NCBI GenBank assembly: GCA_947629335.1
Contig: CANRDI010000003.1
Span: forward strand, 1 to 64,000
Source of the DNA: an uncultured Clostridia bacterium
GTDB taxonomy: Bacteria > Bacillota > Clostridia > Oscillospirales > Ruminococcaceae
Length of the DNA: 64,000 nt
Reading direction: 5' to 3'
Shown here: in pieces, positions 1-64,000 of the stretch
Layout of the letters: each line of letters starts with the position of its first letter
Numbering within the stretch: position 1 is the first letter of the stretch
The notes under the pieces: generated by a model
What the model saw: only the letters and a program-made list of their open reading frames with translations
Told to the model about the DNA's origin: nothing
Databases searched by the model: none
Program-made: the position numbers and the translations under genes

Positions 1-382
1 CAAGCAAAGCGCATCAGATAAAAAGCCTATGGCTTTTTATCTTGGGTGCGGGGAAAACAAGAGTTTTCCCCGCATTGAGATTTTCAAAATGAAATTTTGA
101 AAATCTCAATCTGCTGGAGGGGGAGCGGGGGAACCGGCAGGTTCCCTCCGCGGTTTGGTTCTTCCACAGTGAGGGGCAAGCGAACCACGAAATTGGCGTG
201 TGCGTATAATTTTAAGACAACGTAATAAATAACGGGAAAACATAATACATCTAACCGTTTGGCTTTCACGCAGTATAAAGTAAACGAAAAATGTAGCGGG
301 CGCGTTCGTTTGAGGCAAAGCAACAAATGACAAAGCAAAAACCACAAGGGGGAAACCTTTTTCAAAAGGTTCCCCCCTTGTG
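1..382. repeat. Composite hairpin repeat region (B element plus end of C element and a poly-G/A...T/C hairpin)
   Basis: Perfect inverted repeats GATAAAAAGCC-TAT-GGCTTTTTATC (17-41) and ATTGAGATTTTCAAAAT-GAA-ATTTTGAAAATCTCAAT (74-110); the ~135 bp from 48 to 185 recurs at 8730-8865 and reverse-complemented at ~33005-33140. Confidence 0.85.
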
Positions 383-439
383 GTTTTGCAGTCACCTTTC
401 TCCCTTATCCTGCATAGTTTGGGGTAAGGGGTGATTTTT

Positions 440-955
440 ATGCTGATCGAAACGGCTTATAACAGAAGAGCCGCGGTAATTTACGCGATTAACTGGGCGT
501 TTGCAAGAAACCCGCGGTTTTATGATTTTTCGGACATTGGCGGGGACTGTACAAATTATATATCACAGTGCTTATATGCGGGCTGTGATGTGATGAATTT
601 TTCGCGCGAAAACGGCTGGTATTACATAAATTCCGACAACAGAGCGCCCGCATGGACAGGGGTAAACTTTCTGCGGGAATTTCTCCTTTCAAACAGAGGA
701 ACCGGCGTTTACGGCGAAGAATCGGAGCTTTCCGATATTCAGCGCGGAGATATTATCCAGCTTATAAATTCCGAGGGAAGATTTTATCATACTGTGATAG
801 TTTCATCTGTGCAATATCCGAAAATTCCTCAGAACATTTTCGTGTGCGCGCATACGGACGATTCACGAAACAGACGTTTGTCGACATATAATTATGCGGA
901 TATTTTTCCTATACATATTGTCGGTGCAAGAAAAGAAATCGTAGTAGAGAGTTGA
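440..955 (+). CDS. Putative amidase-domain protein (Amidase_6-like)
   Basis: ORF 431-955; ATG at 440 after TAAGGGGTG; YNRxxAVxYAxxWAxxRNPxFYDFSDIGGDCTNYISQC pattern typical of the Amidase_6 family. Confidence 0.75.
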   Translation: MLIETAYNRRAAVIYAINWAFARNPRFYDFSDIGGDCTNYISQCLYAGCDVMNFSRENGWYYINSDNRAPAWTGVNFLREFLLSNRGTGVYGEESELSDIQRGDIIQLINSEGRFYHTVIVSSVQYPKIPQNIFVCAHTDDSRNRRLSTYNYADIFPIHIVGARKEIVVES

Positions 956-970
956 GCCGGAGGTGTTGTT

Positions 971-2242
971 ATGTTTATTTATACAGTAAAAAGCGGAGAT
1001 ACTTTAAGCGGACTTGCGGGAATGTTCGGCATACCCGCGGGAAGAATTGCCTCAGACAACAGCCTGCGCATAAACAGCGGGCTTGCAGTCGGGCAGAGTT
1101 TGGTTATAATGTCCGACACAATGCGCTATAGGATAAGGGAAAATCAGACGCTGTATTCGATTTCACAGGAGTTTGGCGTTCCGCTTGAAGAACTTATCAA
1201 TGCAAATCCGAATATAAATCCGATAGCGCTCCAGATAGGCGAAACAGTAAATATCCCCGTTTCAAGCGGAGTAGTCCGCAGACCTGCCGTTACAAACGGA
1301 TATGCTTATCCGAATATTTCCGAAACGGCATTAAACTGCGCCGTGCCGTTTTTGACATTTTTAAGCCCGTTTTCGTATTCCGTTACGCCAAGCGGAGAGC
1401 TTATTTCACCACCCGACGAGGACCTCATCTACAGCGCGGTAAGAACTGCGGTAATGCCGCTTATGGTCGTTACAAATATCTATGACGGAACTTTTTCTAC
1501 AGAGGTGCTTTCCGAGATATTAGCTGACGTATCGGCAACGCGGAGGCTGATTGATTCGATAATGTATGAACTTGACCGAAAGGGATATTACGGCGTAAAC
1601 CTTGATATGGAGTATATCGCGCCCGACGACAGGGAGATCTATAACGAGTTTCTGCGCGATCTTTCCGACAGACTTCACAGCGGAAATTATGTGCTTATAA
1701 CCGCCGTTGCTCCCAAATACCGCGCCGACCAGCCCGGCATCCTATACGAGTCGCACGATTATCCCGTTCAGGGCAGATACGCCGATTATGTGATTATTAT
1801 GACTTATGAATGGGGCTACACCTACAGCGCGCCGATGTCGGTACAGCCGATCGAAGAAGTGCGGAAAGTGCTTCGTTATGCAACAAGCGAAATGCCGTCG
1901 GAAAAGGTTATCATGGGAATGCCGAATTACGGATACGAATGGACGCTTCCGTATATGCGCGGTACTGCCGCAAGAAGTATAGGCTTTGCAGAGGCTACGG
2001 AGATAGCCGTAGCGAACAATGCCGAGATACTCTATGATGAAAAAACGCAGACGCCGTATTTTTATTACACGAATAACGGCGTCAGAAAAGTTATCTGGTT
2101 TGACGACCCGCGCAGTATAACTGAAAAGCTTAAACTTGTAGAGGAATTTAACCTCGCGGGAGCGAGCTGGTGGACGATAAACCGCTGTTATGTACCGAAC
2201 AGACTTATAGCACTGAACGCTTTTGACGTTGCAAAGCTCTGA
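971..2242 (+). CDS. LysM-repeat glycoside hydrolase family 18 protein (spore-lytic SleL/YaaH-like)
   Basis: Two N-terminal LysM motifs (YTVKSGDTLSGLA, YRIRENQTLYSIS) followed by a GH18-like barrel (GVNLDMEYI, IMTYEWGY). Confidence 0.85.
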   Translation: MFIYTVKSGDTLSGLAGMFGIPAGRIASDNSLRINSGLAVGQSLVIMSDTMRYRIRENQTLYSISQEFGVPLEELINANPNINPIALQIGETVNIPVSSGVVRRPAVTNGYAYPNISETALNCAVPFLTFLSPFSYSVTPSGELISPPDEDLIYSAVRTAVMPLMVVTNIYDGTFSTEVLSEILADVSATRRLIDSIMYELDRKGYYGVNLDMEYIAPDDREIYNEFLRDLSDRLHSGNYVLITAVAPKYRADQPGILYESHDYPVQGRYADYVIIMTYEWGYTYSAPMSVQPIEEVRKVLRYATSEMPSEKVIMGMPNYGYEWTLPYMRGTAARSIGFAEATEIAVANNAEILYDEKTQTPYFYYTNNGVRKVIWFDDPRSITEKLKLVEEFNLAGASWWTINRCYVPNRLIALNAFDVAKL

Positions 2243-2276
2243 TACGATTGATCCGTTCTTATCTGTCGTTTATGTT

Positions 2277-2316
2277 AAAAACTCCTTGAAATGCATACGG
2301 TATTTCAAGGAGTTTT
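2277..2316. terminator. Bidirectional intrinsic terminator between convergent genes
   Basis: AAAACTCCTTGAAAT-N9-ATTTCAAGGAGTTTT, perfect 15-bp arms. Confidence 0.85.
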
Positions 2317-2402
2317 CGATATTCCGACGAAAAAATAATTTTAATTTATTTAATTGTTTTCAACATTCGTTCAAAAAAATGTTCGGCATTTAATCGGGCT
2401 TA

Positions 2403-2780
2403 TCAGATAATTTTCCAGAATGTCGGTTTTTGCATATCAATATACAGATCTATCTGCGCCTTTGCTCTGTCGCAGGCTGCGTATATCTCGTCGTCCTTGT
2501 CCTGCGCGAAGGATTGTATCTCCGCGATTGACGAGGTTATTTCGACAGCATGACCGAGGTCGTTTATGAGAATAGAATAGTCCACAAATTTTCCCCATTC
2601 GTCTTTGAGCTGCTGAGCGGTATCCTGAGCGGTTTTAAAGTCGTTTTTCTCATAGCTGTCTTCAATTATGTGTATCTGTTCTATAAGTTTTTTTGAAAAA
2701 TCATCTGAAACTTTTACGGAATAAAAACACCCTGCAAACATAACGGCTAAAATAACAATGCTTATAACTATCCGCTTCAT
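2403..2780 (-). CDS. DUF4363-like small lipoprotein/membrane-anchored protein
   Basis: N-terminal hydrophobic segment, helical body; overlaps a DUF421 gene, a common pairing in spore formers. Confidence 0.65.
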   Translation of the reverse strand: MKRIVISIVILAVMFAGCFYSVKVSDDFSKKLIEQIHIIEDSYEKNDFKTAQDTAQQLKDEWGKFVDYSILINDLGHAVEITSSIAEIQSFAQDKDDEIYAACDRAKAQIDLYIDMQKPTFWKII

Positions 2781-3454
2781 TTTTTCTTCTCGCTTTCAAC
2801 AATATCGTAGTTCCCGTTTTTATCGGCAGTCATAAGGAATATCTGTTTTTCGGAGAGATTTTTTTCACGCAGTATTTTTGTGAGCCAACCTTCTCCGAGA
2901 TTTATTACCTTTAGCTGATCGCTGTCGCGGATACCGTCGCGGATAATTACCGACGGCGGGTTATCCGGAGAGCCGCCCGCTTTTACGTCCTGTTTTTCGG
3001 CGGGCTGATAGTCCTTTTTCAGCAAAAAGTTTATCTTTCCGTTTGTTTCGACGATAGCGTATTGTATCTGGGTTATGTCGAAGATCTGTTGGTTTCTCAT
3101 GGCTTCCGTAAGGTCGTCAACCGAATACCGCAGTTGTTTCATTTCATTCTGGAGTATTTTCCCCTCGCTTATGATAATACGCGGACTTCCTATCATAAGT
3201 TTTCTTATCTTCGCGGATTTCAGCATAACTCCCGACATCACCACATCCAGACATACAAGCGTAAGAATAGGCACTATGCCCATTATCATCGGAATACTGC
3301 TGTCCTCGACGGGTATCGCCGCAATGTTTGAGATGAGTATGGTCACTACAAGCTCGGAGGGCTGAAGCTCTCCGAGCTGTCTTTTTCCCATTAACCTAAG
3401 TGAAAATGTAATAACCACATAAAGAATAACCGCTCTTATTAAAACAATTGCCAT
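2777..3454 (-). CDS. DUF421 (YetF-like) membrane protein
   Basis: RLMGKRQLGELQPSELVVTILISNIAAIP signature; internal ATG with GAGGAAG RBS at 3454 preferred over the track start at 3550. Confidence 0.85.
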   Translation of the reverse strand: MAIVLIRAVILYVVITFSLRLMGKRQLGELQPSELVVTILISNIAAIPVEDSSIPMIMGIVPILTLVCLDVVMSGVMLKSAKIRKLMIGSPRIIISEGKILQNEMKQLRYSVDDLTEAMRNQQIFDITQIQYAIVETNGKINFLLKKDYQPAEKQDVKAGGSPDNPPSVIIRDGIRDSDQLKVINLGEGWLTKILREKNLSEKQIFLMTADKNGNYDIVESEKKK

Positions 3455-3569
3455 AAAAAACACTTCCTCAGTCTGTATAAACAGTCGTTCTCTCCGAAGC
3501 CCGAAAACGAACTTGATACCGTCATACTTCTTTTTGTTTAGTGTGAACATAATTTATTGAAATATTCTC

Positions 3570-3598
3570 TTGAAATTCTTGTTCATTTGTGATATAAT
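3570..3598 (+). promoter_or_regulatory. SigA-type promoter
   Basis: TTGAAA-N17-TATAAT directly upstream of the epimerase-proS pair. Confidence 0.75.
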
Positions 3599-3624
3599 AA
3601 TAAAAGTTATGTGAGGTGAATTGT

Positions 3625-4419
3625 ATGAAGATCGGAGTTTCTACTGCGTCGCTTTATCCTCTGCACGTTGAGGACGCTTTCAGAACGCTCTGCGAAATGG
3701 GCGTGAAAACTGTCGAAGTATTCGCAAACAGCACCTGTGAGGGACAAGAACCCTGCGTTTCGGAAATTATAGCTATGCAGAAAGAATACGGCGTTGACAT
3801 AACGTCGTTTCATCCGTTTTCTTCGCCGATGGAGAGCGTTTTCCTGTTTTCAACATACGACAGGAGAATAGAAGAGATGATGACGCTCTACAGAGGCTTT
3901 TTCGGCAGTATGAACAGGCTCGGCGCGAAACTTTTCGTACTTCACGGAGCTATATCGAGTTCAAAGTGTTCTGACGAGCATTATATAAAACAGTTTGAGA
4001 TGCTTTCGGACGCGGGCAGGGAATACGGCGTTACCGTAGCGCAGGAAAACGTCAGCTATTGTCTGAGCGGGAAATTGGAATTTCTCAAAATGATGAAAAG
4101 AGAACTCGGCGATAAAGCAAAGTTTGTGCTTGATCTCAAACAGGCGCGCAGAAGTCACGAAGATCCTCTGAATTATATAAAAGAGCTTGGCGGAAATATC
4201 GCTCATTGTCACATAAGCGACGCCGACAGCGGCCGCGATTGTCTTGCGGTAGGCGCGGGAAGTTTTGATTTTGAAAGGCTTATAAAAGCGCTTATTGACG
4301 AGGGATTTGACGGAAACCTTATTGTAGAACTCTACAGGCAGAACTACGGAGAGTTTTCCGAGCTTAAAACGTCCGCGGAAAATCTTTGTGAAATTGTTGA
4401 TAAAATTAAAATGAAATAA
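3625..4419 (+). CDS. Sugar phosphate isomerase/epimerase (xylose isomerase-like TIM barrel)
   Basis: ORF 3616-4419, ATG at 3625 with GAGGTGA; MKIGVSTASLYP... VLDLKQARRS... AHCHISDAD motifs. Confidence 0.8.
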   Translation: MKIGVSTASLYPLHVEDAFRTLCEMGVKTVEVFANSTCEGQEPCVSEIIAMQKEYGVDITSFHPFSSPMESVFLFSTYDRRIEEMMTLYRGFFGSMNRLGAKLFVLHGAISSSKCSDEHYIKQFEMLSDAGREYGVTVAQENVSYCLSGKLEFLKMMKRELGDKAKFVLDLKQARRSHEDPLNYIKELGGNIAHCHISDADSGRDCLAVGAGSFDFERLIKALIDEGFDGNLIVELYRQNYGEFSELKTSAENLCEIVDKIKMK

Positions 4420-4439
4420 AAAACAGGAGATAAAAAACT

Positions 4440-6167
4440 ATGAAACTGGATAAGATGATTGGCGACAGGTTTAAAGAGCGCCCTTCCGACTGTCAGATAG
4501 ACAGCCACGCGCTTATGGTGAGGGGCGGCTACATAAAGTATGTAGCAAACGGGATATTTTCGAGCTTTCCTCCGCTGAAGAGAATTACAACGAAGATAGA
4601 GCGCATTATCCGTGAAGAAATGGACGCGGTTGACGGGCAGGAGGTCATGTTCCCTGTTGTAATGCCCGCTGCGCTTTGGCAGGAAACAGGCAGATATACG
4701 AGCATAGGAAACGAACTTCTGCGCTTTACCGACCGAAACAAACAGCCTATGGTGCTTGGAATGACCCACGAAGAAGCCGCTGTTCAGCTCGTGAGAGAAT
4801 ATGCAAATTCCTACTCGAAATATCCGTTTATGATATATCAGATACAGACGAAATTCCGCGACGAGGCGCGTCCGCGCGGCGGTCTTATCAGAGTGCGTGA
4901 GTTTACCATGAAAGACGCATATTCTTTCCACACCTCGCAGGAAGACTTAGAGCAGTATTACGAGCGCGTCCATAAGGCATACGAGCGTATTTATGAGCGC
5001 TGCGGAGCGAAAAACGTTATCTCCGTAAAGTCCGACAGCGGAATGATGGGCGGAAGCGTTTCGCACGAGTTTATGCTTTTAACTCCGATCGGCGAGGACA
5101 GCATTGCTATCTGCAAAGAGTGCGGATACAGGGCGAATGTCGAAGCGGCAAAGTCGATTGTAGATGAACCGCGTGATGATAATTCCGGCGAGCTTAAAGA
5201 GGTTTTCACAGGTGAAGCTCATACGATAGAAGAGGTCGCGGAGTTTTTGAAAACGTCTCTTAAAAAGTGCTGTAAGGCAGTCGTTTATCAGAAAAATACG
5301 GACGACAGCTTTATCGTTATCTTTACGCGCGGCGACCTTGAAATAAATGAAACGAAAGTCACGAATTTCCTCGGCTGTGATATCCACCCTGCTGTCATCA
5401 CCGAAGAATGCGGGCTGTGCGCGGGATATATCGGACCTGTAGAGCTGAAAGCAAACGGCGCTCTTACGGTGCTTTATGACAGCTCGCTTGAAAATGCGAA
5501 CAACCTTGTCTGCGGAGCGAATAAAAACGAGTATCACCTTACGGGGCTTGATATGAAGCGTGATGTTCAAAATGCAGAATATCATGATTTCTCAAAGATA
5601 ATCGAAGGCGGAATTTGTCCCGAATGCGGAAAGAAGATGATAACTATTTCGCGCGGAATTGAAGTAGGAAACATCTTCCAGCTCGGTACGAAGTATACCA
5701 AGTCCATGAATATGACTTATCTCGACAAAGACGGAAACGAACAAACGCCTATCATGGGCTGTTATGGAATTGGCGTCGGCAGGCTCGCGGCGTCGGTCTG
5801 CGAAAGCTCCCATGATGAATACGGACCTATCTGGCCTATGGCGATAGCGCCGTGGCAGGTGCATTTGTGCGCAGTCCGTTCTGACGACGAGCGCGTAAGA
5901 ACTGCCGCAGACAAGCTGTATAACGACTTGCAGAACGCAGGAGTTGAGGTCATTTACGACGACCGAAACGTAAGAGCGGGAGTTATGTTCTCCGACGCGG
6001 ATCTTATCGGCGTGCCGCTGAGAGTTGTCGTAAGTCCGAGAAATCTTGACGAGGGAATTTACGAGCTTTCTTCAAGAGATAAGACCATCTCCGAAAAGTT
6101 AGTTCCCGAAACTGCTGTAAGCAGGATTAAGGAGCTTATTGAGGAACTGATGAAGCACGGCACATAA
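4440..6167 (+). CDS. proS: Prolyl-tRNA synthetase (bacterial type with INS domain)
   Basis: Class II motifs: MTHEEAAVQLVREYANSYSKYPFMIYQIQTKFRDEARPRGGLIRVREFTMKDAYSF; GCYGIGVGR. Confidence 0.97.
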   Translation: MKLDKMIGDRFKERPSDCQIDSHALMVRGGYIKYVANGIFSSFPPLKRITTKIERIIREEMDAVDGQEVMFPVVMPAALWQETGRYTSIGNELLRFTDRNKQPMVLGMTHEEAAVQLVREYANSYSKYPFMIYQIQTKFRDEARPRGGLIRVREFTMKDAYSFHTSQEDLEQYYERVHKAYERIYERCGAKNVISVKSDSGMMGGSVSHEFMLLTPIGEDSIAICKECGYRANVEAAKSIVDEPRDDNSGELKEVFTGEAHTIEEVAEFLKTSLKKCCKAVVYQKNTDDSFIVIFTRGDLEINETKVTNFLGCDIHPAVITEECGLCAGYIGPVELKANGALTVLYDSSLENANNLVCGANKNEYHLTGLDMKRDVQNAEYHDFSKIIEGGICPECGKKMITISRGIEVGNIFQLGTKYTKSMNMTYLDKDGNEQTPIMGCYGIGVGRLAASVCESSHDEYGPIWPMAIAPWQVHLCAVRSDDERVRTAADKLYNDLQNAGVEVIYDDRNVRAGVMFSDADLIGVPLRVVVSPRNLDEGIYELSSRDKTISEKLVPETAVSRIKELIEELMKHGT

Positions 6168-6171
6168 AAGT

Positions 6172-6410
6172 TTTTTGAAAGGGAAGTCCAGAGGGGAAAA
6201 CTTTTTTTCAAAAAAGTTTTCCCCTCTGGTCGCGGCGAAGCCGCGAAACTTGCGCTTGCTGACGCGTTTGCGGGGGCTGCCGCCCCCGCGCCCCCGTTGG
6301 GGGAAAACTTTTGAAAAAGTTTTCCCCCAAACCCCTTTTCAAAACTTTTATGCGCCCCGCTCGTCAGGCGGTTTTAATCAGAAATGCGCTTTTCCGCTCA
6401 AAACAAATTC
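6172..6410. repeat. Composite hairpin repeat (C plus A elements) between convergent genes
   Basis: CCAGAGGGGAAAACTTTTTT-TC-AAAAAAGTTTTCCCCTCTGG (6188-6229); A-element core GGGGGAAAACTTTTGAAAAAGTTTTCCCCC. Confidence 0.85.
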
Positions 6411-6416
6411 TTACCT

Positions 6417-7325
6417 CTAACCGCTTTTTTCTATTAAATCGAGAATATCGGGCGCTGCCGCAAAATGCATTGCCCCGACTGCAACAAAAACCTTATCTCC
6501 GTTTTTAAGCCATTCTGATATTTTTTCAGCCATTTTTTCCTGCCGATTTGTGTACATTGCCGCATAATATTCGGCATAATCGCCGCTCAATTCTTCGGGT
6601 ATCCCGCCGCTTTCAAGCATTTGTTCAAGCGCCGAAATATCTCCCTTGCTCCATGCGCCGTACAGTTCTTTCATCAGCGAAAGCTGTTCGTCATACGGAG
6701 TATTTACCGCGTCATTAAGCGAAAATATCTGTAATTCGAGGCTTTCTTCGGAGTTCATTTTATACTGCTCATAAACGCTCTCAAACTCGTAGATCTTCTT
6801 GTTGTTCTTCATTGCGTACTGAATGACCGCGCGGTCTGTGCCGTTTTCGGAATAATATCCGCAGTCGTCCGCTATTTTGTTTGACAACAGCGAACTCCAG
6901 ACTGTCGGGAGATACTTGTCATAAGCCGCGTTATAAAGCCCTTTGTCAAGGAAAAACGCTTTTATTTTCGCATAATCCTCTCCGAGAATATCGGCTGTTG
7001 TTCCCGATTTACATTCGAGCAGCTTCATTGCGTTATTTACTTCGGCTTGATTTTTGTCGAGCGCGATAAGGTCAACTTCAACCGCTACAGTTTCACATTC
7101 GTCAATTGCCTCGTAAATTTCAGCGGGATATTCAACTCCGTTTTCGGCAACGTGCATTGTTCCCAGCATATAAACAATTCCGCCCGTGTTTTCATCTCGA
7201 ACAGTGAAAAACGGCGGATTTACGGGCTTCGGCTCTTGATTAAAACCGCACCCGCCGAGCAGAAAAACGCAAAACATTGCCGCAAAAACAAGAGCGGCTT
7301 TTTTTATTTTTTCAGCGCACTTCAT
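6417..7325 (-). CDS. TraB/GumN family lipoprotein
   Basis: Lipobox LLGGCGF; GGIVYMLGTMHVAENG near N-terminus and VFVAVGAMHFA near C-terminus. Confidence 0.8.
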   Translation of the reverse strand: MKCAEKIKKAALVFAAMFCVFLLGGCGFNQEPKPVNPPFFTVRDENTGGIVYMLGTMHVAENGVEYPAEIYEAIDECETVAVEVDLIALDKNQAEVNNAMKLLECKSGTTADILGEDYAKIKAFFLDKGLYNAAYDKYLPTVWSSLLSNKIADDCGYYSENGTDRAVIQYAMKNNKKIYEFESVYEQYKMNSEESLELQIFSLNDAVNTPYDEQLSLMKELYGAWSKGDISALEQMLESGGIPEELSGDYAEYYAAMYTNRQEKMAEKISEWLKNGDKVFVAVGAMHFAAAPDILDLIEKSG

Positions 7326-7857
7326 AGCTGTTTATCACTTCTCCGTCAAAATTCTTCCATAAAAACTTCCCGTTTTCAAGCGTCATATAGCCGTTTTCGC
7401 TCCCGTTTTTGGGCAGTGACACCGAGCCGGGGTTCATATAAATATAATCTTCGTGAATATTGCACGCAGGAATGTGCGTATGTCCGCAGAGCAGTATATC
7501 TCCGTTTTTCAGCGGCGGCAGATTTTCCTCGCTGTAATTATGCCCGTGAGCCATGAATATCTCTGCTCCCTCGGCATTTATCAGCGCATACTCCGCAAGC
7601 ACGGGGAATTTAAGCACCATCTGGTCAACCTCTGCTTCGCAGTTTCCCCTTACGCACAGAATATCATTTTTTATGCTGTTCAGCATTTCAATGACGAGCT
7701 TCGGAGCGTATTCTTTCGGCAAATCGTTTCTCGGACCGTGATAGAGCAAGTCTCCGAGCAACAGCAGCCTGTCCGCTTTTTCGCTTTTGTATGCCTCAAG
7801 CATTTTCCCGCACCAGTATGCCGAACCGTGAATGTCCGACGCAATCATAATTTTCAT
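7312..7857 (-). CDS. YfcE-like metallophosphoesterase
   Basis: MKIMIASDIHGSAYW, LLLGDLLYHGPRN, VRGNCE, GHTHIP, NPGSVS motifs. Confidence 0.92.
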   Translation of the reverse strand: MKIMIASDIHGSAYWCGKMLEAYKSEKADRLLLLGDLLYHGPRNDLPKEYAPKLVIEMLNSIKNDILCVRGNCEAEVDQMVLKFPVLAEYALINAEGAEIFMAHGHNYSEENLPPLKNGDILLCGHTHIPACNIHEDYIYMNPGSVSLPKNGSENGYMTLENGKFLWKNFDGEVINSYEVR

Positions 7858-7860
7858 TTT

Positions 7861-8472
7861 TCAGCCTCCGTATTCCTCAACAATCACCGCGCAGCCTTTA
7901 ACCGTTATCTCGGCAAATTCCTCGGTAATTTCGTTGCTTACGCCGAGCGGATAATCGCTTGTGAAAACGCGGTTTTCCGTTTGGTATTTAACGCCGCGCT
8001 CGGTAATCTCAGCCGTATTTTCATACGCGAAAACCGAGAGATAGCCGTTAAACCGCGCAAATTTTTTTGTTTCATTTAACATCAGCTCGACGCGCTCGTG
8101 TTCGCCGTACATTTCCGCGTCAATTCCGCGTTTTTTCAGCCCGTAGAGCATTTGAATATTCGCCAGCGTATGACCGAGCCGCCCGCCCAGAGCGCATAAG
8201 AACCGCAGTTGTTTAAATCCTCGTTCAACCGCGATATTTGCTGCAAGTATCGCGTCGGTGTCGTCTTTTTCAGGGACAGCTCTTATGCAGTCGATATTTT
8301 CGGGGACGGTACAGCCTGCACTGTCAAAATCCCCAACGCAAAGATGGGGGACAATTCCCGCTTTAAGCGCGTAGTCAAGACCCTTGTCCGCAGCGATAAC
8401 AAAGCCGCTTATGAGGTTTTTATCGAGCGCAGCACACGGCGCGCCGCAGATTATTGTGCAGTCAACAGTCAT
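7861..8472 (-). CDS. thiN: Thiamine diphosphokinase
   Basis: ADKGLDYALKAGIVPHLCVGDFDSA, EKDDTDAILAANIA, GGRLGHTLANI motifs; internal start MTVDC preferred because the upstream start lies at the edge of a repeat. Confidence 0.88.
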   Translation of the reverse strand: MTVDCTIICGAPCAALDKNLISGFVIAADKGLDYALKAGIVPHLCVGDFDSAGCTVPENIDCIRAVPEKDDTDAILAANIAVERGFKQLRFLCALGGRLGHTLANIQMLYGLKKRGIDAEMYGEHERVELMLNETKKFARFNGYLSVFAYENTAEITERGVKYQTENRVFTSDYPLGVSNEITEEFAEITVKGCAVIVEEYGG

Positions 8473-8489
8473 TTTGTTCACTCTTTCCA

Positions 8490-9375
8490 TAAGTTTTTTG
8501 CGAATTGTTTTGGAGGAAAACTTTTGAAAAAGTTTTCCCCCAAGCCCCCTTTCAAAACTTTTATGTAACGTGCTGTAAGGGAAAACGTTTTTGCTCTCCG
8601 ACCGCCGCGCAAGCGGCGGTACATAAGTTTTTTGAAGGAGAGTCCGGAGAGGAAACTTTTTTTCAAAAAAGTTTCCTCTCCGGTCGCGGCTTTAGCCGCG
8701 AAACTTGCGCGAGCAAGGCGCTAAAGGGTGCGGGGAAAACAAGAGTTTTCCCCGCATTGAGATTTTCAAAATGAAATTTTGAAAATCTCAATCTGCTGGA
8801 GGGGGAGCGGGGGAACCGGCAGGTTCCCTCCGCGGTTTGGTTTTTCCACAGTGAGGGGCAAGCGGAAAACAAAACGGTTGTGTGGCGAAAGTTTTTGATT
8901 TTTTATTGGGGAAAAACTTTTATGTAACTTGCTGTAAGGGAAAAGCGCTTTTACTCTCCGACTGCCGCACAAGCGGCAGCACATAAGTTTTTTGAATTTT
9001 TTTGGGGAAAAACTTTTGAAAAAGTTTTCCCCCAAACCCCTTTTCAAAACTTTTATGTAACGTGCTGTAAGGGAAAAGCACTTTCACTCTCCGACCGCCG
9101 CGCAAGCGGCGATACATGAGTTTTTTTCGAATTGTTTTGGGGGAAAACTTTTGAAAAAGTTTTCCCCCAAACCCCCTTTCAAAACTTTTATGTAACGTGC
9201 TGTAAGGAAAAACGTTTTCGGTCTCCGACCGCGCAGCAAGGCGCGATACATGAGTTTTTTGCGAATTTTTTTGGGGGGAAAACTTTTGAAAAAGTTTTCC
9301 CCCAAACCCCTTTTCAAAACTTTTATGTAACGTGCTGTAAGGGTAAAGCACTTTCACTCTCCGACTGCCCCACTA
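8490..9375. repeat. Composite hairpin repeat array A-C-B-A-A-A-A (five A units, ~133-135 bp period in the tandem part)
   Basis: Landmark TGTAACGTGCTGTAAGG (with variants) at 8564, 8923, 9056, 9191, 9326; each unit has a GGGGGAAAACTTTTGAAAAAGTTTTCCCCC-type hairpin and a GC hairpin such as CCGCCGC-GCAA-GCGGCGG. Confidence 0.92.
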
Positions 9376-9388
9376 AAACTTTTTCTAT

Positions 9389-9417
9389 ATTATACCACAA
9401 CCCTCACCGATTGTCAA
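9389..9417 (-). promoter_or_regulatory. Perfect-consensus SigA promoter firing into the repeat array toward thiN
   Basis: Minus strand TTGACA-N17 (ATCGGTGAGGGTTGTGG)-TATAAT. Confidence 0.85.
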
Positions 9418-9420
9418 GAC

Positions 9421-9449
9421 AAAAAGGGGGCTGCCCGAAAGGACAGCCC
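9421..9449 (-). terminator. Intrinsic terminator downstream of glnN
   Basis: Minus strand GGGCTGTCC-TTTC-GGGCAGCCCCCTTTTT. Confidence 0.8.
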
Positions 9450-9547
9450 AAATGAAAAGGGAGCGGGATTATTTACAGACCACAGAAGAAAGGGAAGGCA
9501 GAGCCCTTTTGGGGCTGCTGCCCTCTCGGTGTGATCTGCGATCTGTT

Positions 9548-11638
9548 TTAAACGTTGAACAAAAGCTCGTCATATGTCGGATAAGGCCAGTATTCCTCGC
9601 CAACTATGGTTTCAAGCTCATCTGCTACGGCTCTCAGCGACTGCATGGTGCTGAATACCTCGTCATGATAGCAGCGCGCTTTAGCTTCTTCGCCTTCTAC
9701 TTCCTGAGCCTTTACAACAGCGTCCGAAAGCGCATAAGCCTTTTCGGAGAGCGCGGCGGTAAGGTCGTTTACCTTCTTCGCCATTTCCGTTTCAACTGTA
9801 GGCTCAAGACCTATAGCCTTTTTGCTTGCCGCTATGTCGCATACGTCCTTAGCGAATTTCATGACCGCGGGGAGTATCTCCGTCTTTGCCATGTCCGCGG
9901 CAGTAAGCGCCTCAATATTTATTACTTTCGAGTAGTTCTCGAAAAGTATCTCCTGTCTTGAATGAAGCTCGACTTCGCTGTAAACGCCGAATTTCTTGAA
10001 CAGCGCTATGTTCTTCGGAGAAGTTATGCACGCAACCGCGTCTACAGTTGATTTGAGGTTCGGAAGTCCGCGCTTTTCAGCCTCTACGGGCCATTCGTCT
10101 CCATAGCCGTTTCCGTTGAAGATAACTCTCTTGTGCTCGCTTATTGTCTTTACAAGCAGGTCGTGAAGTGCCTCGTTGAAGTTTTCCGCGCCTTCAAGCT
10201 CGTCTGCAAATTCCGTCAGCGAGTTTGCGACAATTGTATTAAGGATAGTATTAGGACCTGCAATATTGAGGTTAGAACCTACCATTCTGAACTCGAACTT
10301 GTTGCCCGTAAATGCAAACGGAGAAGTTCTGTTTCTGTCCGTGCTGTCTTTCGGGAAGTCGGGCAGCGACGAAACGCCGACATTGAACATCTGTTTTCCG
10401 TTAGAAGTGTATTCCTTGCCCTCAACAAGCGCGTCTACAACGCCCTGAAGTTCTTCGCCAAGGAAAATCGAGATGATAGCGGGAGGCGCTTCGTTTGCGC
10501 CAAGTCTGTGGTCGTTTCCGGGAGAAGCGACTGACATTCTGAGAAGATCCGAATATTCGTCAACAGCCTTGATTATTGCCGCAAGGAACGTCAAAAACTG
10601 CGCGTTTTCCATAGGCGAATTTCCGGGGTCAAGCAGATTCTGTCCGTCGTCTGTAGACAAGCTCCAGTTGTCGTGTTTGCCCGAACCGTTTATGCCCGCA
10701 AAAGGCTTTTCATGCAGCAGGCATACAAGCCCGTGTTCAAGAGCGACCTTTTTCATAAGCTCCATAGTGAGCTGGTTCTGGTCTGTCGCAAGGTTTGCAG
10801 GAGCAAAGATCGGCGCGTTTTCGTGCTGTGCGGGAGCAACCTCGTTGTGCTTTGTCTTAGATGTAATGCCGAGCTTCCAAAGACGCTCGTCAAGGTCTTT
10901 CATATAGTCCGCAACACGATCTTTGATAACTCCGAAGTAGTGGTCGTCAAGCTCCTGACCTTTCGGAGCGGGAGCGCCGAAAAGCGTTCTTCCCGTAAAG
11001 ATAAGGTCCTTGCGCTTGTCGTAATTCTTCTTGTCGATAAGGAAATATTCCTGCTCAGCGCCTACCGTCGCAACAACGCGCTTTGCGGTCGTGTTTCCGA
11101 AGAGCTTTAATATTCTCAGCGCCGCGTCGGAAACTACGTCCATTGAACGCAGCAGAGGGGTTTTCTTGTCGAGAGCTTCTCCCGAATATGAATAGAACGC
11201 AGTCGGAATGTACAGCGAACCGCCCTTTACAAATGCATAAGAAGTCGGATCCCACGCCGTATAACCGCGCGCTTCAAACGTCGCTCTTATGCCGCCCGAA
11301 GGAAAGCTCGAAGCGTCCGGCTCGCCCTTTATAAGCTCTTTGCCCGAAAACTCCATAATTACCGTGCCTTCGTTTGTGGGGGAGATAAAGCTGTCGTGTT
11401 TTTCGGCAGTAATTCCCGTCATCGGCTGGAACCAGTGAGTATAGTGCGTAGCGCCTTTTTCGATAGCCCAGTCTTTCATCGCGTTTGCAACAATGTCCGC
11501 GATAGAACTGTCAAGTTCTTTGCCCTCGGCAATAGTTTTCTTCAGCGTCTTGAAAACATTTTTCGGCAGTCGCTGGCGCATAGTTTCTTCATTGAACACA
11601 TCAATGCCGAATTGTTCTACAACATTAAAATTTTCCAT
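9548..11638 (-). CDS. glnN: Glutamine synthetase type III
   Basis: 696 aa; TRPS-independent landmarks: [38 protein letters not shown]. Confidence 0.96.
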
Positions 11639-11673
11639 AGTCCCGTTCCTCCTGAATTATTAAATATAATACG

Positions 11674-11718
11674 AAAAAACGGCGTCAAGACGCGGAAAAC
11701 CCGCTCTCGAAACGCCGT
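11674..11718 (-). terminator. Leader (5' UTR) terminator hairpin upstream of glnN, candidate attenuator
   Basis: Minus strand ACGGCGT...ACGCCGTTTTTT between a promoter (11739-11767) and the glnN RBS. Confidence 0.7.
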
Positions 11719-11738
11719 CGTTTCATTGCTGTGATTTT

Positions 11739-11767
11739 ATTATAACTCTTTTTTATGCATTTGTCTA
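11739..11767 (-). promoter_or_regulatory. SigA-type promoter of glnN
   Basis: Minus strand TAGACA-N17-TATAAT. Confidence 0.8.
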
Positions 11768-12151
11768 CTGGAAATTGAAACAAATAAAGATAACTTTTAA
11801 TGATTTTATTGTATGTTTTAAACAAAAACTATGAAAGTATACACTTTTAAAAATTCAAAACAGGCGGAATATTTTCTAAAACAGTCTAAATTTGCAAGAA
11901 ATTCAGACTTGTCTTTCAAAATTGTTCCTGCATTTTGTTTGATATGATTTTTCACATTATAACTTTGAAAACATATTATGAAATGAGCGCGTTTACACAA
12001 CCGACGGGCGGGCGTACTGCGGCAAATTTCCCGCATTGTTTCGTCAATTTGTATTCGGCATTTTAGGCATTTTAGTTATTTTGCCGAAAGCGGATAATTC
12101 GTGCATTTCGAGCTGTGTGAAACAAGCTCTAAAAAGGAAAAGGGTGATCTT

Positions 12152-12385
12152 ATGTTAGAATTTCCTCTGTGCTGTCTGGAAATAGGAAAAAGTGCTGTTG
12201 TAAAAAGCCTTTCGTCTCACGGCGCGCTCAGACGGCGGCTTTCGGATATAGGGGTAGTCGAAGGCACTATAATAAAATGTGCAGGCAGAAGTCCTTTAGG
12301 AGACCCTGCCGCGTATGTGATACGCGGCGCAGTTATCGCAATACGCGACTGTGACAGCAGAAGCGTGATTGTAAGGGGGATATAG
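12152..12385 (+). CDS. feoA: Ferrous iron transport protein A
   Basis: ATG at 12152 within ORF 12101-12385; small SH3-like RRRLSDIGVVEGTIIKCAGRSPLGDPAAYVIRGAVIAIRD, immediately upstream of feoB. Confidence 0.88.
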   Translation: MLEFPLCCLEIGKSAVVKSLSSHGALRRRLSDIGVVEGTIIKCAGRSPLGDPAAYVIRGAVIAIRDCDSRSVIVRGI

Positions 12386-14473
12386 ATGAAGACAAACAAT
12401 AATACTTTTGATAAGACCGTTGCTCTCGCGGGAAATCCGAATGTCGGCAAAAGCACGGTTTTTAATGCGCTTACGGGTCTGCACCAGCACACGGGAAACT
12501 GGGCGGGGAAAACCGTAGAAACCGCGAGCGGCATTTTTAAAACAAACGCTTTCACATATCGTCTGGTCGATATTCCGGGGACATATTCGCTTATAGCTCA
12601 TTCGGCGGAAGAAGAAGCCGCGAGGGATTATATCTGCTTTGGCGGAGCCGACGCAGCTATAGTGGTATGCGACGCGACCTGCCTTGAAAGGGGACTTAAT
12701 CTTGTATTACAGGTCATGGAGCTTTGTCCTAAGACGCTGGTCTGTGTAAATCTGCTCGACGAGGCAGAGCGCGCGAATATAAAGATTGACTTAAAACAGC
12801 TTGAAAAAGAGCTTGGAGTACCCGTAGCGGGAATTACCGCGCATAAAAAGCGCACTCTGAAAAATCTTACCGACAGGCTCGACGAGCTTTGCGCGTCGAA
12901 TGACCCGATAGCTCCGCGCAGGCTTTCGTACATAAAACCTATCGAGGACGCCGCAAAAATAACCGCAAATGCTGTCGAAAACGAACTTAAACTTCCCGTT
13001 CCCGCAAAATGGGCGGCTTTAAGGCTTATTGACGGGACTTTGACAGATGAGATAAACGAATATTCAAAAGCGGATATTCTCAAAAATCCGGAGATCTGCG
13101 GCGCTCTTGAACAGTCGAAAAAATTGCTTTCAGAAAACGGCATAACCGCCGATATAATGCAGGACAGGATAGTCGGCAGTATTTTTAAAAACGCCGAAGA
13201 AATATGTGAAACCGCTGTAAAAATGCCGGCGCGGAATATTTCAAAAGCCGATAAGATACTTACAAGCCGCGCGCTCGGATTTCCCATAATGTTTTTACTG
13301 CTTATTCTTGTGTTCTGGCTAACCATGATAGGCGCAAATTATCCGTCGGAATTTCTCGGCGCGGGATTGTTTAAATTAGGCGACTTGCTTGGAGAGCTGT
13401 TTAAAATGATAAACGCTCCTAATTGGCTTTCAGGAATAATTGTAGACGGAGCTTACAGGGTATTGGCTTGGGTCGTGTCGGTCATGCTTCCGCCGATGGC
13501 AATATTTTTTCCGCTTTTTACGCTGTTAGAAGACCTCGGTTATCTTCCGCGCATCGCGTATAATCTCGACAAGCCTTTTCATAAGTGCAGCGCCTGCGGA
13601 AAACAAGCGCTCTGTATGTGTATGGGATTTGGCTGTAATGCCGCGGGAGTAACGGGCGCAAGAATAATTGACAGCCGCCGCGAGCGTCTTATCGCAATAC
13701 TTACAAATTCGCTCGTACCGTGCAACGGACGTTTTCCGATGATATTAGCGCTTATTTCGGCGTTTTTTGTGAACAGCCTGAGTGGTCAAAGCATTTTGTC
13801 AAGTCTTTTGTCGGCAGTAATTTTCACTTCGGTGATATTGCTCGGAATTTTGATGACATTTTTGGTTTCAAAAATACTCGCAAAAACTTTGCTGAAAGGC
13901 GAGCCTTCTTCATTCACTCTTGAACTTCCGCCGTTCAGAAAGCCGCAGATAAGCAAAATACTTATACGTTCGTGTCTTGACAGAACGATATTTGTTCTCG
14001 GAAGGGCAGCGGCTGTCGCTGCGCCTGCGGGAGCGGTCATATGGCTTTTGGCAAACGTCAGCGTCGGCGGGGGAACGCTTCTTTCATACATCACGGGCTT
14101 TTTCGATCCTTTCGGTCAGCTTTTGGGAATGGACGGCGCAATTATAACGGCATTTTTGCTCGGCATACCCGCAAATGAGATCGTTATACCGCTGATAGTG
14201 ATGATATACGAGCAAAGCGGCGTAATATCGGAAATTTCGACCGAGCAGCTCTACAGTTTGTTTTCGGCAAACGGCTGGACAATTGTCACGGCAATTTGCG
14301 TTATAGTTTTCACTCTTTTTCATTTCCCGTGTTCAACAACTCTCCTTACGATAAAAAAAGAAACAGGCAGCCTAAAGTGGGCGGCGCTTTCGTTCATCAT
14401 ACCACTGCTGATAGGAATTGTCATGTGCTTTGGGATAAATGTATTTGCACAGTTTATAGTGTATAGTGTATAG
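12386..14473 (+). CDS. feoB: Ferrous iron transport protein B
   Basis: GNPNVGKSTVFNALTG P-loop, DIPGTYSL, VCNGRFPM-type gate motif, polytopic C-terminus. Confidence 0.96.
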   Translation: MKTNNNTFDKTVALAGNPNVGKSTVFNALTGLHQHTGNWAGKTVETASGIFKTNAFTYRLVDIPGTYSLIAHSAEEEAARDYICFGGADAAIVVCDATCLERGLNLVLQVMELCPKTLVCVNLLDEAERANIKIDLKQLEKELGVPVAGITAHKKRTLKNLTDRLDELCASNDPIAPRRLSYIKPIEDAAKITANAVENELKLPVPAKWAALRLIDGTLTDEINEYSKADILKNPEICGALEQSKKLLSENGITADIMQDRIVGSIFKNAEEICETAVKMPARNISKADKILTSRALGFPIMFLLLILVFWLTMIGANYPSEFLGAGLFKLGDLLGELFKMINAPNWLSGIIVDGAYRVLAWVVSVMLPPMAIFFPLFTLLEDLGYLPRIAYNLDKPFHKCSACGKQALCMCMGFGCNAAGVTGARIIDSRRERLIAILTNSLVPCNGRFPMILALISAFFVNSLSGQSILSSLLSAVIFTSVILLGILMTFLVSKILAKTLLKGEPSSFTLELPPFRKPQISKILIRSCLDRTIFVLGRAAAVAAPAGAVIWLLANVSVGGGTLLSYITGFFDPFGQLLGMDGAIITAFLLGIPANEIVIPLIVMIYEQSGVISEISTEQLYSLFSANGWTIVTAICVIVFTLFHFPCSTTLLTIKKETGSLKWAALSFIIPLLIGIVMCFGINVFAQFIVYSV

Positions 14474-14637
14474 CTGCGGTATCCGCCTGCGGCGGATAAT
14501 ATTAGGATTGTTTTTGAATTAAAAGCACTTAGGCTTGAACTCATTTTGGTTCAAGCCTAAAACTTATTCTCTTGAAAACAATCTGAATGATGTCTGCGTC
14601 AGCAGATATCTTGGCTGTACACTATACACTGTCTGCG
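14449..14637. repeat. Short inverted-repeat element spanning the 3' ends of two convergent genes
   Basis: CAGTTTATAGTGTATAGTGTATAG (ends 14473) versus CTGTACACTATACACTGTCTGCG (14615-14637). Confidence 0.6.
14529..14560. terminator. Bidirectional intrinsic terminator
   Basis: TTAGGCTTGAAC-N8-GTTCAAGCCTAA, perfect 12-bp arms. Confidence 0.85.
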
Positions 14638-15245
14638 AGTGTTATTTTGTTCGTTATCTCGAATGTAGGACCTTTTTGCCATAAAAACGTGTTCAGGGAA
14701 ATTTCAAATCCTTCTCCGGGCGCGCACATATAATCCGCAGGCTTTCCTTTGGGAAGTCCGTATCCGCACAGCAGGTTTGTTATTACTCCCGCGTGGGTGA
14801 TTACCGCGCCGTATTGCAGGTCGTTCTTCATCATATCGCTGAAAACGCTGTCAAGTCCGCTTATACATCTGAGTATGAAATCGCTGTATTTTTCGCCATT
14901 TGGCGGCGCAGAGTCAACCCCGCCTTTAAGCCAGTCCTTGTATTCGCGCAGATCTTGAAGCTGCTCGGCGGATTTGTTTTCAAAATCCCCGAAATTCATC
15001 TCGCAAAGCTCGTCTACAATCATCAGTTTTTGGTCGGGATAGATTATCTCCGCTGTTTCAAGACACCGCGCGAGCGGCGATGAATACACCTTTTCAACTT
15101 CGGGATAAAGCTCGTATCCGCATAAGTTTTCTATCATTTTTCGTCCTTCGGGACATAACGATATATTGGTTTGTCCTATATATTTCCCGTCGAGATTTCC
15201 TTGTGTAATTCCATGACGTATAAGATACAGATAGTAGTTTCTCAT
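14622..15245 (-). CDS. Histidine phosphatase superfamily protein
   Basis: YLIRHGITQGNLDGKYIGQ, SSPLARCLETAEI, VITHAGVI. Confidence 0.9.
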   Translation of the reverse strand: MRNYYLYLIRHGITQGNLDGKYIGQTNISLCPEGRKMIENLCGYELYPEVEKVYSSPLARCLETAEIIYPDQKLMIVDELCEMNFGDFENKSAEQLQDLREYKDWLKGGVDSAPPNGEKYSDFILRCISGLDSVFSDMMKNDLQYGAVITHAGVITNLLCGYGLPKGKPADYMCAPGEGFEISLNTFLWQKGPTFEITNKITLADSV

Positions 15246-15319
15246 ATTTTTCCTCCTATATATAGTATAATTAGGAATTATATCCTATCAAAGTGTCGAA
15301 ATTTTGGTTAATATGCCGC

Positions 15320-15348
15320 TTTACATATCGGAATAAATGTACTATAAT
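15320..15348 (+). promoter_or_regulatory. SigA-type promoter
   Basis: TTTACA-N17-TATAAT upstream of the HTH regulator. Confidence 0.75.
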
Positions 15349-15407
15349 ATACTTTGTGATAAAAATAATTTTTAAAATAAATATGTGAAGAATATGGAGA
15401 TTTATAG

Positions 15408-16070
15408 ATGAATAAGGATTTTCCGAGAATATTAAAACTTCTTCGTAAAGAGCGCGGTTTAAGACAGAAAGAAGCCGCGGATCAGCTTGGCGTGGCACAG
15501 GCTCTTTTATCACATTATGAAAACGGAAAACGCGAATGCGGTCTGGATTTTCTTATCCAGGCGGCGGATTTCTATAATGTGTCGGTAGATTACATACTCG
15601 GAAGAAGCAATTCACGAAACGGCGCTGTTGTTACGGAAAACGAACTTTCGGACAGTTCGGTTTTTGAAAGTTCCGCTCCCGACGCCGCTTCCGCAGGTAT
15701 CCTGCTTAGAAAAAAGCTCGTTACAAATGCGCTTGAAATAGTATTCTCGCTGCTTACAAAAGCCAAAAACCAAAGGCTTTCAAAGTCGGTTGGAAATTAT
15801 GTGCTGACCGCGGTTTACCGTGCTTTCAGAATGGTCTACAGCGCGGGCGGAGAAAACGACGAAAATCTGTTTTCAATTCCCCGCGAAAGTCTTTCGGGAA
15901 TTACCCTCGCAAAACTCAGCCTCGAAGAAGTCGCCGCAAATTCTGCCGAAAAAGAGGGAACTTCCGATGAAAAGATCACAAATTCCCGCATAGAGCGCGA
16001 ATATCCTCAGCAAAGTACGGCGCTCTTTTCGGTCATAAACAATGTCGAAAAGGAATTAAAAAAGCTCTGA
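15408..16070 (+). CDS. XRE-family helix-turn-helix transcriptional regulator
   Basis: LRKERGLRQKEAADQLGVAQALLSHYENGKRECGLDFLIQAADFYNVSVDYILGRS. Confidence 0.9.
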   Translation: MNKDFPRILKLLRKERGLRQKEAADQLGVAQALLSHYENGKRECGLDFLIQAADFYNVSVDYILGRSNSRNGAVVTENELSDSSVFESSAPDAASAGILLRKKLVTNALEIVFSLLTKAKNQRLSKSVGNYVLTAVYRAFRMVYSAGGENDENLFSIPRESLSGITLAKLSLEEVAANSAEKEGTSDEKITNSRIEREYPQQSTALFSVINNVEKELKKL

Positions 16071-16170
16071 ATTACAGAACATATAGTTTTCAGCAGACTG
16101 TATAAAATGTCAGCCAAGAAATCCCGCTGTGCTTCAAAGTAAGTTCACGGCACAAACAAAGAGCTGTCGG

Positions 16171-17073
16171 CTATTCGTCGGCGATGTTGTTGTCGGTGAT
16201 GAAACGCTCGTTGTCGCGCCAGTTTTCCTTTACCTTTACGAAAAGCTGAAGATTTACCTTTGCGTCGAGCATTTCTTCTATATCCCTGCGCGCGAGAGAA
16301 CCTATTTGTTTGAGCCGTTCGCCGCCTTTGCCTATTATCATTCCCTTGTGGGAGGTCTTTTCGCATATTATTACCGCGCCGATGTCGATTATTTCGGCGC
16401 CGTTTTTGTTTGTGCGCGAGGAAAAGTTTTCAATGTCAACGGCTGTTCCGTGCGGGATCTCCTGCTGCATAGTCCAAAGGAGCTTTTCGCGTATTATTTC
16501 GCTGCACAAAAACCTCTCCGTGCGGTCTGTCGCAATATCGTCGGGGAAGAAATGTTCTCCCTCGACCGCGTATTTTTCGAGCGCAGGCATAATAAGCTCG
16601 GTATTTATGCGCTTTTTGACGCTTATCGGAATGACCTCGGCAAAGTTGTAGAGCTTGCTGTATTCGCTTATCAGCGGCAAAAGCTCCTCCTTTGACTTTA
16701 CGAGGTCGATTTTATTCAGCAGCAGCACCACTTGCGTTTGGTGAGAAGCAAACGATTTTATAAGCGCCTGTTCAACAGCGGAGATCTTTTTTGTTGCGTC
16801 AGCCATAAGTATCGCGCAGTCCACGTCGTCCACGCTTGTCCTTACCGCCTTTGCCATATGCTCTCCGAGCTTTGTGCGGGGCTTTAAAAAGCCCGGCGTA
16901 TCAATAAACACAAACTGCGTTTCGCCCTTTGTAAGCACGCCGTTTATGCGGTTTCGCGTTGTCTGGGGCTTTTCGCTTACGATTGAAATTTTCTCTCCCA
17001 CAAGCAGATTTGTAAGAGAACTTTTTCCCGCGTTCGGTCTGCCTGTAATTGCAATAAAAGCGTTTTTAGTCAT
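16171..17073 (-). CDS. era: GTPase Era
   Basis: ITGRPNAGKSSLTNLLVGEKISIVSEKPQTTR and C-terminal KH-like GKGGERLKQIGSLARRDIE. Confidence 0.96.
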   Translation of the reverse strand: MTKNAFIAITGRPNAGKSSLTNLLVGEKISIVSEKPQTTRNRINGVLTKGETQFVFIDTPGFLKPRTKLGEHMAKAVRTSVDDVDCAILMADATKKISAVEQALIKSFASHQTQVVLLLNKIDLVKSKEELLPLISEYSKLYNFAEVIPISVKKRINTELIMPALEKYAVEGEHFFPDDIATDRTERFLCSEIIREKLLWTMQQEIPHGTAVDIENFSSRTNKNGAEIIDIGAVIICEKTSHKGMIIGKGGERLKQIGSLARRDIEEMLDAKVNLQLFVKVKENWRDNERFITDNNIADE

Positions 17074-18028
17074 TGTTTTCTTCCTTTTTCGGTTTGTAGA
17101 TAAGCCTGAACTTTACAAAATTTCCCGTTTTTCCCGTTATCAGTATTATAAATTTCGGTATGCCGAGCGTATCGGTCAGGATAACGTATTCTCCCTTGTT
17201 TTTTTCAGCTTTAAACATCCTCATTTTCCCGCGCTTTACATATTTCAGTTCTTCGTCGGTCATTTTAAGCGTAGAAAATTTTTCGGCATTATAAAGCGTT
17301 TGCGCTTTCTTAAACTCGCGGATAAAGCCTGCGGTCTGTTTTCTGATGTACGCTCTGTACAGGTCGGGGCGTTTTCTTTTCGTCACTTCGAGCGACATTT
17401 TACGCTGCCATTCCGACACCAGCTTATGGTCGCCCGAAAGAAGCACTTTCGGCACTTTCCTGCCTTTCCAGACTTCGGGTCGGGAATACTGGGGATATTC
17501 CAAAAGTCCGCTGAAATGGCTTTCAATGCTGTATGCGTCCTCGTTCGGCAGTACCCCCGCCTGTAATCTCGCAACAGCGTCCGTCAGTATCAGCGCAGGC
17601 AGTTCTCCGCCCGTAAGCACATAATCTCCTACGGAAATTTCCTCGGCGCAAAGCTCTTCTATTACTCTCTCGTCCACGCCCTCGTAATGTCCGCAGATAA
17701 GTATCAGCCCGTTTTCCTGTGCAAGCTCTCTTACTGTTTCCTGAGTAAGAGTTTTGCCCTGCGGAGATAAATATATAATGCGCGGAGGGGTCTTATGCAG
17801 AGCGGAGATTGCTTTTACACAGTCATATATAGGCTGAGCCTGCATGACCATTCCCGTGCCGCCGCCGAAAGCCTTGTCGTCAACGTTTTTGTGCTTATTT
17901 TCGGAATAACCGCGGATATTGTGCGCATAAATTTCGATAAATCCGTTTTTAATTCCCCGCCCGACAATGCTCTCATTAAAAACTCTCTCGCACATTTCGG
18001 GAAACAGCGTCGCAATGTCAATCCTCAT
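17066..18028 (-). CDS. trmD: tRNA (guanine-N1)-methyltransferase with C-terminal extension
   Basis: MRIDIATLFPEMCERVFNESIVGRG; SPQGKTLTQETVRELA; CGHYEGVDERV; VGDYVLTGGELPA; internal start at 18028. Confidence 0.95.
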   Translation of the reverse strand: MRIDIATLFPEMCERVFNESIVGRGIKNGFIEIYAHNIRGYSENKHKNVDDKAFGGGTGMVMQAQPIYDCVKAISALHKTPPRIIYLSPQGKTLTQETVRELAQENGLILICGHYEGVDERVIEELCAEEISVGDYVLTGGELPALILTDAVARLQAGVLPNEDAYSIESHFSGLLEYPQYSRPEVWKGRKVPKVLLSGDHKLVSEWQRKMSLEVTKRKRPDLYRAYIRKQTAGFIREFKKAQTLYNAEKFSTLKMTDEELKYVKRGKMRMFKAEKNKGEYVILTDTLGIPKFIILITGKTGNFVKFRLIYKPKKEENND

Positions 18029-18527
18029 CAAATAATCCCTCAAGCGGCACAATAAGCATTTCTCCCGCGTCTGTGTCAATGCTTTTCACAATGTCGTCGA
18101 TATACGGAAACATAAGCTCGCGTCCGTTTTCTTTTTTTATTGAATAAACGTCAGTCGCGCCGTTCTGGTAAACGTCCGAGATTTTCCCGTAAACTTCGCC
18201 CGTGTTGAAATCTTTTACGGTCATACCTATTATGTCCTGGATAAAATAAGTTCCTTCGGGCAGCTCTACATCATCTCTGTCCATATACAGAATTTTCCCG
18301 ATAAGTTTTTGCGCGTCCTCAATGCTGTCCACGCCTTCTATTTTCAGCACCACAACGTTTTTATGCACATACGCTCTTGTAATTCTGACAGGCGTTTTTC
18401 CCTTGTCAAAATAAAGCGTTTCAAACTCGCACAGAATATCGGGAGAATCACAGTAATACTGACACCTTACCTCGCCGCGTATTCCCTGTGTAGAAACTAT
18501 CTTAGCTGTTTCGAGAAACTGTTTCAT
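18018..18527 (-). CDS. rimM: 16S rRNA processing protein RimM
   Basis: AKIVSTQGIRGEVR; PRC-barrel part; adjacent to trmD. Confidence 0.95.
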   Translation of the reverse strand: MKQFLETAKIVSTQGIRGEVRCQYYCDSPDILCEFETLYFDKGKTPVRITRAYVHKNVVVLKIEGVDSIEDAQKLIGKILYMDRDDVELPEGTYFIQDIIGMTVKDFNTGEVYGKISDVYQNGATDVYSIKKENGRELMFPYIDDIVKSIDTDAGEMLIVPLEGLFDED

Positions 18528-19959
18528 CTTTCTTTTCCTTTTTTTTGTTTAAGATAAGCTTTATCGCCTGGATACAGGTCTTAAAGTTTATTGCCGCAAT
18601 CACAATAAAAATGACGGAATTTATAACGTTCTGCAAAAGTCCGTATTCAAGAAACATTATCGAAAGCGCCATTCCCGTAAGAAGCGCTATGTTTACCGTT
18701 ACCTTTACCCAGTATATCGTCATATAAAGCAGCTTTTTCGTGTCGATAACACGGTAGATAAAAACCAAAAGATAGCTTGCGAGCGTCGCCACAGCCGCTC
18801 CCGATATGCCCATAACGGGTATCAGCAAAAGGTTCAGCACAATATTTGCTCCCGCGCCGATAGCCGAAGATATAAGCGCATGGGTAGTTTTTCTCGACGC
18901 CTCGTAAATGCTCGAAAGAAAGTTGTTAAAGCACTGAAATATGACCGCTCCGAGAAGTATCGGCACATAAAAATATGCCGGCGCAAACGCTTCTGTTCCG
19001 AAAAACGGCATTATCACAGGTCTTAAAATAAGCATTATCCCCGCGCACGCAATAAATACCACCGTCTGCATCATACTGAAAATGTTCGAGTAAAAATTCG
19101 ACACAGTGCGCGAGTTCCTTTCGGTAATAGCCGACATATGCCAAGCCTGAGCGAAAATCCCGACTATGACCGCCGCAAGGTTCGGGAATTTATAGGCAAA
19201 TCCGTAAATTCCGTTTGCGTCGCTTCCGATAAATGAAGTCACCATAAAGCCGTCCGACATATTGATTATCCACCACATTATTGTCGTCGGCATAAGCGGT
19301 ATGCTGTATCTCATCATTGAGATATAAAGCTGTTTGTCGTTTCTGAGCGGTCTGTACTGTTTGTAAAGGCGCGCGGTTATGTTTAAAAATACTATCGACG
19401 CGAGATTGCTGAGTACTACCGACCATATATATCCGTTTATCCCCAGACCGAAGATGCCGAGAAGAACGAGATTGAAGATTATCATTGAAACGGTCGTTAT
19501 AATTCCGTCTATCGCAAAAAGTTTTACGGAAATTCTTGCTCTCACATAAATTCCGCAGACCTCTTTCAGCGCGCCCGCTAAAACGTAGATGAAAAGCATC
19601 CACTCATAGCCTTTAAGCATCGGTATAAGTCCCACGAGCGGCACAAACGCCGCAAATACCACGCACCCGCAGACCGCGACGTTTATTCCGATAGAAAAGA
19701 CCATTTTGCCGTTATTATTTCTTTCGAGTGCAAAACGCAGAACGCCCTCCGCAATGGACAGCGAAAAAACCGATATAAGAAGCGAACCCGCGTTTATGAT
19801 ATTCGTCATATCGCCATAGCCCGCAGTTCCGAGCATACTTGTGTAGAATTTCAGCATTACATACACAAGTAGCTTTGAGCTGAACTGACCTATGCCTAAA
19901 ATGACGATATTTCCCGCTAAGGTTCGGTATCTGTTCTGTGAATTAGGCTTTACACTCAT
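18502..19959 (-). CDS. Polysaccharide biosynthesis/oligosaccharide flippase family membrane protein
   Basis: Polytopic protein with IGQFSSKLLVYVMLKFYTSMLGTAGYGDM N-terminal signature of the Wzx/MATE-like superfamily. Confidence 0.85.
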   Translation of the reverse strand: MSVKPNSQNRYRTLAGNIVILGIGQFSSKLLVYVMLKFYTSMLGTAGYGDMTNIINAGSLLISVFSLSIAEGVLRFALERNNNGKMVFSIGINVAVCGCVVFAAFVPLVGLIPMLKGYEWMLFIYVLAGALKEVCGIYVRARISVKLFAIDGIITTVSMIIFNLVLLGIFGLGINGYIWSVVLSNLASIVFLNITARLYKQYRPLRNDKQLYISMMRYSIPLMPTTIMWWIINMSDGFMVTSFIGSDANGIYGFAYKFPNLAAVIVGIFAQAWHMSAITERNSRTVSNFYSNIFSMMQTVVFIACAGIMLILRPVIMPFFGTEAFAPAYFYVPILLGAVIFQCFNNFLSSIYEASRKTTHALISSAIGAGANIVLNLLLIPVMGISGAAVATLASYLLVFIYRVIDTKKLLYMTIYWVKVTVNIALLTGMALSIMFLEYGLLQNVINSVIFIVIAAINFKTCIQAIKLILNKKKEKKDETVSRNS

Positions 19960-20035
19960 TCTGATGTTATTCCCCGATCAAAGTTTACAGGCTGTCGATA
20001 AAGCCTGAGTTTTGACTTTTATAGCAAGTAGTAGT

Positions 20036-20494
20036 TTATCGTCTGCGCAGATCCTGAAAAAAATCCGAAAGTATCTTCCCGCATTTTTCTTCGAGTACTC
20101 TGCTTTTTACTCGCGGAATATGCGTGAATTTTTCGTCAAAAAGCGCCGTTACAGACGCCAGAGCGCCGTTTTTTTCGTCGAACGCTCCGTAAACTACCCG
20201 CTTTATGTCTGCATTTATAGCCGCCCCCGCGCACATAGGACACGGTTCGAGCGTTACATAAAGCGTGCAGTCCGAAAGCCTTCTGCTTTTAAGATGTTTC
20301 GCGGCGCGCTCTATCGCAAGTATCTCCGCGTGAGCGGTAGGGGAGATAAGTTTTTCGCGCTCGTTAAAAGCCTCTGCGATTATCTCGCCGTCTTTGTCAA
20401 CGACAATTGCTCCCACGGGAATTTCCCCCATTTCGGCAGCTTTTCCCGCAAGCGCAAGAGCCTTTTCCATATATTCCTCGTCAGTAAATGTCAT
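20036..20494 (-). CDS. tadA: tRNA-specific adenosine deaminase
   Basis: HAEILAIE and PCPMCAGA zinc motifs; internal start at 20494 overlaps the upstream stop (ATGA). Confidence 0.93.
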   Translation of the reverse strand: MTFTDEEYMEKALALAGKAAEMGEIPVGAIVVDKDGEIIAEAFNEREKLISPTAHAEILAIERAAKHLKSRRLSDCTLYVTLEPCPMCAGAAINADIKRVVYGAFDEKNGALASVTALFDEKFTHIPRVKSRVLEEKCGKILSDFFQDLRRR

Positions 20495-23442
20495 AACCGC
20501 TTTATAAACGGAACTGCGACGGTAACGACAGCGCTTATCACGCCGTACAGCAGTATCCACAGACCGTTGAACATACTGTACTGTTTAAACAGCATAAATA
20601 TCACCGCGAGCAGTATTCCCAGCGCCACAGTACAAATTTGTACTATTGAGCCTATATTGATCTTTGCGCGGAGTTTTTTTGCTGCGGAAATGCCTTCTGC
20701 AAACGACGAGAACGTTCCGCCGAGAGAAAGACCCGCGTTTCCGCTCGAAATAAACTTTGTACATTCGTTAAAGTTGTCGTGGCTTTCAAAAGGAATGACC
20801 TTTACAAGATCTTCGGGTATATCAAATATATTTGCTATGGAAGAGCCGGTGATGATACCGTCAACAGTTTTTACTATTATAGTTACATCTTCCGAAACAA
20901 GTCTTTGTACTTCGGCTTTTATCTTTTGGTCGGCAGTTACCGAAACGAAAAACAAAAGGCATACTTCTCCGCCTACGGCAAGATAAATAACATTGTCATT
21001 CTTCGGGTTTGCGGCGGTCTCTTTTTTGATGCTCGGAACGGAGATTTCATGCGCCATCATATGCTCGCGTGTTCCTAAAAGTACTCTGCGTCTGTCTATC
21101 CAGCCCATAACGCCGAGGTTGTTTTCATAGACTGTTCCGTTTACAGGCTTTAAAAGCTCAGGTTTATAGTCGAGCATATTGAAAAGTGCGTCGGAGAGTA
21201 TGCTTCCCGAAGCATATGCAAGGCTTGCGCCGAGAATGATAGCCTCGTCGATATTTACTTTTCCGTCGCCGCGGTTTGAGGGCTTGTCATAGCCGCAGAT
21301 GTTGTCTATAACGACGTTTGACGGAGGAAAGAGCGCCGAAGCCTCTGCGAGAACGGAGTTTGTGTCGCTGAAATTTTCTACGGCTTCATAGCCCAAGATC
21401 GCAAATTTTTCTTTTCTGCCTTTTATTGAGGCGAGCAAAAGCGGTATCGTCACAGTCATTGAACAGGACATCGCCGCCCCCAGACAGCAAACCGCCGAAA
21501 ACACGGTAAATGCCCATGAGAGATTGTTCTGCCAGAAAGAAGCGTCGCCGTTTGTAAAAAATGCAATTACTGCCGCAATGACAGCCGTTATAAGCGTCGC
21601 CACAGCGGTCTTGCCCGAAATCCTGTCGGACGCGTCCTCACAGTATGTCGAGATGATAAAATCTTTAAGCATCTCGGTCTTTCTCATAGCCGCCGTTACA
21701 GGAACGCCTGAAACAGAGCCTTTTGAGAGCTGTTCGGCGCTTCCCTTATCGCAGATATCGGCGAAATATTTTGCCCCGTCAGCCGAAACAAACGCAAAAT
21801 TTCTTTGAGCGGTCTTTACTGCAATAAACTTTGAAAGGGTATTGAAGCACAAAAGCGCGAGCGAGACCACAAGATAAACGTGTGATTTGGCGTGCTGGAT
21901 ATATTCAATTCTCAAGAGATAGGGAATTATCGACACTATCGCCGCTATATGCGCGACAGCACACAGCGTATCTCCGTCGGGACGCAGCCTGAAAAGTCTC
22001 GAAAAGCCGTTTGAAATAACAGAAGAACAGCTTCCGAACGACAGAACTCCGATCGTCAGCATACAGTAAAGATAGTTTTCCGAATAAGTTTGTATATTTA
22101 TGATAGTTCCGAGAGGACCTAAATTTTGAGCCCCTGAGGTTATCAGAATACCTATGATAAGCGTTACTAAAAACAGAACGCCCGTAATTATCAAGCGCCA
22201 GAAAAGTCCCTTTGCAGAGCGGCTTAGGCGTTCGCGTATAACGTTTTCATCGTCGAGGTCGATAGTTTCTTCTTCCTCTTCTTGCTGTTGTTTTGTATCG
22301 TCGTCATAGCTCGTTTCGGATCTGAATTCATCTTCTTCTTCGCTCGGATTTTCGAGGATAAAGTTTGCGATCCTGCGTTTGCGTTTCTGCGCAAGCTCGT
22401 TCGCTGTACGGATCTTTTCGAGTTCTTCGTCCTCGTCTGTCTGTTCCGATATTAAGTTTATTTTTTCCGAGCCTGTTTCGCCGGTGGGGTATTCCATATT
22501 TTCGGGAGTTTTTATGGTATACGACTTTTGCTCGTTTTCGGTGGCAATTTTCTTTTCAAGCGCGTCGGTTATAGAATTTCCGATATGAAGCTCGCTCATT
22601 TGTCTTCCTGCCGGAGCAGGCGTATCTGCCGCGCTGTCTTTTCTGCGCGTAGAGGGCTTATATTCTATAACGTGGTCTTCTTTCCCGATCTTTTTGAAAT
22701 CATTTCCCGCAATAGCGAGCGTGTCGGTCGTTTCATCGTCAAGTCTCAGCATATCCGCAACCTTTTCACGCTTTGCCGCAGGGTTCAGAAGATCGAGCAT
22801 TTCGTCCGGACTTTGCGCTTCGCTGTCGGCTTTCAGAAGGGCTTGGTTTATTTCGTTGATACGCTGTTGTTTGCGCATCTGCATTGTTTCTGTCGTAACG
22901 AGATCGCCGCGCGTATGGAAAATAATATCGTCGTTTTCCCCCGCAACATCGGGTTTTGTAAACGGTTTTACAAACTCGCTTTCCGAAGTATCGCCGTTTT
23001 GAGAAAAAGCGTTATTTTTTTCCGTTTCGCCGTTCATGACCAGAGTATTTGTATCGAAAGTAAGTTTTTGATTATAGCCGTTCGGAACAAATTTAAGCTC
23101 GTCGTCAAAAAGACGTTTTCTCCTTTCCGACTCTATGGCTTCCGAAATTTTCTCGCTGCGGCGAAGATCTGTCTCGCTTTCGGTAAGCTGTCTGGCGGAA
23201 ACGTTATCCCGCTTGTCGGAATACTGGTTTATAAGCTGTGTAACGCTTAGATCGGGCTTTTGTTTTCCCGCTTTGGTTTTCTTTTTCTGAGAGCCGGCGT
23301 GAAGAAGTTTGTCGAGATCGTTTTGATTGATTATATCGGTAACGCTCCCGTTATATTGATCGTTCATTTCTTCCTCGTCTTCTGTACGAAGATCGTCAAC
23401 TTCTTTTAAAATGTTTTCAATATCGTAGTTCTTGCTTGACAT
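20491..23442 (-). CDS. Large membrane protein with degenerate P-type ATPase-like C-terminal half and long acidic N-terminal region
   Basis: See finding; ATG at 23442 with AAGGAG RBS preferred over GTG at 23451. Confidence 0.7.
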   Translation of the reverse strand: MSSKNYDIENILKEVDDLRTEDEEEMNDQYNGSVTDIINQNDLDKLLHAGSQKKKTKAGKQKPDLSVTQLINQYSDKRDNVSARQLTESETDLRRSEKISEAIESERRKRLFDDELKFVPNGYNQKLTFDTNTLVMNGETEKNNAFSQNGDTSESEFVKPFTKPDVAGENDDIIFHTRGDLVTTETMQMRKQQRINEINQALLKADSEAQSPDEMLDLLNPAAKREKVADMLRLDDETTDTLAIAGNDFKKIGKEDHVIEYKPSTRRKDSAADTPAPAGRQMSELHIGNSITDALEKKIATENEQKSYTIKTPENMEYPTGETGSEKINLISEQTDEDEELEKIRTANELAQKRKRRIANFILENPSEEEDEFRSETSYDDDTKQQQEEEEETIDLDDENVIRERLSRSAKGLFWRLIITGVLFLVTLIIGILITSGAQNLGPLGTIINIQTYSENYLYCMLTIGVLSFGSCSSVISNGFSRLFRLRPDGDTLCAVAHIAAIVSIIPYLLRIEYIQHAKSHVYLVVSLALLCFNTLSKFIAVKTAQRNFAFVSADGAKYFADICDKGSAEQLSKGSVSGVPVTAAMRKTEMLKDFIISTYCEDASDRISGKTAVATLITAVIAAVIAFFTNGDASFWQNNLSWAFTVFSAVCCLGAAMSCSMTVTIPLLLASIKGRKEKFAILGYEAVENFSDTNSVLAEASALFPPSNVVIDNICGYDKPSNRGDGKVNIDEAIILGASLAYASGSILSDALFNMLDYKPELLKPVNGTVYENNLGVMGWIDRRRVLLGTREHMMAHEISVPSIKKETAANPKNDNVIYLAVGGEVCLLFFVSVTADQKIKAEVQRLVSEDVTIIVKTVDGIITGSSIANIFDIPEDLVKVIPFESHDNFNECTKFISSGNAGLSLGGTFSSFAEGISAAKKLRAKINIGSIVQICTVALGILLAVIFMLFKQYSMFNGLWILLYGVISAVVTVAVPFIKRL

Positions 23443-23462
23443 AAAATGCACTTCTCCTTGAA

Positions 23463-24197
23463 TTATTTCCTGTATTTAATTATTTCGTACATCAGAATTC
23501 CCGCTGAAACTGAGGCGTTCAGCGAATTTACCTTTCCGTTCATGGGCAGCGAAACTATAACGTCGCAGTTTTCTCTTACGAGCCTTGAAAGTCCGAACCC
23601 TTCCGACCCGACAACTATCGCCGCTCCGCCCGAAAAATCGACTTTATCATATGGTTCGCCGTCGGCTTCCATTCCATAGACCCAGATGTTGTTTTTCTTG
23701 AGAGTTTTTATCGTGTCCACGAGATTTGATACTCTTGCGACCTTTATCCATGCCGCGGCTCCCGCAGATGTTTTATAAACGGTAGAATTAAGTCCCGCCG
23801 AGCGCCTTTTCGGGATTATAACGCCGTCTGCACCCGCCGCTTCGGCTGTTCGGATAATAGCGCCGAGGTTATGAGGGTCGGCTATTTCGTCGGCAATTAT
23901 GATAAAAGGCGGTTTTCCTCTTTTTTCCGAAACGCCGAGAATGTCCGAAAGCTGAGCATATTCTGCTGCGCAAAGCTCTGCGCATACGCCGCCATGTTTT
24001 TGCGTTTTTGCAAGAGAGGCAATTTTTTCCGCGCTCACGGTTTTGACGACCGCGCCGCGTTCTTTTGCGAGAGCCGAAATGCTTTCGATTTTGATATCCT
24101 TTTGAATGAATATTGTATCTATTTCTTTATCCGAGCGAAGAGCTTCAATAACGGCGTTCCGTCCGAAAATTATCTGTCTTTCCGTATTATTTTCCAT
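23463..24197 (-). CDS. rlmB: 23S rRNA 2'-O-ribose methyltransferase, SpoU family (RlmB-like)
   Basis: IFGRNAVIEALRS; DEIADPHNLGAIIRTAEAAGADGVI; VVGSEGFGLS; VSLPMNGKVNSLNASVSAGILMYE. Confidence 0.92.
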   Translation of the reverse strand: MENNTERQIIFGRNAVIEALRSDKEIDTIFIQKDIKIESISALAKERGAVVKTVSAEKIASLAKTQKHGGVCAELCAAEYAQLSDILGVSEKRGKPPFIIIADEIADPHNLGAIIRTAEAAGADGVIIPKRRSAGLNSTVYKTSAGAAAWIKVARVSNLVDTIKTLKKNNIWVYGMEADGEPYDKVDFSGGAAIVVGSEGFGLSRLVRENCDVIVSLPMNGKVNSLNASVSAGILMYEIIKYRK

Positions 24198-24320
24198 TTT
24201 TTTCCTCAATATAATTAAGATATAACAATACATTATTTATTATATCACAAATTAAAATATTTTTCAATAACAAAATCTCGGCAAACTGATAAAATTTCGT
24301 AAAAAATAATGTCATAACCG

Positions 24321-24349
24321 TTGCAATTTATACAAAAATATGGTACAAT
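24321..24349 (+). promoter_or_regulatory. SigA-type promoter with extended -10, abutting E-element palindrome
   Basis: TTGCAA-N17-TACAAT with TG at the extended -10 position. Confidence 0.7.
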
Positions 24350-24469
24350 AATTGCAGAGCAATTATTATAGATTTAAATGCCTTGCGCATACGCAAAATT
24401 TTTTTCAAAATTTTGCTCCGCGCATATCGGCAAATTATATCATAAATTCTTGCGAATTTATGATATAAT
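24347..24469 (+). repeat. E element (single copy) upstream of comM-like gene
   Basis: AATAATTGC-AGA-GCAATTATT ... AAATGCCTTGCGCAT...CTCCGCGCATATCGGCAAATTATATCATAAATTC-TTGC-GAATTTATGATATAAT; matches the 46.2 kb array. Confidence 0.85.
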
Positions 24470-24631
24470 AAAAAAATGGAAAGCAATTTTCAGACTGCCG
24501 ATATGACCGCGCGTATGGTGAAAGAAGGCTGTCGGCAGCCTTCAAAAATATAACACAAAAACACTGTCAGCGCCGCTTTTTTCGCTTTTGATGAAAGGTC
24601 TGATCATTTGTTTGAAGATGAGAGGTAAATT

Positions 24632-26158
24632 ATGTTCAGCAAGATAAACAGCGTAGGTCTTTTCGGTCTTAACGCTTTTCCGGTCACGGTAGAAGCGAGC
24701 ATTTCCATGGGACAGCCTGTTTTTGACATTGTGGGGCTTCCCGATATAGCTGTACAGGAAAGCAAGGCAAGAATACGCGCTGTTCTCGGACAACTCGGTC
24801 TAAAGCTGCTGAATGGGAGAGTTACGGTAAATTTAGCTCCCGCGAGCGTAAAAAAGATAGGTTCTATGTTTGATTTGCCGATAATGATTGCACTTATGAA
24901 ACTTGGCAGAGTGATAGACTGTGATCTTGAAGATTCGGCGTTTATTGGTGAGATGTCGCTTGACGGGAGAATTGCGCATATAAACGGCGCTCTCAGTATG
25001 ACTTTGACCGCCGCACAAAACGGCATAAAGCGCCTTTTTCTCCCTAAAGCAAACGCAAAAGAGGCTTCTGCGGCGGACGGTATCGAGGTCTACGGGATTG
25101 AACACATAACCGAGATCATCGACTTTTTCTGCGGCAGCAAAACGCTTACGCCCGAACCGCGATACATTCCGACAGCGGAAAAACTTGTATATCGTGAGGA
25201 TTTTGCAGATGTAATGGGGCAAAGTGCCGCGAAAAAAGCTATAGAGGTTGCAGCCGCGGGTTCTCATAACATTCTTATGCTCGGACCGCCCGGTTCGGGA
25301 AAGTCGATGCTCGCAAAGCGCATACCCTCGATACTTCCGAGAATAACCTTTGAAGAGAGCATTGAAACGACGCAGATACATTCCATAGCCGGCATTATAA
25401 ATCCCAAAGACCCTCTTGTGACAACTCGTCCTTTTCGTCCCGTAAGCCATACGATAAGCGGCGCAGGACTTATCGGAGGAGGAACTGTTCCGCGTCCCGG
25501 CGAAATATCTCTCGCACATAACGGGGTTTTATTCTTGGACGAGCTTCCGGAATTTGACCGAAGAACACTTGAAACTTTAAGACAGCCTCTTGAAAACAGC
25601 GAGATCGTCATTTCACGCGCGAGCGGTTCTGTAAGATATCCGTGCGACGTTATGCTTGTGGCGGCGATGAACCCTTGTCCGTGCGGAAATTTCGGCAATC
25701 CGAAAAAGAAATGCACCTGTTCGGAAAAAGCGGTCACGATGTACTTAAACAAAATTTCACAGCCTGTTCTTGACAGAATTGACATTCAGATAGAGATAAA
25801 ACCCGTAGAGTATGATGAACTTTCAAACCGCCGCGCACAAGAGACCTCGGCGCAGATTGCCGAAAGGGTACAGCGCGCCCGCGATATACAGGCGGAGCGC
25901 TTTAAAGGAACGGGTATAAAATCCAACAGCCGCATAACTTCCGATATTATTGCCGAGGTGTGTCGGCTTACACCTGACGCGGACGAGATGATGAAAGCGG
26001 CGTTTGATAAGCTCGGTCTTTCGGCACGCGCCTACGACCGAATTTTAAAGGTCGCAAGAACATGCGCCGATCTTATTGGAGAAAAAGATATAGACAGATC
26101 AAGTATTTCTCAGGCAATAAGTTTCAGAAGTTTGGACAGGAAGTACTGGAACAGGTAA
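24632..26158 (+). CDS. comM: YifB family Mg chelatase-like AAA ATPase (ComM-like)
   Basis: VGLPDIAVQESKARIRAVL; GPPGSGKSMLAKRIPSILP; MNPCPCGN; C-terminal RAYDRILKVARTCADL. Confidence 0.93.
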   Translation: MFSKINSVGLFGLNAFPVTVEASISMGQPVFDIVGLPDIAVQESKARIRAVLGQLGLKLLNGRVTVNLAPASVKKIGSMFDLPIMIALMKLGRVIDCDLEDSAFIGEMSLDGRIAHINGALSMTLTAAQNGIKRLFLPKANAKEASAADGIEVYGIEHITEIIDFFCGSKTLTPEPRYIPTAEKLVYREDFADVMGQSAAKKAIEVAAAGSHNILMLGPPGSGKSMLAKRIPSILPRITFEESIETTQIHSIAGIINPKDPLVTTRPFRPVSHTISGAGLIGGGTVPRPGEISLAHNGVLFLDELPEFDRRTLETLRQPLENSEIVISRASGSVRYPCDVMLVAAMNPCPCGNFGNPKKKCTCSEKAVTMYLNKISQPVLDRIDIQIEIKPVEYDELSNRRAQETSAQIAERVQRARDIQAERFKGTGIKSNSRITSDIIAEVCRLTPDADEMMKAAFDKLGLSARAYDRILKVARTCADLIGEKDIDRSSISQAISFRSLDRKYWNR

Positions 26159-26349
26159 TAATATTCTGCTGAACTAAGAATTTTTATTCAGTATAAAAAA
26201 CTGTCGATAATTGACAGTGTATGCTGTTTCGGCGCATCGGGTCAGCAGACGAACATATTTTTGCACTTGGCGGCAATGGTTTTTTCAAACAGCTAAAAGT
26301 GCGGAGACCAAAAGAAAATTGCCGAATAAAAAATTATTGCAGATAGGGG

Positions 26350-26850
26350 TCGCGCCGCGAGAGCCGTTCCTCGCTCCGCTTTCACTTCGTTCAAGCGGGA
26401 ACTCGTCACGGCGTGCCTTTTTCAGCAGAGCTGAAAAAGGCACAGCAGGTGAACAGAAAAAAATCATACAGAAATGGTTGCGCCGCGAAAGCCGTTCCTC
26501 GCCCCGCTTTCACTTCGTTCAAGCGGGAACTTGTCACGGCGTGCCTTTTTCAGCAGAGCTGAAAAAGGCACAGCAGGCGAACAGAAAAAATCATACAGAA
26601 ATGGTCGCGCCGCGAAAGCCGTTCCTCGCCCCGCTTTCACTTCGTTCAAGCGGGAACTCGTCACGGCGTGCCTTTTTCAGCAGAGCTGAAAAAGGCACAG
26701 CAGGCGAACAGAAAAAATTATACAGAAAGTGTCGCGCCGCTAAAGCCGTTCCTCGCCCCGCTTTCACTTCGTTCAAGCGGGAGCTCGTCACGGTGTGCCT
26801 TTTTCAGCAGAGCTGAAAAAGGCACAGCAGGCGAACAGAAAAATTTATAT
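26350..26850. repeat. D-element tandem array, four copies, 127-128 bp period
   Basis: CGCCGC(G/T)A landmark at 26353, 26481, 26608, 26735; each unit has GCCTTTTTCAGC-AGA-GCTGAAAAAGGC. Confidence 0.93.
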
Positions 26851-26889
26851 TGAAAAAAATAAATTATAAACATTTTAAGGGGTGCTTTT

Positions 26890-28368
26890 ATGGATAAAAG
26901 AAGCTGCGGAGTTTTGATGCACATAACGTCGCTTCCGTCGAAATACGGAATAGGAACTCTCGGAAAAGAAGCGGAAAAATTTGCGGAATGGCTTAAAAGC
27001 GCGAGTCAGACCTACTGGCAGGTGCTTCCGATAGGACCAACGGGATATGGCGATTCGCCGTATCAGCCTTTTTCGTCATTTGCGGGAAATCCGCTGTTAA
27101 TTGACCTTGACGAGCTTTGCGAACAGGGATTGCTTTCAAAAACCGACTGTGAAAACGCCGATTACGGGGCAGACCCGCTCATGGTCGATTATGAAAAGGT
27201 GACAAATACCCGCTCGGAGCTTTTGCATAAAGCGTTCGCAGGATTTACAGATGATGTGGGATTTACGGGATTTATGGTCGAACAGAAAGAATGGCTCGAT
27301 GATTACGCGCTGTTTATGGCGGTAAAAAAAGAGTTTGGCGGAAAACCGTGGACAATGTGGGACGACGACATAAAATTCCGCCGCGCCGACGCGATAAAAA
27401 AATATTCCGAAAAACTTTCGGATGAAATACGTTATAATAAATTCTGCCAGTATATTTTCTTCCGCCAGTGGACAAGATTTCATAATTACTGCGCGAACAA
27501 GGGCATAAAAATAATCGGCGACATACCGATTTACGTTTCTCCCGACAGCTCGGACGTATGGGCAAATACAAACCTCTTCGAGCTTGACGAGCGCTTAAAT
27601 CCGAAGCGCGTCGCGGGAGTTCCGCCCGATTATTTCTCAAAGACCGGACAGCTCTGGGGAAATCCGCTTTATGATTGGGCAGCTATGAAGATGAACGACT
27701 ATGCGTGGTGGGTAAAGCGCGTAGAAAGATCCGCAGAGCTTTTCGATATGCTGAGAATTGACCATTTTCGAGCGTTCGACACATATTATGCAATTCCTTT
27801 CGGAGAAAAGACAGCCGAACACGGAAACTGGGAAAAAGGTCCGGGAATGAACTTGTTCAACATTATTGCGCAGAAAGTTCCGAACGCGGATATAATTGCC
27901 GAGGATCTCGGAGATATTTTTGACAGTGTTAAACAATTGCTTTCGGACAGCGGTTTTCCGGGAATGAGAGTATTACAGTTCGGTTTCAATCCCGAAAATG
28001 CCGACAACGACCACCTTCCGCACAATTACCCGAAAAACTGCGTTTGCTATACGGGAACGCACGACAACGCGACATTTATGCAGTGGTATTCGGAAGCTGA
28101 TATGAAAACCAAATCAATGTGCAGAAATTATCTCGGAAAGCTGATGGGCATTCCGCTGAGCAGATACGCTGTCCGCGCGGCATATGCAAGCGCGGCGAAC
28201 CTTGCGATAATACCGCTTCAGGACATTTTGGGACTTGGGAAAAAGGGAAGAATGAACATTCCTTCAACGCTCGGCGGAAACTGGTGTTGGAGAATGAAAA
28301 AGAAAGCAATTAAAAACAAACATACAAAAATGCTTAAAAGCTTTGCCGAAATATATATGCGCATATAA
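26890..28368 (+). CDS. malQ: 4-alpha-glucanotransferase (amylomaltase)
   Basis: GVLMHITSLPSKYGIGTLG; GPTGYGDSPYQPFSSFAGNPLLIDL; LRIDHFRAF; IAEDLG; YTGTHDN. Confidence 0.96.
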   Translation: MDKRSCGVLMHITSLPSKYGIGTLGKEAEKFAEWLKSASQTYWQVLPIGPTGYGDSPYQPFSSFAGNPLLIDLDELCEQGLLSKTDCENADYGADPLMVDYEKVTNTRSELLHKAFAGFTDDVGFTGFMVEQKEWLDDYALFMAVKKEFGGKPWTMWDDDIKFRRADAIKKYSEKLSDEIRYNKFCQYIFFRQWTRFHNYCANKGIKIIGDIPIYVSPDSSDVWANTNLFELDERLNPKRVAGVPPDYFSKTGQLWGNPLYDWAAMKMNDYAWWVKRVERSAELFDMLRIDHFRAFDTYYAIPFGEKTAEHGNWEKGPGMNLFNIIAQKVPNADIIAEDLGDIFDSVKQLLSDSGFPGMRVLQFGFNPENADNDHLPHNYPKNCVCYTGTHDNATFMQWYSEADMKTKSMCRNYLGKLMGIPLSRYAVRAAYASAANLAIIPLQDILGLGKKGRMNIPSTLGGNWCWRMKKKAIKNKHTKMLKSFAEIYMRI

Positions 28369-29196
28369 GTGAAAAATATGAATGAAAATAATTATCTGAA
28401 CTGCCTCAATAAAGAATTTGCACGACAGCTCACAAAGCCTTTCTACAAAGCAATCGATGAGTACAGGCTTTTAAAAAGCGGAGATAAGATCGCCGTCTGC
28501 GTTTCGGGAGGAAAGGATTCGCTTTTGCTTGCGGCTTTATTCAGGGAATATGAGATGTACGGGAAAATTCCCGTATCGGTGAGATTTCTTATGATGGACG
28601 CGGGATTTTCCGAAAAGAGCCTGACGGTTATAAAACAAAATGCAAAGAAGCTGAAAATTGAACTTGAGATATTTAAGAGCAATGTTTTCAGCATCGTAGA
28701 GCATGAAAAAAATCCGTGTTTTTTATGCTCGAAAATGCGCAGGGGACTGCTGTATAAAAAGGCCGAAGAAATTGGCTGCAACAAAATAGCTCTCGGACAT
28801 CATTTCGACGACGTTATAGAAAGCATTCTTATGGGAATGTTGTACGGCGGTCAGGCTCAGACAATGCTCCCGCGCGTAAAAGCGCAGCATTTCACGGGAA
28901 TGGAACTTATACGACCGCTTTATTTTATAAGGGAAAGGGATATTATAAGTTGGGCGGGGGCTTCGGGCATAGCGAAAACAGACTGCGACTGCGCGCTTAA
29001 AGACCGCGAAAGCGGCTCAAAACGCGCCTTTGTAAAACAGCTTATAGCAGAGCTTCGTGAAGAAAACCCGCAGGTTGAAATGAACATTTTCCGAAGCGTC
29101 CATAATGTTCGGCTCGACAGAATTATTTCCTATAAGGACGAGGAAAAAACCCATAACTTTCTTGAAAAATTTGAACGGTATGATGACGAAAATTGA
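28369..29196 (+). CDS. TtcA-family tRNA 2-thiolation ATPase
   Basis: GTG start; VCVSGGKDSLLLAAL PP-loop; CFLCSKMRRG; LGHHFDDVIESILM. Confidence 0.85.
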   Translation: MKNMNENNYLNCLNKEFARQLTKPFYKAIDEYRLLKSGDKIAVCVSGGKDSLLLAALFREYEMYGKIPVSVRFLMMDAGFSEKSLTVIKQNAKKLKIELEIFKSNVFSIVEHEKNPCFLCSKMRRGLLYKKAEEIGCNKIALGHHFDDVIESILMGMLYGGQAQTMLPRVKAQHFTGMELIRPLYFIRERDIISWAGASGIAKTDCDCALKDRESGSKRAFVKQLIAELREENPQVEMNIFRSVHNVRLDRIISYKDEEKTHNFLEKFERYDDEN

Positions 29197-30967
29197 TTTG
29201 GAAAAAGCCGAAAAAAATTATTTCCGCGGAAAACTCGGAGCAATTTATTCTCCGAAGAAAACTCTGTTCAGGCTTTGGAGACCATTCGCGCAGAAGGCGT
29301 TTTTACGGCTCTATAATGCCGAAAACGAGCTTGTTTTATCAAAACGGATGAAGCGCAGGAAAAGTATATTTGAGATTTCAGTTTCGGGAGATTTACAGGG
29401 TTTTCGGTATGATTTTTCGGTTGTTGCAAACAGCGAAACGCGCGAGTTTGCCGACAGCTATTCGAGCCTTGTAAATTCGGCGGGAACGCGCGGGATAGTC
29501 GCAGATATGCGAAAAAACGCGCCCGTCGGGTGGGAGAACGACAAGTCCGTCCGCGCCGAAAATCCCGTTGTTTACGAGCTTTCCGTCCGCGATTTTTCAA
29601 TGGACAAAAGCGCGGATTTTTCCGCGCGCGGAAAGTTTTCGGCATTTTGTGAGGTCGGCGTAAAAAACAAGTTCGGCGATATCTGCGGGCTTGAATATAT
29701 AAAGTCCCTCGGCGTTACGCATATACAGCTTATGCCCGTTTTTGACTTTGACAGCGACGGGAGCATCTATAACTGGGGCTATAATCCGCGTTTTTTCAAC
29801 GCTCCGAGCGGATATTATTCATGTGAAAACGGAATATTCGAGCTGCGTTCGCTCGTAATGTCCGCGCATAAAATGGGAATGGGAGTTATAGCGGACGTTG
29901 TTTACAATCATGTTTACGACGCGGGAAATTCCGTTTTTGAAAAGCAGTTTTCGGGGTATTTCTTCCGCGGAGAAGAAGAGTTTTCAAACGGTTCGGGGTG
30001 TGGAAACGAGTTTGCGAGTGAACGGAAAATGGCGCGTAAATTTATTCTCGACAGCTTAGAGTTTCTCGAAAGAGAATACCATTTCGACGGATTTCGTTTT
30101 GATCTTATGGGACTTATCGATATTGAGACCATTCGTCGGGCGGAGTTGAAATTAAGGAAAATAAATCCCGAAATACTGCTTTACGGAGAAGGTTGGACGG
30201 GCGGCGAAAGCGCGCTTTCGGAAAAGTTTCGCGCTGTGCAGAAAAACGCGCGAAAGTTACAGGGCGTTGCTTTTTTTAACGACAGTTTCCGCGACGCTGT
30301 GAGAGGAAACGTTTTTGATGTTTATGACAAAGGATTTGTCAGCGGAGATGTTCGGAAAATTGAACCGATAAAGCGCGCGATAACGGGAAAATATCCCGAA
30401 AACACGAATATTCCCGCACAGACGGTGAATTATGCCGAATGTCACGACGATCACACGCTTTATGACAGGCTGAGGATTTCGCTTAAAAGAGCGGGAAAAG
30501 ATAAAATAATGAGAGCGGAAAAAATGGCGGGAGCGCTTTTGATGCTGACATCGGGCATTGTGTTTATCCATGCGGGGCAGGAGTTTTTGAGGACTAAAAA
30601 TTTTTCTTCAAACAGCTATTCTCTCCCCGACAGCGTAAATTCGATAAAGTGGGATTTGATTTCTAAAAACAGCGCGCTTGTCGATTATTACCGAGGGCTG
30701 ATAAAATTCAGAAAACGGTATTTAAACGAGCTTTGCAGCGGAGAATTTTCGGAAGTCAGCGGCATATTTATTTTGAAAAACAGTCGGTTTTTGGTGTTGA
30801 TAAATCCTGCAAACAATGATAAGACGCTTGATTTCGGCGAAGAATATGAAATTTACGCTGATGAAAATTCCGCGTCGGACAGCCCGCTTTATATTACTAA
30901 ACGGCTGTGCTGTGTGAAATTCAGCGTTTTAATTGCGAGGTGTAAAACTGTTGAAAAAAGAAATTGA
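29180..30967 (+). CDS. Type I pullulanase-like GH13 enzyme
   Basis: YELSVRDFSMD; DVVYNHVYDA; GFRFDLMGL; YGEGWTGG; YAECHDDHTL. Start at 29180 inferred. Confidence 0.9.
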   Translation: MMTKIDLEKAEKNYFRGKLGAIYSPKKTLFRLWRPFAQKAFLRLYNAENELVLSKRMKRRKSIFEISVSGDLQGFRYDFSVVANSETREFADSYSSLVNSAGTRGIVADMRKNAPVGWENDKSVRAENPVVYELSVRDFSMDKSADFSARGKFSAFCEVGVKNKFGDICGLEYIKSLGVTHIQLMPVFDFDSDGSIYNWGYNPRFFNAPSGYYSCENGIFELRSLVMSAHKMGMGVIADVVYNHVYDAGNSVFEKQFSGYFFRGEEEFSNGSGCGNEFASERKMARKFILDSLEFLEREYHFDGFRFDLMGLIDIETIRRAELKLRKINPEILLYGEGWTGGESALSEKFRAVQKNARKLQGVAFFNDSFRDAVRGNVFDVYDKGFVSGDVRKIEPIKRAITGKYPENTNIPAQTVNYAECHDDHTLYDRLRISLKRAGKDKIMRAEKMAGALLMLTSGIVFIHAGQEFLRTKNFSSNSYSLPDSVNSIKWDLISKNSALVDYYRGLIKFRKRYLNELCSGEFSEVSGIFILKNSRFLVLINPANNDKTLDFGEEYEIYADENSASDSPLYITKRLCCVKFSVLIARCKTVEKRN

Positions 30968-32708
30968 GAGCATGATGGAAATAATGCGCAAAAAGGAAAT
31001 TTACGCAATTATAGTCCCTACAAGTGATTTTCACAATTCCGAATACGTTGGCGCTCATTTTAAGCTCCGCGAGTATCTGAGCGGGTTTACAGGCTCTGCG
31101 GGAACTCTCGTCGTGACGCTCGACAATGCCGCGCTGTGGACGGACGGACGGTATTTTTTACAGGCGGAGCGCGAACTTTCACAAAGCGGTATAATGCTTA
31201 TGAAAATGGGTGAGAAAGGAACGCCTTCGATTGAAAAATTTCTGCGCGAAAAAATGCCTGACAGTTCAGCGCTTGCTTTCGACGGGAGAACTCTTTCCTA
31301 TGAGTTTGCAGATAGGCTTCGTAAAGCGCTTTCGGAAAAGAATATACAGTTTTTGACGGAAATCGATTTCGGAGAGCTTTTGTGGAAAGAACGTCCGCCG
31401 CTTAGTGCAGAGCCTGTTTATGAGCTGCCGAAAGAATACTGCGGTATAACGCGCTCCGAAAAGCTCTCGCTTATACGAGGAAAATTGAAAGAAGATAACG
31501 CGGATTGTCTTGTGATATCTGCGCTTGACGAGATTGCATGGACGCTTAATCTTCGCGGAAACGACATAGAATATTGCCCGCTTTTTTTGGCGTTTATGCT
31601 GGTTTTTTGCGACAGCTCAAAGTTGTTTATAAATAAAACTTGTTTAAGCGCCGATATAGCGGAAAAACTTCGTGCGGACGGCATTGAAATATGCGGTTAC
31701 AACGCCTTTTACAGCGCGCTTGCCGACTTAAACTGCACGGTGCTTGTAAACAAGAAAGCGTCAAACTTCCAGCTTGTTTCGTCGCTAAAAAACGCGAAAA
31801 TAATTGATAAGCAAAGTCCTATAGAGCTTATGAAAGCTGTCAAAAATCCGACAGAAATTCTCTGCGAGAAAAACGCGCATATCCGTGACGGAATAGCTGT
31901 AACGCGCTTTATCAAGTGGCTTAAATCGGCTGTGAAAAGCGAGAAAGTGACCGAAATTTCCGCCGCGGAGAAGCTCGAAGAATTCCGCAAGCTCGGCGAA
32001 AACTATCTTGGGCAGAGCTTTGCGCCGATAATGGCTTACGGAGAGCACGGGGCTGTTGTGCATTATTCCGCGACCGATGAAACAAACGCAGTTTTAGAGC
32101 CGCGGGGAATGTTGCTTTCGGACACAGGCGGGCATTATCTTGACGGAACGACAGACATCACTCGGACGGTTGTTCTCGGCGATATGACCGAGGAAGAAAA
32201 GCGTGCATTTACGCTCGTACTTGCGGGGCATTTAAATCTTCTTGCAGCAAAGTTCCCCAAAGGCACGCGGGGAAGTACCATTGATTATGCTGCGCGTGAA
32301 CCGCTGTGGCAGAACGGTCTTGATTTCAATCACGGAACAGGTCACGGGGTAGGTTTTCTGCTTAATGTTCACGAAGGACCGCAGCGCATAAGCTGCCGTG
32401 CGTTAAATGACGCGCCCATGCAGGCGGGAATGATAACCTCTGACGAACCGGGCTTTTATGAAGCGGGGAAGTTTGGCGTTCGGCACGAGAGCCTGTTGTT
32501 ATGCGAAAAAGACGAAAAAAGCGGATTTCTGCGGTTTTGTCCGCTTACGCTTGTTCCGTTTGACCGCGAGGGGATTGACAAAAAATACCTGACCCAAAAG
32601 CAGCTCGAAATTCTGAACGATTATCACAAGCTGGTTTACGACACGCTTTCGCCAAGGCTTAGCGATGAAGAGAAAATCTGGCTTAAAGCTGCGACTGAAC
32701 GAATTTAG
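30951..32708 (+). CDS. M24B aminopeptidase P family protein
   Basis: LWTDGRYFLQAERELS; HYLDGTTDITRTVVLGD; FNHGTGHGVGFLLNVHEGPQ; TSDEPGFY; TTG start after GAGGTG inferred. Confidence 0.9.
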   Translation: MKKEIESMMEIMRKKEIYAIIVPTSDFHNSEYVGAHFKLREYLSGFTGSAGTLVVTLDNAALWTDGRYFLQAERELSQSGIMLMKMGEKGTPSIEKFLREKMPDSSALAFDGRTLSYEFADRLRKALSEKNIQFLTEIDFGELLWKERPPLSAEPVYELPKEYCGITRSEKLSLIRGKLKEDNADCLVISALDEIAWTLNLRGNDIEYCPLFLAFMLVFCDSSKLFINKTCLSADIAEKLRADGIEICGYNAFYSALADLNCTVLVNKKASNFQLVSSLKNAKIIDKQSPIELMKAVKNPTEILCEKNAHIRDGIAVTRFIKWLKSAVKSEKVTEISAAEKLEEFRKLGENYLGQSFAPIMAYGEHGAVVHYSATDETNAVLEPRGMLLSDTGGHYLDGTTDITRTVVLGDMTEEEKRAFTLVLAGHLNLLAAKFPKGTRGSTIDYAAREPLWQNGLDFNHGTGHGVGFLLNVHEGPQRISCRALNDAPMQAGMITSDEPGFYEAGKFGVRHESLLLCEKDEKSGFLRFCPLTLVPFDREGIDKKYLTQKQLEILNDYHKLVYDTLSPRLSDEEKIWLKAATERI

Positions 32709-32739
32709 AGGCAAGAAAAAAGTCGGACAACGTATCCAT

Positions 32740-33660
32740 TACTGCACGTTACATAAAAGTTTTGAAAAGGGGTTTGGGGGAAAACTTTTTTAAAAGTTTT
32801 CCCCCAAAAAAATTCAAAAAACTTATGTACCGCGCCTTACGGCGCGGTCGGAAAATGGAAGCGCTTTTCTCTTACAGCAAGTTACATAAAAGTTTTGGAA
32901 AAGGGGTCAAGGGGGAAAACCTTTTTTAAAAGGTTTTCCCCCTTGCGGTTTTTTGCTTTGTTATTTGTTGCTTTGCTCCAAACGTACGCACCCGTTTAAT
33001 TTTCCGTTTACTTTATACTGTGGGAAAACCAAACCGCGGAGGGAACCTGCCGGTTCCCCCGCTCCCCCTCCAGCGGATTGCCGTTTCAAAACAAGGTTTT
33101 GAAACGGCAATGCGGGGAAAACTCTTGTTTTCCCCGCACCCAAGATAAAAAGCCATAGGCTTTTTATCTGATGCGCTTTGCTTGCGCAAGTTTCGCGGCT
33201 TCGCCGCGACCAGAGGGAAAAACTTTTTTGAAAAAAAGTTTTTCCCTCTGGACTCTCTTTTCAAAAAACTTATGTATCGCGCCTTGCGGTGCGGTCGGAG
33301 AATGGAAGCGCTTTTCTCTTACAGCACGTTACATAAAAGTTTTGAAAAGGGTCTTGGGGAAAAACTTTTTTAAAAGTTTTCCCCCAAAAAAATTCAAAAA
33401 ACTTATGTATCGCGCCTTACGGCGCGGTCGGAGAATGGAAGCGCTTTTCTCTTACAGCACGTTACATAAAAGTTTTGAAAAGGGGTTTGGGGGAAAACTT
33501 TTTTAAAAGTTTTCCCCCAAAAAAATTCAATAAACTTATGTACCGCGCCTTGCGGTGCGGTTGGAGAATGGAAGCGCTTTTCCCTTACAGCAAATTACAT
33601 AAAAGTTTTGGAAAAGGGGTCAAGGGGGAAAACCTTTTTTAAAAGGTTTTCCCCCTTGCT
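32740..33660. repeat. Composite hairpin repeat array, reverse orientation of the 8.5-9.4 kb array (A-A-B-C-A-A-A)
   Basis: GTTACATA-type landmark at 32748, 32881, 33328, 33461, 33594 (133-bp period inside each tandem group); B element 33005-33140, C hairpin 33210-33251. Confidence 0.92.
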
Positions 33661-33675
33661 ACAACTTCACTATAA

Positions 33676-34845
33676 TTATGCCTTCATTTTCTTCTTGTAT
33701 TCCGCCGTTATTTGTTCAAGCGCGGCAGAATCCGCTTTGCGCTTTTCACGAGCCTGATCCTGAATAGCTTGAACCTCGTCGATGCCGTTTACTATTGTCT
33801 GCCATGTCTGCTGGAGCGTTTCAACCTTGATAGAAGAAGTAGCGGACATTCCTGCAATCATCTTAGACTGCTCAACAGTATTCTGCGCGTTCTTCAACAG
33901 CATTTCGTTTGTCTTTTCATCAAGCGCCGCAAGACTTTCCGCTTGTATCTTCTGGCGTTTAAGCATGATAGCCTGTGATAGAGCCTGCTTGAATACAGGC
34001 ATTGTGATAATAAATGCCGAATTTATCTTGCGTACAAGATTGAGATTTGAGTATTCCATTGTCTTGAGCATCGGAACTGTCTGGAGAGCCACGTTCTCCG
34101 CAACTTTAAGATCCATAACTCTCTGGTCAAGAATTTCACGCATCTGCTGAAGATTTGACAGATCCATACGGATAGTTCCGTCGTCGGGATTTTCCGCAAC
34201 CTTTTTCTGATAGTCCTCGATAAATGCGTCAAACTCTTTTACTCCCTGTTCGCCCGCCATAATATACTTTACGAGCTGCTGATAGAAACCGATATTTGCG
34301 TCATACATTTCGTCGAGCTTTTTGTTGGACTGCTCGATTTCGGTTTCATACTGCTTTAACTGGACATAAATCTTATCGATTTCCTTGCCCATAGTGTCGT
34401 ATTTGTTGAGTATCTTTTCGAGCTTCTTTTTCAGATTGCCGAAGAAACCGGGCTTGTCGTCCTGGATTTCTTTAATATCAAACTGATCCATTATTGCCGC
34501 AAGATTTTTGAGCATAACTCCCGTGTCGTTTATCTGGTTTATGCTCATGGAATTAAGCACCTGATCTGACGCCTTTGAAATTTCGTCAGCAGCTTCCGCA
34601 CCGAATTTTACTATCGTACTGCTGTCGTTTACGTTGATTGTCGAAACAAGCTTGTCGATTTCGTCGCTTGTGGCAAGCTGCTGCTTTATCTCGTCGGTTT
34701 TAACAACGATATTGAAGTTTTTAGCTTCCTCGATTTTAGCGTCGAGTACTGCGTCTGCGGCAGGAGCTGCCGTTACTGTTTCAGCGGTAGTCTGAACCGT
34801 CTGAGGCTGAGCCTGAGCTGAGCCGGGGGTGAATTGAAGTCCCAT
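33676..34845 (-). CDS. telA: Toxic anion resistance protein (TelA/YceH family)
   Basis: SINQINDTGVMLKNLAAIMDQFD, GYFGNLKKKLEKIL-like region, long helical body typical of TelA; adjacent to YceG-like gene. Confidence 0.88.
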   Translation of the reverse strand: MGLQFTPGSAQAQPQTVQTTAETVTAAPAADAVLDAKIEEAKNFNIVVKTDEIKQQLATSDEIDKLVSTINVNDSSTIVKFGAEAADEISKASDQVLNSMSINQINDTGVMLKNLAAIMDQFDIKEIQDDKPGFFGNLKKKLEKILNKYDTMGKEIDKIYVQLKQYETEIEQSNKKLDEMYDANIGFYQQLVKYIMAGEQGVKEFDAFIEDYQKKVAENPDDGTIRMDLSNLQQMREILDQRVMDLKVAENVALQTVPMLKTMEYSNLNLVRKINSAFIITMPVFKQALSQAIMLKRQKIQAESLAALDEKTNEMLLKNAQNTVEQSKMIAGMSATSSIKVETLQQTWQTIVNGIDEVQAIQDQAREKRKADSAALEQITAEYKKKMKA

Positions 34846-34863
34846 AGTGATATTTCCTTTCAA

Positions 34864-37041
34864 TCAGTGTTTTCCAAACAGCTTTCCGAAAAAACCGCTG
34901 TTTTTATCTTCGGAGGGTATTTTGAATTTCGGAACCTCCGTGCTGTACAAAAACTGGTTCATTATATGCTCCTCGAAAGCGTCATTTTTAACGTATGTTT
35001 CGAGATTTTTGTAGCCTGAGGGAGTAAATATAAGCACATCAAAGCCTATCAGATTGCATAAAACGGTTTGTATACATTCTTCAAGAGTGAACGTGTCCTC
35101 TATAGCGTCGATGTAGATAAGTTTCGGTATCTTTCTTGTAAAATCAAAGCGCTGTATTATCTGCGAAAACTCCTTGCTCAAATTCATTCCAAAATGAATG
35201 ACCGAACACATTAGCTCGTCGCCTTCAAGTTTTAAAAATCTGCTCTGACAGGTTTCCTGAAGTTTATAAAACAGCATATCCTGTATTCTGTCGGGGAGGT
35301 AGCTGTACTTGTTGAGCGTGCTGTTTTTGAGCTTTTCGGTATCAATTTCGCCGTTTCGGTAAAACTGTCTGTAGACCGACAAGTCGTCCGATGAGGAATT
35401 TGTTCGGTTTGGCTGTTTTACGATAAGAATTGTTTCGGGAGTAAGTTTGTCGCGGACATTATCCCAGTATTTTCCGATGTCTCCGTCCTCAACTCCGCTT
35501 ATTTTTGCGAAAATATTCGGCACGGAAACAAGATTTCCTGATGTCGCAAAACCGGGTCTGAAACGCGCTTCCTGCTTCCAAAGAATAGAAATTTCCTCGT
35601 ATGTGGTTTTTAGCGTGACGCTCTGGCTGTTCGGAAACTGAAAGCTGCGGTATATTCCTGTGTCGCCGTTATACAGCATTGTGTCAAGGTCGCGCTCGGC
35701 ATTGTATGCAACAGTCGAAACCTTCATCTTTACAGCTTTTTTCGGATATTCTCCGCTTTCTTTGCTTTGAGGAAGAGTAAATATCTGTATTCTTCCGTCA
35801 AGGTTTTTTTCGGCAGTTGTCTGCTGATTATTAAGGTTCGGAGAAATATAAACGACGTCGAACCCGCATCTTGACATAAAAATCAGAAAATAAACTTCGG
35901 ACTGTGAAATGTCGCCGTAGTAAAGCAAAACAGGAATATCCTCGTAAACGACCGAATACTTTCTCGCCTGAGTGCAGCGGTACAGCCACGACACTAACTT
36001 CATCGCGTAATTGAACACAACCGTCTGGTTTGAAGTGGACATTCCCGAAAGCATATCTTTAAGCGCTTTTCTTGCAAGAGCCGTTCTTATGCTGTCGCCT
36101 GTGAGATTTATCTGCATAGCCATTGCATCGATCATTTCGGCGGTGCTTGTTCTGGTGACAGAACCGATAGCCTTTACCTCTTCGGCGTTTGGATTTGACA
36201 TGGGCTTTTCTATAAAGATAAGCTGTTTTTTAAGTCCTGCGAAGCTCTCTTTAAATTTTACAAGCATATTTGTATACACGTCTTCGTTTTCATACCCTAA
36301 AAGCGCCGCGCAGTATACGGGAATATCCCCGTCCTCGGTGTAAACTCCGCCGTTTTTTACGACGCGGGTTTTGCGGTCAACAAGAATGTCCTCAAAAATC
36401 CCCGCCGCAGATGTAGAAAGGCATTTAACAAGTCCGCTGACGCGCTCGCCTTCGGCTCTCATCTTAGCCAGAGCCGCCTCTTTTGAAAGGTCTATCTTAC
36501 TGAAATCTATCTGAATGGGAGCATTTATCCTGCCGCTTTTAACTGTAATCCTGTTTTTAAACTCGCCGAGTTTTACATAATCTTTATCCAGCCCGTAGCT
36601 GACGAGCGTAACTTTTACGCCCGCCGCGCTCATCATAAGCAAAAAATACAGCTCTTTAAGCGAAGCGCCGCCGACATATAATAACGTAGTCGGTCTTGTG
36701 CCGAGATATTTCATAAGCCAGCAGAAGAAAACGAAATAGTTGTTTTTCTTATTCACGCCGCACTCCGCCACAGCTTTTGTCATTATTTCGGCTAATTCGG
36801 CGCTGTCACAGGGGATATTCGTGTCATGAAGCCACATATCGATACTTTTTTTAATGTCGCTTGCATTGTCGAAACTTGCCGAAGTATAAGCAGCCGCTTT
36901 GGATATCTCGTCCATTGAAGCTGTCGGCAGTTTTTCTTTAAAGAAAAGTCCGTTTTTCTGCGAAGTCGTGAATTTTTCAATCAGGATCCCCCGAAAGCTG
37001 TCGGCATCGTCATACCCCACATATCTCGTAAATTCCTGCAT
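34864..37041 (-). CDS. YceG-like protein of Ter/tellurium-type loci
   Basis: Adjacent to telA and terD as in the B. subtilis yceCDEFGH order; internal start MQEFTRYVGYD at 37041; the track N-terminus (to 37281) is repeat-derived. Confidence 0.75.
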   Translation of the reverse strand: MQEFTRYVGYDDADSFRGILIEKFTTSQKNGLFFKEKLPTASMDEISKAAAYTSASFDNASDIKKSIDMWLHDTNIPCDSAELAEIMTKAVAECGVNKKNNYFVFFCWLMKYLGTRPTTLLYVGGASLKELYFLLMMSAAGVKVTLVSYGLDKDYVKLGEFKNRITVKSGRINAPIQIDFSKIDLSKEAALAKMRAEGERVSGLVKCLSTSAAGIFEDILVDRKTRVVKNGGVYTEDGDIPVYCAALLGYENEDVYTNMLVKFKESFAGLKKQLIFIEKPMSNPNAEEVKAIGSVTRTSTAEMIDAMAMQINLTGDSIRTALARKALKDMLSGMSTSNQTVVFNYAMKLVSWLYRCTQARKYSVVYEDIPVLLYYGDISQSEVYFLIFMSRCGFDVVYISPNLNNQQTTAEKNLDGRIQIFTLPQSKESGEYPKKAVKMKVSTVAYNAERDLDTMLYNGDTGIYRSFQFPNSQSVTLKTTYEEISILWKQEARFRPGFATSGNLVSVPNIFAKISGVEDGDIGKYWDNVRDKLTPETILIVKQPNRTNSSSDDLSVYRQFYRNGEIDTEKLKNSTLNKYSYLPDRIQDMLFYKLQETCQSRFLKLEGDELMCSVIHFGMNLSKEFSQIIQRFDFTRKIPKLIYIDAIEDTFTLEECIQTVLCNLIGFDVLIFTPSGYKNLETYVKNDAFEEHIMNQFLYSTEVPKFKIPSEDKNSGFFGKLFGKH

Positions 37042-37183
37042 CTCAAACGACCGTCCTTTGCCATTAAATAGAATATAAATATTATTTTCAGCTTTATAAA
37101 ACCTCTTTGAAAATGAGATTTTTCTCGGAGGCTGTGTATTCCGCCCAAACAGGTAAATAAGCTTCTTAACCTCAAACGTTCTT

Positions 37184-37558
37184 AAAAATCTCAAAAGCCG
37201 AGTTTTCCGTATTCCGAAACATTTCGCTTTACCAAAACATCTTTCATAAGCCGCTCCTCGCCCCGCTTTCACTTCGTTCAAGCGGGAACTCGTCGCGGCG
37301 TGCCTTTTTCAGCGCAAACTGAAAAAGGCACAGCAAAAGCAAAAGTTATTCTTCTACCTGATTAAAACCAAACTTTATTAAAATTCTCAAAAGCCGAGTT
37401 TTTCGTATTCCGAAGCATTTCGCTTTACCAAAACATCTCTCATAAGCCGCTCCTTGCCCCGCTTTCACTTCGTTCAAGCGGGAACTCGTCGCGGCGTGCC
37501 TTTTTCAGCGCAAGCTGAAAAAGGCACAGCAAAAGCAAAAAGTTATTCTTCTACCTGA
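37184..37558. repeat. 197-bp tandem direct duplication containing a D element and the 3' end of the terD-fusion gene
   Basis: ACCAAAACATCT at 37231 and 37428; TTATTCTTCTACCTGA at 37346 and 37543 (both offset 197 bp). Confidence 0.9.
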
Positions 37559-38808
37559 ATACCGCAGGACTCGCAAAGTCTTGCCATACCGTCACGAAAG
37601 CCCGAACCTACGGCAGAAATTTTCCAATCGCCTTTGTAGACATAAAATTCGAGAGCTACAACAGTTGTAACGTCATTAAGTCCGTTCATGACAAATGAAA
37701 CACGCTCTGTATTTGTCCAAAGACTGACACGGGGAGCGGTTACTTTTGAGAAGTTCTGAGAGGAATTGCCCGCGTAAATTGAATAGGCGAGAGTGATTTT
37801 CTTTATCCTGCTGTCAGCTTTCGCAAGGTTTATTTCAATATGCCCGTCTTTTGGAAAGTACAGACATTCTCCGTTATCCGAACGCTCGTTTCCGAAGAAT
37901 ACAAGAAAGCTGTCCGCGGGGGCTTTCCCGTTTTCGTCGAGCAGAAAAACATACGGGTCAATATCCATATCATTCGGAATATTATTGCAGCTAAAGAAAA
38001 CTTTAAATTCCGTGCCTAAGTATTTTTTCAGAGGAATTCTCATTCCGCGCGTCATATCCGGTTTTTCGAGCGACATATCCCTGCTGTCCGACATGGAGAT
38101 AATATCGCTTTTCTGCTCGGAAGCGGAGGGTGAAGAAACATTTGCGCCTGTTGATGAAAAATCCGATGAAAAATCTCTGGGAGGCGCTTCATAAATGAGC
38201 TTGTTTTCTGCTTGCGGAGCAGTTTTTGCGGGTCTTCCCAAGAGATAGGCTCTTCTGGTAAATTTTGATTTGAACAGTACCTCGGCGTATAAGTATGTTT
38301 GAAGGGAGATACCGCTGACTTTTACGGTGACTTCATTTTTCCCGCGCGAAAGAATTTTCGGCTCGAACACAACTTCTCTTACGCCGCAGAATATTTCTGT
38401 CTTGTCGGGAACATTAAGGGTCATTCTAAACGAATTTTCCTCTTCAAAAAGAAATTCGCCGAGATCAATTGTCCGCGGAACATCGAAAAAACCGTCCTCG
38501 TTTCCAAATCCGCTTACAGTTCCCAATACCTCAATATTTTTGACGTCACAGGGATATTCCGCACGAATTACGGCGTCCTCCGTACTTGCTTCGGTAAGCT
38601 CCGCTCTGAGGTTTTCGAGGGTAACTCCAATGGATTTTACAACTATCGCGGGAGATCTTTTTGCCCAGACAGTAGTTGTGTTTCCGATTATTTTAAGCGG
38701 TTTTTCAATCGTAATCGGACCTTCAAATTCTCCCGACGGAAGAGTTATCTCGGTATTGGGGCGCGCTCTGTCGATAATCTGATTTAAATTCTCGCTCATT
38801 TCGCTCAA
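37543..38808 (-). CDS. Fusion of right-handed beta-helix-like N-terminus with TerD-like C-terminal domain
   Basis: N-term IIDRARPNTEITLPSGEFEGPITIEKPLKIIG; C-term TRGMRIPLKK...DIDPYVFLLDENGKA...TTVVALEFYVYKGDWKISAVGSGFRDGMARLCESCGIQV parallels the neighbouring TerD. Confidence 0.8.
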   Translation of the reverse strand: MSEMSENLNQIIDRARPNTEITLPSGEFEGPITIEKPLKIIGNTTTVWAKRSPAIVVKSIGVTLENLRAELTEASTEDAVIRAEYPCDVKNIEVLGTVSGFGNEDGFFDVPRTIDLGEFLFEEENSFRMTLNVPDKTEIFCGVREVVFEPKILSRGKNEVTVKVSGISLQTYLYAEVLFKSKFTRRAYLLGRPAKTAPQAENKLIYEAPPRDFSSDFSSTGANVSSPSASEQKSDIISMSDSRDMSLEKPDMTRGMRIPLKKYLGTEFKVFFSCNNIPNDMDIDPYVFLLDENGKAPADSFLVFFGNERSDNGECLYFPKDGHIEINLAKADSRIKKITLAYSIYAGNSSQNFSKVTAPRVSLWTNTERVSFVMNGLNDVTTVVALEFYVYKGDWKISAVGSGFRDGMARLCESCGIQVEE

Positions 38809-38842
38809 AGCGCCCCCATTCCGTTAATTATTTCTGTAATTG

Positions 38843-39427
38843 TCAGACATTTACGCCATAGCTTCTGCAAAGCGCTTCAAGTCCGCCCTGATAACCCGCC
38901 GCAACAGCATTGAACTTCCAGTCGCCGTTATAGCGGTAGATTTCGCAAACAACAAGAGCCGTTTCAATTGAAAACTCCTCAACCAGATCGAAGCGCAGAA
39001 CTTCCTCGCCGTTTATGTCATCGGGATTGTCGATTTTAACAACGCGAACATAGGAGTTTGAAACCTGTCCGAAGTTCTGGTTTCTCTGCTGAGCCTCGAA
39101 AATCGTTACAGTAACGGCAATCTTTTCAATTTCCGCAGGAATTTTCGTAAAGTCAATTATGATAGCCTCGTCATCTCCGTCGCCGTCGCCCGTGCGGTTG
39201 TCGCCCGTGTGAACGACTGCGCCGTTTCTGCCGTTCAGGTTGTTGTAGAATATAAAGTCCTCATCTCTAAGAACCTTTCCGTCCTTTCCGAGCAGGAAAA
39301 CGCACGCGTCAAGGTCGAAATCCTGTCCGCCGTCATAGCGGTTTGTGTCCCAGCCCAAGCCTATTCTTGCCATTGTAACAGATTTGTCGAGAGAAACTCT
39401 CTGTCCTTTTGAAAGATTAACTGCCAT
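38843..39427 (-). CDS. terD: TerD family protein
   Basis: [58 protein letters not shown]; canonical TerD. Confidence 0.96.
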
Positions 39428-39445
39428 AATTAAGCCTCCTGTATA

Positions 39446-42196
39446 TTATTTGTTTTTTGAAGAACTGCCTGCAATTGCTTTTCTGATAAGGTCTATCGGT
39501 ATTATCGAAATTCCGAGAACCAGAACCACAAGCCATTCCGTAACGTTCAATCCCCAGCCGTTCAAAATATCTCCGCCGACATAGGTCATAACTATCTGCA
39601 CGATTGCGATAATTCCGAATACCGTCAAAAAGCCCTTGTTTTTGCCAATGTTGTCAAAGAGGTTCATCTTTTCGGTGCGCGCGTTAAATGCATTGAATAC
39701 GGCAATGAAGATAAAGAACGCAAAGTATGCCGTGTGGAGTATCGCGTGGTGTCCGTCAAGCTCCAGCGCATTTCCCGTTGCCTCTCTCATTAAGCCCCAG
39801 CTTTCGAGGTAGCTTGTGTCATTGCCAAGCGGCGAGTAGTTTCCGAGAATGAGCATTGCAAGCGACAATACGAACGTCCAGCCTGCGCCTACAATAATTT
39901 CCGACATCATATTCTTGCTGATGATCGGCTCTGTCCTGCGCTTTGGCTTTTCGTGCATATAGCGGCTGAGCGCAGGCTCTCCGCCGAATGCAAGCGCCGC
40001 CAAGGTATCCATAACGAGGTTTACCCAGAGTATCTGGATAACGTCGAGCGGGTTCGCCAGACCGATAAGCGGGCAGATAAACGAGATAAGAACCGCCGCA
40101 ACATTTATCGTAAGCTGGAATACTATAAACTTTCTGATTGAATTGAATATCGTGCGTCCGTAGAGGATAGCGCGGTCAATCGAGTTGAAGTTGTCGTCAA
40201 GGATAACAATATCCGAGGCTTCTTTTGCAACTTCCGTTCCGCCACCCATTGCAAAGCCGACGTCGGCTTTTTTCAGTGCAGGGGAGTCGTTTACGCCGTC
40301 GCCCGTCATTCCCGCAACGAGGTCAAGATCCTGCGCGAGCCTTACAAGGCGGCTCTTGTCCGAAGGAAGCGCACGCGCGATAACTCTGATGTCCTTTAGC
40401 TTTGCTTTTATTTCCTCGTCGGACATCTTTGAAAGCTCGTCGGAGGTGAGCATAAGATTTGTCTTTTCGTCGTCAATAAGTCCCGCTTCTTTCGCTATTG
40501 CAACAGCGGTTTCGCGGCGGTCGCCCGTTATCATGACGACCTGAACTCCCGCGCCCTTGACTTCCTTTATTGCCGTAACGGATTCGGGGCGAACCTCGTC
40601 GCGTATTCCGAGACACCCGATAAGCGTCCAGTTATTTCCTTCTGGAAGCGCATCCTCGCCGAGCGCGTCCTCGCTTGTCGCAAGCGCTAAGACGCGTATC
40701 GCGCGGTTTGCAAGCTCGTCTATCTTCGCATTCAGCTTAGACATATCAAAAGCCTGTTTTTCGCCGTTTTCATCATAATAGTGCGAACATCTCTGCAAAA
40801 TCTTTTCGGGAGCGCCCTTAATGAGCGTCAGGTTGTATTCTCCCTCTACCTGTGTAGCGGAATATTTGTTTGTAGAGTTGAACGGAATGTTTTTAACTGC
40901 CTTTACGTCGGCGTTTGAAATGTTGTCTATTCCGTAGCCCAAAATAGCGCGTTCTGTAGCGTTTCCGCCGAGAACTCTGCGGTTATTGCCCTCGCCGCTT
41001 ATCATAGAGAGCGTGTTTTTGTGGATAGACAATGACAGAAGCTCTTTGAGCTTTCCGTTTATTTCGTTCATTGTCTTATGCTCATTTACCGCGCCGTCAA
41101 TAAAGTTTATCGCTTCGAGCTTGCCTTTGGTTATCGTTCCCGTCTTATCCGAGAAGAGAATGTTGAGCGAGCCTGCGGTTTCAATTCCCGCTACCTTGCG
41201 CACAAGAACGTTGTCTTTAAGCATTTTGCCCATATTCTGCGCGGAAACTATCGCTATCATAAGCGGAAGTCCTTCGGGAACTGCCATAACTATGATAATA
41301 ACTGCAAGCATTACCGCCTGTATTACCGCCTCGATAAGCGCCATCCACCGAAATGCGCCGTCCGCAAAGAAAAATACTGCGGGGTTGAAGCCCGTGTCGA
41401 ACAAAATGATTTTCGCAAGCATTGCAATTGCGATTGCAACGCCGCCTATATAACCGAATTTTGAAATACCGTTCGCAAGTTTTCCGAGCTTTAATTTAAG
41501 AGGAGTTTCTCTGTCGTCGTCGGTCTGGAGTTCGCTCGCTATCTTGCCGTAAACGGACTTATCGCCGACTACGGTTACTTGCATAACAGCATTTCCCGAA
41601 CAAACGACCGCGCCTCTGAATACTTTATATTCGTTGTCGAAATTTGTGTTTTCGTCAGTATCGGTCCAACCGTCGGGAATTGCCTTTTTCTTTGCCTCGC
41701 GGCTTTCGCCGTTAAGCACCGACTGGTCAACTTTAATGTCGCCGTCAATTATAATGCCGTCCGCGGGTATCTTATCTCCCGACTGGAGCAGTATAGCGTC
41801 TCCGACAACTATATCGTTTATTGCAACTTCCGCTATAACGCCGTTGCGGTAGGTCTTTACCATAATTCTCGAAGCCTCTTCCTGAAGCTTCTGGAAAGCG
41901 TTTTCGTTTCTGTATTCGGAGAATGTCGAAACGAGCGTCGCAAGACATATAGCAATGAAAATTCCGAGAGGCTCGTACCATTCGGGCGCGCCCTCTTTTA
42001 TAACGCCGGTAATTCCGAGAACAGCCAGTACAACGTTTATCAGCAGCGCGACGATAAGAATTTTAATCATCGGGTCGCCGAGGTTTCCTTTGAGCTTATC
42101 CCAAAAACTTTCGTGAGCCTGTTCAGTCATAGAGTTGTCGCCGTATTTTGCTTTGCTTTCGGCAACTTCCGCATCAGTAAGTCCAAATTTCTTCAT
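39446..42196 (-). CDS. Calcium-translocating P-type ATPase, PMCA-type
   Basis: SDKTGTITKG, MITGDRRETAVAIAKEAG, MTGDGVNDSPALKKADVGFAMG; start MKKFGLTDAEV at 42196. Confidence 0.95.
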   Translation of the reverse strand: MKKFGLTDAEVAESKAKYGDNSMTEQAHESFWDKLKGNLGDPMIKILIVALLINVVLAVLGITGVIKEGAPEWYEPLGIFIAICLATLVSTFSEYRNENAFQKLQEEASRIMVKTYRNGVIAEVAINDIVVGDAILLQSGDKIPADGIIIDGDIKVDQSVLNGESREAKKKAIPDGWTDTDENTNFDNEYKVFRGAVVCSGNAVMQVTVVGDKSVYGKIASELQTDDDRETPLKLKLGKLANGISKFGYIGGVAIAIAMLAKIILFDTGFNPAVFFFADGAFRWMALIEAVIQAVMLAVIIIVMAVPEGLPLMIAIVSAQNMGKMLKDNVLVRKVAGIETAGSLNILFSDKTGTITKGKLEAINFIDGAVNEHKTMNEINGKLKELLSLSIHKNTLSMISGEGNNRRVLGGNATERAILGYGIDNISNADVKAVKNIPFNSTNKYSATQVEGEYNLTLIKGAPEKILQRCSHYYDENGEKQAFDMSKLNAKIDELANRAIRVLALATSEDALGEDALPEGNNWTLIGCLGIRDEVRPESVTAIKEVKGAGVQVVMITGDRRETAVAIAKEAGLIDDEKTNLMLTSDELSKMSDEEIKAKLKDIRVIARALPSDKSRLVRLAQDLDLVAGMTGDGVNDSPALKKADVGFAMGGGTEVAKEASDIVILDDNFNSIDRAILYGRTIFNSIRKFIVFQLTINVAAVLISFICPLIGLANPLDVIQILWVNLVMDTLAALAFGGEPALSRYMHEKPKRRTEPIISKNMMSEIIVGAGWTFVLSLAMLILGNYSPLGNDTSYLESWGLMREATGNALELDGHHAILHTAYFAFFIFIAVFNAFNARTEKMNLFDNIGKNKGFLTVFGIIAIVQIVMTYVGGDILNGWGLNVTEWLVVLVLGISIIPIDLIRKAIAGSSSKNK

Positions 42197-42237
42197 AGGT
42201 TTTCCTTTCTTATTATATAAGCGGTATGCCCGCATAT

Positions 42238-43719
42238 TTAACAGTTATTTACCGTTACCTCGCATAAAAGCCCGTTTTCCTTTGCTGACATTCTGAAAAC
42301 TGCTCTGTCTTTGAGTTCTACCGCGCTGCCTTTTGGAACAAGCCTTCCCGACGGCGACATCATGCCTTCCGCGCCGCTGTTGACCAAGAGCCACATTCCG
42401 TTATGAAACGCGACATATGCCCTCATCTGCGGGTCGGCTTTCTCATCGTTGTGTACATTTGAAAAAATATGCCAGTCGAAGAGCGGCATTCTGTCAAAAA
42501 CAGCAGCCTCGCCTTTATCTCTGTAAACGCCCTTTTTTCCGGGCATTTCTCTTTTAAAGCTCAGGATAATTGTCCTGTCTGACGCTTTTTTCCCGCAGAA
42601 CGGACAAACGGTGTTGTTGTCGTCGCGCAGAATAAACCATTTCTTTTCGCAGTTCGGGTTTGCGCACGGAACGAGCTTATCCCATGCTCTCAAAAGCTCG
42701 CGTTCCCATTCCATTGCCGTCGGTCTTTCCGAGGGGTTATGAAGTCCGTCCACAAACGCCCTTAAAAACAGCTTTTCAAGTCCCTTTGACAGAGAGTTTA
42801 TGGTAATTTTCAGATCGGGCGGTCTGTTCGAGGTGTCGTTCGGGTTTTCGATAAAAGTCGCCATAGATCCGAGCGCGAGGAAATCGTCCTCTTCGGCGCT
42901 CGCCTTGCTGTAAATCTTAGGACCGATAAGCGGGTGGCGGCAGAACAGATATTCATAAATAAGCACAGGCAGCGCGTGAAGATCCGTCTGCACGCACGGA
43001 AGCGCCCTGTTCGGGTCTCCGAAATCAAGTCCCATTGTCGAAAGGACTTCCGGCGCGATATATCCGCGCGTTCCGACAACTTCCGGCGCATATTTGTTCG
43101 GCACGACAAGACTGTCTATATCAATTACGACCGCCGAACCTGTCCTTGGGTCGATAAGAACGTTGTTGCACGAAAGGTCGGAGTGTGCAAGCCCCGCTTG
43201 GTGCATTCTTCTTATCGAGCGGCAAAGGCTTATCGCCGTTCCAAGCATTGTACGAAAATCGCCGCGCTCTGCGGTGGTGAGATATTTGCGGTTTCGCCCC
43301 GTAAACCAGTTCGATTTTTTGTCCTTTCCCTTTAGATTAAGGACAGTTGACGCGTCCGAGCCGAAAAAGAAATTCTGCGGATAAGTCGGACATACAATGC
43401 CGAACTCCGGATATTTCACAATTGCCACCGGCCAGCAAAACCGTTGTCTGAAATATTCCGCGGTTTTCTCGGTATTTCCGATCGCCCCTCCGTCAGCCTC
43501 CGAAACGGTCGGGTTATATATCCCCGTAATAGTCCTTATGCGGTCTTGAAGCAGCGGGTTTCGCGCGTCTTTCGGCTCGTTAAAAAACTGTACCGCATAT
43601 TTTCGGTCGGGGGTAAAAAATGTGTGCTTCATACCGCCGCGCGGAGCGTTTGCATCGAAAACAAATTCTATATTCGCTCCGTTTTCAAGCACGGCGGAAA
43701 TAACTTCTCCGCTTCGCAT
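42238..43719 (-). CDS. Atypical protein kinase with zinc ribbon and FHA-like C-terminus (TerY-P triad type)
   Basis: AHSDLSCNNVLID and VVIDIDSL kinase-like loops; CANPNCEKKWF...CPFCGKKA zinc ribbon; C-terminal FHA-like beta-rich segment. Confidence 0.78.
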   Translation of the reverse strand: MRSGEVISAVLENGANIEFVFDANAPRGGMKHTFFTPDRKYAVQFFNEPKDARNPLLQDRIRTITGIYNPTVSEADGGAIGNTEKTAEYFRQRFCWPVAIVKYPEFGIVCPTYPQNFFFGSDASTVLNLKGKDKKSNWFTGRNRKYLTTAERGDFRTMLGTAISLCRSIRRMHQAGLAHSDLSCNNVLIDPRTGSAVVIDIDSLVVPNKYAPEVVGTRGYIAPEVLSTMGLDFGDPNRALPCVQTDLHALPVLIYEYLFCRHPLIGPKIYSKASAEEDDFLALGSMATFIENPNDTSNRPPDLKITINSLSKGLEKLFLRAFVDGLHNPSERPTAMEWERELLRAWDKLVPCANPNCEKKWFILRDDNNTVCPFCGKKASDRTIILSFKREMPGKKGVYRDKGEAAVFDRMPLFDWHIFSNVHNDEKADPQMRAYVAFHNGMWLLVNSGAEGMMSPSGRLVPKGSAVELKDRAVFRMSAKENGLLCEVTVNNC

Positions 43720-43721
43720 TT

Positions 43722-45242
43722 TTACACGTCCTCATTTAGATCTATAATGACGAGCGTTCTGTCGTCGAAACTTGTGCGCTCGTTATAGTTGTCGAGCCAT
43801 ACTCTCAGTCGTTCTTTCGGAGTATCGCCGATATTTATTCTGAACGCTTCGAGCGAATGGCATTTAAGCGCCCCGCGCTTTTCCCAGAGCGCCTTCATAC
43901 TTTCGGGCGAACTGTCGGAAAGTAGCTGTTTTGAATATTGAAGCGCGACGCTCTGCCTGCTCATAGAAACGGACTTAAATCTTATCGGCGCAGGGTCTTC
44001 GGCCTGAGAAGCGTCGCCTTTCATCGGGATTATCCCGTTAAGTCCGAGATCGAGATACAATCTCTGCATCATCGGAACGGCGGGGAAATAATCGTCCGCA
44101 ACTCCGTCCGTCATCAGCATTATAATATCCGAACAGCCTCTGCTTACTCGCGTTTTTGCGGCAATAGCGGCGTCGACCGTGTTTTTTGAAGAAAGAAAAT
44201 CGGTTTCGCTCGAAAACTTTCCGCTGTCCGCTTCGCCCATAAGTTTTACGGAGTGATCGGCGTCCTCACGGCTGTTTATTGCGCAGATACAGCCGTCGCC
44301 TATCTGTACGCAGGCGATAAACTGCTGTTTTTCGCCGTTTATCGGAATAGGCAGGTCAACTACCACCGCGGCTAAGAACGTTGTTGAAAGATCTGCGATA
44401 ACGGGCTTTCTTCCGAGCGCTTTAAGATAGATTTCGTCGTTTTCAAGTTTAGCCAGCTCGTCGTTCTGCGCTTTGAGCGCCTCTCTTGCCGACATTTGTA
44501 CAAGCTCCGCAATTTTTTTGCATGCGCCCATAAATTCAGCCGAGTTAAGCTCCGCGCAAAGACATTCTTTCAGTTTTTTATCACTGCTGAACAGCGCCGA
44601 AAGTTCTTTTTTAAGAAATTCCACGGCACTCTGCGCGCTTACTCTCGAACCTATCCTCGAAAGCGGTTTTGAGCCTGCTCCGTCGCACACCGCCGCAATT
44701 GCGAAATCGTCCGTGAAAGCCGTTTCAAAATAGTCGTCGCAGTTTGTTCCGTTGTGCTTATGCGCTTTTCCGCGGACTCTTGCGCCTGTTATCCTGCCGA
44801 ACGGCATTTCGGAGCTTTTTTCATGATATTCGCTGTGCATTTCCGTTCCGTTGTCAACGATATCCATATATTGCCAGATGTTTGAAGTGTGCTCCATAAC
44901 TTCCATATCCGACAAATGTTTTTCGCTCGCGGAAGACTTTTCGTCTGCGGAAATTTTTTCGCTTGCGGAAGATTTTTTGATCTCCGAAACTTTTTCTTTG
45001 TCCTTGACGTCGGAGAGGTCGCTTGCCGCGTCAATAACGGCTTTTATATCCCCGCTGTTGTCCGCGGTTTTATTTTCGGCAATTTTTGCGGCAGTTTTTT
45101 CGGCAATATCGGCTGATTTTCCTGCATTTGCCGCAATTTCGCGTATATCCTCGTCGCTTACCAAAACCGAAAGCTGAGCCTCGTTAAATTCGTCAGGTAA
45201 TTCTTCAGAACTTGAAGATTTTTTAGGAAAACCGTTTTCCAT
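43722..45242 (-). CDS. PP2C-family protein phosphatase with long hydrophilic N-terminus
   Basis: AAVCDGAGSKPLSRIGSRVSA; MLMTDGVADDYF; ~130-residue Ser/Lys/Ala/Glu-rich N-terminus. Confidence 0.85.
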   Translation of the reverse strand: MENGFPKKSSSSEELPDEFNEAQLSVLVSDEDIREIAANAGKSADIAEKTAAKIAENKTADNSGDIKAVIDAASDLSDVKDKEKVSEIKKSSASEKISADEKSSASEKHLSDMEVMEHTSNIWQYMDIVDNGTEMHSEYHEKSSEMPFGRITGARVRGKAHKHNGTNCDDYFETAFTDDFAIAAVCDGAGSKPLSRIGSRVSAQSAVEFLKKELSALFSSDKKLKECLCAELNSAEFMGACKKIAELVQMSAREALKAQNDELAKLENDEIYLKALGRKPVIADLSTTFLAAVVVDLPIPINGEKQQFIACVQIGDGCICAINSREDADHSVKLMGEADSGKFSSETDFLSSKNTVDAAIAAKTRVSRGCSDIIMLMTDGVADDYFPAVPMMQRLYLDLGLNGIIPMKGDASQAEDPAPIRFKSVSMSRQSVALQYSKQLLSDSSPESMKALWEKRGALKCHSLEAFRINIGDTPKERLRVWLDNYNERTSFDDRTLVIIDLNEDV

Positions 45243-45260
45243 TCAAAGCTCCCCCGAAAA

Positions 45261-45902
45261 TTATGGTACAATAACAAATCCCTGAGGAGGCGGCGGGAGC
45301 TGTATAGCTTCTCCCGGTTTTGCATCGATGCTCTTTGAGGAGACCTGTATAGAGCTTGACACCCACGCAAAGAACTGCGCCATATCGCCCGCCGTGAGAT
45401 TGTTCATCATCAAAACGTTGTTGGTTATCTTTTTCAGAGAATTAGCGTTGGCATTTGCGCCCGCTCCGCAGGCGATTATGTTGCCCGTGGAAACGCGTTT
45501 AAGCGCGTCAATGCCCTCGTCAAGATTGTCCGTCGGCGCGCCGTCCGTCATAAGAAATACCAGCGGCTTCCAGTCGCCCTTCTGCGTAGCTGTCGATACC
45601 CGTACCTCGTTTTTTATACAATCCGCGAGGACCTTGAGCGCTCCGCCTAAAGCCGTTGCTCCGCCCGCGCTTATTTGCGGTTCTTTGAACAGCATAAGCT
45701 CTGTGAGCGGACATATCTGCCTTGCGGAGCTGTCGAAAGTTATGATAGACAGATAAGCTGTTTCGAGAGCCTGAGGGTCGCCTTTAAGTTCTGATAAAAG
45801 CGTTTTTAGTCCCTGTTTTACCGCTTCAATAGGTTCTCCCGCCATAGAGCCGCTACAGTCTAAGAGCAGATATACGGGAAGGCGTCTGATATAGTCCGAC
45901 AT
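45261..45902 (-). CDS. terY: TerY-like von Willebrand factor A domain protein
   Basis: MIDAS: LLLDCSGSMAGEPIEAVKQG, SAGGATALGGAL, LMTDGAPTDN. Confidence 0.92.
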   Translation of the reverse strand: MSDYIRRLPVYLLLDCSGSMAGEPIEAVKQGLKTLLSELKGDPQALETAYLSIITFDSSARQICPLTELMLFKEPQISAGGATALGGALKVLADCIKNEVRVSTATQKGDWKPLVFLMTDGAPTDNLDEGIDALKRVSTGNIIACGAGANANANSLKKITNNVLMMNNLTAGDMAQFFAWVSSSIQVSSKSIDAKPGEAIQLPPPPQGFVIVP

Positions 45903-46095
45903 TTTGATGATCCTCCGTCCGGATAAATTTAAAATATTCCTGCAAAAAGAAATCCGAATAAAGCCGATTTGTAAATAAACAGGAAGTTTTTCTTAATACC
46001 GAAAAATCCCGCGCATATAAAAGCGTGCCAAGCATGTCAAAAACTAAGCAAGCTGTTTACAGGGCGTATATAAGACATTATCGGCATACAAATAT

Positions 46096-46124
46096 ATTAT
46101 AACCGAAAATAATATTTCTGTCAA
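46096..46124 (-). promoter_or_regulatory. Perfect-consensus SigA promoter of the Ter operon
   Basis: Minus strand TTGACA-N17 (GAAATATTATTTTCGGT)-TATAAT, ~190 nt upstream of terY. Confidence 0.85.
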
Positions 46125-46164
46125 TAGTTTTAATAAATTTTTACAGATATAACGACAAAAAGGG

Positions 46165-46193
46165 TTGATTTTTTTTTAACAATATGATAAAAT
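46165..46193 (+). promoter_or_regulatory. SigA-type promoter with extended -10, abutting E-element palindrome
   Basis: TTGATT-N17-TAAAAT with TG at the extended -10 position. Confidence 0.6.
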
Positions 46194-46620
46194 AATCGCA
46201 GAGCGATTATTTTAGATCTAAATGCCTCGCACATTCGTTCGCTCCGCTCACTCCGTGCGTATCGGCAAATTATATCATATCCTGCGGATATGATATAATA
46301 ATCGCAGAGCGATTATTTTAGATCTAAATGCCTCGCACATTCGTTCGCTCCGCTCACTCCGTGCGTATCGGCAAATTATATCATATCCTGCGGATATGAT
46401 ATAATAATCGCAGAGCGATTATTTTAGATCTAAATGCCTCGCACATTCGTTCGCTTCGCTCACTTCGTGCGTATCGGCAAATTATATCATATCCTGCGGA
46501 TATGATATAATAATCGCAGAGCGATTATTTTAAATCTCTAAATGCCTCGCACATTCGTTCGCTTCGCTCACTCCGCGCGTATCAGCAAATTGTATCATAT
46601 ACTGCGGAGTATGATATAAT
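46191..46620 (+). repeat. E-element tandem array, four copies, 106-bp period
   Basis: GAGCGATTATTTTA at 46201, 46307, 46413, 46519; TTATATCATATCC-TGC-GGATATGATATAA hairpins and repeated -10 elements. Confidence 0.95.
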
Positions 46621-46738
46621 AATAAGTTTCTTGGGCAGACGAAATTTTCTTCAAGAATTTTTGCAATCAAACGGTATAATAATGCCACCAATTTTTTCAT
46701 AATAAATATTATTTTAAATTCAGCAGGAAGTGATAATT

Positions 46739-47293
46739 ATGCAGTCTGAAAAAGACGGCTTGGGAAAGATAATTTCTATGATAAAAACGCGCGAGGGAAG
46801 GCGCGAGCTTTTCCGCAAATACCGCGAAGTTATAATGTATTTGATTTTCGGGGCATTGACGACCGTAGTGTCGATAATAAGCTATGTGGTTTTCCGCGCG
46901 TTTTTCCCGAATGCCGAGAGTGTTCCGCCGTGGCTTTCGTGGATATTTACTTTTACGCTTCGTTTCGGCATAGAAAGCAATACCATTCTGCCGAACATTC
47001 TCTCTTGGATAATTGCAAGCACGTTTGCGTTTGTCACAAACCGTGTTATAGTTTTTAAAAGCGAAAACAGAACGTTCGGAAAGATACTTCTTGAAGCGCT
47101 GAGGTTTTACGCTTCGAGGATATCGACGCTTATCGTGGATATTCTGATGATGTTTTTGCTTGTTGATCTTACGGGATTTCATGCGGGCTGGTATGAACTT
47201 TCGGCAAAGATATTGACAAATATCGTCGTGATAATTTTAAATTATGTTTTCAGCAAGATATTTGTGTTCGGAAAGTCCCGAAAAAAGGCTTAA
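46739..47293 (+). CDS. GtrA family membrane protein
   Basis: YLIFGALTTVVSIISYVVF ... LSWIIASTFAFVTNRVIVFKSE. Confidence 0.88.
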   Translation: MQSEKDGLGKIISMIKTREGRRELFRKYREVIMYLIFGALTTVVSIISYVVFRAFFPNAESVPPWLSWIFTFTLRFGIESNTILPNILSWIIASTFAFVTNRVIVFKSENRTFGKILLEALRFYASRISTLIVDILMMFLLVDLTGFHAGWYELSAKILTNIVVIILNYVFSKIFVFGKSRKKA

Positions 47294-47647
47294 AATTCCG
47301 AAGAAAATATCCGGCCGTCTGCCTTTGGATAAAATTAAAAAATACGTCTTTATTTATGCGGAAAAGGCGTATTTTTTATTTCCTATTTTCTGCATTAAAA
47401 TAAGGGTAAAAAATACTGTAATTTTTTAATAAAAATTATTGCAAAAAATACCCTTAAAAAATACCCGAAAAACCGTCCGAAAACAACCTCGGAAATTGCC
47501 CGAAAAAAATTAAAATAATTATATCATATTTTAAAAAAAGTCTGAAAAGATCGAAAAATCCCGTGGATTTAAATGCGGTTTTCCGCATAACTTTTCAATA
47601 GGCGGCTCATAATAGAATTATCCAATTTTTTCAAGCGAGGTGTTTTT

Positions 47648-49945
47648 ATGGGAAATTCTGATACGCCTGCTTTTTCGGCAGAGGCGGCGGGCGCATTGTC
47701 GAGCGCCATAGCGATAGCGGGTCAGATGGGTCACAAATATGTCGGCAGCGAGCATCTGCTCTGCGCGCTTGCGAAAAACCCCGAAAGCGCGGCGGGAGTA
47801 GCTCTTGCGCGCGAGGGAGTACAGTTTCGGACGCTCGTCATGGAGCTTAAAGAACGCGCAGGATTTTCACAGGCTTCACAGCTTTGCGAAAAGGATTTTT
47901 CTCCAAGGCTCAGAAAGCTCTTGAATAATGCCAGAACGAGCGCTTCTTCGAGAGGCGATGTGATAGTCGGTACAGAGCATATCCTGATAGCGATGCTGTC
48001 TGACCGCGACTGCGCGGCATATTCGATATTGTCTGAACAAGGTGTGAAATTCTGTGCGGAGATGAACGCTAAAAAATATGAGCCGCCCTGTTTTGACCAG
48101 CAGGAAAATAAAACCAAAAAATCCGACCGAAAGGGCGACCTTCCCGCTCTTTGTAAATATGGTACAGAGCTTACGGCTTTGGCGAAAGAAGGAAAGTTAG
48201 ATCCTGTCGTAGAGCGCGACGCGGAAATAGAGCGCCTTGTGCAGATACTGCTGAGAAGAAGCAAAAACAACCCCTGTCTTATCGGAGAAGCGGGAGTTGG
48301 AAAGACCGCAGTTGTCGAGGGATTTGCACAGAGGATCGCGTCGGGGTGTGTACCGGATGAGCTTTTGGACAAGAGAGTGTTCAGCGTTGACTTGGCGGCT
48401 TGTCTTTCGGGAGCAAAATACCGCGGAGATTTCGAGGAAAGGCTGAAGAGCATACTTGACGAAGCGTCGGCAAATACGGGCGTAATACTGTTTATTGACG
48501 AAATTCACATGATAGTCGGCACGGGCGCGGCAGAGGGCGCGATAGATGCGGCGAGCATATTAAAGCCCCAGCTTGCGCGGGGAAAAATAACGCTTATCGG
48601 AGCAACAACTACCGATGAATACCGCCGCTTTATAGAAAAAGACAGCGCACTTGAACGCCGTTTTCAGCCGATTTGCGTCGAACAGCCGAGCGAACATCAG
48701 ACAATTCACATTCTGAACGGTTTAAGACCGCGCCTTGAAGATCATCACCGCGCTATTATAACCGACCGCGCAGTCGAAGCTGCCGTAAGGCTGTCGGAGC
48801 GGTTCATAAACGACAGAAAACTTCCCGATAAAGCCATAGACCTGCTTGACGAGGCGGCAGCTTCCGCAAGAACTCATAAGCAGAATGAAAAGCCTACGCT
48901 TTTCCGCGCCGTTAAAGAACAGATAAGGCGCGAGCGGGTGGTAGTAGATGAAAACGATGTTGCGCGCGCTGCGGCTATGATAACGGGCATACCCGCCGAA
49001 AGGCTGAACGAGGACGAGAGCGCAAAGCTCAACAACCTCGAAAATATGCTCTCCGAAAGAGTTATAGGACAAGAACGCGCCGTATCTCTCGCCGCAAAGG
49101 CTATCCGCCGCGGAAGAGCGGGACTTTGCGACCCGAACCGCCCGATCGGTTCATTTTTCTTTCTCGGACAGACGGGCGTAGGAAAGACCGAGCTTTGCAA
49201 GGCGCTTGCCGAGGCAGTATTCGGCGACGGAAAAAGGCTTTTGCGGTTTGATATGTCCGAATTTGCCGAGAGCCATTCCGTGTCGAAGCTGATAGGTTCT
49301 CCTCCGGGATATGCGGGCTGTGAACAGGAGGGCAGACTGATAAAGGACGTTCGCTCAAATCCGTATTCGGTCGTACTTTTTGATGAAGCGGAAAAGGCTC
49401 ATCCCGATGTTCTGAATGTACTTTTGCAGATATTGGAGGACGGAAGGCTTACTGCGGCGGACGGCAGAAGCGCTGATTTTACAAACACTATAGTTATCCT
49501 TACGGGAAATATAGGCGCGCAGGAGCTTACAAAAAAGCCTTTGGGATTTGGGAAAAATACTTCCGAAAGCTCGGATGTCATAAAGGCGCTAAAAAAACAG
49601 TTCCGCCCCGAACTTCTTAACAGGATAGACAACATCATAGTATTTGAAAAGCTTACGACCGATGATATGGAAAAAATATGCCGAAAACTTCTTAAAGGCG
49701 TTTCTCAGAGGGCAATGCTCCGCGGGATAGAGCTTTCGTTCGACGAAAGCGCGGTAAAGGCTCTTTGCCGAAAGTCGCTCGACGAAAATATGGGCGCAAG
49801 ACCTCTGCGCAGAGAAATTACGGCAAAGATCGAGGATATGCTCGGAGGTAAAATAATTTCGGGAGAAATTCCCGAAAGATCAAAAGCCGAGATCTTCGCT
49901 GACGGCGAAGATTTCGGCGTAAGAATATTGACTAAAAGCAGATAA
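47648..49945 (+). CDS. Clp protease ATP-binding subunit (ClpC/ClpA-like, short middle region)
   Basis: Two Clp-N repeats, [15 protein letters not shown] and [16 protein letters not shown] Walker A motifs. Confidence 0.93.
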
Positions 49946-49949
49946 ATCT

Positions 49950-51080
49950 CTATTCAAGAGCTTCATTCAGCATATTTTCCGCGAATATTGCATATCCGCG
50001 CGTCGGGTCGTTTACGAGAACGTGCGTAACCGCTCCGACAAATTTTCCGTCCTGAATGATAGGCGAACCGCTCATTCCTCTGACGATACCGCCTGTTTTT
50101 TCGAGCAGTTCAGCGTCGGTTATCTTTATGACCATGCTCTTTGAACCTTCAAGCTCAAGAAGATTTATGCGTTCTATTTCTATCGAATACTCCTTTGGAG
50201 TGTTTCCGTCAATAGTCGTGAGGACTGTAGCCTCGCCTGTTCTGACTTCCTGTCTGAATGCGGCGGGGTATTTATCCCCGTAAATTTCACCGCAGTATTC
50301 GCCGAAAACGCCTACTTCCGTATTAGAACCGATATTTCCCGTTTCTTTGTCGGGGAATATCAGTCCGCAAAGTTCGCCTGCGTTTCCGCTTTTGCCTTTT
50401 ACAATGCCGAAAATTTCGGCTTTGGTTATTTCGCCGCTCGCAAGAGGAACGGTTTCACCTGTTGTAACGTCGCTTATTGAATGACCGAGACCTCCGAATG
50501 TCTTGCTGTTCGGTTCGATAAACGTCAGCGTTCCGACGCCCGCCGCACTGTCTCGGACAAAAATTCCCATTTTAAGACCGTCCTCTTCGCGCTTTGGCGT
50601 AAACTGAAAACTCATTTCTCTGTCAGAGCGTTCGAGAACAACGCAGGTCATATCGGAATTTAGCTGTACCGCACGGGAAATATCGCTGTTTGTGCGGACG
50701 GCTTCTCCGTTTACCGATTTAATAATGTCGCCCTCTTTTATACCTGCATTTTTTGCGGGGGAAAGATCGGCGGTCTTTACTACCATTACGCCGTCGGACT
50801 TTATTTTAATGCCGAAAGGCGTTCCGCATAAAATAACCGATTTTCTCTGAGTTTCAACGACCTCGGCGCTCTTTATCGGAAGATCGGCTATATAATACGC
50901 ATATCCGTTCGGGGTCTGACGGATAGTTGTTCCCGGAAATCCCGATCCCGAAACAGAACTGTCCGGAGAATAGCTTATAACACACGGAAGCGCCGTTCGG
51001 TATATCCCGAAAAAAACCGCTAAGCTAAAAAGCAGGGCGGCTGTCGCTCCCGAAAAGATCTTTGGATAAATTTTTTTCAT
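49950..51080 (-). CDS. spoIVB: SpoIVB peptidase
   Basis: PDZ region SPAKNAGIKEGDIIKSVNGE; GIVRGMSGSPIIQDGKFVGAVTHVLVNDPTRGYAIFAENML. Confidence 0.95.
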   Translation of the reverse strand: MKKIYPKIFSGATAALLFSLAVFFGIYRTALPCVISYSPDSSVSGSGFPGTTIRQTPNGYAYYIADLPIKSAEVVETQRKSVILCGTPFGIKIKSDGVMVVKTADLSPAKNAGIKEGDIIKSVNGEAVRTNSDISRAVQLNSDMTCVVLERSDREMSFQFTPKREEDGLKMGIFVRDSAAGVGTLTFIEPNSKTFGGLGHSISDVTTGETVPLASGEITKAEIFGIVKGKSGNAGELCGLIFPDKETGNIGSNTEVGVFGEYCGEIYGDKYPAAFRQEVRTGEATVLTTIDGNTPKEYSIEIERINLLELEGSKSMVIKITDAELLEKTGGIVRGMSGSPIIQDGKFVGAVTHVLVNDPTRGYAIFAENMLNEALE

Positions 51081-51451
51081 TTTTATACTCTCAGATACCT
51101 TTTCCTTTTTAAAACAGCGCCGCGCAAAAAGACCGCATTTCGGCCGTGCGGCGTATAGCGCCGTGTTTTCTGCGCGGTACTGTTTAAAAGATCCTTAAAA
51201 GTCTTTGGAGAAATTTTATTCGACGGTATGCCGTAAAGGAAAAAGGTACAATAAGGCGTTGCCGCCTTCTGCCTTTCATTATGGTATGCCGAAAAATCGG
51301 CACGCGGCAAGTAGACCCTGCCGCAAAATATATATTTCGCAAAACCGCCGTTCAATATCAAAGGAAATTACAAACGGAGAAAACAAGTTATGCCTTATTT
51401 TCAGGAAACCGAAAATTTTGTCTGACCGTTATGCGAAGGCAGAAAATGTAC

Positions 51452-51480
51452 TTGACTTTTTTGGAAAAATGAGTTATAAT
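51452..51480 (+). promoter_or_regulatory. SigA-type promoter of the RNase J gene
   Basis: TTGACT-N17-TATAAT. Confidence 0.75.
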
Positions 51481-51777
51481 AAAAAGGTATATATTTGGGA
51501 ATTTGGGCGAGAGCCTTTTTATAAAATTTTATTTTTTACTGACATTTTTTGGTTCGCACCGTTTTGCGCTTAAAATAAGTCAGTAAGAAAACAACATTAT
51601 TTTTTGCCGAAAATCCATATCTATAAGCCGCGGAATATTTTTTGCATATGTAAATTATGTCTTTTATTTTTCCAGCATCATTCGCGGTTACATATTCTGT
51701 GCTGTTTTGTAAAAAAGAAAAAAACGGATCTTTGGCGCTTGCAAAGGCGTTTTTGCGCTTTGCAGAAAGGAAAATTT

Positions 51778-53676
51778 ATGGGATTATTGTCAAACAACAA
51801 GCTGCTTAGCGAAACGGAAAAAATTTCAAAAAAAACATCCGTCGAAAAGCAGAAAAATTCTGCGGCAATAAAAAAGTCCGGATCGTCCGAAAGGATCCGC
51901 AGAAGCTCTCCTGTGCTCCGGGGAAATCCCGTGCTTCAGGATAAAAGGTCTCAAAAGGACGCCGTTCTCAGCAGAAGCAAGACTTATGTGCAGAAAAAAC
52001 CGCGCGATATACCGCGCTCCGCGCCCGTCAGATTTATTGCTCTGGGCGGTCTTAACGAAATAGGAAAAAACCTTTATGTTTACGAATGTTCAAATGATAT
52101 GTTCATAGTTGACTGCGGAATAGCGTTTCCCGATGAGGAGATGCTCGGAGTAGACCTTGTAGTTCCGGATTTCAGCTATATTGAAAAAAATAAGGAAAAA
52201 CTCAGGGGAATTGTCATAACCCACGGACACGAAGACCATATCGGCGGACTTCCGTATCTGCTGAAAAAAATAAATGTTCCCGTTTACGGTACAAGGCTTA
52301 CACTCGGACTTGTAGAGGGAAAGCTGAAAGAACACGGGCTTCTTTCGTCCGTTTCGCTCAATGTGGTTGAACCGAGACAGAACGTGAGAATGGGCTGTAT
52401 GAGCGTAGAGTTTATCCGCGTAAATCATTCAATCCCCGACTCGTGCGCTATGGCTATCCACACTCCTGCGGGAGTTATCGTCCATACGGGCGATTTCAAG
52501 GTCGATTATACGCCCATAGAAGGGGGAATTATTGATCTTGCAAGATTTGGCGAACTTGGAAACAGGGGCGTTTTGGCGCTGATGTCCGAAAGCACAAATG
52601 TTGAGCGTCCCGGATATACGAAAAGCGAACGTTCTGTAGGAGAGAGCTTTCACGGGCTTTTCGACAGGGCAGAGGGCAGAAGGATAATTATTGCGACATT
52701 TTCGAGCAATATCCACAGAATACAGCAGATAATAAACGAAGCCGTTCGTCACGGACGCAGGGTCGCAATTTCGGGCAGAAGCATGACAAACGTTATTGCG
52801 AAAGCTGTCGAGCTTAATTATATAAGAGTTCCCGACAACACCCTTATAGACATTGAGGATGTAAACAAATACGACCCCGAAGAGCTTGTCATTGCGACGA
52901 CGGGCAGTCAGGGAGAACCGCTTTCCGCGCTTTCGAGAATGTCGAGCGGCGACCACAGACAGGTGACGATTACTCCAAACGATTTTATAATTATCTCGGC
53001 AAATCCTATCCCCGGAAACGAAAAGCTCGTGACAAAGGTCGTAAACGAGCTTATGAAGCAGGGAGCGGAGGTCATTTACGAAAGTATGTACGAGGTACAC
53101 GTTTCGGGACACGCTTGTCAGGAAGAGCTTAAAATGATGATCTCGCTTACAAAGCCGAAATTTTTTGTGCCGATACACGGAGAGTATAAGCACCTTAAAA
53201 AACACACTATTCTTGCTCAGGGAATGGGTATCCCCGAAAATAATACATTTATTGCGGGACTCGGAGACGTTATTGAAACGGACGGAGTGGAGATGAAGTT
53301 TGCGGGAACAGTTCCGAGCGGAATGGTAATGGTAGACGGTTCGGGCGTGGGAGACGTCGGAAGCGTCGTTCTCCGTGACAGAAAACATCTTTCCGAGGAC
53401 GGCGTTATAATTGTTGTCGCAACAATCGACCGCGAAAGTGGAAAAGTTGTCGCGGGTCCCGATATTGTTTCAAGAGGATTTGTATATGTACGCGAGAGCG
53501 AAGAACTTTTAGACGAGGCAAGAGAGGTTGTTAAAAATGTTATGGACGACCTTGACGAAAGAAACGTGCGCGAATGGGGAAATATAAAGTCCGCAATGCG
53601 CGACGGGCTTTCGGAGTATATTTATTCAAAGACAAAGAGAAGTCCGATGATACTTCCCATTATTATGGAGATATAG
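51778..53676 (+). CDS. rnj: Ribonuclease J
   Basis: ALGGLNEIGKNLYVYE; ITHGHEDHIGGLPYLL; MSESTN; ATGSQGEP; ATG at 51778 with AGAAAGGA RBS. Confidence 0.95.
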   Translation: MGLLSNNKLLSETEKISKKTSVEKQKNSAAIKKSGSSERIRRSSPVLRGNPVLQDKRSQKDAVLSRSKTYVQKKPRDIPRSAPVRFIALGGLNEIGKNLYVYECSNDMFIVDCGIAFPDEEMLGVDLVVPDFSYIEKNKEKLRGIVITHGHEDHIGGLPYLLKKINVPVYGTRLTLGLVEGKLKEHGLLSSVSLNVVEPRQNVRMGCMSVEFIRVNHSIPDSCAMAIHTPAGVIVHTGDFKVDYTPIEGGIIDLARFGELGNRGVLALMSESTNVERPGYTKSERSVGESFHGLFDRAEGRRIIIATFSSNIHRIQQIINEAVRHGRRVAISGRSMTNVIAKAVELNYIRVPDNTLIDIEDVNKYDPEELVIATTGSQGEPLSALSRMSSGDHRQVTITPNDFIIISANPIPGNEKLVTKVVNELMKQGAEVIYESMYEVHVSGHACQEELKMMISLTKPKFFVPIHGEYKHLKKHTILAQGMGIPENNTFIAGLGDVIETDGVEMKFAGTVPSGMVMVDGSGVGDVGSVVLRDRKHLSEDGVIIVVATIDRESGKVVAGPDIVSRGFVYVRESEELLDEAREVVKNVMDDLDERNVREWGNIKSAMRDGLSEYIYSKTKRSPMILPIIMEI

Positions 53677-53761
53677 AAAAAAGCCTTTAGATCGGACGGC
53701 GGGAAAAGTCGGACTTTCGAGAAATTATATATAGTGACAATATCCGAAAGGTGGTGGAGCT

Positions 53762-55825
53762 ATGAGAAATTTTTACAGAAGCAATGTCTTGCTTATTTCG
53801 GTGAGCGTGCTTATACTTGCGGTGATAGTGATAGACATTTATGTTTTCCGAAACGAACCGCTTATTTTCTGGGTATCTCTGCCGATATTGCTTTGCATTT
53901 CAGGTATCGCGCTCGGAAAGCTGCTTCAGATAAGGAAAAGCGAATATTGGTATTTTGAACAGCTTTCGGAGGAAATAAAGGGAAATCAAAGAAACTCTTT
54001 GGTAAATTTCCCTATGCCTATGGCTATAGTTGACAACAACAGAAGCGTTATCTGGAGCAACGACAGTTTTAACGAAGTGTTTTTTACACCGAACGAAGAA
54101 CAATGTTCTATAGACGACGTTACGGAAATGCCGCTCGCGCTGTTCGGCTCGGAGGGACGGGAAATACACTTTGAAGATAAATGGTTCAGAGTATATTCAA
54201 ATCCTCACAGCTATGATATAGGAAAGAAAATTCTGAATACACAGTTCTTTTCATCAGAACAGTCCGATCAGGAAAGCGAAACCATAACAATGCTTATTTT
54301 CCGCGATATAACCGACTTTAAAAAGCTCAAAAAGACGTATGAAAAGTCAAAGCCTGTCGTAATGATAGTTATGGTGGACAACTATGAAGAGCTGCTTTCG
54401 GGGGCAAAAGAGAGCGAAAGAGCATATGTTACTATTCAGGTTGACAGGCTTATAGAAGAATATTTTGCCGAAAAACACGCAGTACTGAAGAAAATAACAA
54501 GCGATAAATTCCTTATAGTTCTTGAAAGACAGTACCTTGACGAGATGATAAGCGAAAAGATGTCGCTTATAAACAAAGCTCACGAGATAATCGTACGAGA
54601 GAGAGCGGCAGTAACGCTTTCCATTGGCGTAGGCGATACGGCGGAATCTTTGGCTCAGGGCGAACGGTTTGCGAGCGAGATGATAGAAAAAGCGCTCGAA
54701 AGAGGCGGCGATCAGGCGCTTATAAAGACCGCAAACGGCTTTAACGCATTCGGCGCGGCTTCTCCCGGAAGAGAACGCACGGGAAAGGTAAAGATAAGGC
54801 TTGCGGCGGAGAATATCAAAAGTCTCATCAGCACCGCTGATACTGTGTACATAATGGGACACAGCTATGCGGATTTCGACAGCGCCGGCTCGGCGATAGG
54901 TCTTACCTGCGCGATCAGAAGAATGGGTATTCCCGCGTATACGGTCGCGCGGTTCAGAGATGAAACGAAAACAAATGCAAAAGCTCTTTTTGATATGTTT
55001 GAAAATTATGATACAGCTGTTGCAATAGAGCCTGAAGAAGCTAAAAATTGGGTCACGGACAAATCCGTCCTTATAGTTGTAGACACGCATATCCTCAAAA
55101 AGCTCGAAGATAAAGAGCTTTACGAGATGACAAAGAAAAACCGCGTCGTTATTGTCGATCACCACCGATTGAGCGCGGGAGCTATAACAGAGTTCGGCGT
55201 CAGGTGTCAGGAAAGCAACGCGTCGTCCGCCGCAGAGCTTGTAACGGAGCTTATACAGTATTTCAGCGCCGATTCGCTTATAAACGCGCGCGAGGCGGAG
55301 GCTCTGCTTGCGGGTATAATGCTCGATACAAAAGATTTCGTTATGCGGTCGGGCGTTTCAACGTTTGAGGCTGCCGCTTATCTGAAAAAACAGGGCGCGG
55401 ATACTGTCGCGGTAAAAAAGCTTTTTGACACTTCGATTGAAAACAAAATGCGAAAAGCCGAGATCATTTCTTCTGCGGAAATTTACAGAGGAAAATGCGC
55501 AATAGCAAAGGTTGAGGACAGCTTTTCGGGGCTGCGCATAGTATGTGCGCAGGCTGCCGACGAAATGCTTTATATAAAAAATGTTGACGCGGCATTTACG
55601 ATATATCCTATCGAAAACGGCTGGGGAGTGAGCGCGAGGTCGTTCGGAAAGATAAATGTTCAGATCATTATGGAAAACTTAGGGACAAATCCCGACGACG
55701 GCGGCGGACATCAGTCCATGGCGGGAGCGCAGCTTTACGAATGTACGATCGACGAGGCTTATGAAAAGCTGGAAAAAGCCATTGACGCATATTTTATGAA
55801 TGTGCCGGAAGAATCGGGGAAATAA
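53762..55825 (+). CDS. gdpP: GdpP/YybT-type cyclic-di-AMP phosphodiesterase (TM-PAS-degenerate GGDEF-DHH/DHHA1)
   Basis: N-terminal TMs; GHSYADFDSAGSAIGL; VVDHHRLS; GGGHQSMAGAQ. Confidence 0.94.
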   Translation: MRNFYRSNVLLISVSVLILAVIVIDIYVFRNEPLIFWVSLPILLCISGIALGKLLQIRKSEYWYFEQLSEEIKGNQRNSLVNFPMPMAIVDNNRSVIWSNDSFNEVFFTPNEEQCSIDDVTEMPLALFGSEGREIHFEDKWFRVYSNPHSYDIGKKILNTQFFSSEQSDQESETITMLIFRDITDFKKLKKTYEKSKPVVMIVMVDNYEELLSGAKESERAYVTIQVDRLIEEYFAEKHAVLKKITSDKFLIVLERQYLDEMISEKMSLINKAHEIIVRERAAVTLSIGVGDTAESLAQGERFASEMIEKALERGGDQALIKTANGFNAFGAASPGRERTGKVKIRLAAENIKSLISTADTVYIMGHSYADFDSAGSAIGLTCAIRRMGIPAYTVARFRDETKTNAKALFDMFENYDTAVAIEPEEAKNWVTDKSVLIVVDTHILKKLEDKELYEMTKKNRVVIVDHHRLSAGAITEFGVRCQESNASSAAELVTELIQYFSADSLINAREAEALLAGIMLDTKDFVMRSGVSTFEAAAYLKKQGADTVAVKKLFDTSIENKMRKAEIISSAEIYRGKCAIAKVEDSFSGLRIVCAQAADEMLYIKNVDAAFTIYPIENGWGVSARSFGKINVQIIMENLGTNPDDGGGHQSMAGAQLYECTIDEAYEKLEKAIDAYFMNVPEESGK

Positions 55826-55859
55826 GTGATAATAAAGACAGTTGAAAGGAATTGAAATT

Positions 55860-56312
55860 ATGAAGGTCATTTTGCTTGAAGACGTTAAAGGAACAGGAAA
55901 AAAGGGAGAAATAAAAGAGGTAAAGGACGGCTATGCAATAAACGGACTTATCAGAAAAGGTCTGGCTCAGGAGGCGACCGCCAAAAACCTTAATATTCTT
56001 CAGGGACAAAAGGATTCCGCACAGCACAAAATCGACGTTGAAGTTGCAAATGCAAAGGCTGTGGCGGAAAAACTTGAGGGAAAGACAGTTTGTGTAAAGG
56101 CAAAAGCAGGACAGAACGGAAGACTTTTCGGAACGGTCACTTCAAAAGAGGTTTCGGCAGAAATAAAGAAATCGCTCGGTCTGGACGTTGAAAAGAAAAA
56201 AATAAATATCCCGATGAAGATAGAGGGATTTGGAAAGTTTTCGGCTGAGGCAAAACTTTACGCGGGAATTTCCGCTAAGTTTTTCGTAGAAGTCTCGGAG
56301 GACGAAAACTGA
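55860..56312 (+). CDS. rplI: 50S ribosomal protein L9
   Basis: [36 protein letters not shown]. Confidence 0.97.
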
Positions 56313-57688
56313 TGTCGGCGGCTGATTTTGAGGGTATAAATCTGCCGTGCAATATCGGCGCGGAAAGGTCTGTACTCGGATGTGTTTTTGCCGATAATGC
56401 CCGGAAGGGCGTTCTCGGAGAGGTCATAAGCTCGCTTCGCGCAGAGCATTTTTATCTCGAACTTCATGCAGGAATCTACAGCGTTATGGCGAGACTTTAC
56501 CTTTCGGGAACAAGGCTCGATACGGTCGTTATTCTTAACGAATGCCTAAGAGAAGGCATTTTCGCGGACGAGGCAGAGGCGGCGGAATGCGCAAAAGAGC
56601 TTATGGACGACGCGCCGAGCTCTTCGGCAATTGCGGCTTACGCTAAGATAGTCATCGAAAAGTATATGCTCAGAAGCCTTATCTTAGCGGCAAATGATAT
56701 TATAAGAAACGCGTCGTCGGAAACTGACGACGCGGAAAAAGCGCTCGATTTCGCCGAGCGCAGGATATACGAGATAAGACAGGGCGAAGAGGACAGAAGC
56801 CTTACACATATAAGCGGGGTCGTTTTCGAGAGAATAAAAGACCTGACCGAACTTGCCAAAGAAGCGGCAAGAAACAACGGAAAACCCGTTTTGAGAGGAA
56901 TGGAAACGGGATTTACGGAGGTTGACAGAAAGATACTCGGACTTAAAGCGTCAGAGCTGCTTATAATCGGCGCAAGACCCGGTATGGGCAAAACCTCTTT
57001 CGCAATGAATATCGCGGCGAATATTGCGAAAAAATATCGTGATAAGGCTGTCTGCGTTTTCAGCCTCGAAATGTCAAAAGAAGAAATAGTTTCCCGAATG
57101 TTATCCTCCGAGGCGCTTATTACATCAGAAGCAATGACGACGGGTTGTGTTGCAAATGAACAGTGGGGCAGTATCACGGAAGCGGCGGATATTTTGTCCC
57201 AGCTTCCCATTTATATTGACGATACTCCCGCATGCAGCGTTACGTCTATAAAGTCAAAGCTCAGGAGAATGAAAAATCTCGGCTTGGTTATTGTCGATCA
57301 CCTCAACCTGATGACCTCGATAAACGATTATCACGGAAACAGGGTGGCGGAGATCTCTGAAATAACGAGAGAATTTAAGGTCCTTGCGAAAGAGCTTAAT
57401 GTTCCGGTGGTAGTTCTTTCACAGCTTTCAAGAGGCTCTGAAAAGCGCGAAGACAAGCGCCCTCTGCTGTCGGATCTGAGAGATTCGGGTTCAATAGAGC
57501 AGGACGCGGACGTTGTTATGTTTTTGCACAGAAACAGCTATTATGACAAGACCGATCCGAATAAAGAGCTTTGCGAGTGCAATGTCGCAAAAAATCGTCA
57601 CGGCGAAACGGGCGTTGCAAGAATAGGCTGGAAGGGCGAATATACAAAGTTTGTAAATGTTGAATTTAAACAAACAGAGAATTATTGA
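56312..57688 (+). CDS. dnaB: Replicative DNA helicase
   Basis: NIGAERSVLGCVF; IIGARPGMGKTSFAMNIA; VVLSQLSRGSEKREDKRPLLSDLRDSGSIEQDADVV. Confidence 0.97.
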   Translation: MSAADFEGINLPCNIGAERSVLGCVFADNARKGVLGEVISSLRAEHFYLELHAGIYSVMARLYLSGTRLDTVVILNECLREGIFADEAEAAECAKELMDDAPSSSAIAAYAKIVIEKYMLRSLILAANDIIRNASSETDDAEKALDFAERRIYEIRQGEEDRSLTHISGVVFERIKDLTELAKEAARNNGKPVLRGMETGFTEVDRKILGLKASELLIIGARPGMGKTSFAMNIAANIAKKYRDKAVCVFSLEMSKEEIVSRMLSSEALITSEAMTTGCVANEQWGSITEAADILSQLPIYIDDTPACSVTSIKSKLRRMKNLGLVIVDHLNLMTSINDYHGNRVAEISEITREFKVLAKELNVPVVVLSQLSRGSEKREDKRPLLSDLRDSGSIEQDADVVMFLHRNSYYDKTDPNKELCECNVAKNRHGETGVARIGWKGEYTKFVNVEFKQTENY

Positions 57689-57693
57689 TAAAA

Positions 57694-58683
57694 ATGGATA
57701 TTATAGACAGCGTAAGAACGGCGATCTCGGAAAACAATATGCTCTGCGGCGAAAAAACGGCGGTCTGTGCGCTTTCGGGCGGCGCGGACAGCGTTGCGCT
57801 TCTGCTGGTCATGAAAGAGCTTTCGGTACAATACGGCTTTAAGCTCGGCGCTTGTCATTTAAACCACGGGCTTCGCGGCGAGGACAGCGACGCGGACGAA
57901 ATTTTTTGCGTGCAGTTGTGCGAAAGGCTCGGCATTGAGCTTTACAGAAAGAAGATAAGCGTTCGTGAATATTCTCAAAAGCATGAAAGCCTCGAAGAAA
58001 CTGCTCGGAAGATACGCTACCGATTTTTTGAGGAGGCAAGAGAACATTTCGGCGAAAATTCGGTAACTGCCACTGCGCATAATGCGAACGACAGCGCTGA
58101 GACCGTACTGCTGAACATCATCAGAGGAACGGGACTTAAAGGCTTGTGCGGGATACCGCCAGTAAGGGATAAAATAATAAGACCGCTTATTTATACACAG
58201 CGAAGCGATATTGAGAAATTTCTTAAAAGTAAAAATCAGCCGTTTGTTACAGATAAAACAAATTTTTCCGAGGAGTACACAAGAAACAGAATAAGACATA
58301 ATATACTCCCCGAAATGATAAAGATAAATCCGTCCGTTATCAAAACTATCTCTCGAATGTCCGAAAATCTCCGCCGCGACAGCAGCTATCTCGAAGAAAT
58401 TTCCGAAAGCGCATTATTAAGCGCCGAGCGTGAAAACGGATATGAAGCGTCAGAAATAGATAAGCTCTGCGAGCCGATTAAGAGCAGAGCCGTGAGGAAA
58501 ATTCTGATAAAAGGCGGCGTAGAGCCGTCGGAACTGAGGATAAAAACCGCCGTTTCGCTTCTTTCAAAACGCAGTGCAAGATATAATCCTTGTAAGAATA
58601 AATTTTTTACAATAAGAAAGGGAATTTGCTTTATAGAAAATATTGAGCAGAAATTCGGCGGTTTTAACGAAAAACACGAATGA
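57694..58683 (+). CDS. tilS: tRNA(Ile)-lysidine synthase, short form
   Basis: ALSGGADSVALLLVM PP-loop; HLNHGLRGEDSDADE; ATAHNANDSAETVLLNIIRGTGLKGL. Confidence 0.94.
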   Translation: MDIIDSVRTAISENNMLCGEKTAVCALSGGADSVALLLVMKELSVQYGFKLGACHLNHGLRGEDSDADEIFCVQLCERLGIELYRKKISVREYSQKHESLEETARKIRYRFFEEAREHFGENSVTATAHNANDSAETVLLNIIRGTGLKGLCGIPPVRDKIIRPLIYTQRSDIEKFLKSKNQPFVTDKTNFSEEYTRNRIRHNILPEMIKINPSVIKTISRMSENLRRDSSYLEEISESALLSAERENGYEASEIDKLCEPIKSRAVRKILIKGGVEPSELRIKTAVSLLSKRSARYNPCKNKFFTIRKGICFIENIEQKFGGFNEKHE

Positions 58684-58740
58684 GTGTTGAAAACTATTGT
58701 CGCAAATAAGGAAATTTCAGCAAAAATTCATAAAATAGGT

Positions 58741-58769
58741 TTGCAATTTTGAATTTAATATGATATAAT
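58741..58769 (+). promoter_or_regulatory. SigA-type promoter with extended -10 and E-type palindrome
   Basis: TTGCAA-N17-TATAAT; palindrome AATAATCGC-AGA-GCGATTATT at 58767-58787. Confidence 0.75.
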
Positions 58770-58841
58770 AATCGCAGAGCGATTATTAAGCGATTATTAT
58801 ATGTTTTCAATACTTCTTTAGAGATAGGAGTAATAAAGAAT

Positions 58842-59369
58842 ATGTATTTTCCGAATGAGGTCGAAAGAGTTCTTATCACGGAGGAACAGATAAAGGAACG
58901 CGTAAAACAACTCGGCGAAATGCTTACAAAAGAATATGACGGCAAAAATCCGCTGTTTTTATGCGTGCTTCGGGGCGCAAATGTTTTTCTGAGCGATCTT
59001 ATCAGAAATGTCGAATGTCCGCTTGAAATAGATTTTATCAGAGTTCACAGCTATGTTGGGACAAGTTCGAGCGGCGAAGTAAAGATAGAGGGAAATTTCC
59101 CGGACGTATCGGGGCGCGATGTTCTGATTGTCGAGGATATTATAGACACGGCGAGGACGCTTTCAAAACTAAAAGAGCTTTTGCTGAGCAAAGAGCCTAA
59201 GTCGCTTAAAACAGCCGTTCTTCTTGATAAGCCTTCGCGCAGGGTCGTCAAAGGATTTAAGGCGGATTTCACGGGCTATGAGATAGAAGATCTGTTTGTG
59301 GTAGGATACGGTCTCGACTGTGACATGAAATTCAGAAATCTTCCGTATATCGGAGTTTTAAAGGGATAA
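58842..59369 (+). CDS. hpt: Hypoxanthine phosphoribosyltransferase
   Basis: LFLCVLRGANVFLSDLIR; VLIVEDIIDTARTLSKL. Confidence 0.95.
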   Translation: MYFPNEVERVLITEEQIKERVKQLGEMLTKEYDGKNPLFLCVLRGANVFLSDLIRNVECPLEIDFIRVHSYVGTSSSGEVKIEGNFPDVSGRDVLIVEDIIDTARTLSKLKELLLSKEPKSLKTAVLLDKPSRRVVKGFKADFTGYEIEDLFVVGYGLDCDMKFRNLPYIGVLKG

Positions 59370-59587
59370 GTACATATAATTATGTATGGCGTAAATGCTT
59401 AAAAATAAGTTTTGCTTTTGAGCATACGGCGATATTTTACGGTAAAGTGCATGAGCTCCTATTTAAGCGGGATTTGCCCGCGAACTTATTTACCGAAACT
59501 TTTCTCTAAATATTTTAAAAGTACTGCGGTTTTCTGCGGTTAAATATAAATATAATAATTCACGCATTATGCGGAAAGGCGGTTTAA

Positions 59588-61579
59588 ATGAAGAAAAATA
59601 AGCTGACGGGCGTTATCGTTTACTTCCTTATCATCTTTGCGCTGATATTCGGAGTTGTAATGGTCCTGAATATGGCAGGCTCAGGTACGGGAAAGGAAGT
59701 TCCTACCTATTCCGATATTATTTCCGAATTTGACGAGCTTAATGTTTCAAAATATGAGCTTGACCTCGGAAGCGGACTGTTAAAGTACTATATAAAGGGT
59801 ACTGAAAACGATCCGAAGCAGATGAAAACGTATAGCGTTCCGAACGTAAACATTTTCATAAACGACATTAACAGCGGATATACTTCCGACGGAAAAATGG
59901 CGAATTACCGCGTTAGATATAACGAGGCAAATCCCGATAATCCGCTTGTGGAAAACTATATCCCTATCTCGGATAATTCGTTCTGGCTGAATTTGCTTCC
60001 GTATCTGTTTCTGATACTTGTAATGGTGGTATTTACCGTCGTTATTTTCAGACAGACAACGGGCGGCGGAAAGATAAACTCTTTCTCCCGCGCGAATGTT
60101 CGGCAGATGACAGGAAAGAAGGTCACGTTTGCAGATGTCGCGGGTGCTGACGAGGAGAAGCAGGAGCTTGTAGAAATAGTGGATTATCTGAAAAATCCCG
60201 GCAAATACCGCGAAATAGGCGCAAGAGTTCCGAAAGGAGTTTTGCTCGTAGGTCCTCCCGGAACAGGTAAAACATTGCTCGCTAAGGCTGTAGCGGGTGA
60301 GGCTGACGCACCGTTTTTCTCGATTTCGGGTTCTGATTTTGTTGAAATGTACGTCGGCGTAGGTGCGTCGCGTGTGCGCGATCTGTTCGATCAGGCTAAA
60401 AAGCACACTCCCTCCATTATCTTCATTGATGAGATAGACGCGGTAGGACGTCAGCGCGGCGCGGGTCTTGGCGGAGGTCATGACGAGCGCGAGCAGACAT
60501 TGAACCAGCTTCTTGTAGAAATGGACGGATTTACCGAAAACGAGAACATCATTGTTATGGCGGCTACAAACAGACGCGATATCCTTGACCCTGCGCTTAT
60601 GCGTCCGGGACGTTTCGACAGACAGGTCGTAGTAGGCTATCCCGATATAAAGGGACGCGAGGAGATATTAAAGGTTCACACAAGAAATAAAAATATCGGG
60701 CCGGACGTTGACCTTAAAACAATTGCCGCTACAACGGCGGGCTTTACGGGAGCAGATCTTGAAAACCTCGTAAACGAGGCGGCGCTTCTTGCGGCAAGAA
60801 AGAACAAAAAAGCTATCACAAAAGAAGAAATTGAAGAAGCGACAATAAAAGTTGTAGCAGGACCTGAGAAGAAGAGCAAGGTCGTTTCCGAGGAAGAAAA
60901 GCGCCTTACCGCTTATCACGAGGCGGGTCATGCTATCACAACTTATTTCTGCACGACGCAGGATAAAGTACACCAGGTCTCGATAGTTCCGCGCGGTTCT
61001 GCAGGCGGTTTTACAATGCACCTTCCCGAAAAGGACAGAAGTTTTATCTCAAAAACTTATATGGAAGAAGAAATAATCGTTCTGCTCGGAGGACGTGTAG
61101 CCGAAAAACTTATTCTTGACGACATCTCTACGGGCGCATCAAACGATATTGAACGTGCGACGGGAGTTGCGCGCGATATGGTAATGCGCTACGGTTTTTC
61201 CGAAAAGTTAGGTCCGATACTTTACGGAAACGCAAGCCACGAGGTATTTCTCGGCAGAGATTATTCTCAGGGAAAGAACTATTCGGAAAATGTCGCGTCC
61301 GAGATTGACGCGGAGATAAGAGAGCTTATTGAAACTGGTTATGAAAAGGCAAAGGATATTCTTACTATCCATTCCGATATGCTCGAAAAATGCGCTCAAT
61401 ATCTGATGAAGCACGAAAAGATCACCGGTCCCGATTTCTATAAACTTATGGCGGGGGAAATAACCGTTGACGGCGACATAGTAGATCTTTCAAAGAATGA
61501 AAGTTCCGAGATGTCCTATGATGAAAAATCGGAAACCGACGGACGCAGTGAAGAAGACAAAACTGACGGCGAAGAATAA
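59588..61579 (+). CDS. ftsH: ATP-dependent zinc metalloprotease FtsH
   Basis: [49 protein letters not shown]. Confidence 0.98.
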
Positions 61580-61582
61580 TTG

Positions 61583-61624
61583 TTTCGGAGCTAATGGGCT
61601 GAAATACGCTCATTAACTCCGAAA
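61583..61624 (+). terminator. Probable terminator hairpin downstream of ftsH
   Basis: TTTCGGAG-C-TAATG...CATTA-A-CTCCGAAA followed by TTGTTT. Confidence 0.6.
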
Positions 61625-61651
61625 TTGTTTAAAAAAATTCAAGAGGAAATT

Positions 61652-62071
61652 ATGATAGAATACATAGACGAAGCGCCTACGCTCGAAGAGTATAAAGCTA
61701 TGAGAAAAGCGGTAAATTTTATGCTGCTTTCGGACAGGATCGCCCAAAACGCGCTTAATAACGCGTTTCACATAACGACTGTCCGTGACGACGGAAAAGC
61801 CATCGGAATGATAAGAGTACTTTCTGACGGAAGCTATGCAAATTTCATCACAGATGTAATGGTCATTCCCGAATATCAGCATAAGGGAATAGGTACGGAA
61901 ATGATGAGAAGAACGGTCGCATATATGAAAGGAACGCTCGAAAAAGGCGAAACAATAGTTCTTTATCTTATGTCGGCAATAGGAAAAGAACCGTTTTATA
62001 AGCAGTTCGGCTTTCGTGAGCGCCCGAATGAGGTCTGGGGCGCAGGAATGAGCCAGTGGATCTCAAAGTAA
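61652..62071 (+). CDS. GNAT family N-acetyltransferase
   Basis: IRVLSDGSYANFITDVMVIPEYQHKGIGTEMMRR. Confidence 0.9.
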   Translation: MIEYIDEAPTLEEYKAMRKAVNFMLLSDRIAQNALNNAFHITTVRDDGKAIGMIRVLSDGSYANFITDVMVIPEYQHKGIGTEMMRRTVAYMKGTLEKGETIVLYLMSAIGKEPFYKQFGFRERPNEVWGAGMSQWISK

Positions 62072-62107
62072 AGGAGCAAAATATTATTTATAAAGGAGAG
62101 GTAAATT

Positions 62108-62572
62108 ATGGAAAGATTTTGTTCAAGATGCGGTTCTCTTGTTGAAGGAAACGGCGAGTTTTGCCCGACCTGCGGCGAAAGGCTCAGCTCGGCGGTAAAT
62201 CTCGAAAAGCCTGCGGCAGAAAACAATAATGCAAATTTTTATCCAAATCAAAACGCTGCTTCGGGCATGGGTACTCAAAACAGCAATTATTCCGCAATGC
62301 CTAATTATCCGCAGGTTTATAACACCGTGAACTCAAATCCCGCAGGATCAATGTCCGTGGGACAATGGGTGCTGACGATATTTCTCTCGTCGCTCGGTTT
62401 TATCGGATTAATTTTGCTTATTGTGTGGGGATTTGGTTCTGACGTAAATTCGCCGAGGCGAAATTATGCTCGTGCAATGCTTATCATTGATGTGATTGCC
62501 ATAGGGATTGCGATCTTGTTGAGTATATTGTTCATTCTTGCAGGAATAAATTTTGATGAATATCTTTTTTAG
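62108..62572 (+). CDS. Zinc-ribbon domain membrane protein
   Basis: MERFCSRCGSLVEGNGEFCPTCGERL; two C-terminal TM segments. Confidence 0.85.
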   Translation: MERFCSRCGSLVEGNGEFCPTCGERLSSAVNLEKPAAENNNANFYPNQNAASGMGTQNSNYSAMPNYPQVYNTVNSNPAGSMSVGQWVLTIFLSSLGFIGLILLIVWGFGSDVNSPRRNYARAMLIIDVIAIGIAILLSILFILAGINFDEYLF

Positions 62573-62606
62573 AAATACTAATTGACGCGTCATATTTTTG
62601 TTTACT

Positions 62607-62639
62607 AAGACCCGCTTTCGGATATCGAGGGCGGGTCTT
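62607..62639 (+). terminator. Intrinsic terminator
   Basis: AAGACCCGC-N15-GCGGGTCTT followed by TAATTATT. Confidence 0.7.
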
Positions 62640-62649
62640 TAATTATTAA

Positions 62650-62832
62650 CAACATAAGCTGTTTCGGCATAAAATATCTTGCGGAAACCCGAACGGGAGA
62701 ATTTTGTGCCCTGTTAAAGAGCCGAGTTCTGTTCGGATTTGCGCGGGGTAAAAACCACAGCCGCGCCGATGGTGGCAGAGCTTGTGCAATGCCCGCGAAT
62801 AGCCGGAGGCTCATAACGGCTGTTTGAAATAC
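62650..62832. ncRNA. Candidate structured non-coding RNA (class unknown)
   Basis: GC-rich intergenic island with nested complementary segments; no convincing ORF. Confidence 0.35.
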
Positions 62833-62846
62833 CCAAAGGCGCTGTT

Positions 62847-62925
62847 GACAGTTTACGGTGTACAGTTTACGGTATGCAGTGATTGCTCTGACTTAATAAA
62901 AGTTTGCTGTACACTGTATACTGTC
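62847..62925. repeat. Short inverted-repeat element
   Basis: GACAGTTTACGGTGTACAG (62847-62865) versus CTGTACACTGTATACTGTC (62907-62925), 17/19 complementary. Confidence 0.7.
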
Positions 62926-63016
62926 GGCTGCCAACAGGGAGAGCGAGGGAATCCCGTCGGGGGTTCCCTCGCAATCTGTTATAAGGAAAATTGAAAACAT
63001 TTTATCCTAATAAATA

Positions 63017-63062
63017 CCGCCCTTTGTATCGTCAGTTGTCAGCTGACGAAATAAAAGGGCGG
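63017..63062. terminator. Hairpin terminator between the small ORF and upstream region
   Basis: CCGCCCTTT...TCGTCAG-TTGTCAG-CTGACGA...AAAGGGCGG then CATTTTTT. Confidence 0.7.
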
Positions 63063-63068
63063 CATTTT

Positions 63069-63200
63069 TTATTGTCTGATATAAATTCCCTGTTCTTCCA
63101 TATAGTCCTCAAGCTCCTGCTTCATATCGCGGATCTTTTCTTCGTCCTGTTTTACCTGTTCATTCTGCTTTTGCTCGGCGGTTTTTTCTTTATCGTCCAT
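63069..63200 (-). CDS. Small acidic/charged 43-aa protein, predicted helical
   Basis: ATG...TAA encodes MDDKEKTAEQKQNEQVKQDEEKIRDMKQELEDYMEEQGIYIRQ with GGAGGTG RBS 10 nt upstream; absent from the supplied ORF track. Confidence 0.7.
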   Translation of the reverse strand: MDDKEKTAEQKQNEQVKQDEEKIRDMKQELEDYMEEQGIYIRQ

Positions 63201-63289
63201 AATATAATTCACCTCCAAAGCTCCCTATTAAAATTATACAACATTTTTGCGCGTTTGTAAAGAGCAGTTTGACTTTGTTTCAGATTTTT

Positions 63290-64000
63290 TTATTTCCTTA
63301 TTTTTCTTATTTTTACTCTGACAGGAATTGACGTATCGTCTGACGCGGTTTGCCCCGGCGAGTTGTCGGTATTCTGCGCGTTATTATAAGCCAGCTCGTA
63401 AAAATATATCTGCGAGTTAAGCAGAGCGCCGTCTTGCGGAACTCTGCGATAATGCCCGTCGGACATAAGCTCGCGCGCCTTTACGTTGTCTTTCATACAA
63501 GTGTTGAAGATGTTGCATACCCTGTCGGCAAGCGCCTTGTCAAGAACAGGCGCGGCAACTTCAACTCTCCGCTCGGTATTTCTCGTCATAAAGTCCGCGC
63601 TTGAAATATAAACTCTCCTGCGGTCGTTTTTACCGAAAATGTAAATTCGGCTGTGTTCAAGAAAACGCCCGACAATCGAAATCACGCGGATATTCTCGGT
63701 TTCGTTCGGAATACCCGGAATAAGACAGCATATCCCTCTCACCACAAGCTCGATCTTAACTCCTGCGCGCGACGCTTCGGCGAGCTTTTCGATAAGGTCT
63801 TTATCCGTAAGCGAGTTTATTTTTATCGCTATATAGCCGTCCTTGCCGTATGTTATCTCGTTGTCGATAAGCTCGACAATGCGGCTCTTTAAGCCCTTTG
63901 GCGCGACAAGCAGCTTATTTGTGCTTTCGACCGTGCTTGCTTCGGTGAGCGCATTGAAAACAACCGACGCGTCCGCGCCTATCTCTTTATCTGCGGTCAT
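63290..64000 (-). CDS. ppk1: Polyphosphate kinase 1, C-terminal part (truncated by window edge)
   Basis: SRIVELIDNEITYGKDGYIAIKINSLTDKDLIEKLAEASRAGVKIELVVRGICCLIPGIP; FLEHSRIYIFG. Confidence 0.92.
   Translation of the reverse strand: MTADKEIGADASVVFNALTEASTVESTNKLLVAPKGLKSRIVELIDNEITYGKDGYIAIKINSLTDKDLIEKLAEASRAGVKIELVVRGICCLIPGIPNETENIRVISIVGRFLEHSRIYIFGKNDRRRVYISSADFMTRNTERRVEVAAPVLDKALADRVCNIFNTCMKDNVKARELMSDGHYRRVPQDGALLNSQIYFYELAYNNAQNTDNSPGQTASDDTSIPVRVKIRKIRK

Follow-up and report, generated by a model that had tools for sequence, protein, structure and literature searches.

The window (the whole stretch of DNA analysed, 64,000 nt in length) carries on its minus strand the following genes, among them one that encodes a pump-like protein, hereafter pseudo-P1B; throughout, 'the order' denotes that of the host (GTDB Oscillospirales):

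23463..24233, minus strand: rlmB-type SpoU rRNA 2'-O-methylase, directly upstream of pseudo-P1B and a conserved neighbour across the order
20491..23442, minus strand: pseudo-P1B ATPase gene, 983 aa, with ATG at 23442 and ribosome-binding site AAGGAG upstream
20036..20494, minus strand: tadA-like deaminase, with a 4-nt ATGA overlap; a neighbour in this genus only
18502-19959, minus strand: MurJ/polysaccharide flippase-like gene, after tadA in the genus and two genes past pseudo-P1B

The open reading frame of pseudo-P1B extends over 20491-23451 (minus strand) by way of an upstream GTG; since the orthologues begin at the ATG at 23442, and a ribosome-binding site precedes it, we took this codon as the start, and the coordinates given in the initial annotation (20491-23442) are thus correct. 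The protein had no Pfam match over the cut-offs and, at E-values up to 10, no Pfam match to the HMA domain (which is also missing from some canonical P1B pumps); its NCBIfam matches were sub-threshold only (CopA 6e-8; TIGR01525 2.5e-6). Literature searches (covering open-access papers) found no paper on an inactive bacterial P-type family, nor do the passages retrieved from a 2023 review (PMC10654040) describe one. The family is unnamed in the Pfam and NCBIfam libraries searched, and represents pseudoenzymes built on a known fold; as a kind of system it is not new.

Hydropathy and modelling divide the protein into approximately 400 mostly disordered acidic residues and a core with eight membrane helices, with the parts given below:

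residues 1-402 (22237..23442, minus strand): acidic N-terminal region, for the most part disordered; helical islands at residues 8-20, 184-234 and 336-363
residues 6-15 (23398..23427, minus strand): N-terminal helix motif YDIENILKEV, order-wide [YF]S[IVL][DE][DE]ILxE
residues 417-542 (21817..22194, minus strand): four membrane helices, MA, MB, M1 and M2 (hydropathy and model)
residues 543-611 (21610..21816, minus strand): shrunken A-domain, with a 36-residue stretch deleted and MLTGES turned into QLSKGS (alignment)
residues 612-673 (21424..21609, minus strand): M3 and M4, the CPC position reading AAM
residues 700-704 (21331..21345, minus strand): EASAL at the DKTGT position, followed by a conserved FP (alignment)
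residues 731-812 (21007..21252, minus strand): N-domain-like part, with SGSI for SEHP and NLG for GxG, the second G being invariant
residues 859-861 (20860..20868, minus strand): TVD at the TGD position (homologue alignment)
residues 933-980 (20503..20646, minus strand): M5 and M6 (hydropathy and model)

The relationship of the core to P1B pumps is shown along two lines, since the sequence profiles and the predicted fold both give it. At the sequence level, LpCopA (3rfu, 1e-6), a copper pump, was the only relative that phmmer retrieved from the PDB, and the family profile aligned with a canonical CopA profile over 510 columns (probability 99.9, E 2e-35), collinearly, starting in the first membrane helix and reaching into those of the C-terminus. 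At the structural level, the AlphaFold model of the core (pLDDT 83.5, pTM 0.79), computed without templates from an alignment of family members alone, had P1B pumps as its best Foldseek matches in the PDB (4bbj 2e-17, 3rfu 6e-15, ATP7B and 7r0g); the TM-scores are moderate (0.4-0.58) and the rmsd large, as is to be expected from the shrunken domains and from the varied states of the pumps compared. A further hydrophobic stretch (residues 818-836), beyond the eight helices, is modelled as a beta-strand. We consequently rejected a chance resemblance on the strength of the CopA and TIGR01525 matches, the LpCopA match, the profile-profile alignment and Foldseek, and the P1B layout that the initial annotation had read into the C-terminal half is confirmed by the same evidence; the unrelated fold that it had named as the outcome against its proposal was checked by structure prediction, and a P1B fold was found.

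The state of the pump motifs was scored column by column in the profile alignment and in 71 non-identical homologues. At the column of the phosphorylated Asp these have Glu (26), Asp (21) or other residues (24), and the Lys that should follow is present in none of them (0/71); Asp or Glu is frequently found at the former phosphorylation site or beside it (the position slides between columns), and the loop ends in a family-specific F-P (F in 63/71, P in 64/71). Neither TGE (SKG in the window protein) nor CPC (columns mostly A, P/A/S and F/L; AAM in the window protein) occurs in any of the 71, the N-domain His of SEHP is lost in all of them, the first G of the GxG is mostly N (with the second invariant), and at the position of the DPxK lysine D or N predominate, K not being among the residues listed. 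The TGD site, on the other hand, survives as T-x-D (D in 70/71, T or S in 65/71, G lost), and the most conserved columns are those of the headpiece. Furthermore, DKTGT, GDGxND and TGES were scanned for directly, and none of them was found in the homologues from 21 families (the genus and 20 further ones); the loss of the catalytic motifs is, judging by this, old. The initial annotation had identified the replacements of DKTGT (EASAL) and TGD (TVDGIIT) and an N-domain-like stretch (GWIDRRRVLLG), all of which the alignment places where it had put them; its claim that SSGNAGLSLGG stands for GDGxND holds as to the absence of the motif, but the profile alignment shows that the region was deleted rather than plainly substituted. 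The conservation of motif loss, which it had suggested checking, is borne out by the order homologues scanned, and orthologues with an intact DKTGT, which would have spoken against it, were looked for across the order and none was found.

With respect to distribution, the family profile gave full-length matches in 13/13 sampled genomes of the order (306-748 bits). The 230 genomes sampled from elsewhere in the class had none, their matches reaching at most 136 bits and being confined to the part common with canonical pumps; a sample of the phylum likewise yielded no pseudo-P1B relative outside the order. Among order genomes at least 95% complete, approximately 291 of 297 had a match better than about 1e-39, one of these (G515, 4e-40) being borderline in comparison with the best canonical pumps. 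Pairwise omega within the genus was 0.04-0.12 (Nei-Gojobori counts; in pairs that are further apart the synonymous sites approach saturation, but close pairs agree). Pseudo-P1B is thus under strong purifying selection, and with such omega values the protein is doing something. Two copies (L035 in genome G014 and L037 in G058) have in-frame stops or a split frame, and may represent assembly errors or single-lineage losses. A weak second match in the host's own genome (G000, contig C10) was discarded, as it covered a charged stretch and a transmembrane helix in a protein whose gene lies in an ABC-transporter cluster.

The gene neighbourhood is deeply conserved on one side only. Directly upstream, rlmB was present in 19/20 loci from 20 other families (the sole locus without it having an obgE-like gene instead) and in 28/28 genus loci whose flank was long enough. 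The six genomes that lack pseudo-P1B did not yield the close RlmB orthologue either (weaker paralogues or nothing being present); two of them are members of a single genus, for which this points to a real joint loss, and the other co-absences may be assembly gaps, since the genes are adjacent. The rlmB link may, for its part, be simply an inherited operon order. Downstream, tadA overlaps pseudo-P1B in the window (ATGA, 20494-20491) and follows it in 29/29 genus loci where this side is visible, but in 0/20 order-level loci, in which unrelated genes (EF-G-like, Lon, Era and YebC, by sequence) occupy the position. The translational coupling to tadA proposed in the initial annotation therefore stands as far as the overlap is concerned; a functional link to tadA as conserved context was rejected, for it is genus-level gene order and the deep neighbour is rlmB.

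The N-terminal region has a net charge of -36 over residues 1-405, with runs such as EDEEE, DEDEE, EEEDE and EEEEE, in line with the hydrophilic, EEEEE-bearing N-terminus described initially; that the protein had gained this region holds in so far as the extension exists, but not as a recent gain in this protein, since it is order-wide and very variable in length. In model and alignment the helical islands coincide with conserved blocks, the first of which recurs across families in variants such as YSIDDILKEV, FSVEEILQEA, FSLDDILREV and FSIDDILAEF. The strict pattern occurred in 43/69 homologues and in no shuffled sequence (the homologues being related, these are not 43 independent events), and with the patterns used the motif was not found in 23/69. 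Searched for in 61 genomes, it gave 22 matches, 18 of them within the family; the 4 outside, in unrelated proteins, equal the 4 of the reversed control, and we rejected the idea of an address tag common to other proteins. The full-length model (pLDDT 61.9) is too uncertain to show the N-terminus docked on the core. In our interpretation, a short helix located where a flexible tether ends resembles a recruitment site, and represents the best handle on function.

As the phosphorylation, phosphatase and Mg2+ loops are lost, established pump chemistry implies that the P-type cycle cannot run, and the absence of CPC and HMA speaks against a part in metal handling; pseudo-P1B would accordingly go through no phosphorylation cycle and pump no metal. 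That it no longer pumps we consider very probable, and this part of the initial annotation is strongly supported by the P1B fold, the order-wide motif loss and the purifying selection. The fuller claim, that we are dealing with a catalytically dead P1B-type ATPase family which acts as a non-pumping membrane scaffold or sensor, is in our opinion reasonably probable: the role is plausible and is arrived at by elimination, and both function and partner are putative. The helix motif on its tether would recruit a cytosolic partner to the membrane, the locked headpiece and the helix bundle would provide a fixed surface for docking (or else react to a ligand or to the state of the membrane, with no ATP being hydrolysed), and the whole would work as a housekeeping, constitutive scaffold or sensor. 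Residual binding of a nucleotide or phosphate by the T-x-D and the headpiece glycine is possible, as far as the conserved residues indicate.

The main rival to this reading is a passive channel, carrier or scramblase, in which the bundle would move a lipid or ion downhill and the headpiece would serve as a phosphorylation-free gate. It would agree with the retention of all eight helices, with Pro being the commonest residue (31/71) at the old CPC-proline column of M4, and with the MurJ/polysaccharide flippase-like gene after tadA (a genus-level arrangement); we nevertheless regard it as unlikely, given that conservation is strongest in the headpiece, that the helices showed no conserved set of polar or metal-liganding residues, and that the window protein has Ala at the proline column. 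Pseudoenzymes often regulate active relatives, and canonical P1B pumps are carried by most of the order genomes checked, so that a regulatory subunit pairing with an active P-type ATPase (e.g. CopA) and modulating it has to be considered. Two genomes (G531 and G340), however, have pseudo-P1B without any P1B over the curated TIGR01525 cut-off, which argues against an obligate CopA subunit, and no P1B gene was noticed beside pseudo-P1B in those order-level loci for which the neighbouring genes were examined, making such a partnership improbable.

Even less credible is an unusual nucleotide- or phosphate-dependent activity, exerted through the T-x-D together with an acidic residue, shifted in position, close to the former phosphorylation loop: the retention of the T-x-D, and the frequent Asp or Glu at or beside the phosphorylation site, would be explained by it, but not the sliding of that acidic position, the consistent loss of the following Lys and of the N-domain His, or the deletion or replacement of GDGxND and TGE. 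Finally, a decaying pseudogene or an annotation artefact would account for the loss of every catalytic motif, but is contradicted for the family as a whole by open frames in nearly all genomes, by family-specific conserved motifs, and by the omega values and order-wide conservation from which recent decay was rejected; we give it next to no credence. The reading as a non-pumping scaffold or sensor is the one that we retain. Textbooks present P-type ATPases as pumps and define them by the Asp that is phosphorylated in DKTGT. An order-wide protein of P1B fold that lacks the pump machinery and is nevertheless strongly selected would represent a clear family of pseudo-pumps in prokaryotes; it would make testable, in an animal-gut group, what the P1B fold does without the cycle.

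Other P-type proteins are encoded in the same genome. Within the window, a P2-type cation pump (39446-42235, minus strand) has intact DKTGT and GDGVND, and may serve as a useful active control. Outside it, on contig C1, lies a protein (pseudo-P2; L184:5992-8463, plus strand) with PF00122 and PF00689 over the cut-offs, in which, as in the genus members read, EKEGA stands for DKTGT, and TGES and GDGxND are lost. Like pseudo-P1B, it combines a P-type fold with catalytic loops whose loss is conserved across the genus; unlike pseudo-P1B, it is P2-type and its loss is more recent, with intact relatives in the same family (L197, L198 and L200). In another relative from that family (L196) the site reads VEKTGT and the remaining motifs are gone, so that catalysis can be seen to disappear stepwise. 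Pseudo-P2 degenerated independently of pseudo-P1B. An undecaprenyl-phosphate translocase-like gene (PF04018; L184:8448-9326, plus strand) follows it directly, as it does in 4/4 genomes read (L184, L185, L186 and L187; Pfam-confirmed in two), which suggests a role in the recycling of the cell-wall lipid carrier. It is conceivable, albeit a long shot, that these gut bacteria have, on more than one occasion, turned P-type pump folds into regulators or scaffolds that serve membrane processes and need no energy input. Pseudo-P1B would then be a core housekeeping hub linking the membrane to a cytosolic process (via the helix motif; perhaps a ribosome-related one, in view of its operon with rlmB), and the recycling of undecaprenyl-phosphate would be regulated by pseudo-P2.

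Among known systems, the closest are the P1B pumps of the CopA group (LpCopA 3rfu/4bbj, ATP7B, TIGR01525), with which pseudo-P1B shares the eight-helix bundle and the fold and order of the P and N domains. In comparison with them it is devoid of DKTGT, TGE, GDGxND, SEHP, the DPxK lysine, CPC and the HMA domain, its A-domain is cut down, and a long, disordered acidic N-terminus takes the place of the HMA domains. Apicomplexan guanylate cyclases (TgATPaseP-GC) likewise have a P-type-ATPase-like domain, a pump fold within a signalling protein, but, unlike pseudo-P1B, this domain is eukaryotic and P4-type, is fused to cyclases, and has kept its DKTGT (PMC6592433).
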